A stretch of 64,000 nucleotides of DNA from Alistipes indistinctus YIT 12060 (lineage in GTDB: Bacteria > Bacteroidota > Bacteroidia > Bacteroidales > Rikenellaceae). The position numbers and the translations under genes were made by a program. Numbering within the stretch: the first letter of the stretch is position 1; each line of letters starts with the position of its first letter. The stretch spans positions 2,108,001 to 2,172,000 of the forward strand of contig NZ_CP102250.1 in the NCBI RefSeq assembly GCF_025144995.1. The letters run 5' to 3'. The notes beneath the pieces were generated by a model. It worked only from the letters and a program-made list of their open reading frames with translations, was not told the origin of the DNA and ran no database searches. Shown one piece after another: positions 1 through 64,000 of the stretch.

Positions 1-288
1 GTAATCGTGAACGCCGGCGACAGCAAGGGCCAGACGGGCAAAGTGCTCAAGGTCCTGGTCGAAAAGGAGCGTGCGATCGTCGAAGGCGTGAACATGGTGT
101 CTAAACACACCAAGCCCAACGCGAAGAATCCCCAGGGTGGTATCGTGAAGCAGGAGGCCTCGATCCACATCTCGAACCTGCAGCCTGTAGACGCGAAAAG
201 CGGCAAGGCGACCCGTGTGGGCCGCAAGGAGGGTGCAGACGGCAAATTAGTACGTTATTCAAAAAAGTCAGGGGAGGAGATTAAATAA
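1..288 (+). CDS. rplX: 50S ribosomal protein L24, 5' end cut off
   Basis: L24 initiates assembly of the 50S subunit by binding the 5' domain of 23S rRNA. The reading frame is open from the first base (V-I-V-N-A-G-D), so the start codon and the first few residues lie outside the window. The visible KOW-type stretch ([13 protein letters not shown]) and the later [14 protein letters not shown] segment are typical of L24. The stop TAA shares its last base with the ATG of rplE, which implies translational coupling. The place at the head of rplE-rpsN-rpsH is the normal spc-operon position. Confidence 0.95.
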
Positions 289-848
289 TGGCTTACGTTC
301 CTACGCTTAAGAAAATGTACAAGGAGCAGGTAGTCCCGGCCCTTGTCAAGGAATTCAACTACAGCAGCGTGATGCAGGTCCCCGTCCTCGAGAAGATCGT
401 GATCAACCAGGGTCTGGGCCAGGCCATCGGCGACAAGAAGATTCTGGAGACCGCCATCGAAGAGCTGACGAAGATCACCGGCCAGAGGGCTGTGACCACC
501 CGTTCTAAGAAGGATATCTCGAACTTCAAACTCCGCAAGGGGATGCCGATCGGCGCCCGCGTGACGCTCCGCCAGAACAAGATGTACGAGTTCCTCGAAA
601 GGCTCGTTGCCGTTGCCCTGCCGCGTATCCGCGACTTCAAGGGGATCAACGACAAGTTCGACGGCCAGGGCAACTACACCCTGGGCATTACCGAGCAGAT
701 CATCTTCCCGGAGATCGACATCGACAAGATCAACAAGATCCTGGGTATGGAGATCACTTTCGTGACTACGGCCAAAACTGACGAAGAGGCCTACGCGCTT
801 CTCAAGCAGTTCGGCTTACCGTTTAAAAACGCAAAAAAGAACGCATAA
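288..848 (+). CDS. rplE: 50S ribosomal protein L5
   Basis: L5 binds 5S rRNA and forms part of the central protuberance of the 50S subunit. The 186-residue product has the family's usual length and includes the conserved [22 protein letters not shown] and GARVTLR regions and a C-terminal FGLPF segment. Its ATG overlaps the rplX stop by one base, and rpsN follows after 3 bases, so it sits tightly inside the spc operon. No alternative start is needed. Confidence 0.98.
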
Positions 849-851
849 GAC

Positions 852-1121
852 ATGGCAAAAGAATCGATGAAGGCCCGTGAGGTGAAACGCCTCAAGCTGG
901 TGGAACGCTACGCTGCCAAACGCGCCGCTCTGAAAGAAGCCGGCGACCAGGAAGGTCTGGCCAAGCTGCCGCGCAACTCGAACCCGATCCGCCTGCACAA
1001 CCGCTGCAAGCTGACGGGCCGTCCGAAAGGATACATGCGCCAGTTCGGCATCAGCCGTATCCAGTTCCGCGAAATGGCTTCGCAGGGACTGATCCCGGGC
1101 GTGAAGAAAGCCAGCTGGTAG
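852..1121 (+). CDS. rpsN: 30S ribosomal protein S14, zinc-free form
   Basis: S14 is an assembly protein of the 30S head. The protein has 89 residues with the conserved C-terminal block [16 protein letters not shown], and it lacks the paired CxxC motifs of the zinc-binding type, so it is a zinc-independent (C-minus) S14. It lies 3 bases after rplE. The 296-base gap that follows, before rpsH, is unusual inside this operon and holds a promoter and hairpins. Confidence 0.97.
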
Positions 1122-1218
1122 CCTGCGGGGCGCCATGTGCCGCGAGGCCCGGGCGCCGGAGGACGAAGGGTGTGCCGCCGCCGGACGAAAACCGGACCGG
1201 GCGGTTTCCCGGAAGCCT

Positions 1219-1250
1219 TTTGACGGTACGATTTTTTTTTCTTACCTTTA
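1219..1250 (+). promoter_or_regulatory. Bacteroidetes-type promoter inside the spc operon, upstream of rpsH
   Basis: TTTG at 1219-1222, then exactly 20 bp, then TACCTTTA at 1243-1250. This fits the Bacteroidetes sigma-A pattern (TTTG, 19-21 bp, TAnnTTTG) with one mismatch. It predicts a transcript start near 1257 and an rpsH leader of about 160 nt. Confidence 0.65.
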
Positions 1251-1256
1251 CCGCCT

Positions 1257-1417
1257 GATTTTTACGGATCTGCCGCGGAGGGGGGACACCCCCTGCCGCG
1301 TCGTCCCGTAAAACAAGTCCGGAGTTTGTCTCCGGGGACGCAACGAATTCAACCCGAAGGCCGGGCGCTTTGCCCGCAAAGTGCTGAAGGCCGGTATTAA
1401 TTTTATTTTAAAACACA
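1257..1417 (+). promoter_or_regulatory. hairpin-rich leader of rpsH
   Basis: Two inverted repeats lie between the internal promoter and rpsH. The first is at 1274-1300: a stem of about 11 bp (five G-C pairs next to the loop, one A-T pair, then five more) with one bulged base. The second is CCGGAG/CTCCGG around a 5-nt TTTGT loop at 1319-1335. Neither is followed by a T-run, so they do not look like terminators. A protein-binding autoregulatory leader is possible, since S8 is a known spc-operon regulator in other bacteria, but this is inference. Confidence 0.4.
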
Positions 1418-1816
1418 ATGACTGATCCTATTGCGGATTTCCTGACGCGAGTCAGGAACGCGGTGAAAGCCAACCACAAGGTGGTTGAAGCTCCCGCATC
1501 GAAACTGAAGCTCGAGATCACCCGTGTTCTCTTCGAACAGGGTTACATCCTGGCCTACAAGGAGGATACGAACGAGCAGGGTAAGCCGGTCATCAAGATC
1601 GCGCTGAAGTACCACCCCGAAACCAAGACCAACGCCATCAAGGGCCTCAAACGTGTGAGCCGTCCGGGTCTGCGCCGCTATTGCAGCGCCGCCGATATGC
1701 CGCGCGTACTGAACGGTCTGGGTATCGCCGTGGTTTCCACCTCTAAGGGTATTATGACCGACAAGAAGGCCCGCCAGGAAAATGTGGGCGGCGAGGTGAT
1801 GTGCTATGTTTATTAA
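1418..1816 (+). CDS. rpsH: 30S ribosomal protein S8
   Basis: S8 binds helix 21 of 16S rRNA and organises the central domain of the 30S subunit; in enteric bacteria it also represses its own operon. The 132-residue protein begins with the classical [15 protein letters not shown] segment and ends with GGEVMCYVY. The start is fixed by this N-terminus. An A/T-rich stretch rather than a Shine-Dalgarno site precedes it, as is common in Bacteroidetes. Confidence 0.98.
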
Positions 1817-1837
1817 TGTTTTTTTAAGACAAGAATC

Positions 1838-2395
1838 ATGTCAAGAATTGGAAAATTACCTGTAAACCTGCCCGCCGGGGTGACCGTCACGGTTAGTCCC
1901 GACAACGTGGTAAGCGTGAAAGGACCTCTCGGGACGCTGAGCCAGAAGGTGGACTCGGATATTACCGTCACCGTCGAGGGAAATGAGGTGCACGTCACCC
2001 GTCCGACCGATCAGCCCCGCCACCGTTCGATGCACGGCCTGTACCGTTCGTTGATCCATAACATGGTCGTAGGCGTATCCGAAGGCTACCAGATCCAGCA
2101 GGAGCTGGTGGGTGTCGGTTACAAGGCCGAAATGCAGGGCAGCGTCCTGCAGATGAGCCTCGGTTACTCTCACGATATCTACTTCGAGATGCCCAAGGAG
2201 ATCACCGCTACGGCCGTGACCGAAAAGAAGAGCAACCCGATCGTCACCCTCAAGAGCATCGACAAGCAGCTCATCGGACAGGTGGCTGCCAAGATCCGCT
2301 CGCTGCGCAAGCCGGAACCCTACAAGGGCAAGGGTATCAAGTTCGTGGGCGAACAGCTCCGCCGCAAGGCCGGTAAATCTGCTAATGCCAAATAG
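1838..2395 (+). CDS. rplF: 50S ribosomal protein L6
   Basis: L6 binds near the sarcin-ricin loop of 23S rRNA. The product of 185 residues carries the typical MSRIGKLPV start and the C-terminal RKPEPYKGKGIKF signature. The gap after rpsH is 21 bases and rplR follows after 15 bases, all in the standard spc order. Confidence 0.98.
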   Translation: MSRIGKLPVNLPAGVTVTVSPDNVVSVKGPLGTLSQKVDSDITVTVEGNEVHVTRPTDQPRHRSMHGLYRSLIHNMVVGVSEGYQIQQELVGVGYKAEMQGSVLQMSLGYSHDIYFEMPKEITATAVTEKKSNPIVTLKSIDKQLIGQVAAKIRSLRKPEPYKGKGIKFVGEQLRRKAGKSANAK

Positions 2396-2410
2396 TAAAA
2401 TCGTATAGCT

Positions 2411-2773
2411 ATGTCATTGACTAAGATAGAGAGAAGAGAGAGGATCAAGATGCGTATCCGCAAGATCGTCAGCGGAACGGCCCAGATGCCTCGTATGACT
2501 GTGTACAGGAGTAACAAGCAGATTTATGTTCAGTTCGTGGACGACCTGAACGGAGTGACGCTGGCTTCGGCTTCGTCGCTGGACAAGGAAGTTGCCGAGA
2601 AGGCTGCGGGCCTGAACAAAACCCAGGTCGCTGCGTTGGTAGGCAAGCTGGCCGCCGAGCGCGGTATTGCGAAGGGCATCAGCACGGTCGCTTTCGACCG
2701 CAACGGTTACCTGTACCACGGAAGAGTGAAAATGTTGGCGGACGCAGCCCGCGAAGGCGGACTTAAATTCTAA
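2411..2773 (+). CDS. rplR: 50S ribosomal protein L18
   Basis: L18 binds 5S rRNA with L5 and carries it into the central protuberance. The 120-residue protein shows the basic N-terminus ([11 protein letters not shown]) and the conserved [15 protein letters not shown] block near the C-terminus. It lies between rplF and rpsE with 5 bases before rpsE. Confidence 0.98.
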
Positions 2774-2778
2774 GAGAT

Positions 2779-3297
2779 ATGTCAAATACGAACATAAAGA
2801 AAGTCAGAACAAGCGATCTGGAGCTTAAGGACCGTCTGGTTAGCATCCAGCGCGTTACGAAGGTGACCAAGGGCGGCCGCACCTTTACGTTCTCGGCCAT
2901 CGTCGTGGTGGGCAACGAGAACGGCGTGGTGGGCTACGGCCTGGGCAAGGCCAGCGAGGTTACCTCGGCCATCGCCAAGGGCGTGGAGGACGCCAAGAAG
3001 AACCTGGTGAAGATTCCGGTGCTGCACGGTACGATCCCTCACAAGCAGGAGGCGCGTTACAGCGGCTCGCTGGTGATGATCCGCCCGGCCGCTCCCGGTA
3101 CCGGCGTAATCGCTGGCGGTGCCATGCGTGCCGTGCTGGAGAGCGTGGGCGTACGCAACGTGTTGGCCAAGAGCAAGGGTTCGTCGAACCCCCACAACCT
3201 GGTGAAGGCTACCATCGCCGCTCTGCTGGAGCTGCGTGACGCGCACAGCGTCGCACAGGTGCGTGGGGTCTCCCTCGATACAGTGTTTAACGGATAA
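2779..3297 (+). CDS. rpsE: 30S ribosomal protein S5
   Basis: S5 helps maintain translational accuracy at the 30S body-head junction. The 172-residue sequence has the double-stranded RNA-binding domain ([20 protein letters not shown]) and the second domain with [15 protein letters not shown]. Length and operon position are standard. Confidence 0.98.
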
Positions 3298-3308
3298 CAG
3301 CGACGAAA

Positions 3309-3491
3309 ATGGCTAGATTGAAAATCACGCAGACCAAAAGCCGCATCGGCGCGACCGCTCAGCAGAAGAAGAACCTCGACGCGTTGGGCCTTCGCAAGAT
3401 GAACGCTACGGTCGAGCACGACGCTTCGGCGATCATCCTCGGCATGGTGACCAAGGTGAAACACCTGGTCAAGGTAGAGGAGGTGAAATAG
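3309..3491 (+). CDS. rpmD: 50S ribosomal protein L30
   Basis: A small ferredoxin-like 50S protein of 60 residues with the usual LKITQTKSRIG start and a GMVTKVKHLVKVEE end. It lies 11 bases after rpsE. A 5-bp inverted repeat (AGTCC/GGACT, 3490-3503) overlaps its stop codon; with no T-run it is too weak to call a terminator. Confidence 0.97.
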   Translation: MARLKITQTKSRIGATAQQKKNLDALGLRKMNATVEHDASAIILGMVTKVKHLVKVEEVK

Positions 3492-3561
3492 TCCTGCGGG
3501 ACTGTTTCTTCCGGATGCCCTTTAGGGGGTACTATTGGGAAATAATAAAAAAATACGCATA

Positions 3562-4008
3562 ATGAATCTCAGTAATTTAAAACCAGCAGCAGGGTCGACC
3601 AAAAGCGATAAGCGTATCGGCCGCGGTCAGGGTTCCGGCCGGGGCGGCACTTCGACGCGCGGTCACAAAGGAGCGCAGTCGCGTTCGGGCTACTCTTCCA
3701 AACTCGGTTTCGAAGGCGGTCAGATGCCTCTTCAGAGACGTTTGCCCAAATTCGGTTTCACGAATCTCAAAAGGGTAGAGTACAAGGGTATCAACCTGCT
3801 TGTCCTGGAGGAACTGGCTCAGAAGTCGTCGCTGAAGAGCATTTCGGTTGACACGCTGATCGAGGCCGGCCTCGTAAACAAGAATGCACGGGTGAAGATC
3901 CTCGGCAACGGTACGCTCAGCGTAGCGCTCGAGGTGACGGCCCACGCATTTTCCAAATCGGCTGCGGCCGCTATCGAAGCCCAGGGAGGCAAGGTGACCA
4001 AACTTTAA
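3562..4008 (+). CDS. rplO: 50S ribosomal protein L15
   Basis: L15 is a late-assembly 50S protein that contacts several 23S rRNA domains. I place the start at ATG 3562 (MNLSNLKPAAGS), giving 148 residues. An in-frame TTG 27 bases upstream is possible but would add a non-conserved basic extension. The Gly/Arg-rich N-terminus (GRGQGSGRGGTSTRGHKG) is the family hallmark. secY follows after 9 bases, as usual. Confidence 0.96.
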   Translation: MNLSNLKPAAGSTKSDKRIGRGQGSGRGGTSTRGHKGAQSRSGYSSKLGFEGGQMPLQRRLPKFGFTNLKRVEYKGINLLVLEELAQKSSLKSISVDTLIEAGLVNKNARVKILGNGTLSVALEVTAHAFSKSAAAAIEAQGGKVTKL

Positions 4009-4017
4009 TTTTCAGCG

Positions 4018-5343
4018 ATGAAAAAGTTAATCGAAACCATCAAAAATATATTCAAGATCGAGGAGCTGCGCAAGAGGATCCTCTTTACGCTCGCCTTGAT
4101 CCTGGTATATCGGTTCGGTAGTTTTGTGGTGATTCCGGGCATCAACCCCGAGTCGCTTTCGGCCCTGCAGCAGCAGGTCGAGGGCAACGGGCTGATGGGC
4201 CTGCTGAACATCTTCTCCGGAGGAGCCTTCAGCAACGCGTCCATCTTCGCACTGGGTATCATGCCCTATATCTCGGCCTCGATCGTCATCCAGCTGATGG
4301 GGATCGTGGTTCCCTACTTCCAGAAGTTGCAGAAGGAGGGCGAGAGCGGGCGCCGCAAAATCAACCAATGGACCCGTTACCTGACCATCATCGTGCTGCT
4401 GTTGCAGGGTCCGGCTTACCTGGCCAACCTGCACGCCCAGCTGCCCGATGCGGCGTTCGTACTGGGCCGTGGCAGCGTGCTGTTCACCATCGGGGCGACG
4501 ATCGTGCTGATCGCCGGTACGATGTTCGTGATGTGGCTCGGCGAGAAGATCACCGACAAAGGTATCGGCAACGGCGTTTCGCTCATCATCATGGTGGGTA
4601 TCATCGCCCGCCTGCCGCATGCGCTGATGGCCGAGCTGAACACGCGTTTCACCGAAGCCACCGGCGGTCTGGTGATGCTGGTTGTCGAGCTGGTGCTGCT
4701 GTTCCTCGTGTTCTGCGCCGTGATCGCGCTGGTGCAGGCCACCCGCAAGATCCCCGTGCAGTATGCCAAGCGGATCGTGGGTAACAAGCAGTACGGCGGT
4801 GTGCGCCAGTACATCCCGCTGAAGATCAACGCAGCAGGCGTTATGCCGATCATCTTCGCCCAGGCGCTGATGTTCATCCCGATGTTCTTCACCCGCTTCG
4901 AGGCTACCCGCGGATTCGCGGCCGCTTTCGCGGACTACACCGGGTTCTGGTATAACTTAGTGTTCGCGCTGCTGGTGATCGCCTTCACCTATTTCTACAC
5001 GGCGATTACCGTGAACCCCAACATGATGGCCGAGGACATGAAACGCAACGGAGGCTTTATCCCGGGCGTGAAACCGGGTAAGAAGACCGTCGAATACCTC
5101 GACACCATCATGACGCGGATCACCCTTCCGGGCTCCATCTTCCTGGCGATCGTGGCTATCCTGCCGACCTTCGCGATGAAGCTGGGCATCAACAACCAGT
5201 TCGCGCTGTTCTACGGCGGTACCTCGTTGCTGATCCTGGTGGGCGTCGTCCTCGACACTCTGCAGCAGATCGAAAGCTACCTGTTGCTGCGCCATTACGA
5301 CGGACTGATGAAGACGGGCCGTATCAAAGGGCGCGTCGGTTAA
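4018..5343 (+). CDS. secY: protein translocase subunit SecY
   Basis: SecY is the pore-forming inner-membrane subunit of the SecYEG translocon, which exports unfolded preproteins with SecA and inserts membrane proteins with ribosomes. The product has 441 residues and about ten hydrophobic segments, the first at about residues 20-40 (FTLALILVYRFGSFVVIPG). Visible family features are the plug-region sequence GLLNIFSGGAFSNASIFALGIMPYI, the cytoplasmic QGRKKIPV-like loop (here ATRKIPVQYAKR) and the C-terminal loop rich in basic residues. The position between rplO and map is standard for Bacteroidetes. Confidence 0.98.
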   Translation: MKKLIETIKNIFKIEELRKRILFTLALILVYRFGSFVVIPGINPESLSALQQQVEGNGLMGLLNIFSGGAFSNASIFALGIMPYISASIVIQLMGIVVPYFQKLQKEGESGRRKINQWTRYLTIIVLLLQGPAYLANLHAQLPDAAFVLGRGSVLFTIGATIVLIAGTMFVMWLGEKITDKGIGNGVSLIIMVGIIARLPHALMAELNTRFTEATGGLVMLVVELVLLFLVFCAVIALVQATRKIPVQYAKRIVGNKQYGGVRQYIPLKINAAGVMPIIFAQALMFIPMFFTRFEATRGFAAAFADYTGFWYNLVFALLVIAFTYFYTAITVNPNMMAEDMKRNGGFIPGVKPGKKTVEYLDTIMTRITLPGSIFLAIVAILPTFAMKLGINNQFALFYGGTSLLILVGVVLDTLQQIESYLLLRHYDGLMKTGRIKGRVG

Positions 5344-5358
5344 TACGAGTTCTGAAAA

Positions 5359-6135
5359 ATGATATACTTAAAGACAGCGGAAGAGATCGAGCTGCTGCGC
5401 GAGAACAACCTTCTGGTCAGCGCGACGCTGGCGGAAGTCGGCAGACATGTCCGGCCGGGCGTTTCGACGCTCGAGCTGGACAAGCTCGCCGAGGAGTTTA
5501 TCCGTTCTCACGGCGCGGAACCCGGGTTTCTGGGTTACGGCGGCTTTCCGAATACGCTGTGCATGTCCGTCAACGAAGAGGTCGTGCACGGGATACCTTC
5601 CGCAAAGCGCATTCTGAAGGAGGGCGATGTCCTCTCGGTGGACTGCGGCACGCTTATGAAGGGGTTTTACGGTGATTCTGCATACACGTTTGCAGTAGGC
5701 GAGATCGCGCCGGAAGTGGCCGATCTGCTGAGGGTCACCAAAGAGGCTCTTTATAAAGGTGTCGCACAGGCTAAGGCCGGCAATCGCGTAGGCGATGTGG
5801 CCAGCGCTGTGCAGGAGCACGCCGAGCGGCACGGATACTCCGTGGTGCGGGAACTGGTCGGGCACGGACTGGGTCGCAAGATGCACGAAGAGCCCGAGGT
5901 TCCGAACTACGGCGCCCGGGGCAGGGGGCCTCTTCTCAAAGAGGGGATGGTCATCTGCATCGAACCCATGATCAACATGGGGGCACGTTATGTGGTTTTC
6001 GAGCGCGACGGCTGGACCGTACGCACCAGGGACCGCAAACCGTCGGCTCACTTCGAGTTCGCGGTGGCGGTCGGGAAAGAGGGCCCGGACGTACTGACCG
6101 ACTTCGGTGTAATCGAACAAGCAATAAATTCGTAA
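5359..6135 (+). CDS. map: type I methionine aminopeptidase
   Basis: Removes the N-terminal methionine from nascent proteins in the cytoplasm, using two metal ions. The 258-residue protein has the pita-bread fold signature. The expected metal ligands are Asp95 (VDCG), Asp106 (GDSAYT), His169 (VGHGLG), Glu202 (IEPM) and Glu233 (HFEF), in the right order and spacing. There is no N-terminal zinc-finger extension. It lies 15 bases after secY and 7 bases before infA, in the usual secY-map-infA order. Confidence 0.97.
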
Positions 6136-6142
6136 GACTCCT

Positions 6143-6361
6143 ATGGCCAAACAAGCTGCTATTGAGAAGGACGGGACGATTATCGAGGCGTTGTCCAACG
6201 CGATGTTCAGGGTTGAACTCGACAACGGCCACGTAATCACCGCCCACATTTCGGGTAAGATGCGGATGCACTACATCAAGATCCTGCCCGGCGACAAGGT
6301 AAAAGTTGAGATGTCCCCGTACGACCTGAGTAAGGGACGGATTTCGTTCAGGTACAAATAG
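6143..6361 (+). CDS. infA: translation initiation factor IF-1
   Basis: IF-1 binds the A site of the 30S subunit during initiation. The 72-residue product is a single S1-like OB fold with the conserved [19 protein letters not shown] and [21 protein letters not shown] segments. Length and context (map-infA-rpmJ) are typical. Confidence 0.98.
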
Positions 6362-6449
6362 AACAGAACCCGGGACCGGTTCGTTGGCGTGAAGCGGAGG
6401 CCGTGAGGCCCGCGATGCGCGGAGGACGTCCCACAAAGATTTCTGAAAA

Positions 6450-6566
6450 ATGAAAGTTAGAACATCCATCAAGAAGAGAAGCGAGGATTGCAAGATCGTG
6501 AAACGCAAGGGGCGCCTCTACGTGATCTGCAAGAAGAATCCCAAGCTGAAAATGCGTCAGGGATAG
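6450..6566 (+). CDS. rpmJ: 50S ribosomal protein L36
   Basis: This 38-residue protein is encoded between infA and rpsM. It starts [20 protein letters not shown] and ends LKMRQG. It keeps the first two cysteines of the zinc-binding form ([15 protein letters not shown]), but the usual third Cys and the His are replaced ([11 protein letters not shown]), so it is probably a zinc-free or altered-ligand L36. The 88-base spacer after infA shows no other gene. Confidence 0.96.
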
Positions 6567-6602
6567 TCAACGGAATCAAACAAAAAAGCATAATTCAAAT
6601 TT

Positions 6603-6983
6603 ATGGCACGTATAGTAGGTGTAGATTTACCGAGAAATAAAAGAGGGTATATAGGGCTGACCTATATCTACGGGGTCGGTCGCAGCACCGCCCTGACGAT
6701 CCTCGAAAAGGCCAACGTGGATCCCGAACTGAAGGTTCAGGAGTGGAGCGACGACCAGATCGCCGCGATCCGTAACACCATCGCCGAGGAGGGATTCAAG
6801 GTCGAAGGCGAGCTCCGCTCGTCCGTTCAGCTGAACATCAAGCGACTGATGGACATCGGTTGCTACCGCGGCATCCGCCACCGTATCGGTCTTCCGGTCC
6901 GCGGTCAGAGCACGAAGAACAATGCCCGTACGCGCAAGGGTCGCAAGAAGACCGTTGCCAACAAGAAAAAAGCAACGAAGTAA
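6603..6983 (+). CDS. rpsM: 30S ribosomal protein S13
   Basis: S13 sits in the 30S head and makes intersubunit bridges with the 50S. The 126-residue protein has the helix-two-turns-helix core ([15 protein letters not shown]), the conserved [15 protein letters not shown] motif and a highly basic tail (RTRKGRKKT followed by a lysine-rich end). It heads the alpha-operon part of the cluster, 36 bases after rpmJ. Confidence 0.98.
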
Positions 6984-6995
6984 TCATAGAGAGTT

Positions 6996-7385
6996 ATGGC
7001 AAAGAAAACAGGAACAGTTAAGAAGAGAGTTGTTAAAGTGGGTACCGAGGGAAAGGTATTCGTACACTCTACTTTCAATAACGTGATCATCACGATTGCG
7101 AATGCCGACGGCCAGGTTATCAGCTGGAGTTCAGCGGGTAAGATGGGTTTCCGTGGTTCCAAGAAGAATACTCCCTATGCTGCTCAGACCGCTGCTACGG
7201 ACTGCGCGAAGGTAGCCTACGACCTGGGTCTGCGCAAGGTCAAGGTTTACGTGAAGGGTCCCGGCGCCGGCCGCGAATCGGCGATCCGCACCGTTCACGG
7301 CGCCGGTATCGAAGTGACCGAGATCGTCGACGTTACTCCGCTGCCGCACAACGGCTGCCGTCCGCCCAACCGCCGCCGCGTCTAA
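6996..7385 (+). CDS. rpsK: 30S ribosomal protein S11
   Basis: S11 forms part of the mRNA exit platform. The 129-residue product shows the conserved [11 protein letters not shown] and [11 protein letters not shown] blocks and ends with [18 protein letters not shown], the standard C-terminus. The 225-base spacer before rpsD shows no gene and no convincing promoter; it contains several short G/C-rich inverted repeats of uncertain meaning. Confidence 0.98.
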
Positions 7386-7610
7386 TTTCCGGTCCGACGC
7401 CACCGGAGCGGTCCGTCGACGGCCACACTGGCGGGGTTTCGGGGAGTGGGGTTTTCCTTTCGGGAGGCTTCCTGCCCGGTTACAGCCCGGCCGCGGCGAC
7501 AGGCGGATTGGCCGCATTCCCAACCTTGCAGGCGGAATGTCGGCGTCACTCCAAAACGGAGGCCCGCCCTTCGTTAAAACAGATTTAAAACAGTAAAGCA
7601 AACTTCTATT

Positions 7611-8216
7611 ATGGGAAGATACATAGGACCTAAGTCAAAAATCGCCAGGAAATTCGGCGAAGCCATTTTCGGAACGGACAAATCGCTCGAGAAGAAGAAC
7701 TATCCCCCGGGACAGCACGGGCTGATGCGCAAGCGCAAGAAGGTGTCGGAGTACGGCACCCAGCTGCTCGAGAAGCAGAAGGCCAAAGCTATCTACGGCA
7801 TACAGGAGAAGCAGTTCCGCCGCACCTTTGAGGAGGCTGCCCGCGTGGGCGGCATCACCGGCGAGAACCTGCTCCGTATCCTGGAGTGCCGCCTGGACAA
7901 CGTGGTATACCGCCTGGGCATCGCCCCGACGCGTGCCGCTGCCCGCCAGCTGGTTTCTCACCGCCACATCACCGTGAACGGCGCCGTGGTGAACATCCCT
8001 TCGTACCAGCTCCGTTCGGGCGACGTCGTGGGCGTTCGCGAGAAATCGAAGTCGCTGGAGGTGATCCAGGAGTCCCTGAGCGGCGGCCGCAGCCGTTACT
8101 CGTGGCTCGAGTGGGAAGGCAGCCAGATGAGCGGCAAGTTCCTGCAGAAGCCCGACCGGGCCGATATTCCCGAAAATATCAAAGAGCAGCTTATCGTCGA
8201 GTTGTATTCTAAGTAA
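7611..8216 (+). CDS. rpsD: 30S ribosomal protein S4
   Basis: S4 initiates 30S assembly and in enteric bacteria represses the alpha operon. The 201-residue protein begins [17 protein letters not shown] and carries the S4 RNA-binding domain (about residues 92-155, [19 protein letters not shown]). The N-terminal zinc cysteines of some S4 proteins are absent. The long spacer upstream might hold its autoregulatory site, but none is recognisable by eye. Confidence 0.98.
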
Positions 8217-8239
8217 TCATTAATCGAGGAGCAATCATT

Positions 8240-9232
8240 ATGGCAATATTAGCATTTCAAAAGCCTGAAAAGGTAATAATGCTCGAATCCACCTCTTCGT
8301 TCGGACGTTTTGAATTCCGTCCGCTCGAGCCCGGATTTGGCATGACCGTCGGCAATGCGTTGCGGCGCATCCTGCTCTCTTCTCTGGAGGGCTATGCGAT
8401 CACAACGGTGAAGGTTGCCGGTGTCGATCATGAGTTTGCTGCTATCCCCGGTGTTATGGAAGGAATGCTTGAGATCGTTTTGAACCTCAAGCAAGTGCGT
8501 TTCATCAAGACCGTCGAGAGTGTCGAGGGTGAGAAGGTGACGGTCAACGTGGCCGGTCAGAGCGAACTCACCGCCGGTTATATCTCGAACTTCTTGACCA
8601 ACTTCAAGGTGTTGAACCCCGAGCTGGTGATCTGCCGCCTCGATCCCGAGGTGAAACTCCAGATCGAGCTGACGGTCGCCAAGGGCCGCGGTTACGTTCC
8701 GGCCGAGGAGAACCGTCCCGCCGATGCGGAGTTCGGTGTGCTGCCGATCGACTCGATCCACACGCCGATCAAGAACGTGAAGTATTCGGTCGAGAACTAC
8801 CGCGTGGAGCAGAAAACCGACTACGAGAAACTGAATCTGGAGATCACGACCGACGGAAGCATTCATCCGAAGGACGCGCTCAAGGAGGCGGCCAAAATAT
8901 TGATTCATCACTTCATGCTCTTCTCCGATGAAAAGATTACGCTGAACCTTGAGGAAAGCAGTGCGACCGAGGAGTTCGACGAGGATGTGCTCCACATGCG
9001 CCAGTTGCTGAAGACGAAGCTTTCGGAGCAGGATCTTTCGGTTCGCGCGCTGAACTGCCTGAAGGCGGCCGAGGTGGAGACGGTCGGGGACCTGGTTCGT
9101 TTCAACCGCAACGACCTGCTGAAGTTCCGCAATTTCGGCAAGAAGTCGCTTTCGGAGTTGGACGAGCTGCTCACGACGCTCAACCTGCACTTCGGAATGG
9201 ACGTATCCATTTACAAACTTGACAAGGATTAA
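8240..9232 (+). CDS. rpoA: RNA polymerase alpha subunit
   Basis: Alpha dimerises to start RNA polymerase assembly, and its C-terminal domain touches promoter DNA and activators. The 330-residue protein has the N-terminal dimerisation domain ([26 protein letters not shown], about residues 17-42) and the helix-hairpin-helix C-terminal domain ([33 protein letters not shown], about residues 270-303), joined by an acidic linker ([13 protein letters not shown]). It lies 23 bases after rpsD and 19 bases before rplQ. Confidence 0.98.
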
Positions 9233-9251
9233 CACGAACGATTAAGTAACC

Positions 9252-9851
9252 ATGAGACATAACAAGAAAATCAATCACCTCGGCCGCCAGGCCGGTCACC
9301 GCAAGGCGCTGATGGCGAATCTGGCGAGTTCGCTGCTCATGCACAAGAGGATCAACACGACTCTGGCGAAGGCCAAGGCTCTGAGGATGTACGTCGAGCC
9401 GCTGATCACCAAGTCGAAAGAGGACACCACCCATTCGCGCCGTACGGTGTTCAGCTACCTGAAGGACAAAGAGGCTACCGCCGAGCTGTTCCGCACGATC
9501 GCTCCGAAGATCGCCGACCGTCCGGGCGGTTACTGCCGCATCCTGAAGACGGGTTTCCGTCTGGGCGATGCTGCCGAGATGTGCTTCATCGAGCTGGTTG
9601 ACTTCGACGCCGCTTACACCAGCGATGCCGCTCCGAAGGCCGCTGCAGCCCCCAAGACCCGCCGCAGCCGCAGCGGGGCCAAGAAGGCCGCCGCCCCCGC
9701 CGCAGAGGCAGTAGCTGCCGATGCGCCGGATACCGCAGCCGAGGCTGCTCCCGCCAAAAAGGCAGCAGCGAAGAAACCCGCTGCCGCCAAGAAGCCCGCA
9801 GCTGCCAAGAAACCCGCGGCGAAGAAGGCTGACGAGGCCGCTGCCGAGTAA
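9252..9851 (+). CDS. rplQ: 50S ribosomal protein L17 with a long Ala/Lys-rich tail
   Basis: L17 lines the peptide exit tunnel region. Residues 1 to about 121 are a normal L17 ([20 protein letters not shown] start, CFIELVDFD end). About 78 further residues follow, made almost only of Ala, Lys and Pro, with the unit AAAKKP repeated several times near the end. Such tails resemble histone-H1-like or nucleolin-like basic segments and are probably disordered; an extra rRNA or nucleic-acid contact is inference. L17 in most bacteria is 115-130 residues, so the extension is notable. A strong terminator follows. Confidence 0.95.
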
Positions 9852-9943
9852 CGGTTTCCCGCCGCCGGGTGCTGTCGGCGACTCGCGGTCTTACCGGCCG
9901 GTCGCCGCACACATCCCCGGCAACAGTAACATAGATGGTTTTA

Positions 9944-9979
9944 AACGGAGTCCCGGTTTTGCCGGGATTCCGTTTTTTG
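9944..9979 (+). terminator. Rho-independent terminator after rplQ
   Basis: The arms ACGGAgTCCCGG and CCGGGAtTCCGT pair around a TTTTG loop, with one internal mismatch, and are followed by TTTTTT. It ends the ribosomal protein block. Confidence 0.9.
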
Positions 9980-11609
<1,630 letters not shown>

Positions 11610-11863
11610 TAGAGGAAGGACTCGCAGCGTTCCGCTGCGCAAATCAGCCCCGCCCCAGGGCGCCTTCCCGCAAGGAACGTTGCCGAAGCGATCGTGCTGC
11701 AAGTGGCGCTGCCGCGGCGCGATTAACCCGCGTCCGGTTCAGCCGCTGCGGCGGCAAACGCCCCGCAGCCCGCAACGGCGGGAATCCCGCAGCCTGTAAG
11801 GGCGTGGGCCCGGTACTCCGGTTTCGCGGTATCGCTTCCGGCTTTACGCCCCGGAATTTCAGC
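11610..11863 (+). other. non-coding spacer after eno
   Basis: G/C-rich sequence without a convincing gene. It contains a 7-bp perfect hairpin (CGCAGCG/CGCTGCG, 11623-11639) 14 bases after the eno stop. The 13-mer CGTTCCGCTGCGC in it occurs again near 11904. No function is evident. Confidence 0.4.
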
Positions 11864-11896
11864 AAAGGCATCCCCGAAAGGGATGCCTTTCGTTTA
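11864..11896 (+). terminator. hairpin terminator downstream of eno
   Basis: Eleven-base perfect arms AAAGGCATCCC and GGGATGCCTTT around a 5-nt loop, followed by CGTTTATT. It lies about 255 bases after eno and upstream of the blaI promoter, so it probably insulates the two units. Confidence 0.75.
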
Positions 11897-12129
11897 TTCA
11901 GCCGTTCCGCTGCGCGCCCGGCAGCCGGGAATTTCAAAACCCCGAAAGTTTGCCGCAGCTTTTCATATCGTTTCCCGGACTGCTTGTATCTCCCGGCCCT
12001 TTTGTCGTCTCCTTATGTCCGATATGTCAAAAAAATGGACAAAATAGCGTCCGGTTCCTTCAATGTCGATTTGATGTAATGTCTTTTGTATTAGCAATAT
12101 AATTGCAGGAGCGAATTTTTGTTTGCAAA

Positions 12130-12166
12130 AACTAATGTTTTAGTTGGTAAAACTAAAAATATAGTT
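12130..12166 (+). promoter_or_regulatory. four-half-site operator of the blaI-type repressor
   Basis: Alternating half-sites AACTAA (12130), TTAGTT (12140), AACTAAAA (12151) and TAGTT (12162) start 10-11 bp apart, that is, one helical turn. Neighbouring pairs form perfect inverted repeats; the central arms TTTTAGTT and AACTAAAA are separated by 5 bp. The array covers the promoter from its upstream element to the edge of the -7 element. BlaI/MecI repressors are dimers that bind such dyads, so autorepression is likely. Confidence 0.65.
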
Positions 12167-12174
12167 TATATTTG
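12144..12174 (+). promoter_or_regulatory. promoter of the blaI-M56 unit
   Basis: TTGG at 12144-12147, 19 bp, then a perfect TATATTTG at 12167-12174. The predicted start is near 12181, leaving a leader of about 65 nt before the repressor ATG. Confidence 0.7.
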
Positions 12175-12245
12175 TATTGACAGTAGGCCGGAACCTCCGG
12201 CCGCACAATCAGAAACTCCGCCTGCGGGCGGTAAGCGATTTTACC

Positions 12246-12644
12246 ATGAGCAAAAAAGAGATCCGGGAGCTGACCAAAGCCGAGCTCGAAGTGATGCAGA
12301 TCCTTTGGGACAAGGGCGAGGCGTTCGTCAGCGAGTTGCTCGAGGCGATGCCCGAGCCGCGTCCGGCCTACAACACGGTTTCGACGATCGTACGCATCCT
12401 CGAAAAGAAAGGGGTGGTCGGCTACACGCCCGTCGGCAAGAGCCACCGCTACCGGCCGCTGGTGGCCAAGGAGGCGTACACGCGCAGCTTTATGAACTCG
12501 GTGATGAGCAACTTTTTCGACAATTCGCTTTCGCAGATGGTTTCGTTCTTCTGCGAGAAGGAGGACCTTTCGGTGCGCGAAACCGAGCGTATCCTGGCGA
12601 TCGCCCGCGAGGCGATCGAGAAGAAAAAAGGGGTAGGGCGGTAG
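12246..12644 (+). CDS. BlaI/MecI-family transcriptional repressor
   Basis: A 132-residue winged-helix protein of the penicillinase-repressor family. I use ATG 12246 (MSKKEIRELTKAELEVMQIL), which places the start at the conserved N-terminus. Residues about 8-75 form the DNA-binding domain (LTKAELEVMQILWDKGE, then the recognition region RPAYNTVSTIVRILEKKGVV). The C-terminal part (about 80-125) is the dimerisation helix pair, which in this family is cut by a BlaR1/MecR1-type peptidase. The next gene encodes such a peptidase, so the two form a sensor-repressor pair. The operator array upstream suggests autoregulation. The signal need not be a beta-lactam; no beta-lactamase is nearby. Confidence 0.9.
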   Translation: MSKKEIRELTKAELEVMQILWDKGEAFVSELLEAMPEPRPAYNTVSTIVRILEKKGVVGYTPVGKSHRYRPLVAKEAYTRSFMNSVMSNFFDNSLSQMVSFFCEKEDLSVRETERILAIAREAIEKKKGVGR

Positions 12645-12865
12645 CCGCCCGTATGGCCGCTTCCCGCTCCGGCCCTGCGGTTTCCCGCACCCTGCTCGCG
12701 TACTTGTTGCACCGTACAGCGGTTTCCTTTGTTCCGGCACGTTTCACCGGCCTGTATTTTCTGCACCTGCATCTCTGCAAACATATATTTACAAACACTA
12801 CCTCACTTTTTAACCTGTCTTCCGATACTCCCGACAGACCCCCGTAACCTTAAAATTCCCCCGCT

Positions 12866-15544
12866 ATGTGGAGTACATTACCTTACCTCGTCAAAGTCCA
12901 GATCTGCTTCGCGCTGTTATGGATCGTCTACAGGTTTTTCTTGCAGCGTGACGGTCGGTTTGCCCGTTCGCGCGCCTATCTGTTGTTGTCCGTACCGGTG
13001 TCGTTCCTGATTCCGCTGCTGTCGATCCCTGTGTTGCCGGCCTCACAGCCTGCGCCCGTTCCGGCTGTTCCGGTCGCCGCGGTCGCCGAAGCCCCCGTTC
13101 GGGCGCAGCCTGTTTCCGCTGCGGAGGATGCCTCGCTTTTCGCTGAGGCGGCTCCGGCGGCCCTTTCCGCATCCCCGGCGCCATCCCCGGCTTCCGGCGC
13201 CGCTTCTGCCATGACTGCCGTGACTGTTGCCTCTCCCGGTGCGCAGGCTTCGGCATTCTTCCGGGAGGCGGCCGCTTCGGCCTTCGCCGCGCTGGTTCCG
13301 GCCGGCTGGTCCGGGCTGATGTACGCCTGGCTGCTTTGGTGCGGCATTGCCGGCTCGCTATTGCTGCTGCTGTATTATTTGGGGCACACGCTGCGTTGGG
13401 TCAGGCTGATGCGCGAGGGCAACGTTTCCCGGATGCTCGATGACGTGCGTGTCGTCTACAGCCCGGCTGTGTCGAGCCCCTGCTCGCTGTTCAACTGCAT
13501 TTTCATCAACCGCCGGGATTTGGGCGAAAACGAATTTCGCGAACTGATGGCGCACGAGCTTTGCCACATCCGGCTGCGCCACAGCTGGGACCGGCTGCTG
13601 GCCGTCGTGGTGACGCTTTTCTGCTGGTGGAATCCCTTCGTCTGGTTGTGGCACCGTTCGCTGTGCGAGGTGCATGAATACCAGGCCGACGACGCCGTGT
13701 TGCAGTGCGGGTTCGATGCGGAACAATACATCATGTTGATGGTCAGTTCCGTTGCCGGTGCCCGTACGACGCTCGCGAGCGGTTTCAGTTACTCGCTGGT
13801 GCGTAAACGCCTGCAAATGCTCTCCCGTGGGGCTTCGCGCAGGGCCGGGCTGCGCATGCTGCTGGTGGTGCCCGCCCTTGCGGTGTTGCTCGCGCTCTTC
13901 TCGTTCACCGAGCGGCCGGTCGCAGCCGGCAGCCCGGAACAAGTTCCTGCCGAACTCTCCGACCAACTGCTTTCCGCGTTCGGTTATTCCGCCGATGCGG
14001 TTCCGGCCGCCGTGCAGGCCCAAACGGCCGCGGAGGAAGGGCCGATACTCTTTTCCGGGGACGATGCCGTCCCGTCGGATGATGCCGAACCGACCGCTGC
14101 GGTACAGCCCGGTGCGGCTTTCGCGGACGCATCCGGTGTTTCCGGATACGGTGCTCCGGTTTCGGGGGAGTCTCCTGCCGTACAGCGCGTCTCGTCAAAG
14201 GGCGATGATGTCGTGATTATGGTCGACGGCAAAGTCGATCCTCGCGGGGTGCAGGCGCTCAATGAGCTCGATCCGTCGGATGTCGAACGGATTACCGTGG
14301 GGACCAAAGACTCTCCGGTGGTGATGGTGACGACCAAACGCTACTTGCGTGACTACCCGGAGGAGGCCGCCGCGATCCGCAAGCGCGAGGGTGATTTCGG
14401 CGTCAGGGAGTTTCTGAACGCTTCGGCCGAAGATCCGCAGGCGAGTGCTGGATCCCGTGCCGGAGGTTCCGTTCCGGTGAAGGCCGATGGTTGGGACGAG
14501 GCGATCGAGGCTGCCGCTGCGGCCATCGAGCAGAGTGCGCTGAAGCTGGCCTCCTCGACGTTGGACCTGACGGCGAATGCGCTCGGTGCCGCTTCTTCCG
14601 GGAGCGCTGTTTCATCCCGGGGTAGAATCTCCGCCTCCGGCGACGTTTCGCGGGCAAAGCCGGAGGCCGCGCGGGTCGAAGAGGATATTGCAAAAGCCAA
14701 AGCTGACATCGAACGTGCCAAAACCGAAGTTGTGGCCGAGGCCGCCCGGCTCCGCAAGCAGTTGGACGACGACACCTCTCGTTGGGCCGGGACCTTCGCC
14801 GGACAATATGCCGGCGACAGCAGGGAGACCTCCAAAAGCCACGTGCAGGACAATATGGTCCGCCTGACCCGTTTCGCGGGACAGACGATCACCGGTGTTT
14901 CGGCCTCGTCCGGTTTCAGTGTCGAGGTGCGCAAATCGAACAGCACTTCCGTTGAGATCGTGATGCCTGCCGAATGGCAGCAGTACCTGACCTGCGAGCT
15001 GACCCCGGACGGGGTGGTGCAGCTGGGCCTCGACACCAAGAGGCTTTCCGGTTCCAGGGGACTGCGCATCAACAAGGGACAGCTTACGGCCGTGGTAAGC
15101 CTGCCGAAGCTTAGCCTGCTGAAGTGTTCCAGCGGTGCCGTGATCCGTTGTACCGGTATTTTCAAGGGCGGTACCGTGCAGTTGCGGGCCTCTTCCGGCG
15201 GCATGGTCGACGGTTTGAGCCTGAAGGCCTCCGAGGCGCTTATCGACGCCTCTTCGGGCGGTGGGATCCGGAATGTGGCCGTTACCGCTCCGAAAGCAGG
15301 TGTGGAAATCTCTTCCGGGGCCGTGGTCAAAGGGGTGTCGCTCGATGTCACGGCACTCACGTGCCAAGCCTCTTCCGGCGCCGTCGCCACCCTCGAACAC
15401 ACCGGAAACAACTCGATGCTGAATACCTCTTCGGGCGGTGTGATCCGGATTACCGGTTCGACTCGGATCCTGACGGTCAACAAGTCCCGTTCCGGCGGAA
15501 ACATCAATACCGACGGCTACACAGTGTCTTATCGCGTGCAATAG
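12866..15544 (+). CDS. BlaR1-like M56 membrane metallopeptidase fused to plug-like and DUF2807 domains
   Basis: A very large (892 residues) relative of BlaR1/MecR1. Membrane segments are visible at about residues 5-24, 35-57, 150-172, 238-258 and 325-345. The zinc-peptidase motif HELCH is at 230-234 with the downstream HEYQADD at 270-276, as in M56 peptidases. Beyond the last membrane segment the protein is unlike BlaR1. Residues about 438-495 resemble a TonB-receptor plug (VDGKVDPRGVQALNELDPSDVERI). Next comes an Ala/Glu/Lys-rich helical stretch (about 590-640) and a C-terminal DUF2807-type beta-helix (about 665-890) full of SSG repeats. No penicillin-binding domain is seen. It lies 221 bases after the repressor gene. 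The extracytoplasmic part may sense an envelope signal; that is inference. Confidence 0.85.
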   Translation: MWSTLPYLVKVQICFALLWIVYRFFLQRDGRFARSRAYLLLSVPVSFLIPLLSIPVLPASQPAPVPAVPVAAVAEAPVRAQPVSAAEDASLFAEAAPAALSASPAPSPASGAASAMTAVTVASPGAQASAFFREAAASAFAALVPAGWSGLMYAWLLWCGIAGSLLLLLYYLGHTLRWVRLMREGNVSRMLDDVRVVYSPAVSSPCSLFNCIFINRRDLGENEFRELMAHELCHIRLRHSWDRLLAVVVTLFCWWNPFVWLWHRSLCEVHEYQADDAVLQCGFDAEQYIMLMVSSVAGARTTLASGFSYSLVRKRLQMLSRGASRRAGLRMLLVVPALAVLLALFSFTERPVAAGSPEQVPAELSDQLLSAFGYSADAVPAAVQAQTAAEEGPILFSGDDAVPSDDAEPTAAVQPGAAFADASGVSGYGAPVSGESPAVQRVSSKGDDVVIMVDGKVDPRGVQALNELDPSDVERITVGTKDSPVVMVTTKRYLRDYPEEAAAIRKREGDFGVREFLNASAEDPQASAGSRAGGSVPVKADGWDEAIEAAAAAIEQSALKLASSTLDLTANALGAASSGSAVSSRGRISASGDVSRAKPEAARVEEDIAKAKADIERAKTEVVAEAARLRKQLDDDTSRWAGTFAGQYAGDSRETSKSHVQDNMVRLTRFAGQTITGVSASSGFSVEVRKSNSTSVEIVMPAEWQQYLTCELTPDGVVQLGLDTKRLSGSRGLRINKGQLTAVVSLPKLSLLKCSSGAVIRCTGIFKGGTVQLRASSGGMVDGLSLKASEALIDASSGGGIRNVAVTAPKAGVEISSGAVVKGVSLDVTALTCQASSGAVATLEHTGNNSMLNTSSGGVIRITGSTRILTVNKSRSGGNINTDGYTVSYRVQ

Positions 15545-15792
15545 TTTTTACCGGGGGCGTCTCTCTTTCAGCCTCCTGTCCTATACAGTTCCTCCCTATA
15601 GAGTCGGTTCCGGGGCTCCGGTCATTCCGGGTCCGGACCCGCCGTCTCCTTACGTCCCGTTTTTTATCCGTTCCCGTGACCTCCCGATCCTGTAAAATCC
15701 CGGCTTCCGTGAGCCCGGTTCCCCGAAAAGCCGTTCCCGGAATCCCGGACCTTTTCTTAAAACACCTACAAATTTTCCTAAAACCCGATAGT

Positions 15793-16569
15793 ATGAAAAA
15801 ACTGATTCTTCTTTTCTCGGTGGTTGCCGCAGCGGCAATGACCGGCTTTTATGCCCAGGGGCGTCCCGATGCTGGGGCGATTTCCGCTGCGGGCGACCGG
15901 CAGATGTACCGTGTGACCCGTTTCGAGGGGCAGCCGATTACCGGCGTCTCCGCATCGGTGGGATTCCGTGTCGAGGTGAATGAGTCGGCCCGCACTTCGG
16001 TTCGGGTCGAGATTCCGGCCGAATGGCAGGATCGCCTGATTTGCGAAATTTCGCCCGAAGGGGTGGTGCGCCTGGGGATCGACACCGAGGGCCTTCGGAA
16101 TTTCCGCGGCCACGACCTGACGGCGGTGGTCAATCTCGGCAAAGTCGATGTGATGAAAGCCTCCACCGGGGCGAAAATCACCTGCAACGGCAGTTTTACG
16201 GGCGGCAATGCGGAGATCAGCGCCTCCACGGGCGGCATGGTCAGCGGCCTGACGCTGACTGCATCCGGCGTGGGGATCAAAGTGTCTACCGGCGCTTCGG
16301 TCAAAGATTTGCATATCGTAGCCGGGCAGGTGACTGCCGAAGGCTCGACGGGCGCTTCGCTGAGCGGTGCCGTGTTCGACGCTTCGGCGCTGTCGTGCAA
16401 AGCGGGCACCGGGGCTTCCCTCTCGATGTCGCATACGGGACAGTCGGCCGCTTTAGCCTCCAACACGGGTGGCAGCATCCGGATTTCCGGTTCGACGGGC
16501 AGCCTCACGGTCAACAAATCCCGTACCGGCGGCCGAGTCGACACCGGCAATTACAAAGTGGATAAATAG
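15793..16569 (+). CDS. secreted DUF2807 (head-GIN-type) protein
   Basis: A 258-residue protein starting at ATG 15793 with a clear signal peptide (MKKLILLFSVVAAAAMTGFYAQG). The rest is a DUF2807-type repetitive beta-structure with many STG turns and the opening YRVTRFEGQPITGVSASVGF. It is clearly homologous to the C-terminal part of the preceding M56 protein (VRLTRFAGQTITGVSASSGF), with STG repeats where that protein has SSG. It probably arose by duplication of that domain and is likely periplasmic or surface-located. Function is unknown. It lies 248 bases after the M56 gene in the same direction and ends at a terminator. Confidence 0.85.
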   Translation: MKKLILLFSVVAAAAMTGFYAQGRPDAGAISAAGDRQMYRVTRFEGQPITGVSASVGFRVEVNESARTSVRVEIPAEWQDRLICEISPEGVVRLGIDTEGLRNFRGHDLTAVVNLGKVDVMKASTGAKITCNGSFTGGNAEISASTGGMVSGLTLTASGVGIKVSTGASVKDLHIVAGQVTAEGSTGASLSGAVFDASALSCKAGTGASLSMSHTGQSAALASNTGGSIRISGSTGSLTVNKSRTGGRVDTGNYKVDK

Positions 16570-16577
16570 ATTTACCG

Positions 16578-16599
16578 AAAATGCCGGTCCGGCATTTTT
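16578..16599 (+). terminator. terminator between the DUF2807 gene and prfB
   Basis: Arms AAATGCC and GGCATTT around GGTCC, with T-runs reading in either direction (ATTTTT on +, TTTTC on -). It lies between two convergent genes and probably works both ways. Confidence 0.75.
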
Positions 16600-16639
16600 C
16601 CGCTTGCCCGCCGGGCGCGGCGGCGTGTACCGTTCGGAG

Positions 16640-17722
16640 CTATTGGTAGTCGCCCATCAGGTAGGCTTTGATGAAGTCGCCGATCTCGCCGTCCATCACC
16701 CTTTGTACGTCCGAGGTCTGGTGCCCGGTGCGGTGGTCCTTCACGCGGCGGTCGTCGAACACGTAGCTGCGGATTTGCGACCCCCATTCGATCTTCTTTT
16801 TTTGTCCTTCCAGCTCGTTTTGCAGTTCGCGGCGTTTGTCCAGCTCGATCTGGTAGAGCTTCGAACGCAGGATGCGCATCGCATTTTCCTTGTTCATGAT
16901 CTGCGAGCGCGTTTCGGTGTTCTCGACCATAATCCCCGAGGGCAGGTGGCGCAGGCGTACGCCGGTTTCGACCTTGTTGACGTTCTGGCCGCCCTTGCCG
17001 CCGCTGCGGTATGTGTCCCATTCGATGTCGGCGGGGTTGATCGTGATCTCGATCGTGTCGTCCACCGCAGGCGATACGAACACCGAAGCGAAGGTGGTCT
17101 GGCGCTTGTTGTTCGCGTTGAACGGGGAGGGGCGCACGAGGCGGTGCACGCCGCTCTCGCTTTTGAGGTAGCCGTAGGCGAACTCGCCGACGAATTCGAG
17201 AGTCGCCGACTTGATTCCGACCTCCTCGCCGTCCTGCACGTCGACCACCTTGACCTGGTAACCGTTCGCTTCGCCCCAGCGCATGTACATGCGCATCAGC
17301 ATCGAAGCCCAGTCGAGGCTTTCGGTGCCGCCCGCGCCGGAGTTGATTTCCATGATCGCGCCGAGCCGGTCCTCTTCGCCGCCCAGCATGTTGCGCATTT
17401 CGAGCGCCTCGATCATCTCCAGTACCCGGCCGTATTGCGCGTCGAGCTCCTCGGGGGCCGATACCCCCTCGCGGATGAATTCGGGCAGCAGGTGCAGCTC
17501 TTCCATCGCCGAGGCGATCGCATCGTAGGCGGTGATCCAGTATTTGATCCCGGCCACCTTTTTCAGCTGCTCCTCGGCCTTGGCCGGATCGTCCCAGAAG
17601 TCCGGCGCATGGGTCAGCGACTCCTGTTCGTCGAGTTCGAGCCGCCGGTCGTCGATATGCAAGTGGGTATGGAGCGCCGTTTGCCGCTCCTCGAGCGCTT
17701 TGATCTGTTCGGTGGTAACCAT
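16640..17722 (-). CDS. prfB: peptide chain release factor 2
   Basis: RF2 recognises UGA and UAA stop codons and triggers peptide release. The 360-residue protein has the RF2 anticodon motif SPF ([14 protein letters not shown]) and the catalytic GGQ at residues 244-246. Most bacterial prfB genes need a programmed +1 frameshift at an in-frame CTT-TGA near codon 25. Here that region ([10 protein letters not shown]) reads straight through in one frame, so this copy seems not to use frameshift autoregulation. The start codon (ATG at 17722) gives the N-terminus [10 protein letters not shown]. Confidence 0.95.
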
Positions 17723-17747
17723 CTTTCGTGTCGTTTATGGCTGTTCG

Positions 17748-17810
17748 GTTCGTCCGGTCAGTTTGTCCGGTTTTGTTCATCCGGTTCAGTTTGTCCGGCC
17801 GTTCGTCCGG
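17748..17810 (+). repeat. five tandem copies of GTTYRTCCGG upstream of prfB
   Basis: The 10-mer GTT(C/T)(G/A)TCCGG occurs at 17748, 17761, 17775, 17789 and 17801, a period of 12-14 bp. It lies 26-88 bases upstream of the prfB start, so it is in the prfB promoter or leader. The remainder of the 17723-18091 spacer is G/C/T-rich, with no gene and no recognisable promoter. Confidence 0.6.
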
Positions 17811-18091
17811 TTCGTTGTATCGTTTTTTATTTCTCGCAGTAGGCGTCCCTTGCATCTTTCCCCGCCCTGCTTTTTCCCGCACCTCCGGTCGCTGGCCGCG
17901 GCATGTGCCGCCCTGCCGTTTCCGTCCTCGCGTTGCCCCGGGGGGCTATCTGCCGCGTGCCGGTGCCTCCTGCAGGCGGACCTCTTGGCCTGAGGTCGTT
18001 TGACCAGCCTCCGCCGGTACTTTCGCGGGGTCCTTCCGGCTTGTTGGGGGACCGGCTGGGGTGCGCCGTGCAGTGCCGCTCCGCTGCCCGG

Positions 18092-18913
18092 TTACTCTTC
18101 CGGATTCGGTTTGCTGTCGGGTGTCGAGGGATGGTCCGTCGCTCCCGAAACCGAACAGGGAATGCCCAGTGCCTCGACCCGCGCCCCGATCCTCATCAGC
18201 TCTCCGAGCGGAATCTTCTCCAGTCCGTGCGCCGGGGTCTCGCGGTCGATCGTGTAGATCATCACCTGCTGCGGGGCCACCTCACGGATCAGCTCCAGCC
18301 AGGTGGACACCTCCGCTTCGGTGGTGTTGTCCACCCTGCGGCCGTCGTACATGCCGCGCAGGAACATCGTCTGCACGATCAGCCGTCCCCCGAAGAGCTT
18401 CATCAGCCGTACCGTTTCTGCCACGCCGGCGCGTCCCCGGGGCTGGTCGATCAGGCGCACCGTTTCGTCCAGCGCCGAATCGAGCTTGAGGATGTTGTTG
18501 TCCACCTTCAGCAGTGCGCGGCGCACATTGTCACGGCCGATCATCGTCGCGTTGCTCAGCACCGACACCTTTGCCGACGGACACAGCTCGTCGCGTACGG
18601 CGATCGTGTCGGAGATGATCTCCTCGAACTGTGGGTGCATCGTCGGTTCTCCGTTGCCCGCGAAGGTAATCACGTCGGGCGGCGTTCCTGCGGCGGCCAT
18701 CTCCCGCAGTTTCGCGCGCAGCAGCGTCCGCACCTCTTCGCGCGTGTTGAAACGGGGCTTGAAGCCATGTTTGCCCCAGCCGCATTCGCAGTAGATGCAG
18801 TCGAAGTTGCAAAGCTTGTTGTCGGTGGGCAGCAGGTTCACCCCGAGCGACAGTCCGAGTCGGCGGCTGTGCACGGGACCGAAGATGACGCGGTCGAAAA
18901 GAATGGTGCTCAT
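18092..18913 (-). CDS. radical SAM protein of the COG0731 (TYW1-like) type
   Basis: I use the ATG at 18913 (MSTILFDRVIFGPVHSRRLG), giving 273 residues; an in-frame ATG 36 bases upstream is possible. The [4Fe-4S] cluster motif is C35-x3-C39-x2-C42 (CNFDCIYC), followed by the SAM-binding region TFAGNGEPTMHP. The GPVxSRRLGxSLGVNLLP block before the cysteines is typical of the group related to the wybutosine enzyme TYW1. Bacterial members have no established substrate. The C-terminal 20 residues are Pro/Ser/Asp-rich and probably disordered. It is transcribed alone, with a -7 element upstream. Confidence 0.85.
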   Translation of the reverse strand: MSTILFDRVIFGPVHSRRLGLSLGVNLLPTDNKLCNFDCIYCECGWGKHGFKPRFNTREEVRTLLRAKLREMAAAGTPPDVITFAGNGEPTMHPQFEEIISDTIAVRDELCPSAKVSVLSNATMIGRDNVRRALLKVDNNILKLDSALDETVRLIDQPRGRAGVAETVRLMKLFGGRLIVQTMFLRGMYDGRRVDNTTEAEVSTWLELIREVAPQQVMIYTIDRETPAHGLEKIPLGELMRIGARVEALGIPCSVSGATDHPSTPDSKPNPEE

Positions 18914-19028
18914 GGTTACGGGTAGGGTTGTTTGTCTGTCGCGCGGCATACGGGCCCGGCTCGTTGCGGCCCGTTCGGTTCCTGTGGGATACTTCCGTCC
19001 GGTACCTGTCCCGTTGCAGGGCGCCCCT

Positions 19029-19036
19029 CAAAGATA
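19029..19036 (-). promoter_or_regulatory. -7 element for the radical SAM gene
   Basis: On the minus strand this reads TATCTTTG, a perfect TAnnTTTG. It predicts a start near 19021 and a leader of about 108 nt. No clear upstream element is seen. Confidence 0.5.
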
Positions 19037-19122
19037 CAAAAAAGTTGCCGGAAAGCGCAGGGAGTCGGTATTGCTGTTTGCTCCGGAAGGATTTGTTCCC
19101 GCCTCCGGGGCTCCGGAGGGTT

Positions 19123-20952
19123 TTACGCGAGTTGCTGCATTTCGATCAGGTGTGCGTAGATGCCGCCGCGCTCCATCAATTCGTGGTGCGTACCCTGTTC
19201 GGCGATGCGGCCGTGCTCGATCACGATGATCTTGTCGGCGCCCACGATCGTGCTCAGGCGGTGCGCGATTACCAGCGACGTGCGCCCCTTGAGCAGCGAA
19301 CCGAGGGCCTCCTGCACGAGCTTTTCCGATTCGGTATCGAGTGCCGAAGTGGCCTCGTCGAGGATCAGGATGTCGGGGTTTTTGAGCACCGCGCGCGCGA
19401 TGCTGAGGCGCTGGCGCTGCCCGCCGGAGAGCTTCATGCCCCGGTCGCCGACGTTCGTGTCGTAGCCGTGCTCGGTCTCGCGGATAAAACCGTCCGCGTT
19501 GGCCACCCGTGCGGCGGCTTCCACTTCGGCGTCCGTCGCGTCGCGCTTGCCGAGGCGGATGTTGCCCGCGATCGTGTCGTTGAACAGGATCGTCTCCTGC
19601 GTGACGATGCCCATGTGGCTGCGCAGGCTGTCCAGCTGGTATTCGCGCAGGTCGATCCCGTCCACGAAGATCGCACCCGAGGTAACGTCGTAGAAGCGCG
19701 GGATCAGGTCCGAAAGCGTCGATTTGCCGCCGCCCGAGGGCCCTACGAGCGCCACGGTCTCGCCCTTGCGGATCGTGAAGCTGACTGAGTCGATCACCTT
19801 GCGCGAATCGTCGTACGAGAACGACACGTCGCGGAACTCGATACTGTCGCGGAACTGTTCCAGCCGGACGGCTCCCGTCGCTTCGGGGATGCGGCTCTTC
19901 TCGTCGAGCAGTCCCAGCACGCGGTCGCCCGCGGCGATGCCCTGGTTGATGTTGCTGAAGGCGTCGGTGAACGAGCGCACCGGGCGCGTAATCTGTGTGA
20001 AGATGGCGAGGTAGGCGATGAACCCGGCCGCTTCGAGCCGTCCGTCCAGCACGAGGCTGCCGCCGTAGAGCAGCAGCACGGCCGCGGCCGAAATGCCGAG
20101 GAATTCGCTCATCGGCGAAGCGAGCTGCTGGCGCCGCGCCATCGAGCGCGTGATGCGCGAGTAAATATCGTTGATTTTGCGGAATTTACCGGTAATGTAC
20201 CCCGTCGCGTTGTAGCCCTTGACCACTTTGACGCCGGTGAGCGCCTCGTCCAGCAGGCTGGTCATGTCGCCGAAGTTCTCCTGCGCCTGTTTGGCCGACT
20301 TGCGCAGCCGTTTGACGATCGAACCGATGAGCAGTGCCGTGAGCGGCAGGAAGATCGCCGAGAAGATCGTCAGTTCCCACGAGATTTTGACCAGCGCGAT
20401 CATGTAGCCGATAATCAGGAACGGTTCGCGGAAGGCGACCTGCAGCGTGTTGGTGATGCAGAACTGCACGACGGTGACGTCCGAAGTGATCTTCGAGATG
20501 ATGTCGCCCTTGCGTTCGTTGCTGAAGTAGCCCACGTGCAGGCCCATCACGTTGTCGAACACCGCGTTGCGCAGGCGGCGCAGCGTGTGGATCTTCATGT
20601 TTTCGATGGTCCACTGGCCCAGGTAGCGGAACATGTTGCTCAGCAGGGCCGACGAGACGATGAAGATGCTCAGGAAGAGCATCACGTTCATCACCGAGTA
20701 GTCGGGGCCGTAGATTTTGTAGAGCAGGAAGTTGACCAGCCGGTCGAAGTAGTCCATGTTCAGCGCGAAGGCGGGCATCGAGGTGACCTGTGCGATCTGC
20801 TTCGCGGGGTCGAACAGCGAGTTGAGGATCGGGATGATCATCACGAAATTGAACGTGTTGAACAGCGAGTAGAAGAGCGTGTAAAAGAAGTAGGGTATCG
20901 CGTATTTTTCGATCGGTTTGGCGAATCCGAGCAGTCTCCAGTAGGTGTTCAT
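19123..20952 (-). CDS. MsbA-type ABC exporter (permease fused to ATPase)
   Basis: A 609-residue half-transporter. The N-terminal membrane domain has about six hydrophobic segments in residues 20-330. The C-terminal nucleotide-binding domain has Walker A GPSGGGKST (about 402-410), the signature LSGGQ (about 505), Walker B ILILDEATS (about 530) and the H-loop IAHRLST. It should act as a homodimer in the inner membrane. Bacteroidales orthologues are usually annotated as lipid A or multidrug exporters; lipid A-core flipping is plausible, but the sequence alone does not decide. It is transcribed towards the radical SAM gene. Confidence 0.9.
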   Translation of the reverse strand: MNTYWRLLGFAKPIEKYAIPYFFYTLFYSLFNTFNFVMIIPILNSLFDPAKQIAQVTSMPAFALNMDYFDRLVNFLLYKIYGPDYSVMNVMLFLSIFIVSSALLSNMFRYLGQWTIENMKIHTLRRLRNAVFDNVMGLHVGYFSNERKGDIISKITSDVTVVQFCITNTLQVAFREPFLIIGYMIALVKISWELTIFSAIFLPLTALLIGSIVKRLRKSAKQAQENFGDMTSLLDEALTGVKVVKGYNATGYITGKFRKINDIYSRITRSMARRQQLASPMSEFLGISAAAVLLLYGGSLVLDGRLEAAGFIAYLAIFTQITRPVRSFTDAFSNINQGIAAGDRVLGLLDEKSRIPEATGAVRLEQFRDSIEFRDVSFSYDDSRKVIDSVSFTIRKGETVALVGPSGGGKSTLSDLIPRFYDVTSGAIFVDGIDLREYQLDSLRSHMGIVTQETILFNDTIAGNIRLGKRDATDAEVEAAARVANADGFIRETEHGYDTNVGDRGMKLSGGQRQRLSIARAVLKNPDILILDEATSALDTESEKLVQEALGSLLKGRTSLVIAHRLSTIVGADKIIVIEHGRIAEQGTHHELMERGGIYAHLIEMQQLA

Positions 20953-21227
20953 CGGCGGGTGTTTATCGGTTTGTCAGTTCTGTTTTCGTATGTTGTGTTT
21001 TGCTCCGGACGCTGCCTGTACTTTGTCGTTTCGTCCGTATTTTCCCGGTCGTTCCGGGCTTCCGTGCCTTTTTTGCTCTTGTTCCCGGCCTGCTGCCGTC
21101 ATGCGAGCTCCCGGTCTTTGCGGTTGTTTTCGGGCCCGGCTTCACGTTCGCCCCGGCCCGCGGCACACCGCCCCGCACCATCGCCGCCGTCCTGCCGGGG
21201 GGAGAGACGCTCCGGGACACTCAGTCG

Positions 21228-21235
21228 CAAAAGTA
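21228..21235 (-). promoter_or_regulatory. -7 element for the ABC exporter gene
   Basis: Minus-strand TACTTTTG, a perfect TAnnTTTG. It predicts a start near 21221 and a leader of about 270 nt. The leader (20953-21221) has no gene. Confidence 0.5.
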
Positions 21236-21298
21236 ATCCAAAATCGGGATAACCCCCGAGAATTTCGGACGAAAGGAGCCGTTTTCCCTCGATTTTGT

Positions 21299-21306
21299 TA
21301 ATTTTG
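21299..21306 (+). promoter_or_regulatory. -7 element for trpS
   Basis: TAATTTTG, a perfect TAnnTTTG, 36 bases before the trpS ATG. It predicts a start near 21313. The upstream element is not clear. It is divergent from the ABC exporter promoter. Confidence 0.5.
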
Positions 21307-21342
21307 TGGAACAAAATACCAATCAGACTCTTTTTCACCACT

Positions 21343-22332
21343 ATGGAAACAGTACTAAGCGGCATCCGTTCGACCGGCCGGCTGCACCTGGGCAACTACT
21401 TCGGGGCCCTGCGCAATTTCGTCAAGATGCAGCACACCGACCGGTGTTTCTTTTTCATTGCCGACTACCACTCGCTGACCACCCATCCCGATCCCAAAGC
21501 GCTGCACGGCAACGTGAAGAACGTGCTGGCGGAGTACCTCGCCGCCGGCCTCGATCCCGAGGTGGCGACGATCTATATCCAGAGCGACGTGCCGCAGGTG
21601 GCCGAGCTGTCGCTGCTGCTGAGCATGCACGCCTACATCGGCGAGCTGGAGCGCACCGCTTCGTTCAAGGATAAAATCCGCAAACAGCCCGAAAACGTCA
21701 ACGCGGGGCTGTTGTGCTACCCGGTGCTGATGGCCGCCGACATCCTGCTGCACCGCGCCACGCGCGTACCGGTGGGCAAGGACCAGGAGCAGCACCTCGA
21801 ACTGACGCGCCGCTTCGCGCGCCGCTTCAACCAGATTTACGGCACCGAGTTCTTCCCCGAGAGCCAGCCTTACAACTTCGGCGAGGCGTCGGTCAAGATT
21901 CCGGGCCTCGACGGCACCGGCAAGATGGGCAAGTCCGAGGGTAACGGCATCTTCCTCTCCGATCCGGACGAGGTGATCCGCAAGAAGGTGATGAAGGCGG
22001 TGACCGACAGCGGCCCGACGGCTCCCGACAGTCCGATGCCGGAGGTGATCGCGAACCTGTTCACGATCATGAAGGCCGTTTCGACCCCCGATACCGTCGA
22101 GCACTTTACAGGGCTTTGGAACCGCTGCGAAATCCGTTACGGCGACCTGAAGAAGCAGTTGGCCGAAGATATTATCAAGACCGTGGCGCCGATCCGCGCG
22201 AACATCGGCGACATTCTCGCCGACGACGCTTACCTGCACAAGGTGGCTTCGATGGGGGCGGAGAGGGCGCGCGCGAGTGCCGACCGGACCGTTTCGCAGG
22301 TGCGCGAGATCATGGGCATTACGCGGTTTTAG
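21343..22332 (+). CDS. trpS: tryptophanyl-tRNA synthetase
   Basis: Charges tRNA-Trp. I use ATG 21343 (METVLSGIRSTGRLHLGNYFG), giving 329 residues; the upstream in-frame ATG at 21295 precedes the predicted transcript start. Class I motifs are present: the HIGH-like HLGN near residue 15 and the KMSKS-like KMGKS (GTGKMGKSEGN) near 195. The ARRFNQIYGTEFF region and the length fit bacterial TrpS. Confidence 0.96.
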   Translation: METVLSGIRSTGRLHLGNYFGALRNFVKMQHTDRCFFFIADYHSLTTHPDPKALHGNVKNVLAEYLAAGLDPEVATIYIQSDVPQVAELSLLLSMHAYIGELERTASFKDKIRKQPENVNAGLLCYPVLMAADILLHRATRVPVGKDQEQHLELTRRFARRFNQIYGTEFFPESQPYNFGEASVKIPGLDGTGKMGKSEGNGIFLSDPDEVIRKKVMKAVTDSGPTAPDSPMPEVIANLFTIMKAVSTPDTVEHFTGLWNRCEIRYGDLKKQLAEDIIKTVAPIRANIGDILADDAYLHKVASMGAERARASADRTVSQVREIMGITRF

Positions 22333-22399
22333 CGGCTCCTGATCCTTCGGATTCGTGCTTCGCGGTCGAAAGGACAGCGGGCGGTAACGGACAGCCCTG

Positions 22400-22558
22400 C
22401 TTCGGCGTTGCGGTCCTCCGGCTGCGAAACCGGTTTACCTGCCGAGGCTTTGCTTTCACTGCACGCCCGGAATTACAGTTCCGGTTCGTGCGGACGTTCG
22501 GCAAACCCGAGCAGGTGCCAAACCTTGTTTCTAACGCCGGAGGACCGCAATGCCGAAG
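22400..22558. repeat. 159-bp imperfect inverted repeat with 22-bp ends
   Basis: The ends 22400-22421 and 22537-22558 are inverted copies with one mismatch in 22. Inside, the arms stay partly complementary, and the centre has CCGGAA/TTCCGG (22467-22484) flanked by CACG/CGTG. The whole segment can fold into one long hairpin. The trinucleotide CTG flanks both ends, which could be a target duplication or chance. It may be a MITE-like element or a decayed repeat. The rest of the trpS-ClC spacer (22333-22724) shows no gene. Confidence 0.55.
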
Positions 22559-22724
22559 CTGATACGAATTCCCGCCTGTACCGGGCCGCCACCCCGAAGG
22601 AGGCACACCCGAAAGGCAGATCTGCACCCGGCAACCAAGCGCACCCGGAAGAGAGGCCTGCGCCACGGATTGGGATAAGAAATGTACCGCGCAAGACGCG
22701 CCGGTGCAAGATGCAACAGTAGAG

Positions 22725-24521
22725 ATGAGTTATTCCACCAGAGGGACATACCGGCGGCTCGGGCTGCTGTACCGCTACCTGATCGTGGCGACGAAGCGGC
22801 TCTCGCAGAAGCAGCTGATGATTCTGCTGGCCGTCGTCGTCGGGCTCGCCGCAGGCTTCGCGACCTACCTTTTCGAAGGGTTGCTGGTGTTGGTGCGCAC
22901 CGGGCTGACCAGTTGGCTGGCGATCGACACGGCCAGCCCGCTCTACCTGGTCTACCCGATCATCGGCGTGATCCTCGCGACGCTTTTCGTGCGCTACTGG
23001 GTGCGCGACGACATCTCCGAAGGGGTGACGCGCGTACTCTATGCGATGAGCAAAAAGGGCTCCCGCATCAAGCCGCACAACTGCTATACGTCGGTGGTGG
23101 CCAGCGCGACGACTATCGGTTTCGGCGGTTCGGTCGGCCCCGAGGCGCCGATCGTGCTGACCGGTTCGGCCATCGGCTCGAACATCGGCCAGTTCATGCG
23201 GCTCAACTACCGGGACATCACGCTGCTGCTCTGCTGCGGTGCGGCGGGCGCCCTTTCGGCCGTGTTCAAGGCGCCGATCACGGGCGTCGTCTTCGTGCTC
23301 GAAATCCTGATGCTCGACATTACGGTGAGCTCGATCATCCCGCTGCTCATTTCGACGGTCACGGCCACCTCGCTGATGTTTTTCCTCAACGGCTTCGAGC
23401 CTGTTTTCAGCATCGAGATCAAGACCTTCAGCCTGCACAACATCCCGTTCTACGTCGTCCTGGGCACGCTGTGCGGGTTCATGTCGTACTACTTCACACG
23501 CATCAATACGGCTATCGGCGGCGCGTTTGCCCGCCTCAGGACTCTGGGGCGCAAATGGCTCGTGGGCGGCGTGGTGATCGGCCTGCTGATCTTTATTTTC
23601 CCGCCCCTTTACGGCGAAGGGTACGAGGCGATGGTCGACCTGATGCACGGCAACATCGATGCGCTGTTCGACAATTCGATGTTCTTCTCCTACCGCCACA
23701 TCGGGTGGCTCGTGGCGCTCTACCTGGTCGCGACGCTCTTCTTCAAGGTGGTGGCGATGGCCGCCACGACCGCCGCCGGCGGGGTGGGGGGCACCTTCGC
23801 GCCGTCGCTCTTCGTCGGCGCGTTCACCGGCGCTTCGGCCGCCTTTATCCTCGACACCTATTTCGGTTTCGATGTCCCGATCGTCTCGTTCACGCTGGTG
23901 GGCATGGCGGGGGTGATGTCCGGCGTGATGAAGGCTCCGCTCACGTCGATCTTCCTGATCGCCGAACTGACCAACGGCTACTCGCTTTTCGTTCCGCTGA
24001 TGCTCACGTCGGCCGTTTCGTTCGGTATCAGCTACTATTTCGAACCCTATTCGATCTATACGAAAAAACTCTACCAGAGCGGCGAGCTGCTCACGCACAA
24101 CAAAGACCGTTCGGTGCTGGTCTTCCTCGACCTGAAGCGGCTGATGGAGACCGATTTCCACCCGGTGACGATGGACACGACCCTGGGCGACGTGGTGCGT
24201 CTCATCTCGTCGGTGCGTCGCAATATCTTCCCGGTGGTGAGCCGCGACGGGGTGCTGCTGGGGGTCGTCCAGCTCGACGACCTGCGGGCGGATATGTTCG
24301 ACCCGGCCAAGTACGATACGAAGATCGACGCCTACATGATCCCGCCGCCCGACGTGGTCTATCCCAACGAGCAGATGGGCAGCGTACTCGATGCGTTCGA
24401 GCAGTCGAAGGCGTGGATGCTTCCGGTGATCGACAGCGACCGGCACTACCTCGGCTTTATCTCCAAGTCGCGCATCCTGGCGGCCTACCGCGACCAGCTG
24501 GTCGCGATCAGCGAAGAGTAA
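22725..24521 (+). CDS. ClC-family chloride channel/transporter with CBS domains
   Basis: I use ATG 22725 (MSYSTRGTYRRLG), 598 residues; a GTG 21 bases upstream is possible. The ClC core spans about residues 35-440 with many membrane segments. The selectivity-filter motifs are visible: GSVGPE at 135-140 (the GKEGP-type loop) and GGVGGTFAPSLFVGA (the GxFxP-type loop) near 353-367. Two CBS domains follow (about 465-525 and 530-598), which in this family bind nucleotides and tune gating. Whether it is a channel or a chloride/proton antiporter cannot be told by eye. It is inner-membrane located. Confidence 0.92.
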   Translation: MSYSTRGTYRRLGLLYRYLIVATKRLSQKQLMILLAVVVGLAAGFATYLFEGLLVLVRTGLTSWLAIDTASPLYLVYPIIGVILATLFVRYWVRDDISEGVTRVLYAMSKKGSRIKPHNCYTSVVASATTIGFGGSVGPEAPIVLTGSAIGSNIGQFMRLNYRDITLLLCCGAAGALSAVFKAPITGVVFVLEILMLDITVSSIIPLLISTVTATSLMFFLNGFEPVFSIEIKTFSLHNIPFYVVLGTLCGFMSYYFTRINTAIGGAFARLRTLGRKWLVGGVVIGLLIFIFPPLYGEGYEAMVDLMHGNIDALFDNSMFFSYRHIGWLVALYLVATLFFKVVAMAATTAAGGVGGTFAPSLFVGAFTGASAAFILDTYFGFDVPIVSFTLVGMAGVMSGVMKAPLTSIFLIAELTNGYSLFVPLMLTSAVSFGISYYFEPYSIYTKKLYQSGELLTHNKDRSVLVFLDLKRLMETDFHPVTMDTTLGDVVRLISSVRRNIFPVVSRDGVLLGVVQLDDLRADMFDPAKYDTKIDAYMIPPPDVVYPNEQMGSVLDAFEQSKAWMLPVIDSDRHYLGFISKSRILAAYRDQLVAISEE

Positions 24522-24626
24522 CCGCGCGTTTGTCGTCGCGTTCCCGTATCCTTCTTGGCTTGTCGTTGCCCCTCTCTCGCTTGCCTTGTATCGTCCTGCC
24601 GCCGTGCATCCGGTCGTTCCGCCCTC

Positions 24627-24656
24627 AATAAAAAACCGGCTCCCGAAGGAGCCGGC
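24627..24656 (-). terminator. terminator downstream of the AraC-type regulator
   Basis: Arms CCGGCTCC and GGAGCCGG around CGAA. On the minus strand the hairpin is followed by TTTTTTATT, so it serves the regulator gene transcribed leftward. It lies about 125 bases beyond that stop codon. Confidence 0.85.
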
Positions 24657-24780
24657 ATACAAACAAGGCGGTTACTCTGAACAATCAGACAGAGTAAATA
24701 TAGCCCGGAAATTCCGGTTTTGCAAGTCCGGGAAGCATTTTTCCGGAACTAACCCGCGCGGCACAGCATCCCGCCCGGGG

Positions 24781-25764
24781 TTATACGTCTGCCGGGAAGG
24801 TTTTTTTGTCGTGCGCCTGGGCCCGGATTTCCGCATCCGGCTCGCCGTCGCGTTCCGCCGGAATGTCCCGTGGCCCGGCGCCGTCTTCGGCTATGCTCTG
24901 CTGGTGGCGGTTCCGGTAGGCGGCGGGCGTCATGCCGTACTCCTTTTTGAAAAGTTTGATGAAGTGCGACGTGTTCGGGAAGTTGCACGCGAGGCCGATC
25001 TCCGAGATCGACTTGTTGGTCGAGATCAGTAGCAGGCGCGAGTGCATCAGCCGCTGGCGGATGAACCATTTGTGCGGCGGCTCGAAAAAGTGCTTGCGGA
25101 ACTCCTTCTTGAACGAGGTGAGGCTCCGGTTGCATTTGGCCGCCAGTTCCTCGATCGAAATATCCGTGAAGATGCTGTTGTGCACGATCTGTTCGAAGTT
25201 CTCCTTGGTCAGGTCCATGTTGCTCAGGATTTTGCTTTTGAGGCAGCACTCGCCCTGCGACAGGATCAGGTAGACCAGTTCGGTGAGCTTCAGGTGGACG
25301 GCCGTGTCGTCGTCGGCGAACAGGTTGTCGCGCAGTCCGGCATTGATCGTGGAGAAGAAGTTTTTCAGCGCGGGCCATCCCGGGGCCACGACGTGCGACT
25401 GCTTTTCGCATTCGGGACAGCTGTGGTCGTTGGTGATCGCCAACTGGTAGGTCAGGCTCAGGTTGTTGAGGATCCTGGCGAGTTGTTCCGAGGTGTAGTA
25501 GAAGACCACCTGCTCGAAATTCCTGCTGCCGGTGGGAACGTCCTCGGTGTAGTGGGTTCCGGCACTGAGGTAGAAGACCTCGCCCGCGCCTACCGCATGG
25601 CGCACGTCGCCGTAGTAGATGTATTTGGTGCCGCGCCGTACATAGCCTATGCAGTGCCTTGTCAGCGTGTGCGACTGGATTCCGATGCGCGAAGGCTGGA
25701 CATACTTGACCACCGTCGGCTGCTGCGGGACCGGGGGAATGGATTTGGGGAGGTGCTTTGGCAT
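24781..25764 (-). CDS. AraC-family transcriptional regulator
   Basis: A 327-residue regulator. The N-terminal part (about 25-130) is a cupin-like ligand domain (VGAGEVFYLSAGTHYTEDVP). The C-terminal part (about 185-292) holds the double helix-turn-helix: SIEELAAKCNRSLTSFKKEFRK and ISEIGLACNFPNTSHFIKLFKKEYGMTPAAYR. A CPEC motif lies in the middle (NDHSCPECEKQ) and might bind metal or respond to redox; that is inference. The last 35 residues are acidic and polar and probably disordered. It is divergent from bioA across a 505-base spacer, but nothing shows that it controls bioA. Confidence 0.9.
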   Translation of the reverse strand: MPKHLPKSIPPVPQQPTVVKYVQPSRIGIQSHTLTRHCIGYVRRGTKYIYYGDVRHAVGAGEVFYLSAGTHYTEDVPTGSRNFEQVVFYYTSEQLARILNNLSLTYQLAITNDHSCPECEKQSHVVAPGWPALKNFFSTINAGLRDNLFADDDTAVHLKLTELVYLILSQGECCLKSKILSNMDLTKENFEQIVHNSIFTDISIEELAAKCNRSLTSFKKEFRKHFFEPPHKWFIRQRLMHSRLLLISTNKSISEIGLACNFPNTSHFIKLFKKEYGMTPAAYRNRHQQSIAEDGAGPRDIPAERDGEPDAEIRAQAHDKKTFPADV

Positions 25765-25849
25765 ATTCTCGAACTTTTTATTTTACGACGTGGGAGCGAC
25801 TGCTTTGACCGGAACCCGGGGAGAAACCGGGCAGCAACAGGGTGTACGG

Positions 25850-25881
25850 CAAATATACAATGCAAGATTTGAAATTACAAT
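25850..25881 (-). promoter_or_regulatory. promoter of the AraC-type regulator
   Basis: On the minus strand: an ATTG upstream element (25881-25878), 20 bp, then a perfect TATATTTG (25857-25850). The predicted start is near 25843, giving a leader of about 80 nt. Confidence 0.65.
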
Positions 25882-26026
25882 ATAATATTTATATATTTTA
25901 ATATTCTATTTAAACCCCGGAACTGTCAAAAACGATGCAAAATCCATTGTCTATAGTTTCTATTTACGTAAAGTGCGTATCCGAAAAATGTTTTCCGGGA
26001 CACTTCCGGCAATGGGATCCGGCACG

Positions 26027-26058
26027 TTTGCGGTATCTCGGGAAAATGGCTACTTTTG
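26027..26058 (+). promoter_or_regulatory. promoter of bioA
   Basis: TTTG at 26027-26030, exactly 20 bp, and TACTTTTG at 26051-26058: a perfect match to the Bacteroidetes consensus. The predicted start is near 26065, giving a long leader of about 205 nt before bioA. Confidence 0.7.
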
Positions 26059-26222
26059 CCGTTGTCGCGCTGTGTTTATCGTGGCTGTAAAGCCCTGCCG
26101 CTGCCGCCCTGCCGCAGGCTCCGGTCCTTTCGGCCTCCCGTACCGCCGCCGGCGTCCGCGCATTCCCTGCTTTTTTGCGCCCCGGTCCGGAAATTCCGTC
26201 GCTCCGGCGCCACTAATATAAC

Positions 26223-26252
26223 AAAACGTTCGTACAATACCATAAAACGTTC
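26223..26252 (+). promoter_or_regulatory. paired direct repeat just upstream of bioA
   Basis: AAAACGTTC occurs at 26223-26231 and 26244-26252, 21 bp apart (two helical turns). The similarity extends 3' as AAAACGTTCnnACAAnnCC. It lies 18-47 bases before the bioA start codon, in the leader. It may be a repressor site or an RNA element; the binding factor is unknown. Confidence 0.45.
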
Positions 26253-26269
26253 AAACAACCCAAGCCGAT

Positions 26270-27562
26270 ATGGAACCCGAAACCCTTTCCGAACTGCTCT
26301 CGTTCGACCGCGAACACCTGTGGCATCCTTATACCTCGATGGCCGATCCGCTGCCGGTCTATCCCGTGGCGCGCGCCGAAGGGGTGTGGATCGAGCTCGG
26401 TGACGGCCGCCGGCTGATCGACGGCATGTCGTCGTGGTGGTCGGCCGTGCACGGCTATAATCATCCGGCGCTCAACGCTGCCGCACAAGCCCAGCTGCGG
26501 GAGATGTCGCACGTGATGTTCGGCGGCTTCACGCACCGTCCCGCCGTCGACCTGGCCCGCCGCCTGCTGCGGCTGGCGCCCGCGGGGCTCGAAAAGATCT
26601 TCTACTGCGATTCGGGCTCGGTAGCCGTCGAGGTGGCCGTCAAAATGGCGATGCAGTACATGTACGCGCAGGGCACGCCGCAGAAGAACACGCTCGCCAC
26701 GATACGCAGCGGCTACCACGGTGATACGTGGCACGCGATGTCGGTGTGCGATCCGGTCACCGGCATGCACTCGCTCTTTTCGGGCCGCCTGCCGATCCAG
26801 CACTTCGTGCCGCGTCCGGAGGTGCGTTTCGGCGCGGAGTGGGACGAACGGGACTTCGCCCCGATGGCCGAACTGCTCGAGCGCCACCACGACACGCTGG
26901 CGGCCGTGATCCTCGAACCCGTCGTGCAGGGTGCGGGCGGCATGTGGTTTTACCACCCGGAGTACCTGCGCCGCCTGCGCGAGGCGTGCGACCGTTACGG
27001 CGTCCTGCTGATCGCCGACGAAATCGCGACCGGGTTCGGCCGCACGGGCCGCATGTTCGCCTGCGAGTGGGCCGGCATCACGCCCGACATCCTGTGCGTA
27101 GGCAAGGCGCTGACGGGCGGTTACCTCTCCTTCGCCGCCGTGCTGGCTACGGATCGTGTGGCGCAGACCATTTCGGCGGGCGATCCGTCCGAGTTCATGC
27201 ACGGGCCCACCTTCATGGGCAACCCGCTCGCCTGCGCGGTGGCCGGCGCGTCGCTGCGGCTGCTGGAAGAGAACTCCCCGCTGCCGCGCATCGCCGAAAT
27301 CGAGGCGCTGCTCGGCCGGCTGCTCGCTCCTGCGCGCCAGTGGCCGCAGGTGGCCGACGTGCGTGTGCTGGGCGCGATCGGTGTCGTCGAGATGCGTCGC
27401 CCGGTGGATATGGCGACATTGCAGCGGCGCTTCGTCGAAGAGGGTATCTGGGTGCGCCCGTTCGGGCGGCTGGTTTACCTGATGCCTCCCTTCGTCATCC
27501 GGGACAACGAACTGGAAGCACTCGCCCGCGGCCTGCTGAAGGTGATTTCGGAAGTGGAATAA
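26270..27562 (+). CDS. bioA: adenosylmethionine-8-amino-7-oxononanoate aminotransferase
   Basis: Transfers the amino group of SAM to KAPA, making DAPA in biotin synthesis; PLP-dependent, cytoplasmic. The 430-residue protein shows BioA-specific features: HLWHPYTSM near residue 17, the substrate-site segment [14 protein letters not shown] near 55-68, and [11 protein letters not shown]. The PLP lysine is K279 ([10 protein letters not shown]) and the Asp of the [12 protein letters not shown] motif is present. No other bio genes are in the window, so the pathway is split or incomplete here. Confidence 0.95.
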
Positions 27563-27606
27563 CTCCAGGGTAGATCTTCCGTCCTCCGTTGCAGGGGGGC
27601 TTTTCG

Positions 27607-27632
27607 GAACCCCGGCGCATGCGCCGGGGTTC
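27607..27632. terminator. perfect palindrome between bioA and mnmA
   Basis: A 26-base perfect inverted repeat with arms GAACCCCGGCGC and GCGCCGGGGTTC. T-runs are weak on both sides. Its position 44 bases after bioA, between convergent genes, suggests a transcription stop. Confidence 0.6.
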
Positions 27633-27936
27633 TCTGTTGCCGTATGTCGTATTTTCGTGTGCCTGTACGCGTTTGCGTTTGGTCCTGTTCCGGTATCTTG
27701 TCCTGTGTTTTGCGGGGGGCACCCCTCTTTCCATGTGCCGTTTCCGTGCCGCAGTGTGCGGTACCGGTATTTCGGCGTCCCGTCCTGTATTGCTGCGCGC
27801 AGCTTTTGCGTGGCGGGATGCCGTCCTTTTACGCTCCCGTGTTTCGGGTTCGGGTGTCCGGGTGGCTGTTCGTATGTTTTTGTACGCCGTATCCGGCGCG
27901 CCCCTTTCCGTCTTTTGGATGGCTTTCGGTCCGGTC
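27633..27936. other. spacer between convergent bioA and mnmA
   Basis: Strongly T/G/C-biased, A-poor low-complexity sequence on the + strand. I see no gene, promoter or terminator in it. Confidence 0.4.
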
Positions 27937-29172
27937 TTACCGGTGGATTACCCCGGAGCCGACCAGCTCGTCGCCGTCGTACCACGCGGCGAACTGCCCT
28001 GCGGTGACGCCGCGCTGCGGCCGGTCGAAGACGATGTAACCGCCCTGCTCCGTGACGTGCAGCACGCCGCCCTGCAACGGCTGCCGGTAGCGGATGCGCA
28101 TCGAGAAGCGGGCGCTGCCGCCCGGCTGTAACGCGCGGTCGGGCCGGATCCAGTGCATCTCTTCGGGCAGGATCCGCAGCGCACGCCGGTAGAGTCCCGG
28201 ATGCTCCTGGCCCATGCCCACGTAGAGTACGTTGTGTTCCACGTCGCTCGCGATCACGAACAACGGTTCCGCGTAGCCGCCCACGCCGAGGCCTTTGCGC
28301 TGGCCGATGGTGAAAAAGTGGGCGCCGCGGTGCGTGCCCGCCTGCCTGCCCGCTTCCGGCGTATACCGGTAGGGTTCCGCCAGCGCGTCGAGCTGCTCCT
28401 GCGAGAACGGCCCGTCGGCCGGAATCTCCCAAGCTGTACTGCGCTCCCCCGGTGCCGCAATCCGCCCGCGCAGCGCATACCCCGGCCACGAGGCCGGAAT
28501 CTCGACGATCGCACCCTCGCGCGCCTTGAGCTGCTGCTGCAGGAATACCGGTAGGTCCACCTTGCCGACGAAGCAGATGCCCTGCGAATCCTTGCGCTGC
28601 GCGGTGGCGAGGTGCTGTTCGGCCGCGATGCGCCGTACTTCGGGTTTGAGCAGGTGCCCGATCGGGAAGAGCGCGCGCGAAAGCTGCTCCTGCGTAAGCT
28701 GGCAGAGGAAATAGCTCTGGTCTTTGTTCGGGTCGCTGCCCGCGAGCAGGCGGTAGACCGGCCCTTCGGCCGTTTCGGTCACTTCGCGGCGGCAGTAGTG
28801 CCCCGTGGCGACGTAGTCGGCGCCCAGCTTCAGCGCCGCTTGGAGGAACGCGTCGAACTTGATCTCGCGGTTGCACAGCACGTCGGGGTTCGGCGTGCGG
28901 CCGCGCCCGTATTCGGCGAACATGTAGTCCACCACGCGGCGGCGGTATTCGTCGCTCAGGTCGATGAAATGGAACGGGATGTCGAGCCGTTTGGCGGTCA
29001 GCTCGGCGAACATCTGGTCGTCGTACCACGGGCAGTCGCCTTCGAGCGTGCCGGTGGTGTCGTGCCAGTTGCGCATGAACAGTCCCACCACGTCGTAGCC
29101 CTGCTCCTTGAGCAGGTAAGCCGCGACGCTCGAATCCACGCCTCCCGAGAGGCCTACTACGACCCGTTTCAC
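27937..29172 (-). CDS. mnmA: tRNA-specific 2-thiouridylase MnmA
   Basis: Thiolates U34 of tRNA-Lys, -Glu and -Gln in the cytoplasm, using ATP and a persulfide donor. The 411-residue protein has the PP-loop SGGVDSS (9-15), the catalytic cysteine C100 (NPDVLCNREIKF) and the second active cysteine C200 (SQGICFVGK). It is about 40-50 residues longer than most MnmA; the extra length appears to be an Ala/Gly/Pro-rich insertion around residues 225-275, before the HFFTIGQRKGLGVGG motif. It lies in the same direction as the ROK gene, 206 bases after it. Confidence 0.94.
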   Translation of the reverse strand: MKRVVVGLSGGVDSSVAAYLLKEQGYDVVGLFMRNWHDTTGTLEGDCPWYDDQMFAELTAKRLDIPFHFIDLSDEYRRRVVDYMFAEYGRGRTPNPDVLCNREIKFDAFLQAALKLGADYVATGHYCRREVTETAEGPVYRLLAGSDPNKDQSYFLCQLTQEQLSRALFPIGHLLKPEVRRIAAEQHLATAQRKDSQGICFVGKVDLPVFLQQQLKAREGAIVEIPASWPGYALRGRIAAPGERSTAWEIPADGPFSQEQLDALAEPYRYTPEAGRQAGTHRGAHFFTIGQRKGLGVGGYAEPLFVIASDVEHNVLYVGMGQEHPGLYRRALRILPEEMHWIRPDRALQPGGSARFSMRIRYRQPLQGGVLHVTEQGGYIVFDRPQRGVTAGQFAAWYDGDELVGSGVIHR

Positions 29173-29378
29173 CGTTGTATGTCTTTTTGTTTTTGCATTT
29201 GTCGATCGGGATACTTTCCGGAGCCCCGGGGCGGGATTGCAATCGGAAGAGGGATCAGGAGCTGTACTCGAGAACCGGGATCAGGGACTGCGATCCAAGG
29301 GTTAAGTGCGGCAACCGGAACCATAACCATACCCCCCGGAGGTTATCCGGACGGTAACCGGAAACTTGCCCGGTGCGG

Positions 29379-30269
29379 TTATTTACACAGCGCGGCCGCC
29401 CCGGCGATGATCGCGGTGGTCGTGTCGGCCATCGCCACCACCGGGATCTGCACGCCCTTCTGTTCGAAAGCGGCGCGCAGCTGCGGGAAGAAAAACTCCT
29501 CGGCGCGCACCATGCCGCCGCCCACCACCAGCGTGTCGGCGCCGAAGCGCTGCACGAACGGCAGCATGATCTCGGCGAACGTGCGGGCGAATTCGTCGAA
29601 GATGGCGCGCACCTCGGCGGTGTACTTGTCCGCGTGGTAGTAGTCGATCATCGGTTTGACGCCGGTGATGGCCACGCCGGTGATCTGGCGGAACTTCTCT
29701 TCGAACCAGCGCGTCGAGACGAAATCCTCGGCGATCCGGCCCCGGAACGGGTAGTCCCACAGCTCGCCGCCGATGGGTACGCCGGGGCCGTAGGTGGCGT
29801 AGCAGCCGTCGACGATGAAGCAGGCGCCGAATCCGGTGCCCAGCGTCACGCCGATCAGGTGGCGCGCGTTGCCGCCGCCGAGGCTCCAGGCCCCCATGCC
29901 GAAGCCCGCCGCGTCGTTGGTGAACAGGATACGCGACGGGTCGATGCCGGTGAGGCGGTGCAGTTCGGCGCGGACGTTCATGCCTTTGATCGATGCGAAT
30001 TTGTGTTCGGCCATCGCGATTCCCTTGATGAAGTCGAACGGCGAGGGCATCGCTACGCCGAGGCCCGTGATGGCGCGCGCGCCGGCTTTCTGCATGCAGG
30101 CTCCCAGCGCGCTGTCCCACGCGGCGAGAATCTTCTGCGCCGACTCGTTTTCGGCGATTTTGACTTCGGTGTAGGTCTCCCCGACGGGTCTGCTGCTGCC
30201 GAGCTCGACCACCTGGCAGGCGATGTGCGACCCGCCGATATCGACGCCGAGGGCGTATTTTTCGTTCAT
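29379..30269 (-). CDS. ROK-family sugar kinase
   Basis: A 296-residue cytoplasmic kinase starting at the ATG at 30269 (MNEKYALGVDIGGSHIACQV). The phosphate-binding DIGGS lies at residues 10-14 and the second loop GVTLGTGFGACF near 145. The catalytic FTNDAAGFGMGAW region has the Asp of the ROK active site. The usual ROK zinc motif CxCGxxGC is absent (YGPGVPIGGELWDY instead). The substrate may be glucose, but manno- or N-acetyl-sugars are possible; orthologues in Bacteroidales are often called glucokinase. Confidence 0.85.
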   Translation of the reverse strand: MNEKYALGVDIGGSHIACQVVELGSSRPVGETYTEVKIAENESAQKILAAWDSALGACMQKAGARAITGLGVAMPSPFDFIKGIAMAEHKFASIKGMNVRAELHRLTGIDPSRILFTNDAAGFGMGAWSLGGGNARHLIGVTLGTGFGACFIVDGCYATYGPGVPIGGELWDYPFRGRIAEDFVSTRWFEEKFRQITGVAITGVKPMIDYYHADKYTAEVRAIFDEFARTFAEIMLPFVQRFGADTLVVGGGMVRAEEFFFPQLRAAFEQKGVQIPVVAMADTTTAIIAGAAALCK

Positions 30270-30455
30270 GGCTGTTGGTTTATCTTGTTTGTATTCGGTA
30301 TTCGCCTTTGTTTCGCTTTGTCGGGGCAGGCGGCACGCCCGTGCGGATTCCCGGGACCGGATCGCTTCGCCCGCTCGCCCCCATGTTGTTGAACGCCGGA
30401 CGTTTTCTTTCCGGTCCCGCGCGGTCTCTCCCGGCGCCCTGCGAAATATCGCATC

Positions 30456-30463
30456 CAAAGATA
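30456..30463 (-). promoter_or_regulatory. -7 element for the ROK kinase gene
   Basis: Minus-strand TATCTTTG, a perfect TAnnTTTG. It predicts a start near 30449 and a leader of about 180 nt, which shows no gene. Confidence 0.5.
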
Positions 30464-30612
30464 CAAAAATAACCGGAACCGCCGCTATCCCTCCGTTCGC
30501 GCAGGTAGTTCAGTGATAAAAATGCAATGTTTTTTAACAGCTTTTCCGGTGGTATTTGTGCGCTTTCCGGGGAATTTTTTCATCTGTTGCAGCCGGGAAA
30601 TATGTTATTTAT

Positions 30613-30644
30613 CTTGTTTGCTGTCAGGATTGTCTGTAACTTTG
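30613..30644 (+). promoter_or_regulatory. promoter of the LruC-domain lipoprotein gene
   Basis: CTTG at 30613-30616, 20 bp, and a perfect TAACTTTG at 30637-30644. The predicted start near 30651 excludes the GTG at 30649 as start codon and supports ATG 30670. Confidence 0.65.
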
Positions 30645-30669
30645 AACCGTGAATAAAAATAGACCTATA

Positions 30670-31737
30670 ATGTACAGATCAATTCTGGCTGTCGCATGTG
30701 CGGTGCTTGCCGTATCGTGCGTGAAAAATCCCGGATCGGAGACTCCCGGTCCCGGCACGGACACTCCGGACGTGAGCCATTTCCAGACAGCGGAGCAGTA
30801 CGCGGTGCCGACCAAAGCGGGGCAGATTACCACGGTGAAGATGAACGGCGTGACGCTGGCCGAAGCGTCGAGTCCGATGAAAATCTGGATTCCGCGCTAC
30901 GCCCGGACAAAGGCGGCTGCCGCTCCCGAGGTGATTTACACGCCCGCGGACGAGTATCCGAACGGGTTTGCCGGGAACAAAGCGCAGCTGTTCCAGGTGG
31001 TCTGTTTCGAGGATTCCCGCTCGGGCGACTACGACTACAACGACCTGGTGATCCATGTCAAGTACCAGTGGAACGGCACGCGTTTCGGGTTCGGCGTGCA
31101 CCCGATCGCGCTCGGCTCGACCAAGGAGGTTCGTCTCGGAGCCGTGGTGTATAAAGGATCCACGCGCATCTTCAAAGGGCTGCTCGCACCCGGGAATGCG
31201 GATGCCCGGACCCAGTATTTCCAGTCGCAGGCCGGCTTTATCAATACCGGCACCGACCGGCAGATCAACCAGCGGATCGACGGGCGGGTGACCGGCTGGA
31301 ACCAGTACCTCGGCTCGACCTGCCGTTGCTGGGATCTCTCGAAGATCGCGGACGACGGTGCGGTACGCGTCGAGTGGTACATCCAGGTGGACGGAGACGT
31401 CGAGCTGTATGCCCTCTCGACCGCCTACCTCAACCAGTCGTTCGATAAACAGGGCCGTCCCTATGGACTTGTGATCACGCAGACAGGCTCCTCGTATACC
31501 GAGGACGGTAAAGGCGTGGTCGGGCTCGACTGGTTTAACTATCCGTGTGAAAATACGCCGATTTCGGAAGTCTATCCCGAGTTGTGGAACTGGCTGACGG
31601 GCTCTGCCTCGTATGATTTTTCGGAAATTTACGACCGGGACGCCGTCCCGGCAAACGCCTTCCCGGCAGCCGACCTGGGGCTTTTCAGGACCAAGAGCGA
31701 CGTGAACGTAACCGACGGCAAGTATTTGCAGAACTGA
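30670..31737 (+). CDS. LruC-domain (DUF4842) lipoprotein
   Basis: A 355-residue exported protein. The N-terminus is a lipoprotein signal with cysteine C17 (VLAVSC), followed by a Pro/Gly/Thr linker (GSETPGPGTDTP). The core contains the FEDSRSGDYDYNDLVIHVKY segment, the calcium-site-like signature of the LruC/DUF4842 family, near residue 120. Such proteins are common on the Bacteroidales envelope and have no known biochemical function. It is monocistronic: its own promoter lies upstream and lon converges from the other side. Confidence 0.85.
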   Translation: MYRSILAVACAVLAVSCVKNPGSETPGPGTDTPDVSHFQTAEQYAVPTKAGQITTVKMNGVTLAEASSPMKIWIPRYARTKAAAAPEVIYTPADEYPNGFAGNKAQLFQVVCFEDSRSGDYDYNDLVIHVKYQWNGTRFGFGVHPIALGSTKEVRLGAVVYKGSTRIFKGLLAPGNADARTQYFQSQAGFINTGTDRQINQRIDGRVTGWNQYLGSTCRCWDLSKIADDGAVRVEWYIQVDGDVELYALSTAYLNQSFDKQGRPYGLVITQTGSSYTEDGKGVVGLDWFNYPCENTPISEVYPELWNWLTGSASYDFSEIYDRDAVPANAFPAADLGLFRTKSDVNVTDGKYLQN

Positions 31738-32000
31738 CCCGGCACTCCTGGCGCCCCGGCTTTCGTGGTTCCCGCAGTCCCCGTGGCTCCCGTGGAAGGG
31801 TTCCGGCGCCTGGGGCGGAGTCGTGACGTTCCGTTCGGGCCGCTTTGTGCGGCTCTCCCGTTTTCCGGTTTTCCGGTGTCTGTCCGCCGATTGCGGAATG
31901 TTCGGAATCCGGCCGTCCGGTACCGGGTTGGCCGGTCCTCCGGATGATCGGTTCACTTTCGGACCCTTGAGGGGGGATGTGAAGCGAAATAGGGACTGTG

Positions 32001-32041
32001 AAAGCAAAAAGAGAACGCCCTGCTCGATGAGCGGGGCGTTC
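32001..32041 (-). terminator. terminator downstream of lon
   Basis: Arms GAACGCCCTGCTC and GAGCGGGGCGTTC (one G-U pair) around GAT. On the minus strand a TCTTTTTGC run follows, fitting lon; read on the + strand it may also stop the LruC gene. The rest of the spacer (31738-32000) shows no gene. Confidence 0.75.
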
Positions 32042-32145
32042 CTGTTGATGGGAGTTGTGCCGGTTGAATGGTCGGATCGGTTTGTCCGGTTGCCCGCGTC
32101 CGGCGGGGCGTACCGGGAACCGGGGCCGGCCCCGGACGGTAGCGG

Positions 32146-34572
32146 CTATTCGGCCATCACGAGCTTCAGCACGTCGTCGTTGGTCTTCACGTAGTGGAAC
32201 GTGAGCCCTTCGAGGTATTCCGGCTTGATCTCGCTGATGTCCTTGCGGTTCTCTTCCGAGAGGACGATCTCCCTGATCCCCGCGCGTTTCGCGGCGAGGA
32301 TCTTCTCCTTGATGCCGCCTACGGGCAGCACCCGTCCGCGCAGCGTCGTCTCGCCCGTCATCGCGATGTAGTCCTTTACGCGGCGGCCCGAGAGGGTCGA
32401 AACCAGCGAAGTCATCATCGTGATGCCGGCGCTCGGGCCGTCCTTGGGAATCGCCCCTTCCGGCACGTGGATGTGGATGTCGTTCTTTTCGAACTTTTCG
32501 CGGGCGATGCCCAGTTCGTCGGCGTGCGCCTTGACCCACTGCAGCGCGATGGTGGCCGACTCCTTCATCACGTCGCCCAGGTTGCCGGTCATCGTGAGGG
32601 CGCCCTTGCCCGGGGTGAGGATCGACTCGATGTAGAGGATGTCGCCGCCCACTTCGGTCCAGGCGAGGCCCGTGACGATGCCCACCATGCCCTGGATGTC
32701 GTAGATGTCGTTGGTGAAGCGCGGCACGCCGAGGATCTTCTCGACGTCGGCGGGCGACACCTCCGGCTTGAACTCCTCGCCGAAGCCGATATTTTTCGCC
32801 CGCGTGCGGACGATCTTCGCGATCTGCTTGTCGAGCGACCGGACGCCCGATTCGCGCGTGTAGTCGGCGATCACCTTCTCGATCACCTTCGGGGCGATCT
32901 TCAGGTCCTTGGCCGGTACGCCGTGCGCCTTGAGCTGCTTGGGCACGAGGTGTTTGCGGGCGATCTGCACCTTGTCCTCGAGGATGTAGCCCGGGATGTT
33001 GATCATCTCCATGCGGTCCCTCAGCGCCGGGTTGATGTTGGCGATGTTGTTGGCCGTCGCGATGAACAGCACCTTCGAGAGGTCGTACTCGGTGTCGAGG
33101 TAGTTGTCGTGGAACGTGGTGTTCTGTTCCGGGTCGAGCACCTCGAGCAGCGCCGACGACGGATCGCCGTGGTTGGAGACGGTCACCTTGTCGATCTCGT
33201 CGAGGATGATCACCGGATTCGACGATCCGGCCCGCTTGATGGTCTGGATGATCCGGCCCGGCATCGCACCGATGTAGGTGCGGCGGTGTCCGCGGATCTC
33301 GGCTTCGTCGTGCAGCCCGCCCAGCGAAATGCGGCCGAACTTGCGCTTGAGCGCGGCGGCCACCGATTTGCCCAGCGAGGTCTTGCCCACGCCCGGGGGG
33401 CCGTACAGGCAGAGGATCGGCGATTTCAGATCGCCTTTGAGCTTGATCACGGCCAGGTGTTCGAGGATGCGGTCCTTCACCTCCTCGAGGCCGAAATGGT
33501 CGCTGTCGAGCCGCTTCTTCGCGCGGTTCAGGTCGAGGTTGTCGGTGGTGCAGTGCTCCCAGGGCAGTTCGGCCATCAGCTGCAGGTAGTTCAGCTGCAC
33601 GGAGTATTCGGCTACGGCCGGATTCATCCGTTCCAGCTTGCCCAGCTCCTTGAAGAAGAGCTCTTTGGTCTCATCCTTCCACTGCTTCTTTTCGGCTTTC
33701 TTGCGCAGTTCGTCGATGTCCTTGTCGGCCGGGTCTCCGCCCAGCTCGTCCTGGATCGTGCGCATCTGCTGCTGCAGGAAGTAGTCGCGCTGCTGCTGGT
33801 CGATATCCTGCTTTACCTTGGTCTGTATCTCGTTCTTGAGTTCGACCAGTTGCTGCTCGCGGATCAGGATTTCGAGCAGGCGGCGTGCGCGCGCCAGCAG
33901 GCCCGGGGCCTCCAGCAACCGCTGGCGGTCGGCGTCGGGCAGGTCGATGTTCGAGCAGATGAAGTTGATGATGCCGCGCTTGCTGTCGATGTTCTTGATC
34001 GCGAAGGCGGCCTCCTTGGGCATGTTCGGCGAGATGTTGATGATCCCGAGGGCCACGTCCTTGATCGAATCCACCAGTGCGTCGAACTCGATGTTGCTGC
34101 GTTCGGGCACGCTGTCTTTCAGCGGGGCGACGCTCGCTTTGAAATAGGGTTCCGCGGTGAGGTACTCCTTGATCTCGACCTTCTCGAGGCCGTGCAGGAT
34201 CACCGTCAGGTTGCCGTTGGGCATCTCGAGGATCTTGAGGATACGCGCGGCGGTGCCGACACGGTACAGGTCGTCCGGGCCGGGCTGCTCCACTTCGGGC
34301 TCCTTCTGCAATACGGCGCCCATCAGGCCGCCGGCGGCTTCCACGTCGCGGATCAGCTTCATCGAGCGCTGGCGCCCCACGGTGATCGGCGTGATCGAGC
34401 CGGGGAACAGCACCGAGCTGCGAAGGGTCAGGATCGGCAGCGTGTCGGGGACTTCCGTGTTTTCGGCCTCCTCCTCGTCCTCGTTCGAGACGATCGGAAT
34501 CACGTGGTGCTTACCTTCGAGCATGTCCGAAATGCCGGAAAAATCCTCTTCGTTATACTGTTTCTTACTCAT
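32146..34572 (-). CDS. lon: ATP-dependent protease Lon
   Basis: An 808-residue hexameric AAA+ serine protease that degrades misfolded and regulatory proteins. I start at the ATG at 34572 ([13 protein letters not shown]); a further upstream in-frame ATG lies beyond the -7 element. The N-terminal substrate domain begins near residue 44 ([14 protein letters not shown]), Walker A is GPPGVGKT (about 394-401), and the catalytic dyad is S714 (DGPSAG) and K755 (GGIKEK). Before it is an acidic N-terminal extension ([11 protein letters not shown]). It is a single-gene unit with a terminator after it. Confidence 0.97.
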
Positions 34573-34594
34573 TGTTTTCCTCCTTGATAATCTG

Positions 34595-34602
34595 CAAATA
34601 TA
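34595..34602 (-). promoter_or_regulatory. -7 element for lon
   Basis: Minus-strand TATATTTG, a perfect TAnnTTTG, about 23 bases before the lon ATG, so the leader is only about 15 nt. No heat-shock inverted repeat of the CIRCE type is seen. Confidence 0.5.
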
Positions 34603-34916
34603 GTTTTTTTTGTCCAAACCCCTGCATCGGGGCGGTGTTGCTGCCGTTCTGTCCGCTTCCCGACGCGAAGGCAGGTCGGAGCCTGCCATCCTGTCAGGTT
34701 TGCGGCGCGGAACCGGGGGTGTCCCGGGGGCTCTCCGCCGGCTGCGGAAACGGCCTGCGATGGCCGCCGCGTTGCCTTTTCGTCCCGGAATGCTTTTCGT
34801 TCCGGATGTTGTTTGCTGAGAACTAATGCCTTGCAGCGCTCCGGCCTCCTGCGTCCGGGGCGTTGGCCTGCCTGCTAAAAATTAAACGTTCGGGGCATTT
34901 TATTATTGTAAAACAC

Positions 34917-34924
34917 TATCTTTG
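34917..34924 (+). promoter_or_regulatory. -7 element for valS
   Basis: TATCTTTG, a perfect TAnnTTTG, in an A/T-rich patch. It predicts a start near 34931. The remainder of the lon-valS spacer (34603-34916) shows no gene. Confidence 0.55.
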
Positions 34925-35047
34925 CAAATTGGATGCAAATCCTGCGCCGCAGCTGCATTTGGCGGAAAATAGCGGGGGGGGGACCGCCCCGCCGGCCGGA
35001 ACATGACAAAGAAAAAAGATCAAAACATAACAGAAAGAGAGACGACT

Positions 35048-37708
35048 ATGGAAATCGCAGCGAAATACGCTCCGCAGCAGATCGAACAGAAGTGGTACGA
35101 CTACTGGATGGAGCACGGCTTCTTCCACTCGGTTCCCGACGCGCGGGAGCCCTATACGATCGTAATTCCGCCCCCCAACGTGACAGGCGTGCTGCACATG
35201 GGCCACATGCTCAACGAGACGATCCAGGACGTGCTGGTGCGCCGCGCGCGGATGCAGGGTAAGAACGCCTGCTGGGTGCCGGGCACCGACCACGCGTCGA
35301 TCGCCACCGAGGCGAAAGTCGTGGCCAAGCTCAAAGCCGAGGGGATCGACAAGGGTTCGCTCACGCGCGAGGAGTTTTTGAAGCATGCGTGGGAGTGGAA
35401 GGAGAAGCACGGCGGCATCATCCTGAGCCAGTTGCGCCGCCTCGGTGCGTCGTGCGACTGGGAGCGGACGAAGTTCACGATGGATCCGGCGCTGAGCCGG
35501 AGCGTCATCAAGGTTTTCGTAGACCTCTATAACAAAGGGAAGATTTACCGCGGCGTGCGGATGGTCAACTGGGACCCCGCCGCGCTGACGGCCCTCTCGG
35601 ACGAAGAGGTGATCCACCGCGAGTCGCAGGGCAAGCTCTACTACCTGCGCTATATGATCGAGGGGACGGCGGACTACCTGGTCGTGGCCACGACGCGGCC
35701 CGAGACGATCCTCGGGGACACGGCGCTGTGCGTGAACCCGAACGACCCGCGCTACCGGCACCTGCCCGCGGACGCCCGTGTGATCGTGCCGCTGGTGAAC
35801 CGTTCCGTGCCGGTGATCCGCGACGAGTACGTCGATATCGAGTTCGGTACCGGCGCGCTGAAGGTGACCCCGGCGCACGACGTGAACGACTACATGCTCG
35901 GTGAGAAATACGGCCTCGAGACGATCGACATCTTCAACGACGACGGCACGCTCAACGCTCATGGCGCGCAGTATGCGGGCATGGACCGCTTCGATGTGCG
36001 CAGGCAGATCGAGATCGACCTTGCGGAGGCCGGGCTGCTCGAAAAGGTGGAGCCCTACACGAACCAGGTGGGCTACTCGGAGCGTACCAACGTGCCCATC
36101 GAACCGAAGCTCTCGATGCAGTGGTTCCTGAAGATGGAGGAGCTCGCCCGGCCCGCGCTGAAGGCGGTGATGGAGGATACGGTACGGCTCGTTCCGGCCA
36201 AGTTCAAGAATACCTACCGCTACTGGATGGAAAACGTCAAGGACTGGTGCATTTCGCGCCAGTTGTGGTGGGGGCAGCAGATTCCGGCCTACTACCTGCC
36301 CGAGGGCGGTTACGTGGTGGCCGAGACGCCCGAAGAGGCGCTGGAGGTGGCCCGCGAAAAGACCGGCAACCCGTCGCTCTCGCCCGCGGACCTGCGGCAG
36401 GATCCCGATGTGCTCGACACGTGGTTCTCGTCGTGGCTCTGGCCGATTTCGGTTTTCGACGGCATCAACAACCCCGAAAACGACGAGATCAAATACTATT
36501 ATCCGACCAACGACCTGGTGACCGGGCCCGACATCCTCTTCTTCTGGGTGGCGCGCATGATTATCGCCGGGTACGAATACCGCGGCGAGAAACCGTTCGG
36601 CAGCGTCTACCTGACCGGAATCGTGCGCGACAAACTGCGCCGCAAGATGAGCAAGTCGCTCGGCAACTCGCCCGACCCGATCGAACTGATCGATCGCTAC
36701 GGCGCCGACGGCGTGCGCGTGGCGATGCTGCTCTGCTCGGCCGCCGGCAGCGACCTGCTGTTCGACGAATCGCTCTGCGAACAGGGACGCAATTTCGGGA
36801 ATAAGATCTGGAACGCCTACCGCCTCGTACAGGGCTGGCAGGTGGATGAACGGCTGGTCCAGTGCGAAGGCAACCGCCTGGCGGTGGAGTGGTTCGACGC
36901 GATACTGGACCGCACGCTCGCATCGGTCGAGGCCGATTTTGCCGCGTACCGCATCTCCGAGGCGCTGATGCAGCTGTATAAGCTCTTCTGGGACGAATTT
37001 TCGGGCTGGTACCTCGAAATGGTGAAGCCCGCCTACCAGCAGCCGATCGACCGCGCGACGCTCGATGCGACGCTCGGTTTCTTCGACAAGCTGTTGCGCG
37101 TGCTGCACCCGTTCATGCCCTTCCTGACCGAGGAGCTGTGGCAGAACATCGCCCCGCGGGAGGATGGCGAGAGCCTGATGATGAGCCGCCTGCCGGAGGT
37201 GAAATGCGCGTGCGGCGAGGCTTCCGGTTCCCGGGATGCCGGGGCGGAAGGATTGCTCGCCGGGGCGGAACTGCTCAAAGAGGCGGTTTCGGGCGTGCGC
37301 AATATCCGCAAGGAACACAACCTGCCGAACAAGGAGGCTCTGGAGCTGTGCGTGATCGCCGACGAGAACTACCCGGCGGCTTTCGCCCCGCTGCTGGAGA
37401 AGATGGCGAACCTCTCCGCCGTGCGCACGGTGGGGGAGAAGCTGCCCGATGCGGCGGCGTTCGTGGTCAAGACGACGCAGTATTTCGTGCCGCTGCCGGG
37501 GAAGATCGACGCGGCCGAAGAGCTGCCGAAGCTCGAAGCCGAACTGGAATACCTCGAAGGGTTCCTCGCTTCGGTAAACAAAAAGCTCTCGAACGAACGT
37601 TTCGTGCAGAGCGCCCCGGAGAAAGTGGTCGCCAACGAGCGGGCCAAGCAGGCCGATGCCGAGGCGAAGATCGCGGCGCTGCGCGAACGGATCGCGGCGC
37701 TGAAATAG
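35048..37708 (+). CDS. valS: valyl-tRNA synthetase
   Basis: Charges tRNA-Val and edits mischarged threonine. I start at ATG 35048 ([16 protein letters not shown]), giving 886 residues; an ATG at 35003 in frame would add 15 polar residues and cannot be excluded. The HIGH motif is HMGH ([12 protein letters not shown], near residue 50), KMSKS is [13 protein letters not shown], the CP1 editing domain lies between, and the C-terminal coiled coil (about 825-886) is present. It is followed by a strong hairpin. Confidence 0.97.
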
Positions 37709-37827
37709 CCGCAGGACGGGTGCGTCCGGCAGGGTGCGGTTCAGGTACTGTCGATACGGGGCGCGTTGCCGGGACGGGATGTAATTGCGCTATGCCGCTG
37801 CTTTACGGAAAAAGAGCGCAGGAGATG

Positions 37828-37863
37828 AAAGCGAGCCACGGGCATCTGCCCGTGGCTCGCTTT
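37828..37863 (+). terminator. long perfect hairpin after valS
   Basis: Perfect 17-bp arms beginning AAAGCGAGCC and ending GGCTCGCTTT, with a 2-nt apex, followed by TTTG. It separates valS from the phage-derived block, whose genes run the other way. Confidence 0.8.
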
Positions 37864-37974
37864 GTTCAGGTGCGGCTCCGATGGATGCGGACGCGAATGA
37901 TGCTGCTTTTCCCGGTGCGGCGGTAGCGGTCGGGCCGATTCCTCGAAATGTGTGGCGAATGTACCCGGAAGGTC

Positions 37975-39621
37975 TTATCTCTCAGGCGAACGGAAACCCA
38001 CCGCGCGGATCGTGCGGCGCGAACGGTCGAGTTCGGTCTCGACCACCCCGGTCAGCGCGTCCGGAGCGTCGTGGCGGCGGTTGGCCCGGTAGAGGCGGCG
38101 GTAACCGAGCAGGTCGCGCGCGAGTTCCGGCCAGCGTGCCTCCCAGCCCCGCGGCCAGCGTGCGAGGCGCTGCACCGTGGCCGAATTGGAGAGGATGCGC
38201 GCCTCCTTGTTGCGCGACTGGTGCGTCCACGCGATGCGCACCTCCGGCACCAGGCGCCCCACCGCCCGCGCGAAGCCGCGTCCGCCGTTGTTGCTTTCGA
38301 AAAGCGCTTCGCGTACGTCCGCGCGGCGCAGCATCGCGGCCGCCTGCGGTTCGGTCGCCTCCATCGGCTCCGGCGTGTAGAGCGCGTCGGTCAGGTAGAT
38401 CATGCCGTCGCCGCCCACCGCGTAGCAGAGCGAGCAGAGGTAGTCGTCGCCCGTATCGGCGGTGTCGGTGTAGTTGCCGCGTTTGACCACCGTCGCGGGC
38501 AGTTCGTCGTAGGTGGCGAACCCTTCGCCGTAAAGCAATCCCTCTTTTGAGGCCGGGCGCCCCTGGTAGAGCGCTTCGAACAGGTGCGGGTCGAGTCTGC
38601 GCCGCGCGTCGAGCAGCGCGCGCGAATGGCGTGCGGGCCACAGCGCCTCGCCCTTGTCGCGCGGATCGGCCGGAGTGGGCGGCGACTCTTTGATCGCTTC
38701 GAAATTCAGCATCAGCCAGCAGTCGGGCGGCAGCGTGCCGAGCTGAGAAAAGTCGGTCAGCCCGACGACCCGTTCGTGCGCGGCGATGCGTCCGGGCAGG
38801 TCCTCTTCGTGCCAGCGGGTGCCGACGATCAGCTCCTGCGAGCCGTTGTGCAGGCGCGTGCGCGCTACCGCGTTGTACCACTCCCACGCGTTGTCGCGCA
38901 CCAGCGGAGAATTGGCCTCCAGCGCGTCCTTGAACAGGTCGTCGAGGATCAGCAGGTCCACCGTGTTGCCGGTGAGCGATCCTTCGCGCCCGACCGCGAG
39001 CAGGCCGCCGCTTTGCCCGGCGAGGTCGAACTCCTCGGCGGTGCGGACCAGATTTCCGGCCCCGGCGGCGGAAGGGGCGGCAGCCTCTTTTTTGTTTCCG
39101 GTACCTCCGTGCAGCGGTTTGAGCCGGGTGTCCGGGAAAAGTTCTGCGTAGGGAGCGCTGTCGATCAGCTGCTGGATGCGGCGGTTAAAGCGCGACGCGA
39201 GCCGCAGGTTGTACGACGCGAGCGCGATGCGCAGGCCGGGGCGGATGCCCAGCGCATAGGCGGGCAACAACACCGAAGAGCCGAGCGACTTGCCGTGCTG
39301 CGGCGGTACCGAGACGATCAGCCGCCTGACGAGCCCTTTGGCAAAGGCGTCCAAGGTACGGTAATAGGCGGTGTGGAAAGGTGTCGGGCAGAAGCCGGGA
39401 ACGCACCGTCGCGCGAAGTCCGGCAGGCTGCGCCGCGCCAGTTCGCTCTGGACTGCCCGGCGCGTGATTGTCAGCCGGGGCCGGGGATCGGGAACGGAAT
39501 GCAAGTTTATAGCGGCGGCCGGACTGGTGCTCGGGGTCGGAGTTCGGCCCGGGGCGGTATCCGGGAAGGTCTCGCCGGAGCCGGGTGGCTGCGGGGTGTT
39601 TGCGGGAAAGGTTTCGTTCAT
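37975..39621 (-). CDS. phage terminase large subunit
   Basis: The terminase ATPase-nuclease drives phage DNA packaging. I use the ATG at 39621 (MNETFPANTPQPPGSG), 548 residues; the first 50 are Pro/Thr-rich and poorly conserved. The ATPase has the Walker A-like PPQHGKS (about 110-116), the Walker B LLILDD and the coupling-type segment VGTRWHEEDLPG. The C-terminal half has RNase H-like nuclease features, including DALYTPEP, FESNNGGRGFAR and HDAPDALTGVV. No portal, capsid or tail gene is near, so it is an orphan. The reading frame is intact, which argues against simple decay. Confidence 0.85.
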   Translation of the reverse strand: MNETFPANTPQPPGSGETFPDTAPGRTPTPSTSPAAAINLHSVPDPRPRLTITRRAVQSELARRSLPDFARRCVPGFCPTPFHTAYYRTLDAFAKGLVRRLIVSVPPQHGKSLGSSVLLPAYALGIRPGLRIALASYNLRLASRFNRRIQQLIDSAPYAELFPDTRLKPLHGGTGNKKEAAAPSAAGAGNLVRTAEEFDLAGQSGGLLAVGREGSLTGNTVDLLILDDLFKDALEANSPLVRDNAWEWYNAVARTRLHNGSQELIVGTRWHEEDLPGRIAAHERVVGLTDFSQLGTLPPDCWLMLNFEAIKESPPTPADPRDKGEALWPARHSRALLDARRRLDPHLFEALYQGRPASKEGLLYGEGFATYDELPATVVKRGNYTDTADTGDDYLCSLCYAVGGDGMIYLTDALYTPEPMEATEPQAAAMLRRADVREALFESNNGGRGFARAVGRLVPEVRIAWTHQSRNKEARILSNSATVQRLARWPRGWEARWPELARDLLGYRRLYRANRRHDAPDALTGVVETELDRSRRTIRAVGFRSPER

Positions 39622-40354
39622 CGTGCGGGTCGGGGCTGGGGTTGAGGCCGGCTTCGGTTTGAGGTTTGGTTTCGGCTGCGGGCATCGCGGCGCGCCATTC
39701 GGGCAGTGCGGAGAGTTCGGCCAGCGCGGCATCGGAGAGCGTCGAGAGGTCGACCGGCGTATCGCCGCCGGGCGCGCCGTCGTCCGGCGGTGCGCCCGGG
39801 GTGCGGGGAGTGTTCGCGCCGCTGCGTTCCGGGCTGGTTTTGCCTGCTGCGTTTTTCACGGCTGGGCCCGGAACGGGCTTCGCCTGCCACCGGTCCGGGT
39901 TCAGGTTCGTCAGTGCGAAGAGGATCGCGTCGAGGTCGGGTGCGACCGTGCGGCGCGTCACCACCTCGCTCTTGAGCCGCCGCCCGCCCTCCGGATCGGG
40001 TTCGTACGTGCGTTTGACCTCCTGCATCGTATAGCCCCTGACACAGCGGGCCAGTCCTTGCAGCGCCTTCTTTTCGAGCGCACAGCGCTGCGCCTCGCCG
40101 GGCGGGTACCCCGTTTCGGTTTTGACGGTTGCTGTTTCCGGTACGGCTGTTTTCGGAACTTTTGCATTCGGGTTTCCCGAACCGGGAAACCCTTCGCACG
40201 GGAGCGCCTGTCCCGGAGCGCCGGTTCCGGCGGAGGGAGGGCCGGGCGATTCCGCTCTGTCGGCAAGGACCCTGTTTTCGGTCAGCTGCCACCCTTCAGG
40301 CAGCTCCAGGTTCCAGAGGCCTGCCACGCAGGGATTTACAAGATTTGATTGCAT
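39185..40354 (-). CDS. terminase small subunit-like protein
   Basis: The frame is open for 389 residues. Residues about 95-170 (ALEKKALQGLARCVRGYTMQEVKRTYE, then VVTRRTVAPDLDAILFALTNLNPDRWQ) match the C-terminal pattern of phage small-terminase proteins in Bacteroidetes. The N-terminal 90 residues show no helix-turn-helix and are low-complexity. The last 145 codons overlap the terminase large-subunit frame and are rich in Arg and Ala; they may be a chance continuation or the result of a frameshift that removed the proper stop. The start at 40354 (MQSNLVNPCVAG) is uncertain. Confidence 0.5.
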   Translation of the reverse strand: MQSNLVNPCVAGLWNLELPEGWQLTENRVLADRAESPGPPSAGTGAPGQALPCEGFPGSGNPNAKVPKTAVPETATVKTETGYPPGEAQRCALEKKALQGLARCVRGYTMQEVKRTYEPDPEGGRRLKSEVVTRRTVAPDLDAILFALTNLNPDRWQAKPVPGPAVKNAAGKTSPERSGANTPRTPGAPPDDGAPGGDTPVDLSTLSDAALAELSALPEWRAAMPAAETKPQTEAGLNPSPDPHDERNLSRKHPAATRLRRDLPGYRPGPNSDPEHQSGRRYKLAFRSRSPAPADNHAPGSPERTGAAQPAGLRATVRSRLLPDTFPHRLLPYLGRLCQRARQAADRLGTAAARQVARLFGVVARLCAGHPPRPAHRARVVQPAARVAL

Positions 40355-40734
40355 TTCGATCGGGTTGTTTGGACGGAGCGGCAGGAGTCCAACCTGCCGG
40401 ACGGAAGATCGTCCGCGGTTCCGGCCCTGACGGGCGTCCCCGTGCCGAAGGGGGCCGGAAGGTCGAGAGGCGGGGCGTCCCCCGGTGGGCGGGTGTCTCT
40501 CGCGGCGTCGCCTGACGCATGCGCTCCGTGATGCGGATACCCGAAGAAATTTCCGGGTCCGGGCTTGGATTTTCCGTGGAAAATCCGTTTATTGAAGATG
40601 TTTTCTGAACGTTCTTTGCTTGTGCTCCGGCTGTTTCCTGCTATGCGGGCGGGCTGCCCGGCATTGCCGGGCAGCGTATTCTGCCGGCGGAGCAAGCAAG
40701 GAACGCGCAGGGTGAAGAAGTAGTCGGTCGTGCG
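40355..40734 (-). other. spacer inside the phage-derived block
   Basis: G/C-rich sequence upstream of the terminase genes. I find no convincing gene and no TAnnTTTG element on either strand. Confidence 0.4.
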
Positions 40735-41007
40735 TTAGGCTTCGAGAAAACGGCTCAGCTCGCTCCAGCTGAAATCGGTGAGCACTTCGCCGTCGCGTTG
40801 GTGCAGGTGGTATTCCCACCACACGGGCGTGGCCGATGCGAGGCGTCCCGTGTCGGGGTCGTTGCGCAGGATCAGCGTGCAGGTGAGCGTGGAGTAGAAC
40901 TCTTCGGTGTCGTATTCGAGCTGGCCGTTGAAGAACTCCTTCCCGGTGAGTTCGTCGCGCAGCTGTGCGGCAATGGCCTGGTAAGTTTGGTCGTCGATGG
41001 AAATCAT
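40735..41007 (-). CDS. small conserved Bacteroidales protein
   Basis: A 90-residue acidic protein from the ATG at 41007 (MISIDDQTYQAIAAQL). It has the pattern FFNGQLEYDTEEFYSTLTCTLILRN and a VWWEYHLHQRDGEVLTDFSWSEL end. I recall similar small proteins of unknown function in Bacteroides, often near phage-type regulators, but I assign no function. It is divergent from the S24 repressor gene and lies between it and the terminase genes. Confidence 0.65.
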   Translation of the reverse strand: MISIDDQTYQAIAAQLRDELTGKEFFNGQLEYDTEEFYSTLTCTLILRNDPDTGRLASATPVWWEYHLHQRDGEVLTDFSWSELSRFLEA

Positions 41008-41107
41008 GGTCGTGTCGTTTTTTACAAAAGTAGCCTGCCGGGAGATTGGCTGATTATACAATTCTTGAATTTCCGGACGTGAAACAAAAGAATTGACTGC
41101 CACTGTA

Positions 41108-41139
41108 TTTGGTTAATAAAATAAAACCTCTTAACTTTG
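41108..41139 (+). promoter_or_regulatory. promoter of the S24 repressor gene
   Basis: TTTG at 41108-41111, exactly 20 bp, and TAACTTTG at 41132-41139, a perfect consensus. The predicted start is near 41146, giving a leader of about 70 nt. Confidence 0.7.
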
Positions 41140-41177
41140 TCTTACAAATATAAGTTCAAATTTTGGATTTTGTACTC

Positions 41178-41202
41178 TTTTTGCAAGAAATAATTGCAAA
41201 AA
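41178..41202 (+). promoter_or_regulatory. palindromic operator before the S24 repressor gene
   Basis: Perfect 9-bp arms TTTTTGCAA and TTGCAAAAA separated by 7 bp, ending 13 bases before the start codon. It is a likely autorepression site. It overlaps the leader, not the promoter core. Confidence 0.55.
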
Positions 41203-41215
41203 AAATCTTTTCGAT

Positions 41216-41887
41216 ATGAGGGAGCGATTGAGGTTGATACGCAAAGAGTTGGGGTTGACGCAAGAGGCGCTTGCCCAAAAATTGGGCATCGGGAAGAGTG
41301 CGCTGTCGATGATCGAGACCGGCCGCGCATCGCTTTCGGAACGAAATAAAAATATTATTGTTCAGGAATTGAACGTTAATCCCGAGTGGCTCGAAACCGG
41401 ACAGGGGCAGATGTTTTTCGAACAGCGGCCCGAGGCGGTCTTCACGAACCGCACCGACCGCAGACTGCCCACGCAGAGCGTACCCCTCTATAATATAGAG
41501 GGAACCGCCGGGCTGGTGCCGCTTTTCCTGGACCGGGAGTCGGTGCGCCCGGTCGACTACATCCACATTCCGAACCTGCCCCGCTGCGACGGTGCGATCT
41601 ACGTGGTGGGCGACAGCATGTATCCGCTGCTCAAGAGCGGCGACATCGTGCTCTACAAGCAGGTAAGCGGCATCGAGAACATCTTCTGGGGGGACATGTA
41701 CCTGCTCTCGATCGATATCGACGGCGAGGAGTACGTGACGGTCAAGTATATCCAGAAGTCCGAAAACGAGGGGTGCGTGAAGCTCGTGAGCCAGAACCCG
41801 CACCATGCCGACAAGGAGGTACCGGTCGAGCGGATCCGTGCGCTGGCGTTCGTCAAGGCGAGCATCCGCATGAACTCGATCCGGTAG
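41216..41887 (+). CDS. phage-type repressor: XRE helix-turn-helix with S24 peptidase domain
   Basis: A 223-residue protein of the CI/LexA-like class. Residues 1-55 are an XRE helix-turn-helix (LGLTQEALAQKLGIGKSALSMIETGR). The C-terminal S24 domain has the catalytic serine S134 (VGDSMYPLL) and lysine K177 (VTVKYIQK). A candidate self-cleavage site is A98-G99 (IEGTAGLVPL). It should be inactivated by RecA-stimulated self-cleavage after DNA damage, as in its family. Its presence next to terminase genes supports a phage origin. Its own promoter and a palindromic operator lie upstream. Confidence 0.9.
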   Translation: MRERLRLIRKELGLTQEALAQKLGIGKSALSMIETGRASLSERNKNIIVQELNVNPEWLETGQGQMFFEQRPEAVFTNRTDRRLPTQSVPLYNIEGTAGLVPLFLDRESVRPVDYIHIPNLPRCDGAIYVVGDSMYPLLKSGDIVLYKQVSGIENIFWGDMYLLSIDIDGEEYVTVKYIQKSENEGCVKLVSQNPHHADKEVPVERIRALAFVKASIRMNSIR

Positions 41888-42038
41888 CGCGCGGCGGGGT
41901 GGCGCAGGAATCCGCCCGATTGAATCCGGGGGCGGCGGCACGGATACAATAGAGGTGTAATAGATATGGACAAGAAAATGTTTCGGGTACGGGCCGAAGT
42001 CCGGCACTCCCGGAGCGTGACAAAATAACCCAACCGAT

Positions 42039-42701
42039 ATGGACGTAAAGATATCGCCCCGCTGGAAAGAGCTGCTCGGGGCCGAGTTTGAAAAACCCTA
42101 TTTTGCCGAGCTGGTGCGGTTTGTCAAACAGGAGTATGCCACGCGGCGCGTTTTTCCCGCCGGGCGCAACATTTTCCATGCGTTCGACATGTGCGACCCG
42201 GACGACATCAAAGTGGTCGTGATCGGGCAGGATCCTTACCACGGCGAGGGGCAGGCGCACGGGCTCTGTTTCTCGGTGAACGACGGCGTGCCGTTTCCGC
42301 CGTCGCTGGTCAATATATTCCAGGAGGTGCGCGACGATACCGGGGCCGCCGTGCCCGCGAGCGGCAACCTCGACCGCTGGGCGTCGCAGGGCGTGCTGCT
42401 GCTCAACGCGGTGCTGACCGTGCGCGCACACGAGCCCGCCTCGCATGCCGGCAGGGGCTGGGAACAGTTCACCGATGCGGTGGTGCGTGCGATCGCCGCG
42501 CACCGCGACCGGGTCGTCTACATGTTGTGGGGCTCTTACGCGCAGCGCAAGGGCGCGATCGTCGATCCGGCGCGCAACTGTATCCTCAAGGCGGTGCATC
42601 CGTCGCCGCTGTCGGCGTACCGGGGCTTTTTCGGCTGCCGCCACTTCTCGCAGGCGAACGCCTACCTCGAGGCCAACGGCCGCACGCCGGTCGTGTGGTA
42701 A
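42039..42701 (+). CDS. ung: uracil-DNA glycosylase (family 1)
   Basis: Excises uracil from DNA, starting base-excision repair. The 220-residue protein has the catalytic-water motif GQDPYHG with D65, and the second active motif HPSPLSAYRGFFGCRHFS with H187. The length is typical. It starts 151 bases after the repressor gene, in the same direction; co-regulation with the phage block is not evident. Confidence 0.96.
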   Translation: MDVKISPRWKELLGAEFEKPYFAELVRFVKQEYATRRVFPAGRNIFHAFDMCDPDDIKVVVIGQDPYHGEGQAHGLCFSVNDGVPFPPSLVNIFQEVRDDTGAAVPASGNLDRWASQGVLLLNAVLTVRAHEPASHAGRGWEQFTDAVVRAIAAHRDRVVYMLWGSYAQRKGAIVDPARNCILKAVHPSPLSAYRGFFGCRHFSQANAYLEANGRTPVVW

Positions 42702-42862
42702 AGCCGCCGGGAGCGCCGGTTCCGCAGGAAAAGAGGGGATTACCTGCCGCATAGACCGGACTGCGGGATAAACGGCGACGATAGAATGTACGGCCGGAAC
42801 GGGGATAGGTGCAACCGTCCGGGAAATTTCCCGTGCCGGGACGGGGGGAAGATTATAGTCGC

Positions 42863-42900
42863 ATGCAACAAGCCACAGTCTTGACTGTGGCTTGTTGCAT
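42863..42900 (+). terminator. long perfect hairpin after ung
   Basis: Perfect 18-bp arms starting ATGCAACAAG and ending CTTGTTGCAT with a TT apex. There is no T-run after it, so termination is likely but unproven. The rest of the 42702-43033 spacer holds no visible gene. Confidence 0.6.
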
Positions 42901-43033
42901 CGGGTGGATGCATGGATGGCCGTGAGGTAATTTATGTCGTATTGTTGCTTTCTCGCATTTGCGTGCCGGGCAGCCTGCCGAACCGGCCTGAATCATTTTG
43001 TCTGAGCCGATTTTGATATCCTGCGATATTTCA

Positions 43034-43065
43034 TTTGCAGTTCTCGTAAAAATAGCTTATATTTC
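43034..43065 (+). promoter_or_regulatory. promoter of the lipoprotein and paralogue-array operon
   Basis: TTTG at 43034-43037, 20 bp, and TATATTTC at 43058-43065 (one mismatch). The predicted start is near 43072, giving a leader of about 73 nt and supporting ATG 43145. Confidence 0.6.
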
Positions 43066-43144
43066 AAGTAATTGGAAGACGCTGAACCCCGATCCGACAT
43101 CTGACCGTTCGATTACTACCTTTTCACCCGATAATGTTTTGATC

Positions 43145-44656
43145 ATGAAAAAAACTTTTATCGTAATCGCGGTAGTGAGCGTATTGCTTACCGTCTTTGC
43201 CGCCTGTGTGAAGGAACAGTATCCGCAACCGGATGATATTTCCGCGGTACCGGAGGGCATGATTACGGTCGACGAAGCCAAAATCTATTTCTTCCGGCAT
43301 TCCGACGGTTCGGTTTCGGCCTTGAACCGGGATCGATTGTATCTGCAAAATGCGTTCTTTGCTGTGTCCGGTGGCGATACTGCGGGCGTTCTCACGAAAA
43401 CTTTTGCGACCTCATCCCGCTCCGGGCTGCCCCTTTGGGAAGAGGCTGTGGTGATCGTCAACCCAAAATATTCCACGTTGCGGGTGCCCTTGTCCGAGAA
43501 TGTGTCCGGAATTTCGCGGATAGGTTTCGGAGACGATAAAAACCGGATCGAATATCGCGAGGCCCGCACCCGGTCCAGCCTGATTGTGCAAATGCTGCAT
43601 GAAGACGGCCGTATAAGGCAGTATGTCGAAACCGTTATCCGGTCGGATCGCAGTCTGACCGGGGATTCTTACGTGCTGATTACCGATGTTGCGGGCGAAT
43701 TCCTGTGGTGCGACCGATGGAAAAACGGGAAACGGACGGATATGGCGCTGGTGGGTAGCAGTTTGCCATCTTCTGCATCTGCCGACAGCCAGAAATTGCT
43801 CTTGTACGGCATATCGCTGAGGTCTATCTGGGACACCAACGAATTGGGCGAGGTGGGTGTTCCGGCACGTCCGTGTCCGAGTTGCCGTCACGACCCCTGC
43901 ACCTGTTGTTACCGTTGCGGGCACGATCCCTGCGTCTGCTGCACGACGTGCAACAAATATCCGTGCGAGTGCTGGATCTGTCCGCATTGCGGCAGCAAGT
44001 TCTGCGATGGAAAGCAGTGTCAGGCGCCTCCGGATAAACCCGACCCCGGCGATCCCGGCGGCAGCGGTTCAGACCGTCCGGAATCGCCCGGTTTTCCGCT
44101 GGTCAATATGAAAATGGATACGGCCACGCAAAAGAAACTCAATAAATTACTCAAAAAAATCCATGAGGACTGCATGGGGCAAAAGTTGCTGGCCGCGTTG
44201 AATTATAATTTCAATAGAGAACTTACGATCAAGTACAATCCGGATATTATGGTAACCGCACGCGTCAACGGCGTCTATACTCAATCCACGCATACGATTA
44301 CCATAGGCACGGAATCCCTGTCTACGTTTACCGAAGAGCTTTTTCACGCCTACCAGGGGTACGATCCTGCAAAACCCTATACTACCGACGCCAAGCTTAA
44401 TTACGAGGTGGAAGCGAAAGTAGCGGCAACGCAAATTAAACAGCGTGCTGGTGAGTTTGCAAAAGGAGGTTCTTTAGAAAGAGAATACGAGAAAATGTTT
44501 TTAAGCTATGCTAGAACTCCTTCTGCCACACAATACACCCATATCGTTTATATTTTACGCAAAATTGGCTACAAAACACAGGAATATCCCGAAAACTCTG
44601 CTTACCGGAGTATCGATGCCCTGAAAAGTCTGTCCGTCGATTGCAATCACGATTAA
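43145..44656 (+). CDS. cysteine-rich lipoprotein with a C-terminal EExxHAxQ domain
   Basis: 503 residues. The N-terminus is a lipoprotein signal with lipobox cysteine C21 (VFAAC). Residues about 50-240 are a beta-rich region. Residues about 240-294 hold some 19 cysteines in repeats of the type CRHDPCTCC, CGHDPCVCC and CPHCGSKFC, perhaps metal-binding knuckles, followed by a Pro/Gly/Asp hinge. The C-terminal domain (about 325-503) has SLSTFTEELFHAYQGY at about 391-406. The motif E397-E-L-F-H401 looks like an HExxH peptidase motif with the first His replaced by Glu, and a second acidic patch (NYEVEAKVA) lies downstream. Peptidase ancestry is inference. It is followed after 11 bases by the paralogue array, so they share an operon. 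No specific family is recognised. Confidence 0.7.
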   Translation: MKKTFIVIAVVSVLLTVFAACVKEQYPQPDDISAVPEGMITVDEAKIYFFRHSDGSVSALNRDRLYLQNAFFAVSGGDTAGVLTKTFATSSRSGLPLWEEAVVIVNPKYSTLRVPLSENVSGISRIGFGDDKNRIEYREARTRSSLIVQMLHEDGRIRQYVETVIRSDRSLTGDSYVLITDVAGEFLWCDRWKNGKRTDMALVGSSLPSSASADSQKLLLYGISLRSIWDTNELGEVGVPARPCPSCRHDPCTCCYRCGHDPCVCCTTCNKYPCECWICPHCGSKFCDGKQCQAPPDKPDPGDPGGSGSDRPESPGFPLVNMKMDTATQKKLNKLLKKIHEDCMGQKLLAALNYNFNRELTIKYNPDIMVTARVNGVYTQSTHTITIGTESLSTFTEELFHAYQGYDPAKPYTTDAKLNYEVEAKVAATQIKQRAGEFAKGGSLEREYEKMFLSYARTPSATQYTHIVYILRKIGYKTQEYPENSAYRSIDALKSLSVDCNHD

Positions 44657-44667
44657 AACCGCATATC

Positions 44668-45282
44668 ATGAAACTTTTTTTAGCTTTTTTCCTACTTTGC
44701 CTCATGGGGTTTTCCGCCGTTCCGGTTCTCGGTCAGGTCGGGATGCCGTCCCATTCGATTGTCAACCCCGATTCGGTGAGCCATAACTTTTACGAACGGG
44801 AAACCGTCAAGGGGAATACGATTACCTACAAAGTCGATTATTCCTATCCGATGCTTTACTGTATTGGTAATGCCTGCAATACCCGGCTCGGTGAACTGAT
44901 GTCCTTGAAGGACGGTTCGACTCCCACGGAGCCTGTTGATAGGGGAGGGGATTTGGAAATCACGTCTTTGAATCCCGTTTATCAGGCTTTCCTGGAGACT
45001 TTCACCCCCGAAGAGATTCGTGTGTTGGCTCAGAATGACGAAGTTTTGTTTGTCGGTTATGCGCTGGACGAAACCGGATCGGTACTAGAGATTGATTTTA
45101 CGATAGAGTCCGACCGTCCTCATCTCTATAACATTCCCCCGCAATACCTGGAGCAGCTAGAAACCAAGCTCAAATCTACGGTATCGTATGTGATTCCTCC
45201 GGATATGGCCTATCTGCGGGAGTATAAGTTTATCACCGTTTCCCAGGTTTGTCCGTTTAAAGGCCTTTTGGATAAGCTTTGA
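44668..45282 (+). CDS. secreted tandem paralogue, copy A
   Basis: A 204-residue protein with a Sec signal peptide (MKLFLAFFLLCLMGFSAVPVLGQ), likely cut before or near Gln23. The mature part begins GMPSHSIVNPDSVSHNFYER, followed by KGNTITYKVDYSYPMLYCIG. The C-terminal half has PHLYNIPPQYLEQLETKLKS and MAYLREYKFITVSQ. No known motif is recognised. It belongs to the A-type (YSYPMLY, TPTEPVDRGGDLE) and most resembles copy C. It follows the lipoprotein gene by 11 bases and is the first of five tandem copies. It is AT-richer than the flanking core genes. Confidence 0.75.
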   Translation: MKLFLAFFLLCLMGFSAVPVLGQVGMPSHSIVNPDSVSHNFYERETVKGNTITYKVDYSYPMLYCIGNACNTRLGELMSLKDGSTPTEPVDRGGDLEITSLNPVYQAFLETFTPEEIRVLAQNDEVLFVGYALDETGSVLEIDFTIESDRPHLYNIPPQYLEQLETKLKSTVSYVIPPDMAYLREYKFITVSQVCPFKGLLDKL

Positions 45283-45300
45283 TTTTAATAGGTATCCAGC

Positions 45301-45918
45301 ATGAAACAATACGGGTTCGTTATTCTTTTGTTTTGTCTCGTTGGTTTTTCCTTCGTTCCGGTTTGTGGCCAGATCGGGATGCCGTCCCATTCGATTGTGA
45401 ATCCCGATTCGGTGAGCCATAACTTTTACGAACGGGAAATTGTCAAAGGGAATACGATTACCTATAAAGTCGATTATTCTTTAGGTTCGCTGTATCAGAT
45501 TTCCAACATCAACAACACCCGCGTCGGTGAACTGATGTCTTTGAAGGACGGTTCTATACCCACCAAACCGTTAGGCATAGGTGATGAATTGGACATTGCA
45601 TCTTGGGTGCCGGTTTATTGTGCTTTTCTGGAAACTTTCACGCCGGAGGAAATTCGGGCGCTAGCACGAAATAATGCCTCCCTTAATGTAGGTTATGCTA
45701 TAAACGAGAATGGAACGGTATTAGAAGTCCGCTTTACGATGTTGCGAGACCGTCCACATTTGTATAATATTCCTCCGCAATACTTGGAGAAACTCGAAAT
45801 CCAACTCAAATCTACGGTATCATTTATTATTCCGTCGCATATGCAATATCTGCGTGAATATAAATTTATAACGGTGTCTCAGGATATTTCTTTTTCATGG
45901 CTTGAAAGTAAATTGTGA
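45301..45918 (+). CDS. secreted tandem paralogue, copy B
   Basis: A 205-residue secreted protein (signal MKQYGFVILLFCLVGFSFVP). It belongs to the B-type: YSLGSLYQISNINNTRVGELMSLKDG. Its middle (IPTKPLGIGDELDIASWVPVYCAFLETF) differs most from the other copies. Upstream is the 18-base spacer TTTTAATAGGTATCCAGC type found also before copies D and E. Function unknown. Confidence 0.75.
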   Translation: MKQYGFVILLFCLVGFSFVPVCGQIGMPSHSIVNPDSVSHNFYEREIVKGNTITYKVDYSLGSLYQISNINNTRVGELMSLKDGSIPTKPLGIGDELDIASWVPVYCAFLETFTPEEIRALARNNASLNVGYAINENGTVLEVRFTMLRDRPHLYNIPPQYLEKLEIQLKSTVSFIIPSHMQYLREYKFITVSQDISFSWLESKL

Positions 45919-45937
45919 TTCGAATATGACGTGTAAG

Positions 45938-46552
45938 ATGAAATCTCGGTTCGTCGCTCTTTCGCTTTGTCTCATGGGTTTTTCCTTCGTTCCGGTTCTC
46001 GGCCAGATCGGGATACCGTCCCATTCGATTGTCAACCCCGATTCGGTGAGCCATAACTTTTACGAACGGGAAACCGTCAAGGGGAATACCATTACTTATA
46101 AGATAGATCATTCTTATCCTATGCTTTACCGTATTGGTAATGCCTCTAATACCCGGCTCGGTGAACTGATGTCCTTGAAGGACGGCTCGACTCCCACGGA
46201 GCCTGTCGATAGGGGAGGTGGTTTGGATGTGGTTTTTTTAAAGCCTGTCTATCAGGCTTTCTTGGAGACTTTCACCCCCGAAGAGATGCGAGTGTTGGCA
46301 CAGAATAATGATGTTATACGTATCCGTTATGCTTTAAACGAGAATGGGGTTGTTTTGGAAGTTGGTTTTACGATAGAGTCCGATCGTCCTCATCTGTATA
46401 ATATACCCCCGCAATACTTGGAGAAGTTAGAAACCAAACTCAAATCTACGGTATCGTATATTATCCCTCCGCATATGGCATACCTGCGGGAGTATAAGTT
46501 TATCACCGTTTCTCAAGTTTTCCCATTTAAAAGTCTTTTGGATAAGCTTTGA
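45938..46552 (+). CDS. secreted tandem paralogue, copy C
   Basis: A 204-residue secreted protein (MKSRFVALSLCLMGFSFVPVLGQ). I use ATG 45938 by alignment with copy A; an ATG at 45926 is possible. It is A-type (YSYPMLYRIGNASNTRLGEL). Its start lies exactly 1270 bases after that of copy A, and copy D lies exactly 1270 bases after copy B, showing that an A-B pair was duplicated as a unit. The spacer before it differs from that before B, D and E. Function unknown. Confidence 0.75.
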   Translation: MKSRFVALSLCLMGFSFVPVLGQIGIPSHSIVNPDSVSHNFYERETVKGNTITYKIDHSYPMLYRIGNASNTRLGELMSLKDGSTPTEPVDRGGGLDVVFLKPVYQAFLETFTPEEMRVLAQNNDVIRIRYALNENGVVLEVGFTIESDRPHLYNIPPQYLEKLETKLKSTVSYIIPPHMAYLREYKFITVSQVFPFKSLLDKL

Positions 46553-46570
46553 TTTTAATAGGTATCCAGT

Positions 46571-47188
46571 ATGAAAAAATACGGATTCGTTATTCTTTTG
46601 CTTTGTCTCGTTGGTTTTTCCTTCGTTCCGGTTTTCGGCCAGATCGGGATGCCGTCCCATTTGATTGTGAACCCCGATTCGGTGAGCCATAACTTTTACG
46701 AACGGGAAATTGTCAAAGGGAATACGATTACCTATAAAGTCGATTATTCTTTAGGTTTGCTGTATCAGATTTCCAACATCAACAACACCCGCGTCGGTCA
46801 ATTGATGTCCTTGAAGGACGGCTCGACTCCCACGGAGCCTGTTGATAGGGGAGGGGATTTGGAAATCACGTCTTTGAATCCCGTTTATCAGGCTTTTCTG
46901 GAAACTTTCACCCCCGAAGAGATTCGTGTGTTGGCTCAGAATAACGAAGTTTTGCGTATCGGTTATGCGCTGAACGAAACCGGAGCGGTCCTAGAAGTGC
47001 GTTTTACGATGTTGCGTGACCGTCCTCATCTGTATAATATTCCCCCGCAATACCTGGAGAAGTTAGAAACTAAACTCAAATCTACGGTATCGTATTTTAT
47101 CCCTCCGCATATGGCCTATCTGCGGGAGTATAAGTTTATCACAGTTTCCCAAGATTGTTCGTTTAAAAGCTTTTTGGATAAGCTTTGA
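46571..47188 (+). CDS. secreted tandem paralogue, copy D (mosaic)
   Basis: A 205-residue secreted protein. The first third is B-type (MKKYGFVILLLCLVGF, YSLGLLYQISNINNTRVG), the middle third is A-type (TPTEPVDRGGDLEITSLNPV, FTPEEIRVLAQNNEVL), and the following segment (VLEVRFTMLRDRPHLYNIPP) is B-type again. This mosaic suggests gene conversion between array members. Function unknown. Confidence 0.75.
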   Translation: MKKYGFVILLLCLVGFSFVPVFGQIGMPSHLIVNPDSVSHNFYEREIVKGNTITYKVDYSLGLLYQISNINNTRVGQLMSLKDGSTPTEPVDRGGDLEITSLNPVYQAFLETFTPEEIRVLAQNNEVLRIGYALNETGAVLEVRFTMLRDRPHLYNIPPQYLEKLETKLKSTVSYFIPPHMAYLREYKFITVSQDCSFKSFLDKL

Positions 47189-47206
47189 TTTTAATAGGTA
47201 TCCAGC

Positions 47207-47425
47207 ATGAAACAATACGGATTCGTTATTCTTTTGCTCTGTCTCGTCGGTTTTTCCTTCGTTCCGGTTTATGGCCAGATCGGGATGCCGTCCCATTCGA
47301 TTGTCAACCCCGATTCGGTGAGCCATAACTTTTACGAACGGGAAACCGTCAAGGGAGTAAGTAGGGTTATGTGTCTTCGGCATTTATCGGATATCGAAAG
47401 TGATGTTACCCGTCTTTTGGAATGA
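47207..47425 (+). pseudogene. truncated tandem paralogue, copy E
   Basis: Only the first 50 residues match the family (signal peptide MKQYGFVILLLCLVGFSFVP, then QIGMPSHSIVNPDSVSHNF up to YERETVKG). After that the frame continues for 22 unrelated residues (VSRVMCLRHLSDIESDVTRL) and stops. About 150 codons of the family domain are missing, as if a deletion fused the stub to foreign sequence. It has the same spacer as copies B and D, and its stop lies just before the operon terminator. Confidence 0.7.
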
Positions 47426-47429
47426 GACA

Positions 47430-47479
47430 AAAAGCAATGCTCATCAAAAGGTTTTTGACTTTTGATGAGCATTGCTTTT
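47430..47479. terminator. terminator at the end of the paralogue array
   Basis: A perfect 21-bp stem (arms starting AAAAGCAATG and ending CATTGCTTTT) with an 8-nt loop. The A-start/T-end arms let it act on both the array and the convergent gene to its right. Confidence 0.85.
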
Positions 47480-47499
47480 GATTTTGTAGCGAATAGTCG

Positions 47500-48456
47500 T
47501 TAGCGCAGGATGATCTCGTTGGAGCCGATCAGGTGGCCGTCGATGTAGATCATCACCTGGTACTTGCCGCCCGTGATGCCTGTGCCGTTGTAGAAGAGGC
47601 TGACGCTCAGGTCTTCGTTCTGGTAGTCCACCTGGCGCGTGGCCGAGTAGGTGATCATGTCGCCCTCGTAGTTGAACGCGGCGTTGCTCCGGTTGGCCAG
47701 CACGTAGCCGTCCGGGCCGATGATGCGGGCATAAACGTTGCGTTCGCCCGGCTGCGAGAGTTCGTTGCCCACCAGCACAAAGTCCACGCGGAGCCGTTCG
47801 GCCCTCGCTGCGCGGCTCACCACCTTGTCGCTTCGGTTCAGGGCCACCAGCGCGATGTCGCGCGCACGGATGACGGCCCCCTTCTGCACTTTGGTCGAGA
47901 GCTCCTGCGCCTTTTCCTCGGCTTTGTCGGCCCGCAGGCGCGCTGAGGTAATCTGCTTGCGGTAAGTGATATTTTCGTTGACAAGTTTCTGGTTCAGCGT
48001 GTTGAGCGAGTCGATCTGGTGGATGTACCCCTCCATCACGGTGCGCATGTAGCCGAGCCGTTTCTCGTAATCCTTGATTTTGCGGCGCGTGAGGACGCGT
48101 TCGTTCTTCAGCGTTTCGAGCAGCGAGTCGGCCTTGAAGCGCTCGGTGGTCAGGTGCTGCGCGAGCGTGTCGTTCTCGGTGCTGAGCGTGTCGTAGTTGG
48201 CCAGCATCATCGTCAGGCGGGCCGTCAGCGTGTCGCGCGCTTCGGCGTAGTCGGCCTGCATCTGTTTGACCTGCGTGAAATAGAGTACCGACAGCGCACC
48301 GAGGATCACGGCCAGGATCACGATCATGATCTTGAGCCCTTTGATCGACTTTTGCGGCGGGGTCTGCTGCGGCGGGTAGCCGCCGTATCCCGGGTCGTAC
48401 CCCTGGTTATAGCCCTGATTGTAATCCTGCTGGTAGTTGTTGTTGTAGTTGTCCAT
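47500..48456 (-). CDS. membrane-anchored coiled-coil protein with Asn/Tyr/Gln/Gly-rich N-terminus
   Basis: 318 residues. Residues 1-37 are built of NYQQDYNQGYNQGYDPGY-like repeats and are probably disordered. One membrane helix is at about 43-62 (IMIVILAVILGALSVLYF). A long coiled coil follows (about 65-190), with many Leu/Glu/Lys heptads such as LTTERFKADSLLETLKNE. The C-terminal domain (about 200-318) looks beta-rich (VYARIIGPDGYVLANR, GKYQVMIYIDGHLIGS). The topology is probably a cytoplasmic tail with a periplasmic coiled coil. Similar proteins are common in Bacteroidales; the function is unknown. Confidence 0.75.
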   Translation of the reverse strand: MDNYNNNYQQDYNQGYNQGYDPGYGGYPPQQTPPQKSIKGLKIMIVILAVILGALSVLYFTQVKQMQADYAEARDTLTARLTMMLANYDTLSTENDTLAQHLTTERFKADSLLETLKNERVLTRRKIKDYEKRLGYMRTVMEGYIHQIDSLNTLNQKLVNENITYRKQITSARLRADKAEEKAQELSTKVQKGAVIRARDIALVALNRSDKVVSRAARAERLRVDFVLVGNELSQPGERNVYARIIGPDGYVLANRSNAAFNYEGDMITYSATRQVDYQNEDLSVSLFYNGTGITGGKYQVMIYIDGHLIGSNEIILR

Positions 48457-48512
48457 CTCTCAAAGCTTTCGGAAAGTGTACGAAGACAAAAAGACTACGG
48501 TAAATTATGGTG

Positions 48513-48520
48513 CAAAGATA
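48513..48520 (-). promoter_or_regulatory. -7 element for the coiled-coil protein gene
   Basis: Minus-strand TATCTTTG, perfect. The predicted start near 48506 gives a leader of about 50 nt. The rest of the 48457-48793 spacer shows no gene. Confidence 0.5.
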
Positions 48521-48793
48521 ACAGAATGCGGTTAAATTGCTGCCTTTTGCGGCGGTTTTGTGTGACTTTTCCCGTTCCGGTGCCGTTATTCCGCTTCGGT
48601 TCGTCCCTTTTTTGCCGTTCGTCCGGGTGTCCGGGTCCGCTACCCGCAAAATCCGTGCATTTTTGCCGGGCTGTCCCGTTTGCGGGGGCGGACTTCGTTC
48701 CCGGCGCCGCTTCTCTGCAGACGGCCCGTTGCCTGGCCGGGAAGGAGGGCCCGTTACCGTTACAGGGAAGACCGTACCGTCCGGCTGAACCGC

Positions 48794-49645
48794 CTATTTG
48801 ATTTTGCTCGTCAGCGGGTATTTCAGGTTCGACGCGTCGAGCAGCCGCACGCGCACGGACCCGATGCGGATCGGCGATTCGAGGTAGAGCGGAATCTTGT
48901 TCAGGTCGTCCGATATCCAGAGGTAGAACTCCGAACCGTCCTTGAACGATTCGCCCGAGGAGGTGGCCAGCTCGCAGACGAACTTCAGCGTGCGGAACTT
49001 GCCCACGCCTTTGATGTTGCGCACCTCGCGCCCCGCGAGGCGGTAGTTGATGCGGCGGATCGTGTCTTCGAGCACCATTTCGAGCGTATGCTTCTCGCCG
49101 GGGCGGAACTTTGCGGCATCTTCGCAGCGCAGGTTGAAAAAGAGTGCGACCGCGTCAAAACTCCCTTCGGTGAGCGGCATCGTCTTGAGCGTCGCGGTGG
49201 GGTTCTTGTGGTTGCGGAACGAGGTGTGCACCTGTTTCGCGTCCCAGTCGTAGGTGTATTTGCTCAAGGTGCGGTACTTGCCCTCGCGGATTTCGGCGCG
49301 CAGTTCGAGCGGACGCAGCGTCCGGTAGTCGAGGCTGCTGTAATAGGAGTCGTTCAGGTCGAAAAACCAGCGGAAGAAGGGGTAAACGCGGCCGTTCGCG
49401 TCGATCTGGTAGACTTTGGTTCCGTCGAGCCATCCTTCCCGCGTGACGAAGGTCACTTCGGCCACGTCGGTATTGATACCCGCCTTGTAGCTGACCACGT
49501 AGGTGAGTTTCTCCCCGTGCGTGAAGGCCGGGTTTTTGGATTGGGCGGCGTCCGCCGGGGTGCCGGAAGTCTGCCCGCAGAGCGGCGTCCCGAACAGGCA
49601 GGCGGCGAGCAGGTATAAGGTCGTAAACAATTTGTTCATGCGCAT
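48794..49645 (-). CDS. DUF3108 periplasmic protein
   Basis: 283 residues with a signal peptide (MNKLFTTLYLLAACLFGTPLCGQ after two extra residues; the second ATG at 49639 is equally possible). The mature part starts FTHGEKLTYVVSYKAGI, the usual DUF3108 opening, and carries YLWISDDLNKIPLYLESPIRIGSVRVRL near the end, the family's characteristic closing pattern. A related domain occurs in lipid-binding-like beta-barrel proteins of the envelope, but no molecular role is established. It lies downstream of recG on the same strand. Confidence 0.85.
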   Translation of the reverse strand: MRMNKLFTTLYLLAACLFGTPLCGQTSGTPADAAQSKNPAFTHGEKLTYVVSYKAGINTDVAEVTFVTREGWLDGTKVYQIDANGRVYPFFRWFFDLNDSYYSSLDYRTLRPLELRAEIREGKYRTLSKYTYDWDAKQVHTSFRNHKNPTATLKTMPLTEGSFDAVALFFNLRCEDAAKFRPGEKHTLEMVLEDTIRRINYRLAGREVRNIKGVGKFRTLKFVCELATSSGESFKDGSEFYLWISDDLNKIPLYLESPIRIGSVRVRLLDASNLKYPLTSKIK

Positions 49646-49850
49646 CTTTCAGTCTGTTTGTAGGTCTGCGGGGTGTTTCTTCCCTTAATTTTCACCTGTG
49701 CGGCCCGGCGTGCTGCGAAGCCGGCCTTCCCGCTGGAACGGCCGGCCTGTAAGGCGGCCTGGTTCGCTTCGCGGCGGCCGGGGCCGACGGCATTTCCGGG
49801 AGGACCGGGATTTCCCGAACCTCATTTTCAATACAACGCAAAATCCGGCC

Positions 49851-49858
49851 CAAAGTTA
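49851..49858 (-). promoter_or_regulatory. -7 element for the DUF3108 gene, overlapping the recG stop
   Basis: Minus-strand TAACTTTG, perfect. The predicted start near 49843 would give a leader of about 200 nt for the DUF3108 gene. Confidence 0.45.
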
Positions 49859-51964
49859 TGAAATCATGCTGAAATCCATCACTTTTTGCGGACGGTACCT
49901 TTCGGCCAGTTCGCGCAGCTGCCGGTTTTCCGGCTTCGAAAGTCCCGGATCGTCGTCGAGAACCTTTTCGGCCGCCTCCCGCGCGAGGGTGAGTATCTGT
50001 CCGTCCTTGCCCAGGCTCGCGATCTTCAGGTCGAACGCCAGCCCGCTCTGCTGCGTACCGGTCATGTCTCCCGGGCCGCGTAGCTGCAGGTCCAGTTCGG
50101 CCAGCTCGAAACCGTCGGAAGTCGACACCATCGCGCCGAGCCGCTTGCGCGATTCCGCCGAGAGCTTGTCGCCGCTCATCAGGATGCAGTAGGACTGTTC
50201 CCCGCCGCGCCCCACGCGGCCGCGGAGCTGGTGCAGCTGCGAGAGGCCGAAACGCTCGGCGCTTTCGATCACCATGATCGACGCGTTGGGCACGTCGACG
50301 CCTACCTCGATCACCGAGGTGGCCACCATGATCTGCGCCGTGCCGCTCTTGAAGAGGTTCATGCCGTACTCCTTGTCGGCGGGCTTCATCTTGCCGTGTA
50401 CCACGACCGTCACGTACTCCGGCGGCGGGAAGGCCTGCGTGATGCCCGCATAGCCGTCTTCGAGGTCTTTGTAGTCCATCTTTTCGGACTCCTTGATCAG
50501 CGGATAGACGATGTAGACCTGCCGGCCCTTTTTGATTTCGTCGCGGATGAAGCCGAACACCCGCAGGCGGTGCGAGTCGTGGTAGTGCACCGTGCGCACC
50601 GGTTTGCGGCCCGGCGGCAGTTCGTCAATCACCGAGACGTCCAGGTCGCCGTAGAGGGTCATCGCCAGCGTGCGCGGGATCGGCGTCGCGGTCATTACCA
50701 GCACGTGCGGCGGCGAGTCGTTTTTGAGCCACAGCTTCGCGCGCTGCTCGACCCCGAAGCGGTGCTGCTCGTCGATCACCACGAAGCCGAGGTTCCGGAA
50801 CTGAACGCCCTCTTCGATCAGCGCGTGCGTGCCGATGAGGATGTCGCATGTGCCGCCGAGCAATTCCGAGGCGATCTCCGTGCGCTCTTTCTTGCGTGTC
50901 GAGCCGGTCAGCAGGCGTACCGAAGCGATCCCTTCGGTCAGCCGCGAAATGGTGGCGAAGTGTTGTGCGGCGAGGATTTCGGTCGGGGCCATCAGGCAGG
51001 CCTGGAAGCCGTTGTCGACCGCGATCAGCATGCTCATCAGCGCGACGAGCGTCTTGCCGCTGCCCACGTCCCCTTGCAGCAGGCGGTTCATCTGGTGGCC
51101 GGTGGCGGTGTCCTGCCGGATTTCGCGAATCACGCGCTTCTGCGCGCCGGTGAGCGGGAAGGGGAGCCGCTCGCTGTAAAAGCGGTTGAACTTTTCGCCG
51201 ACAGTGGTGAAGAGAAAACCGTTGTTCTTGCCTACGCGCTGCTGCCGGTCGGCGAGGATCACGAGCTGCACGCCGAAGAGTTCCTCGAACTTGAGCCGCA
51301 GTTCGGCGGCTTTGAGCCTCTGGTCGTTTTCGGGAAAGTGGATGTCGTGCAGCGCGTCGCGCAGCGACGGGAGCCGGTACTCTTCGAGGATGCGCTGCGG
51401 CAGCGTCTCGGCGATCCGCTCCCCGGCGAGCGCCCACGCGTTGCAGACGAGGTTGTAGATCGCTTTGGTGCCGAGGCGTTTGTTGTTGAGCTTTTCGGTG
51501 GTGCTGTAGACGCCCTGCACGCCTGCGGCGGGCCGGTTCTGCTGCGCGAGGGTCGATTCGACCTCGGGGTGCACGAGGCTGAGCGAGCCGTTGAAGAAGG
51601 CTGGGCGGCCGAAAATGATGTATTCACGGCCCATTTCGAGCTGCTTTTCGATCCAGCCGATTCCTTTGAACCAGACCAGTTCGGCTGTGCCGGAACCGTC
51701 GCTCACGGTGGCGACGAAACGTTTTTTCGCGCCGCCTCCCGCGTGCTGGAAGCCGGTGATGCGCGCCCGGAGCTGGATGTAGGAAAGCGAATCGTCGCGG
51801 ATTTCGCCGATGCGGTAGAAGCGGGTGCGGTCGATGTAGCGGTACGGGTAGTGGCGCAGCAGGTCGCCCACGGTGCGGATGCCCAGCTCCGTGCGCAGCA
51901 GGTTCGCGCGCGCCTCGCCGACGCCCGTGAGGAACTTGATATCGTTGTCGAGTGGCTGGCTCAT
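49856..51964 (-). CDS. recG: ATP-dependent DNA helicase RecG
   Basis: Remodels stalled replication forks and Holliday junctions. The 702-residue protein has the N-terminal OB-fold wedge domain (VGDLLRHYPYRYIDRTRF at about 31-48). Walker A is in LLQGDVGSGKT (about 293-303), with DEQH as the DExH box (VVIDEQHRFGVEQRAKL). Helicase motif V/VI regions are ATSVIEVGVDVPNASIM and QLRGRVGRG, and the C-terminus is the TRG-like segment. Length is normal. It is divergent from ispG. Confidence 0.97.
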   Translation of the reverse strand: MSQPLDNDIKFLTGVGEARANLLRTELGIRTVGDLLRHYPYRYIDRTRFYRIGEIRDDSLSYIQLRARITGFQHAGGGAKKRFVATVSDGSGTAELVWFKGIGWIEKQLEMGREYIIFGRPAFFNGSLSLVHPEVESTLAQQNRPAAGVQGVYSTTEKLNNKRLGTKAIYNLVCNAWALAGERIAETLPQRILEEYRLPSLRDALHDIHFPENDQRLKAAELRLKFEELFGVQLVILADRQQRVGKNNGFLFTTVGEKFNRFYSERLPFPLTGAQKRVIREIRQDTATGHQMNRLLQGDVGSGKTLVALMSMLIAVDNGFQACLMAPTEILAAQHFATISRLTEGIASVRLLTGSTRKKERTEIASELLGGTCDILIGTHALIEEGVQFRNLGFVVIDEQHRFGVEQRAKLWLKNDSPPHVLVMTATPIPRTLAMTLYGDLDVSVIDELPPGRKPVRTVHYHDSHRLRVFGFIRDEIKKGRQVYIVYPLIKESEKMDYKDLEDGYAGITQAFPPPEYVTVVVHGKMKPADKEYGMNLFKSGTAQIMVATSVIEVGVDVPNASIMVIESAERFGLSQLHQLRGRVGRGGEQSYCILMSGDKLSAESRKRLGAMVSTSDGFELAELDLQLRGPGDMTGTQQSGLAFDLKIASLGKDGQILTLAREAAEKVLDDDPGLSKPENRQLRELAERYRPQKVMDFSMIS

Positions 51965-52013
51965 GTCGTCGTGTTTCGCTCTCTTCGCCGGTGCGGCGGT
52001 AAATCCGCTCCTG

Positions 52014-52045
52014 TTGTGTAAAGATACGCGAATTTATTAAATTTG
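52014..52045 (+). promoter_or_regulatory. promoter of ispG
   Basis: TTGT at 52014-52017, 20 bp, and a perfect TAAATTTG at 52038-52045. The predicted start near 52052 gives a leader of about 225 nt; that leader shows no gene. Confidence 0.6.
52019..52026 (-). promoter_or_regulatory. -7 element for recG
   Basis: Minus-strand TATCTTTA (one mismatch). The predicted start near 52012 gives a leader of about 48 nt. It overlaps the ispG promoter on the other strand. Confidence 0.4.
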
Positions 52046-52277
52046 CGAGGTGCCCGGTCCGTTTTCGGCGACGGGGCACAGCTTCCGGGCTGTCCGGACG
52101 AATTTCAGGCCGTGGCCGGAATCCGGTGGCCCGGCGGGTTTTAGGCCCGATTGTCCGGTTGGTTGCCGGGGCCGGTTTTCCGGAAGCGCCGGGGAAGCGG
52201 GGAAGGGAGAGGGTTCCGGGCGAACGTTTGGCCGAAGGGGAGCCGCTAATGAATGAAGATTCGATAAAAAGAGCACC

Positions 52278-54047
52278 ATGAGAAAATATTGCGATTCGCT
52301 TACCGCTTATGCGCGTGCGGCCACCCGTCCGGTGGCGGTGGGAAGCGTGGTGATCGGCGGGGGGAATCCCGTGCGGATCCAGTCGATGACCAACACCGAC
52401 ACGAACGATACCGAGGCCTCTGCGGCGCAGGTACGGCGCATTGCCGGGGCGGGCGGCGAGATCGTGCGGCTCACCGCGCAGGGACGCCGCGAGGCGGCGA
52501 ACCTCGCCGCGATCCGCGCCCGGCTGCGGGAGGAGGGATGCTCCGTGCCGTTGGTGGCCGATATCCATTTCGTGCCGGAGGCGGCCCTCGTGGCGGCTGA
52601 AAATGTAGAGAAGGTGCGCATCAACCCCGGTAATTTCAACGACCGGGGCGGCCAGTTCGACCGCCTGGTCGCCCTCTGCCGCGAGCACGGCACGGCGCTG
52701 CGCATCGGCGTGAACCACGGTTCGCTGTCGGCCGCCGTGATGGAGCGCTACGGCGATACGCCCGAGGGGATGGTCGCTTCGGCGGTCGAGTACCTCGCCC
52801 TCTGCCGCGAGCGCGGGTTCGATCCGGTGGTGGTGTCGCTCAAGTCGAGCAACGTGCGCGTGATGGTGCAGGCTTACCGGCTGCTGGCCGCCGAGATGCG
52901 CGAACGGGGCTGGGACTACCCGCTCCACCTGGGCGTCACCGAGGCGGGCGACGACATGGAGGGGCGCATCAAGTCGGCGGTGGGCATCGGCGCGCTGCTG
53001 GCCGACGGTCTCGGCGACACGATCCGCGTCTCGCTGACCGAGGCGCCCGAGCGCGAAATTCCCGTCGCACGGCAGCTGGCCGATTACTTTGCCGCCCGCG
53101 AGGGACACGCGCCGATTCCGGCCGTGGACGAATCGTTTTACTCGCCGTACGAATACCGCCGCCGCCGCTCGGAGCCGGTGGAGGGCGTCGGAGGCGACCG
53201 GCCCCCGGTAATCTGGAGCGAGCTGCCCGAGGCGCTGCGCGGGAAGGTCTTTTACGCCGATATACATTCCGTCGGGGAGGTGCCCGACGGGCGTATCGTG
53301 GTGCTCACTACCGCGAACGGCAACGGCGTGGCCGAGCAGCGCGCCTTTTTCCTGCGCATGGAGCAGGCGGGCAAACGCAACCCGGTCATTGTCAAACGCA
53401 GTTACCGCGAACGCTCGCTGGAGGCGTTGCAGGTGAAGGCCGCCGCCGACACGGGCATGTTGTTTTTGGACGGTTACGGCGACGGGCTTTGGATCGAAAA
53501 CGAAACGCCTGCAGGAGACGGACCCTCTGCCGCAGGCGGCCTGAGTGGTGCCGCAACGATATCCGCCGCTGGCGAAGCGCGGGTCGGGGATGCGATGTCC
53601 GCTGCGGGCGGATGCAGTGGAAAAGAGCAGGCCGCGCAGATGGCGGGTCCCGGAACGCCGGTTCCCGGGGCGGACGATACGATTACCCCGGAGCGGATCG
53701 ACGCGCTGAGCCTCGCGATCCTGCAGGCAGCCCGCGTGCGCATCTCGAAGGCCGAATACATCGCCTGCCCGAGCTGCGGACGGACGCTCTACGACCTGCA
53801 GGAGACGCTCGCGGCGATCAAGGCGCGCACGGCGCACCTGGTCGGGGTGAAAATCGGCGTGATGGGCTGCATCGTCAACGGTCCCGGTGAAATGGCCGAT
53901 GCGGATTACGGTTACGTGGGCGCAGGCCCCGGACGCATTACGCTCTACCGCGGCCGCGAGGTGGTGCGGCGGGGTATCCCGCAGGCCGAAGCGCTCGACG
54001 AGCTGGTCGCGCTGCTGCGCGCCGACGGCAAGTGGCGCGAACCGTAG
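52278..54047 (+). CDS. ispG: 4-hydroxy-3-methylbut-2-en-1-yl diphosphate synthase, long form
   Basis: The penultimate enzyme of the MEP isoprenoid pathway, a [4Fe-4S] reductase making HMBPP. At 589 residues it is the long three-domain type found in Bacteroidetes, Chlamydiae and plants. The TIM-barrel half starts MRKYCDSLTAYARAATRPV with VRIQSMTNTDT and VADIHFVPEAAL. Cluster ligands lie in the C-terminal domain: C497 and C500 (ACPSCGRTLYDLQ), C531 (GCIVNGPGE) and the following E. Residues about 410-465, just before that domain, are a Gly/Ala/Ser-rich low-complexity insertion. The start at 52278 fits the family N-terminus. Confidence 0.95.
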   Translation: MRKYCDSLTAYARAATRPVAVGSVVIGGGNPVRIQSMTNTDTNDTEASAAQVRRIAGAGGEIVRLTAQGRREAANLAAIRARLREEGCSVPLVADIHFVPEAALVAAENVEKVRINPGNFNDRGGQFDRLVALCREHGTALRIGVNHGSLSAAVMERYGDTPEGMVASAVEYLALCRERGFDPVVVSLKSSNVRVMVQAYRLLAAEMRERGWDYPLHLGVTEAGDDMEGRIKSAVGIGALLADGLGDTIRVSLTEAPEREIPVARQLADYFAAREGHAPIPAVDESFYSPYEYRRRRSEPVEGVGGDRPPVIWSELPEALRGKVFYADIHSVGEVPDGRIVVLTTANGNGVAEQRAFFLRMEQAGKRNPVIVKRSYRERSLEALQVKAAADTGMLFLDGYGDGLWIENETPAGDGPSAAGGLSGAATISAAGEARVGDAMSAAGGCSGKEQAAQMAGPGTPVPGADDTITPERIDALSLAILQAARVRISKAEYIACPSCGRTLYDLQETLAAIKARTAHLVGVKIGVMGCIVNGPGEMADADYGYVGAGPGRITLYRGREVVRRGIPQAEALDELVALLRADGKWREP

Positions 54048-54229
54048 CCGGAGTTTCCCTCTGTCTGTGTTTCGATTCCGGCATGCTTCCCGGTTCGGCA
54101 CGGCACGTGCAGGGTACACGAAAAATACATAGTTATGCGTTTTGGATGCGGTTTCCTGCAGACAGGACAGAGTGGAAACGGTCCGGTGATGCCGGGTAGT
54201 CCCGTTTCGGAACGATTAAAAAAGAGAAG

Positions 54230-54421
54230 ATGAAAAACCTGAAGAACCGTTTTTGGCTGGGAGCCTGCATACTGGCGCTCGCTCTGGGGTCTTGTTCCGT
54301 GCGCGTGCGTACCGGCCGGCCGCTTCCTCCGGGACAGGAAAAACCGCTTCCTCCGGGACAGGCCAAGAAGATTACCGGCAGCCAGTCGGCCGCTCCTTAT
54401 GCGCCCGGGCATAACAAATAA
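54230..54421 (+). CDS. tiny Pro/Gly-rich lipoprotein
   Basis: 63 residues. The signal peptide ends in a lipobox with cysteine C22 (LALGSC). The mature part has the twice-repeated RPLPPGQEK/KPLPPGQAKK unit and ends QSAAPYAPGHNK. Similar small Bacteroidales proteins with PPGQAKK and a YAPG end are sometimes misnamed quinol oxidase subunit 4; no such function is visible here. It lies 182 bases after ispG and is probably transcribed alone or by read-through. Confidence 0.75.
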   Translation: MKNLKNRFWLGACILALALGSCSVRVRTGRPLPPGQEKPLPPGQAKKITGSQSAAPYAPGHNK

Positions 54422-54494
54422 ACCGCTGGGAGGCCGCTTTGCGGAGCGCATCCCGGTCGGGGCGTGACCCGATTCCGAAGACCGAAGCCGGTTC

Positions 54495-54534
54495 GACCGA
54501 AGGCCGGATTATCCAAGGGAACCGGCCTTCGGTC
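54495..54534 (+). terminator. hairpin downstream of the tiny lipoprotein
   Basis: Perfect 13-bp arms starting GACCGAAGGC and ending GCCTTCGGTC with a 14-nt loop, followed by CGAATTTG. Probably a terminator, although the T-run is weak. Confidence 0.55.
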
Positions 54535-54664
54535 CGAATTTGTTTCGGTTGTCCCTGATGTACTCAGGTGCCCCGTTTGTGATTCCGATGCTCCCCGATG
54601 CGTCCCGGTGTTCTGATCTACCTCGATGTACAGGGAGTTACAGGTAGGGTAAATAAGTATCACG

Positions 54665-54696
54665 ATCCCTGTCGCGCTGCCGGCAGGGATTTTTTG
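54665..54696 (+). terminator. second terminator of the lipoprotein unit
   Basis: Arms ATCCCTG and CAGGGAT with a G/C-rich 12-nt loop, followed directly by TTTTTT. The rest of the 54422-54824 spacer has no visible gene. Confidence 0.7.
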
Positions 54697-54824
54697 TTAA
54701 GGGCTGTCCGTTGCCGCCGTAAGGAGGTTCTTATTCGATCTGTTCCGGGGGCCTCGGTGTTGCGGGATTGCTAAAGGTCGGGCAAGTGGCGCGGACTGCA
54801 GTCCGCAGACGCGGGCGCGGGGAC

Positions 54825-55361
54825 TTACCGGTCCGGGTTGTCCGGGGCTAGCGAGCCGAGCCACGAGGTATAGTCGGCATCGAGCTCTTCGAGCCGGGCG
54901 AGCGTGCGGGACATCGCGTCGCGTGCGGCGCAGCCCGTGCGGTAGCTTGCATGGGAACGGGACGTCGCGAGGATGCCGTTCAGTTCGTCGAGTAGTTTGC
55001 GGCAGGTGGCGATCCGCTCCCGGCATTCGGCCTGGGCCCGGCGCATCAGTGCGCCCGTTTGGGCGGGGAGCGCTTCGGCGGCCGGGGCCGTTGCGAAAGC
55101 CTGCGCCGGGACTGCGGACCTCGCGGGGACCGGGTCGGCCGTAGGAGTTTGCGCTGCCGGGGCTTGCGCCGTTGCTCCGGTTTCATCCCGCAGTGCGGAC
55201 CGGTCGAGCTTGCCGCTGTCGGGACGGACAACTTCCGCTTGACAGGGATCGGCCGGCGGGGTCGGATGCGGGAAGTCGGGCGGACTGGACGATACCGGAA
55301 GACCGGGGGAGGTCGGCCGGAGGGCAGCCTTCGATCCGGATTTGGAAGAGTGCCGGGTCAT
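54825..55361 (-). CDS. small protein behind structured leader 1
   Basis: 178 residues from the ATG at 55361 (MTRHSSKSGSKAALRP). Residues 1-105 are Pro/Ala/Ser/Thr-rich low complexity, probably disordered. The C-terminal part (about 106-178) is helical: RAQAECRERIATCRKLLDELNGIL, then MSRTLARLEELDADYTSWLG. It is related to the protein encoded at 55755-56069 (LMSCQERINNYRRMITELTEVLE, LESLNGYYLSC). No known domain is recognised. The mRNA is predicted to carry a leader of about 265 nt that contains an attenuator-like terminator 46 bases before the start codon. Confidence 0.65.
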   Translation of the reverse strand: MTRHSSKSGSKAALRPTSPGLPVSSSPPDFPHPTPPADPCQAEVVRPDSGKLDRSALRDETGATAQAPAAQTPTADPVPARSAVPAQAFATAPAAEALPAQTGALMRRAQAECRERIATCRKLLDELNGILATSRSHASYRTGCAARDAMSRTLARLEELDADYTSWLGSLAPDNPDR

Positions 55362-55406
55362 GAGGGGTCGGTGTTGTCCCGTCCGGTCCCGTGACGGAGA
55401 TGCATG

Positions 55407-55627
55407 AAAAAAAGCGTGAGACCGTTGCCACTTACCCTGTCCTGAAGGCCTACGACAGCCCTGTCATGAATAAGCGCAACGGCTCACGCCGATGGCATGA
55501 ACCTGTACGGGCATAACTCATGCCGGACGTGAGCCCGGCCAAGCACGTTGCACTCATTGCTCCATGACGTTCGAAAGGTCGTAGTTTTCAGAACGAAGCA
55601 ATATGACAAACGCTTTCTGACCGTTTG
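55407..55627 (-). ncRNA. structured leader RNA 1 with antiterminator and terminator
   Basis: The RNA runs on the minus strand from about 55627. Visible pairs (+ coordinates) are 55605-55610/55624-55629, 55556-55561/55597-55602, and two nested antiterminator helices, 55473-55481/55546-55554 and 55481-55488/55528-55535. The terminator helix pairs 55477-55489 with 55414-55427, followed by seven U at 55413-55407. The terminator's 5' arm is the same stretch as the antiterminator's 3' arm, so the two folds exclude each other. A nearly identical leader lies at 56116-56333. It could be a known Rfam family that I do not recognise. Confidence 0.65.
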
Positions 55628-55633
55628 TCATAA

Positions 55634-55663
55634 CAAAAGTAATGAAAAAATGCGGAAATGCAA
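55634..55663 (-). promoter_or_regulatory. promoter of leader RNA 1
   Basis: Minus-strand TTG at 55663-55661, 19 bp, and a perfect TACTTTTG at 55641-55634. The predicted start is near 55627. Confidence 0.65.
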
Positions 55664-55754
55664 CCTGCCTTTGTTCAGGACGTTCGCATTGTGCGCAGCG
55701 GCGGGACGCTACCCGGTTCCGGCCGGGATTTCCGCGTCCGGACAGGCTGGAAAA

Positions 55755-56069
55755 TTACTCCTTGGTCTGGCGCGTTTCGCGTGCGATGATGCACGAAAGG
55801 TAGTAGCCGTTCAGCGATTCGAGCTTTTCGAGCACCTCGGTCAGCTCGGTGATCATGCGGCGGTAGTTGTTGATACGCTCCTGGCAGCTCATCAGCGCCT
55901 GCACCACGGCGGTGTAGGTTTCGAAATCGGGGGCTGTTTCGGCGGCCGCAGGATGTCCTGTTTCGGCGGATGCGGCTTGTTCGGCGGCCGGATGGCGTGC
56001 CGGGGCGCTGGCGTCGGACGGTGCGCGCTCGGCCGCGATCATGTCAAAGGCGGTTTTGGAGGTGGACAT
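55755..56069 (-). CDS. small protein behind structured leader 2
   Basis: 104 residues from the ATG at 56069 (MSTSKTAFDMIAAERAPSD). Residues about 15-48 are Ala/Pro/Glu-rich low complexity. Residues about 50-104 are helical (TYTAVVQALMSCQERINNYRRM, TELTEVLEKLESLNGYYLSC), with heptad spacing compatible with a coiled coil. It is a paralogue of the protein at 54825-55361 with a shorter N-terminus. Function unknown. The leader upstream is a second copy of the attenuator-like RNA. Confidence 0.65.
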   Translation of the reverse strand: MSTSKTAFDMIAAERAPSDASAPARHPAAEQAASAETGHPAAAETAPDFETYTAVVQALMSCQERINNYRRMITELTEVLEKLESLNGYYLSCIIARETRQTKE

Positions 56070-56115
56070 TGCGGTAGGTGTTGTCCGGCCCGGTCCCTGC
56101 GGCGGGAGAATGAAG

Positions 56116-56333
56116 AAAAAAGCGTGAGACCGTTGTCACTTACCCCCATGAAGGCCTGCGACAGCCCTGTCCTGAATAAACGCAACGGCTCACGCCGTAG
56201 GCATGAACCCATACAACATAACTCATGCCGGGACGTGAGCCCGGCCATCAGCACGTTGCGTTCATTGCTCCAGGAACATGAAAGGTCGCAGTTTTCAAGG
56301 GGAGCAATATGACAAACGCTTTCTGACCATTTG
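56116..56333 (-). ncRNA. structured leader RNA 2 with antiterminator and terminator
   Basis: Second copy of the leader. Pairs (+ coordinates) are 56311-56316/56330-56335, 56264-56271/56301-56308, antiterminator helices 56179-56187/56254-56262 and 56187-56194/56234-56241, and terminator helix 56183-56195/56122-56135, followed by six U at 56121-56116. Compared with leader 1, the antiterminator pair A-T is replaced by G-C and C-G by U-G, so pairing is kept where sequence changes. The similarity continues past the terminator (GGACAACACC) up to the start codon. Confidence 0.65.
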
Positions 56334-56339
56334 TCAGGT

Positions 56340-56370
56340 CAAAGGTAGTCAAAAAAAAGTGAAACGCAAT
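56340..56370 (-). promoter_or_regulatory. promoter of leader RNA 2
   Basis: Minus-strand ATTG at 56370-56367, 19 bp, and a perfect TACCTTTG at 56347-56340. The predicted start is near 56333. The stretch 56371-56627 upstream shows no gene. Confidence 0.65.
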
Positions 56371-56627
56371 GTTGCCCGGTTCTGTCAGAGGGGGCCGTAT
56401 GCCGCTTCCTGCGGTGCGGCCCGGACGGACGATTTTCCGGTCACCGCGGGTCGGCTTTCCTCGTCGTCCGGGGCGTTTCCCCGGTTTTCGGGCCGGAAGG
56501 ATAGCAGGAGTGTGGTCGGGGAGATAAGGCGGCCTTCGGGGGCCCGAGGAGGGATAAGGGGCGGTATTGGCGGGTGCCGGGTGCCGAAAAAAGCTCCGCT
56601 CGGGAGTTGGGGAGAACGGTATATGCT

Positions 56628-57839
56628 TTACCTGCCACCTGCCCGTGCTACGGCATGGTCGATCGCATCGAGCAGGATGCGGCACGAGGCGTCGATCTCG
56701 TCGTCGGTGATCGTCAGCGGCGGTGCGATGCGCAGCGCCGTGGGCCAGAAGAGGAACCATTCGGTGAGCAGGCCCGTCTCCACGGCGCGCTGTACGACCC
56801 GCTCGCAGAGCGCCGCGTCGCCGAATTCGACGGCCATCAGCAGTCCGGCGCGGCGCACCTCTTTTACGGCCGGGTGCGCGCGCATCGCCTGTTCATAGCG
56901 GGCTCCTTTCGCATCGGCCTGCTGCATCAGTCCTTCGCCGAGCAGGTATTCGAGCGCCGCGAGTCCCGCCGCGCAGCAGACCGGGTGTCCGCCGAAGGTG
57001 GTGATGTGCCCCAGCACCGGGTTGGTCTTGAGCGTAGACATGATCCCGTCCGACGAGATGAATGCGCCCAGCGGCATGCCGCCGCCGAAGGATTTTGCGG
57101 TGCAGAGGATGTCCGGGGTGACTCCCGCCTGCTGGAAGTAGTAGAGCGTGCCGGTGCGGCCCGTGCCGGTCTGGATTTCGTCGAAGATCAACAGGGCTCC
57201 GGTTTCGTCGCAGCGGCGCCGCAGCGCTTCGAGGAAACCGGGTGCGGGCAGCTGGATACCCCCTTCGCCCTGCACCGGCTCGACGATGACGCAGGCCGTG
57301 CGGGCGGTGATTTGTTCCAGGTCTTCGGGACGGTTGAACCTCAGCTGCTGCACGTCGGGCAGCAGCGGACGGTACGAATTGCGGTACTCCTCCCCGCCCA
57401 TTACGCTCAGCGAGCCGTGCGTGCTGCCGTGGTAGGCGTTTTTAAACGAGACCAGTTCGGTGCGGCCCGTGTAGCGTTTGGCCAGCTTGAGCGCCCCTTC
57501 GACCGCTTCGCTGCCCGAATTGACGAAGTAGACCGATTGCAGTCGGGGCGGCAGCAGTTCGGCGATGCGGGCGGCATAGCGAACCTGAGGCGACTGGATC
57601 ACCTCGCCGTAGACCATCAGGTGCAGGTAGTCGCGCGCCTGCGAGCAGACCGCTTCGACGACCGCCGGGTTGTTGTGGCCGACGTTGCTGACCGAGACGC
57701 CCGAGATCAGGTCGATCCACTTTTTGCCGTTCGGGCCGAGCAGCCACACGCCTTCGGCGCGCTCGACCTCGAGGCCCATCGGGAAATCGGAAGTCTGTCC
57801 GACGTGTTCGAAAAAGAGTTGTCTGAGGTTCGGTTTCAT
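56628..57839 (-). CDS. class III PLP aminotransferase (acetylornithine/ornithine aminotransferase type)
   Basis: 403 residues from the ATG at 57839 (MKPNLRQLFFEHVGQTSDFP). Class III features are VNSGSEAVEGALKLAKRYTGR (near 102-122), the cofactor Asp in LLIFDEIQTGTGRTG, and the PLP lysine in ILCTAKSFGGGMPLGAF. The closest families are acetylornithine/ornithine aminotransferase and 4-aminobutyrate-type enzymes; the substrate cannot be fixed by eye. No arginine genes are adjacent. Orthologues in Bacteroidales are usually annotated only as aspartate aminotransferase family protein. Confidence 0.85.
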   Translation of the reverse strand: MKPNLRQLFFEHVGQTSDFPMGLEVERAEGVWLLGPNGKKWIDLISGVSVSNVGHNNPAVVEAVCSQARDYLHLMVYGEVIQSPQVRYAARIAELLPPRLQSVYFVNSGSEAVEGALKLAKRYTGRTELVSFKNAYHGSTHGSLSVMGGEEYRNSYRPLLPDVQQLRFNRPEDLEQITARTACVIVEPVQGEGGIQLPAPGFLEALRRRCDETGALLIFDEIQTGTGRTGTLYYFQQAGVTPDILCTAKSFGGGMPLGAFISSDGIMSTLKTNPVLGHITTFGGHPVCCAAGLAALEYLLGEGLMQQADAKGARYEQAMRAHPAVKEVRRAGLLMAVEFGDAALCERVVQRAVETGLLTEWFLFWPTALRIAPPLTITDDEIDASCRILLDAIDHAVARAGGR

Positions 57840-58068
57840 CGTATCGGGAGGTTGTATCGACGTGTCGTGTCGGGGTGTCGTAATCGGTTGTAATCGGTTG
57901 TCGTGTTTTTTTGCGTTGCCCGGGGGCGTGCGGAGCGGGCGCATCCCGGGGTGTGTTCGGGCTGCCGGTGTGCCCGGCGACGGAGCTTTCGGGGGGGCCG
58001 GAGAGGCCGCAAGAACAAACGTGTTCGGAATGTACGGGGGGTATGTCCTGGGGTGTCCGGCACTGCGG

Positions 58069-58401
58069 TTATCGTCCGCGTGCGGTGTTGAGCCGGGCGA
58101 GCGTTTCGGTCAGCGCGACGGTCAGGTCCACCTGCTGCCGGTTCGCCTCGGCGAGCAGTTCCCAGAAACGGCGGCCCAGTACTGCGGCGGCCTGTGGGTC
58201 GGGGGGGGCGATCCGTGCCGGTGCGGCAGCCGTAACCGGCTCGGGTGCCTGCGTCGCGGCGGGGGATGTGCCCGGGCTGGCAGGGGTTGCCGCAGTTGCC
58301 CGTACCGGGGAGCCGTCCCCTTCGTTGCCGCAGGTGCAGCGTTCGACGGGATGCTTCGCATTCCACACCTCTACCAGTTGTTGTGCCTCTTCGATCGTCA
58401 T
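58069..58401 (-). CDS. small protein with Ala/Pro-rich linker and helical C-terminus
   Basis: 110 residues (MTIEEAQQLVEVWNAKHPVE). A CTCG pair of cysteines is near residue 22. Residues about 30-72 are Ala/Pro/Thr-rich. The end (RRFWELLAEANRQQVDLTVALTE) is helical. Its architecture resembles the two small proteins behind the duplicated leaders, but it has no such leader and sequence similarity is weak. Reality is supported mainly by the tight context between the aminotransferase and dtd genes; function is unknown. Confidence 0.55.
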   Translation of the reverse strand: MTIEEAQQLVEVWNAKHPVERCTCGNEGDGSPVRATAATPASPGTSPAATQAPEPVTAAAPARIAPPDPQAAAVLGRRFWELLAEANRQQVDLTVALTETLARLNTARGR

Positions 58402-58525
58402 CGCTGTTCGGTTAAGTCAGTTTTGTGCCCGCCGCTTGCGGCGTGCGGCGTGCGGTTTTCGTGCGGGTGCCGTCCGTTGGCCTTCCGGTGCGGCTGGGCG
58501 GTGCGGTGCGGTGCCCTGTCGCGGG

Positions 58526-58978
58526 TTATTCCCGGTTCTGCGAATCGATCCAGATCGTAACGGGGCCGTCGTTGACCAGCGCGACCTGCATGTCGGCGCC
58601 GAAAACGCCTGTCTCCACGCGGCCCGTGGCGCCTTGGCGCACGGCGGCCACGAACGACTCGTAGAGCGGCACCGCCTTTTCGGGCCTCGCGGCGCGGATG
58701 TACGACGGCCGGTTGCCTTTGCGCGTCGAGGCGTGCAGCGTGAACTGGCTCACGATCAGGATGTCGGCTCCGATCTCTTCCGCCGAACGGTTCATCACTC
58801 CCGCTTCGTCGTCAAAGATACGAAGTTTCAGTAATTTTCCGCACAGCCACTCCACGTCCGTGTCCGTGTCGGCCTCCTCGATGCCCGTGAGCACGAGCAT
58901 GCCCGCGCCGATGGCGCTGTGCCGTTCGCCGCCGATGTCGACGGACGCTTCGCGCACCCGCTGGATCAGTATTCTCAT
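58526..58978 (-). CDS. dtd: D-aminoacyl-tRNA deacylase
   Basis: Hydrolyses D-amino acids, and glycine from tRNA-Ala, off tRNAs. The 150-residue protein starts at the ATG at 58978 (MRILIQRVREASVDI). Family motifs are VSQFTLHAST (the SQFTL active-site motif) and the C-terminal LVNDGPVTIWID (the N-[GP]-P-type motif). Length is standard. It lies 65 bases after thiH on the same strand and may be co-transcribed with the thiamine genes. Confidence 0.95.
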   Translation of the reverse strand: MRILIQRVREASVDIGGERHSAIGAGMLVLTGIEEADTDTDVEWLCGKLLKLRIFDDEAGVMNRSAEEIGADILIVSQFTLHASTRKGNRPSYIRAARPEKAVPLYESFVAAVRQGATGRVETGVFGADMQVALVNDGPVTIWIDSQNRE

Positions 58979-59043
58979 GGTTGGGTCGGTTTTTACGTCG
59001 GTAACATGTATATTCAGGGGCCGTCCGGGGCCGCAACGTCTTT

Positions 59044-60198
59044 TTATGCGCTGTGGGTCAGCAGGGCGGGCGTTTCGACCTCCTCCTGCATAAAGAACGA
59101 CCAGTCCTTCCACACCGGGTCGAGCCCTTTGGCCCGGACGGCCGCTTCCACTTCGCGCGGGGTGCGGTTGTCGTTGATCGACCACTGTTCCAGTTCCCGG
59201 TTCGGGTGCGCGTAGCCGCCGGGGGTGGTTTTCGACCCGGCGCTGATGACCGTCACGCCGAAAGGCATCACCCGGTCGCGGAAGTCGGCGCTTTCGCGCG
59301 TGGAGATCGACAGCTCGACATCTTCGCTCAGCAGGCGGTAGGCGCAGATCAACTGGAATAGGTTGCGCTCCGAGGCGGGATGTTCCGGGTTGAAGCCGTC
59401 CTCGCCCACATAGGGCCGCAGCCGCGGGAAGGCGACCGAATACTTCGTGCGCCAGTAGCGGTTTTCCAGGTAGCGCAGGTGCAGCGCCGTGAAGTAGGCC
59501 TCCGTGCGCCAGTCCTCGAGCCCGATCAAGTTCCCCAGGCCCACCTTGTGCACGCCCGCTTCGCAGAGGCGGTCGGGCGTCTCGAGGCGGTAGCGGTAGT
59601 TCGTCTTCTTGCCGCGCAGGTGGTAGACCGGGTAGCGGTCGCGGTTGTAGGTCTCCTGGTAGACGTAGACTGCGTGCAGGCCGTAGTCTTTCAGCAGGCG
59701 GTATTCGTCGGTGTCGAGCGGCTGCACCTCGATCGAAATCTGCTCGAAGTACCGCTGCATGATCTTCATCGAATCGGCCAGGTATTGTACGCTCGAACTG
59801 CGCGGTGCCTCGCCCGTCACGAGCAGGATGTGCTGGAACGGGTCGCGCTTGATCGCCTGGGCTTCGGCGTGGATCTCTTCCGGGGTGAGGATCGCGCGGT
59901 GGATCTTGTTCGTGCAGTTGAAACCGCAGTAGACGCAGTGGTTCTGGCAGATGTTCGCGAGGTAGAGCGGCACGTAGAGCTGCATCACGTTGCCGAAGCG
60001 GCGGCGCGTGGTGGCGTAGCTTTTCGAGGCCATTTCGCCGAGGTATTTGTCGGCGGCGGGCGAAACCAGCGCCGCGAAGTCGTCCATCGTCGGTCGTTCG
60101 GCGGCGAGCGCCCGTTCGACGTCGGCGTCGTTCTTCGCATAGATCGCCCGGCGCGTCGTCTCCCAGTCGTAGCGGAGGATCGTATCGTAGTAACTCAT
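59044..60198 (-). CDS. thiH: 2-iminoacetate synthase ThiH
   Basis: A radical SAM enzyme that cleaves tyrosine to dehydroglycine (2-iminoacetate) for the thiazole ring of thiamine. The 384-residue protein has the cluster motif C84-x3-C88-x2-C91 (CQNHCVYC) followed by GFNCTNKIHR. The start is the ATG at 60198 (MSYYDTILRYDWETTRRA). Having ThiH rather than ThiO fits an anaerobe. The 294-base gap before it, after thiG, shows no gene. Confidence 0.95.
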   Translation of the reverse strand: MSYYDTILRYDWETTRRAIYAKNDADVERALAAERPTMDDFAALVSPAADKYLGEMASKSYATTRRRFGNVMQLYVPLYLANICQNHCVYCGFNCTNKIHRAILTPEEIHAEAQAIKRDPFQHILLVTGEAPRSSSVQYLADSMKIMQRYFEQISIEVQPLDTDEYRLLKDYGLHAVYVYQETYNRDRYPVYHLRGKKTNYRYRLETPDRLCEAGVHKVGLGNLIGLEDWRTEAYFTALHLRYLENRYWRTKYSVAFPRLRPYVGEDGFNPEHPASERNLFQLICAYRLLSEDVELSISTRESADFRDRVMPFGVTVISAGSKTTPGGYAHPNRELEQWSINDNRTPREVEAAVRAKGLDPVWKDWSFFMQEEVETPALLTHSA

Positions 60199-60492
60199 TA
60201 TATGCTTGATTTTGTTGGTGTTCGGTGTTTTGCGGGGCCGTTCCGTATAACCGCGGTACGCGGCGCGGGGAAGGGAACCGGTGCCGTTGCGTCCGGAGGA
60301 AGTTCGGCTGTCTGTTGCGGGACAGCTCGTGCACGGGTTTATTCGTTCACGGGACTGCCTTTATTCGGGCCTGCCTGTTCGCGGGGGGGCGCCCGGCGAA
60401 GCGGATGCGCCAATCGGGTAACCGGTTGCGCCGGAGGCCGAGGGGGGTACGCAGGCATGCTTATACGGGCAAGTTCCTCCGGCTATTTCCGG

Positions 60493-61278
60493 CTATTTCA
60501 AACTCAGCACGTCGTCCAGCAGCGGCTGGATCGGGCTGGTGGCGTGTGCGGCGCTGCTGACCGGAGCGAGTTTCGCTTCGAATGCGGTACGGCCCGCCTC
60601 GACGGCCAGGCGGAAGGCGCGGGCCATCGCCACGGGGTCCTGCGCCACGGCGATCGCGGTGTTGACCAGCACGGCGTCGGCGCCCATTTCGAGCGCTTCG
60701 GCGGCATGCGACGGCGCGCCGATTCCGGCATCGACCACCACCGGCACGTTGCTCTGTTCGATGATGATGCGCAGGAAGTCGCGCGAGGCCAGCCCTTTGT
60801 TCGACCCGATCGGCGCGCCCAGCGGCATCACGCACGCTGCGCCCGCCTCCTCGAGCCGTTTGCAGAGCACCGGGTCGGCGTGGATGTAGGGCATGATGAC
60901 GAAGCCGTCTTTGGCGAGCTCTTCGGTTGCCTTGAGCACCTCGATCGGGTCGGGCATCAGGTAGCGCGGGTCGGGGTGTATCTCGAGCTTGAGCCAGTTC
61001 GTGCCGAGCGCCTCGCGCGCGAGCTGCGCGGCGAAAACGGCCTCCTTCGCGTTGCGTACGCCCGAGGTATTGGGCAGCAGGCTTACCTTCTGCGTGTCGA
61101 TGTGGCTGAGGATGTCGTCCTGCGGGTTGTTCATCTCGACGCGTTTGAGCGCTACGGTCACCATCGCGGTGCCGCTTTCGGCGATCGCCGCGCTCATCAG
61201 CGCGCTCGAAGCGAATTTCCCGGTTCCGAGCAGAAGCCTCGACGGGAAGCTCTTGCCTGCAATTACTAAATCTTTCAT
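60493..61278 (-). CDS. thiG: thiazole synthase ThiG
   Basis: Condenses deoxyxylulose phosphate, dehydroglycine and ThiS-thiocarboxylate into the thiazole phosphate. I start at the ATG at 61278 ([21 protein letters not shown]), giving 261 residues. Diagnostic regions are [22 protein letters not shown], the Schiff-base lysine segment [14 protein letters not shown], and [24 protein letters not shown]. It lies between the ThiE fusion and thiH. Confidence 0.96.
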
Positions 61279-61357
61279 TTTCCAGTTTCTATTATTTCTG
61301 TAAATCATTTTCGTTTTTGCCGCGCTGCCGGTGCCTGCGGATTTCTGCTGTTTCGGT

Positions 61358-62872
61358 TCAGGGCGTCACGATGGTGCGGTGGGCGGCGACCAGCTCCGTG
61401 AAGCGTGCCGTTGCCGCGGCGATCTCCCCGGCCCGGGAGATCGCGCCGCTCAGCGCGATGCCGTTCACGCCGCAGGCCATCACCTGCGGCACGTCCTCTT
61501 CGGTGATGCCGCCGATGGCCGCCACCGGGAGCCGGATACCCGCGCGGGCCATCTGCCGCAGGATGCGCCGGTAGCCCTCTTCGCCGAGGATCGGCGAGAG
61601 GTTCTTCTTCGTGGTCGTATAGCGGAACGGCCCGAGGCCGATGTAGTCGGCCGAACTTTGCGCGATGCGTGCGATGTGGGCGAACGTGTTGGCCGTGCAG
61701 CCGATAATGGCCTGCCTGCCCAGTATGATGCGCGCCTCGTCGGGCGGCGTGTCGTTCTGCCCGAGGTGTACGCCGTCGGCGCCGATCGCCTTGGCCAGCC
61801 GCGGGTCGTCGTTGACGATCAGCAGCGCGTCGTAGCGGCGGCAGAGCGCGAGTATCTCGCGGCCGCGCGCGATGATCCCCTCGGCGGGGGTATCTTTCAT
61901 GCGCAGCTGCACCCAGCGTCCTCCGCCCTGCAGGAAGGCCTCTGCGGCGGCCGGATCGCCGTCCGAAATGAATTGCAGCGTGCCTCCGGCGGCCTGCCAG
62001 CGGCGTGTGAGCCGTTGGTAGTTGCTCAGCGTGGCCGTGAGGTCGATGCGGGAGATGTCGTGGGACGGAGTGCCGGCGGGGGGGCGGTTTCCGGGGGATG
62101 GCGTCCGGTCGGAATTTTTGGGGTCGGGCTGCGGGCCGGTACCGAGCCATTCGGTCGTCCAGACCGCGCCGATCACGGCGGCCCCGTCGAATGCCGCGGC
62201 CCGGGCGACGGAGATATTATCCGGGGTGATGCCGCCCAGTGCGATGATCCGGCTCCCGGAGCCGGAAACGGGTAACTCTGCCGGAATGGCGGCGGGGATT
62301 GGCTTCGCGGTTTCGTCCGTCCGGCGCCGTAGCCTCCGGCACGCGTCGGCGGGGTCGATTCCGGCGAGGTAACCGGGCTTCGACACCGAATCGAACAGCG
62401 GGCTGAGCGTTACGTAATCGCACAGCGGAGCGAGCCGTGCGGCCTCTTCCCACGAGTGGGCCGGGGCGCTCAGGCGCGGCGTATACGTGTCGTTCCCCTG
62501 CTGGGTCTGTTGGGTTTGTGTTTTTTGAACGTCCGGTGCGGATGCTCCCTGCGCTGTCGCGTGCCGTTTGTCCGGATGCTGCCGCAGCCACTCGCGCAGG
62601 GCCCCTTCGCGCAGGTGGATGCCGCCGAGGCCGTAACGCCGGGCGAGGGCGGCATCGTGGTGCAGCGTCAGGCGCGTCATGTCGGCGCCCGCATCGCGCA
62701 GTTGGCGCAGCAGCGCTTCAACTTGTGCGGCCGGGGCGTCGGGTTTGCGGATATGGATGACGGGTGCGCCCGCGTCGAGCAGCGCGCAAAGGGCCTCGGC
62801 CTCGCCGTCGTAACAGCGCGGCAGCGTGATCGCAACGGGCTTGCCCAAGGGAAAGTGTAAGGGGGTGTCCAT
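61358..62872 (-). CDS. thiE: TenI-like/ThiE fusion, thiamine-phosphate synthase
   Basis: 504 residues containing two related TIM barrels. The N-terminal half (about 1-235) is TenI/ThiE-like ([69 protein letters not shown]). The C-terminal half (about 280-504) has the full ThiE pattern ([65 protein letters not shown]), so catalysis of HMP-PP plus thiazole-P to thiamine phosphate belongs there. Low-complexity linkers rich in Gln/Thr and Pro/Ser separate and interrupt the domains. The first domain may be regulatory, a TenI thiazole tautomerase, or both. Confidence 0.88.
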
Positions 62873-62876
62873 CGCG

Positions 62877-63074
62877 CTATCCTCCTTGTGTGGCGCGGAT
62901 TACCGTGACCGACGCACCGTCGTGCAGCGGCGCTGCATTCCACTCCGTGCGGCGGACCACCTTTCCGTCTACGGCGACGGCGGTGCCGGGCGTGGCTATG
63001 CCCTGCTCTTCGAGCAGTTCGGCGAGGGTGGCGGCCTGTGTGTGGGTCGGGGTGCCGTTGAACATGATTTCCAT
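62877..63074 (-). CDS. thiS: sulfur carrier protein ThiS
   Basis: A 65-residue ubiquitin-like protein with the diagnostic C-terminal Gly-Gly (VIRATQGG), whose thiocarboxylate supplies sulfur to ThiG. It is the first gene behind the TPP riboswitch and ends 4 bases before the ThiE fusion, so the two are tightly coupled. The start is the ATG at 63074 (MEIMFNGTPTHTQAATL). Confidence 0.93.
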   Translation of the reverse strand: MEIMFNGTPTHTQAATLAELLEEQGIATPGTAVAVDGKVVRRTEWNAAPLHDGASVTVIRATQGG

Positions 63075-63130
63075 AACGTTCTGCGTTTTGGGAAAGCGAC
63101 GGCGGCGGGTGCGAGATGGTGCGGAAAAAC

Positions 63131-63299
63131 TCCCTCCGACGGTACGAGCCGTATCAGGTGCTGGGGTCTGATCTCAGCCGCTTGCCTCCTTCGCCTGCCG
63201 CGCGGGGAGTTTCCTGCCCGGCTTTTCCGTCCTTTCGGCGGACGGTCCGGAGCGCGGGGTCATCTTCCCAGCGGCGGGGCGGCCTGCGGCACCCCCGTC
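63131..63299 (-). promoter_or_regulatory. TPP riboswitch of the thiamine operon
   Basis: On the minus strand it begins GGGGTGCC (near 63296). It then has CTGAGATCAGACCC (the CTGAGA core), ACCTGATACGG, and ends TACCGTCGGAGGGA at 63131, the THI-box signature in order. About 55 nt separate it from the thiS start. It should shut down the operon when thiamine pyrophosphate is high. Confidence 0.93.
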
Positions 63300-63320
63300 T
63301 TCCTTCCTGTGTTGAAATTG

Positions 63321-63328
63321 CAAAGTAA
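63321..63328 (-). promoter_or_regulatory. -7 element of the thiamine operon
   Basis: Minus-strand TTACTTTG (one mismatch to TAnnTTTG). The predicted start near 63313 lies just before the riboswitch, as expected. Confidence 0.5.
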
Positions 63329-63413
63329 TAAAAAAATATCGGAAGTTGTCCGTTTTGGGGCCGGAAGTTTGCGTACGGGTTACTGTGGGCGCAATTTTCT
63401 CACACTATTTTAG

Positions 63414-63421
63414 TATATTTG
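63414..63421 (+). promoter_or_regulatory. -7 element for apbE
   Basis: A perfect TATATTTG in an A/T-rich patch. The predicted start near 63428 gives a leader of about 180 nt; no gene is seen in it. Confidence 0.5.
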
Positions 63422-63608
63422 TATAATATTTAAAATGCGGTCCGGCAATCTTTGCGTGCGAGCCCGCGCCATTGCACGCGCCTTCACTGTTTGCCGCGGG
63501 GCCGCCCCGGGTGTGACCCGGCCGTTTGGGGCCGGGTGCGTTCCGGCGGCAAGGAGGGGGGAAGCCGCGGGAGAGACGAAATCCGGACAAGCGATAAAAC
63601 GGGAAACG

Positions 63609-64000
63609 ATGGGAAAAGCGAAAAAACATGCAGGACTGGCCGTACTGCTGGCCGTACTGCTGGCCGGCTGCCAGTCCGGGCCGCAGCGGCGTCCGCAGAC
63701 GGTGATCGACGGTTTTGCGCAGGGAGGAACCTACCACATCGTGCTGGTGGGGGACAGTACCTCGGGAGGCCTCAAAGGACAGCTCGACTCGCTGCTGTGG
63801 CGGGTGGACAATTCGATGTCGCTCTACAATCCGACCTCGCGCCTGAGCCGTATCAACCGCGGCGAAACCGATACGCTCGACCGCTTTATCGCCAACTGCA
63901 TCCGGACGGCCGACACGATCAGCCGCGAGAGCGGCGGCCGTTACGACATCACGATCAAGCCCCTGACGGCCGCCTACGGCTTTACCGGCGACCGTCCCGT
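63609..64000 (+). CDS. apbE: FAD:protein FMN transferase (ApbE), 3' end cut off
   Basis: Attaches FMN covalently to Thr in Rnf/Nqr subunits. Only the first 130 codons are in the window. A lipoprotein signal has its cysteine at C21 (LLAGC), preceded by a repeated LAVL unit from the tandem DNA repeat CTGGCCGTACTG. Family segments are GTYHIVLVGDS, WRVDNSMSLYNPTSRLSRIN and SGGRYDITIKPLTAAYGF. The protein is probably periplasmic and lipid-anchored, as usual in Bacteroidales. Confidence 0.9.
   Translation, partial: MGKAKKHAGLAVLLAVLLAGCQSGPQRRPQTVIDGFAQGGTYHIVLVGDSTSGGLKGQLDSLLWRVDNSMSLYNPTSRLSRINRGETDTLDRFIANCIRTADTISRESGGRYDITIKPLTAAYGFTGDRP

Follow-up and report, generated by a model that had tools for sequence, protein, structure and literature searches.

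What the two closely similar leaders on the minus strand of this Alistipes indistinctus YIT 12060 locus do, and whether they belong to a class of RNA already known, was the question raised by the 64,000-nt stretch of DNA analysed here (the window; contig NZ_CP102250.1, positions 2,108,001 to 2,172,000). Both copies, A and B, lie where the original prediction had placed them, are approximately 220 nt long and are 85-86% identical, the likeness extending over nearly their whole length (85% across 248 of 261 query bases; 86% with a 217-base query). Each is preceded by a promoter of its own, as had been proposed, and both promoters read TTG, 19 nt, TACYTTTG (Table 1); TAnnTTTG is the usual -7 promoter element in this phylum, and in a text search the string co-occurred with Bacteroides in published papers. 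Reading of the sequence also bore out the predicted upstream hairpin (TGACAAA/TTTGTCA), the nested antiterminator helices (outer GCAACG/CGTTGC, inner GGCTCACG/CGTGAGCC and tip GGCATGA/TCATGCC) and a terminator helix, in which GCGTGAGCCGTTGC pairs with GCAACGGTCTCACGC in copy B and with ACAACGGTCTCACGC in copy A, that re-employs the 3' arm of the antiterminator and is followed by a U tail (T7 in copy B, T6 in copy A). Within the outer antiterminator helix, a G-C pair of copy B is A-U in copy A and a U-G pair is C-G, with pairing kept. Three further elements lay beyond those predicted, namely a helix of the 5' end with the U tract (P1), a 7-bp helix (CUrCGAC/GUCGyAG, hereafter C:C') that covaries between the two copies too, an A-U pair of copy B being G-C in copy A, and a complementarity of the terminator arm to GGGACCG ahead of the start codon.

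Table 1. Window positions of the two leader RNAs, their promoters, their predicted pairing segments and the open reading frames (ORFs) behind them
Feature	Positions	Strand	Evidence or remark
Copy B promoter: TTG, 19 nt, TACTTTTG	55634-55663	-	sequence; TAnnTTTG enriched upstream of family
Copy B leader RNA (model span)	55407-55627	-	fold z -5.35; covariance-model matches
Copy B P0 hairpin TGACAAA/TTTGTCA; loop contains P1 5' strand	55604-55630	-	sequence
Copy B P1 5' strand AGAAAGCG	55611-55618	-	partner CGCTTTTT at 55416-55409; would hide U tract (rod state)
Copy B segment A; partner A' (terminator state) or A'' (rod)	55595-55602	-	permutation tests
Copy B segment C (CUACGAC); partner C' in both states	55578-55584	-	column test (figures in text)
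Copy B segment A' (GGAGCAAT)	55556-55563	-	sequence and permutation tests
Copy B segment W (GGCTCACG), antiterminator 5' arm	55528-55535	-	column test of W:X (figures in text)
Copy B segment X (GCGTGAGCCGTTGC), common to antiterminator and terminator	55476-55489	-	column tests of X:W and X:Y (figures in text)
Copy B segment C' (GTCGTAG), within small hairpin	55450-55456	-	column test
Copy B segment Y (GCAACGGTCTCACGC) and T7 tract, terminator 3' arm	55407-55428	-	column test of X:Y (figures in text)
Copy B segment Z (GGGACCG), complementary to CGGTCTC of Y	55384-55390	-	
ORF of 178 aa behind copy B	54825-55361	-	45 nt from RNA end to ATG
Copy A promoter: TTG, 19 nt, TACCTTTG	56340-56369	-	sequence
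Copy A leader RNA (model span)	56115-56333	-	fold z -7.00; covariance-model matches
Copy A P0 hairpin	56310-56336	-	sequence
Copy A P1 5' strand	56317-56324	-	partner CGCTTTTT at 56124-56117; column test
Copy A segment A (ATTGCTCC)	56301-56308	-	sequence and permutation tests
Copy A segment C (CUGCGAC)	56285-56291	-	partner GUCGCAG at 56162-56156
Copy A segment A' (GGAGCAAT)	56264-56271	-	sequence and permutation tests
Copy A segment W (GGCTCACG)	56234-56241	-	column test, sequence
Copy A segment X	56182-56195	-	column test, sequence
Copy A segment Y (ACAACGGTCTCACGC) and T6 tract	56116-56136	-	column test, sequence
Copy A segment Z (GGGACCG)	56091-56097	-	sequence, Y:Z permutation test
ORF of 104 aa behind copy A	55755-56069	-	45 nt from RNA end to ATG

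From these pairings we infer termination, the order of folding and the direction of control as follows. In one state, a rod, A:A'', A':A''' and W:X would form and P1 would cover the U tract, so that no terminator arises and transcription continues, whilst in the other state A:A', A''':A'' and X:Y would yield a hairpin at the 5' side and a long terminator hairpin that runs into the U tract. Helix C:C' is predicted to lie inside the rod in the former and to bridge the 5' hairpin and the terminator hairpin as a kissing loop in the latter. The folding energies of the window copies were -95.1 kcal/mol (copy B) and -101.5 kcal/mol (copy A), and none of 200 shuffles of either copy was as low. Of the two states the rod has the lower energy in either copy, which weighs against the attenuator reading; the terminator state, with A:A' and X:Y forced, lies above it by 7.4 kcal/mol in copy B and 12.7 kcal/mol in copy A, a gap that leaves out the 7-bp kissing helix C:C', which would narrow it. 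The X:Y hairpin was absent from the output of a terminator scanner, whose loop limit of 8 excludes it; the scanner returned three other sites, compared to 1.7 in shuffles.

The wider occurrence of the leaders was opened up only by covariance models, since plain sequence comparison turned up a single clear relative (E 2.4e-11) in 268 genomes of the same family. Model R1, built from the two window copies, matched 38 of these 268 genomes at E up to 0.1, and model R2, built from 16 of the R1 matches, matched 251 at E up to 0.01, E-values being rough and per genome. At the latter threshold R2 also matched 152 of 393 genomes sampled from the order, spanning 91 of 207 genera, and, at E up to 1e-4, 43 of 395 genomes sampled from the phylum, comprising the window's own genome, three further members of its order, 38 genomes of its class and one from outside the class. 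Copy numbers from these large searches are floors, because only the best 6-10 candidates were scored per genome; with up to 150 candidates scored, eight genomes held 5, 7, 8, 17, 8, 9, 14 and 28 copies at E up to 0.01. The five matches in the window's own genome were the two leaders and three weaker ones (contig coordinates 324086-324296, 318033-318242 and 2448691-2448913). A sequence pattern located 42 stretches in named records, for example from Alistipes, Rikenella, Tidjanibacter, Dysgonomonas and Culturomica, and also in members of Paludibacteraceae, Lentimicrobiaceae and Prevotellaceae; Alistipes and Dysgonomonas are placed in Bacteroidales, class Bacteroidia. The carriers include bacteria of the gut and of the environment. 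In aminotransferase loci of related genomes (with flanks of approximately 1.5 kb), a nucleotide profile of the leader found only the window's own copies above the inclusion threshold. The duplication of the leader is not unique to the window, as another close pair occurs in a different genome of the same genus (locus L051, 1501-1719 and 1783-1993).

To compare pairings across the family we searched 100 loci with R2, which gave 100 matches at E up to 1e-4 (two each in L045 and L103, none in L076 or L071); one match, L103:209-383, was antisense to another and was dropped, leaving 99 homologues, 96 of them distinct. This first set is a non-random sample, consisting mostly of best-scoring copies, 16 of them from R2 itself, and its alignment leans towards P1, part of A:A'', B:B', C:C' and W:X because R2 contains these helices; X:Y, the small hairpins, A:A', the terminator-stem extension and Y:Z are not part of the model. 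In a column test on the 96 distinct homologues, cells with a standard pair were counted and set against 1000 swaps of whole 3' strands between sequences. Helix C:C' was paired in 671 of 672 cells (swapped mean 447.7, maximum 490), P1 in 817 of 855 (swapped mean 787.5, maximum 798), W:X in 718 of 761 (swapped maximum 699) and the core of X:Y in 554 of 562 (swapped maximum 543), each above all 1000 strand swaps. Both W:X and X:Y covary, and arm X therefore has two mutually excluding covarying partners. The C' hairpin was paired in 357 of 381 cells (swapped maximum 355), whilst stem H1 (GAAA/UUUC, the C hairpin) had no column excess (289 of 384 cells, swapped mean 292.4) and a slight excess per sequence (9.93 versus 9.46; maximum of 2000 permutations 9.90). 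A segment test, in which the best helix within one sequence was compared with the best between swapped sequences, gave signals for the rod pairings (A+B with B'+A'', z 15.2; A'+D with D'+A''', z 25.9) and for the terminator-state pairings (A+B with A'+D, z 5.0; D'+A''' with B'+A'', z 5.8), and none for two control pairings predicted by neither fold (z 1.0 and 0.1). The partner of segment A is thus either A' or A'', and the same two segments are the alternative partners of A''', so that the four form a cyclic set. The signal for D'+A''' with B'+A'' was initially unexpected and corresponds to the terminator-stem extension in the forced fold of the window copies.

The same pattern recurred in a second set of 20 class-level loci from 19 genomes, all outside the first set and picked before testing from the upper part of the phylum-search list. 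The same four segment pairings reached z 9.9, 8.8, 5.6 and 3.0 (D'+A''' with B'+A'' being matched by 11 of 5000 permutations), compared to -2.1 and -0.7 for the control pairings; X:Y gave z 3.1 (reached by 20 of 5000 permutations) and W:X z 5.6 (10 of 5000), W:X being paired in 160 of 160 cells and C:C' in 140 of 140, with P1 weaker (136 of 170). The 20 loci are not mutually independent, because eight come from one genus and four from another, and in both sets the permutation tests ignore kinship, so that relatedness inflates them. Two copies alone were insufficient for this comparison, and the covariance model and homologues that the original prediction had called for found antiterminator and terminator pairs both to covary. 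As far as sequence comparison can speak, both sets of helices are kept by covariation, including two exclusive helices that share one arm, which is what marks an attenuator. The proposed antiterminator/terminator switch stood, but in a more elaborate form than had been foreseen, with four segments that pair in two ways and a pairing to site Z in 54 of the 99 homologues. We consider it probable, though well short of certain, that this unnamed, multi-copy family of Bacteroidia 5' leaders consists of bistable attenuators of the gene behind.

The pairing to site Z links the leader to the downstream mRNA. Approximately seven bases of Y are left unpaired in the rod state and can match Z beyond the RNA end, as CGGUCUC with GGGACCG in both window copies and elsewhere as CAGACUCUC with GGGAGUCUG or GGUCCG with CGGACC. 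The mean Y:Z score in the first set was 15.45, against 13.33 (sd 0.24) after swapping, a value reached by 0 of 300 swaps, and in the class-level set it was 16.25 against 13.18, reached by 0 of 5000. Only 54 of 99 first-set members and 12 of 20 class-level members have a clear helix (score of at least 16). In 53 of the 54 clear first-set cases, the first base of Z falls 15-32 nt beyond the RNA end; across the 54, the median distance from the last base of Z to the ATG is 24 nt (quartiles 19-27). Because Z exists only in read-through RNA, its presence suggests that it locks or uses the read-through form: after passage of the polymerase, free Y would pair with Z, approximately 20-27 nt before the start codon, and thereby lock that form in those members that have Z. 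A post-transcriptional action, whereby the rod and a Y:Z pseudoknot protect the mRNA or gate ribosome access and the second fold serves decay or translation, would draw on the same covariation in read-through RNA, on the placement of Z before the ATG and on the greater stability of the rod in both window copies. We nevertheless think it unlikely, as X:Y and the terminator-stem extension covary and 77 of the 99 homologues have a run of six or more T near the 3' end; a covarying X:Y stem followed by a T run is a need of an intrinsic terminator, not of a purely translational switch. The U tract is alternatively accounted for by its pairing with the A-rich 5' end, which alone would keep it.

Consistent with a leader position, an ORF beginning with ATG (loose criterion: a minimum of 40 aa, lowered to 25 aa for frames truncated at the edge of the locus) starts 15-150 nt downstream of 92 of the 99 RNAs, and at 45-60 nt in 46 of these 92. 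Sense ORFs of at least 80 aa start 15-150 nt downstream in 79 of 95 cases, compared to divergent ORFs on the other side in 15 of 94, these counts omitting loci with too little flank. The TAnnTTTG element was found within 75 nt upstream of 57 of 99 homologues, versus 4 of 99 for a control stretch lying another 300 nt upstream, and upstream of 15 of the 20 class-level homologues. Among the model pairs, G-U outnumbered A-C by 399 to 50, an excess indicating that the sense RNA is the selected strand. These observations bear on the idea of a mobile or repeated DNA element, such as a palindromic repeat or recombination site, that happens to fold, for which one could cite the 5-28 copies per genome in the eight genomes, the several copies near contig ends and a human faecal phage contig whose last bases match the first 43 nt of a homologue. 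According to one study, candidates of this kind are recognized by multiple copies with inconsistent orientation to neighbouring genes (PMC11109978); the leaders do have multiple copies, and their orientation is consistent. A mobile repeat is made very improbable by this strong orientation towards the gene, alongside the upstream promoter motif and the G-U excess that mark a sense RNA; moreover, blastn with a window copy and one homologue gave no match in 72,556 plasmid records, and one narrow exact pattern, itself a weak probe, gave none in viral contigs. A sequence search of a phage collection with the window copy also gave no match. The phage contig in question, MT837787.1 (6.2 kb), is 93% identical to the homologue at 6161-6203, and its end there is possibly an assembly break at a repeated element.

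Not every copy faces a gene. Seven first-set RNAs (L067, L144, L131, L123, L142, L143 and L051) lack an ORF even by the loose criterion, and in 10 of the 20 class-level copies the usual place holds no ORF of 60 aa or more. Such copies count against the attenuator reading and would suit a chiefly free-standing, trans-acting regulatory RNA whose location ahead of a gene reflects one of two functions or is a by-product, and the Flavobacterium sRNA Rfp18 offers a precedent by description (PMC9723704); with most first-set copies facing a gene at a narrow distance and Y:Z tying the RNA to the downstream mRNA, we hold this account to be quite improbable. Rfp18, a structured sRNA widely conserved in Flavobacterium and reportedly needed for normal protease mRNA levels, shares with the leaders the phylum, a strong secondary structure and a tie to secreted proteins, in a comparison by description only, and differs in being presented as an sRNA that stands alone and has predicted mRNA targets (PMC9723704). 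On that description, it could be a free-standing relative of the leader family. Loci L065 and L046 have only doubtful short ORFs behind the leader. Seven of the class-level copies (L196, L200-L203, L206 and L207; six from one genus) look alike and have no convincing ORF, and may be free-standing small RNAs.

The original prediction had supposed an attenuator controlling small proteins, of which the attenuator gained support and the small proteins proved too narrow a description. In the window, the 178-aa ORF matched no Pfam family at E up to 1, and the 104-aa ORF had sub-threshold Pfam matches only, led by DUF3597 at 21.8 bits (cut-off 29.8); neither a peptide-pattern scan of genome contigs nor a search of 60 related genomes other than its own yielded a relative. 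Similarity between the two ORFs is limited to a weak match of 49 residues (E 2e-4 as a single comparison), and by reading neither has a signal-peptide-like start, a crude script having flagged only the 178-aa ORF as lacking one. The conserved object is the RNA, not the proteins. Across the family we collected 83 distinct downstream proteins, and in the 67 that were scanned each Pfam family occurred in at most three, the commonest being BACON (three), followed by LRR_5, WG repeats, YCF48-like, OMP barrel, the T9SS sorting tail and others (two each); each NCBIfam family was found in at most two. A signal-peptide- or lipobox-like start was detected in 74 of 89 downstream proteins by a crude test, a raw count without a genome-wide background. 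The family thus appears to precede unrelated genes, mostly with signal-peptide-like starts.

If the leaders are indeed attenuators, a cell-wide signal, either a small molecule or an RNA-binding protein, would be expected to tip the balance between the two states and so set the expression of many surface proteins. A bolder version, which we offer tentatively and would not bet on, holds that one such signal (e.g. a nucleotide second messenger) flips the rod to the double hairpin and terminator through a branch-migrating four-way junction, uniting dozens of unrelated surface-protein genes in each genome into a single regulon controlled by a new, Bacteroidia-wide riboswitch-like class of RNA. Should the attenuator reading be correct, surface and secreted proteins would form an RNA-controlled regulon in a large part of Bacteroidia. 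Because the folds are defined base by base and up to 28 copies occur per genome, the system lends itself to direct testing and supplies natural replicates of a bistable RNA.

The leaders resemble several known kinds of regulatory RNA. TPP riboswitches attenuate transcription with mutually exclusive antiterminators and terminators, and c-di-GMP riboswitches precede many unrelated surface genes. In common with attenuating riboswitches, the leaders have a 5' position, their own promoter, exclusive folds, a U tract and many copies before unrelated surface genes; they differ in having no Rfam 15 match or known ligand, in a covarying helix common to both folds and in the extra pairing that, in approximately half of the members, extends beyond the terminator to the region ahead of the start codon. 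Ligand binding is the defining feature of a riboswitch, and we therefore file the family provisionally as an attenuator rather than a riboswitch. Attenuators of the trp type are read by a translating ribosome and also contain segments that pair in two alternative ways, a likeness to the leaders, whereas the leader family has no conserved leader peptide: an ATG ORF of at least 8 aa near the 5' end and ending inside the RNA was present in only 18 of 99 homologues, with scattered lengths, and a ribosome-mediated attenuator of this type was rejected.

The original prediction had allowed for a match to an existing Rfam family, which was not borne out in the window or in 38 homologous loci. No Rfam 15 family reached its gathering threshold in the whole 64-kb window, and a permissive search of 1.2 kb around the leaders gave three sub-threshold matches only (E 0.9-2.5). 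In 18 homologous loci none lay over the RNA, with one TPP riboswitch and two sub-threshold matches elsewhere in those loci, and none was found in the 20 class-level loci. The TPP riboswitch (L046, 1345-1445, minus strand) adjoins a leader homologue before an apparent thiC and shows that the Rfam search works. Regarding the outcomes that had been named in advance as speaking against a leader attenuator, the pairs do covary, no known RNA matched and a mobile repeat is unlikely by orientation. On this evidence the family is unnamed and absent from Rfam 15, and would be new as a family, the attenuator kind itself being known.

We did not find the leader family described in the open-licence literature, taken without supplements. 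A 2017 collection reportedly contains 224 motifs. The terms Bacteroid, Alistipes and Dysgonomonas are absent from the main texts of PMC11109978 and PMC8632094. Among 3,161 candidates from human microbiomes, as reported by Fremin and Bhatt in 2021 (PMC8040213), there may be pieces of the leader family. Structured RNAs of Bacteroidetes were described by Weinberg in 2010, including Bacteroidales-1, Bacteroides-1, Bacteroid-trp, Flavo-1 and 6S-Flavo (PMC2864571); as presented there, these resemble the leaders in being structured and of the same phylum, and differ in that no Rfam match was found over the leader RNA.

Two minor observations concern the coding sequence around the leaders. On the plus strand of the window, a 254-aa open frame (55548-56312) runs antisense to most of both leaders and the 104-aa ORF, and is probably spurious. 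Elsewhere, loci L063 and L064 (1501-1678, minus strand) from two genomes carry leaders of identical reading ahead of different lipoproteins with alike signal peptides, as if the leader and the signal peptide had been kept while the remainder changed.
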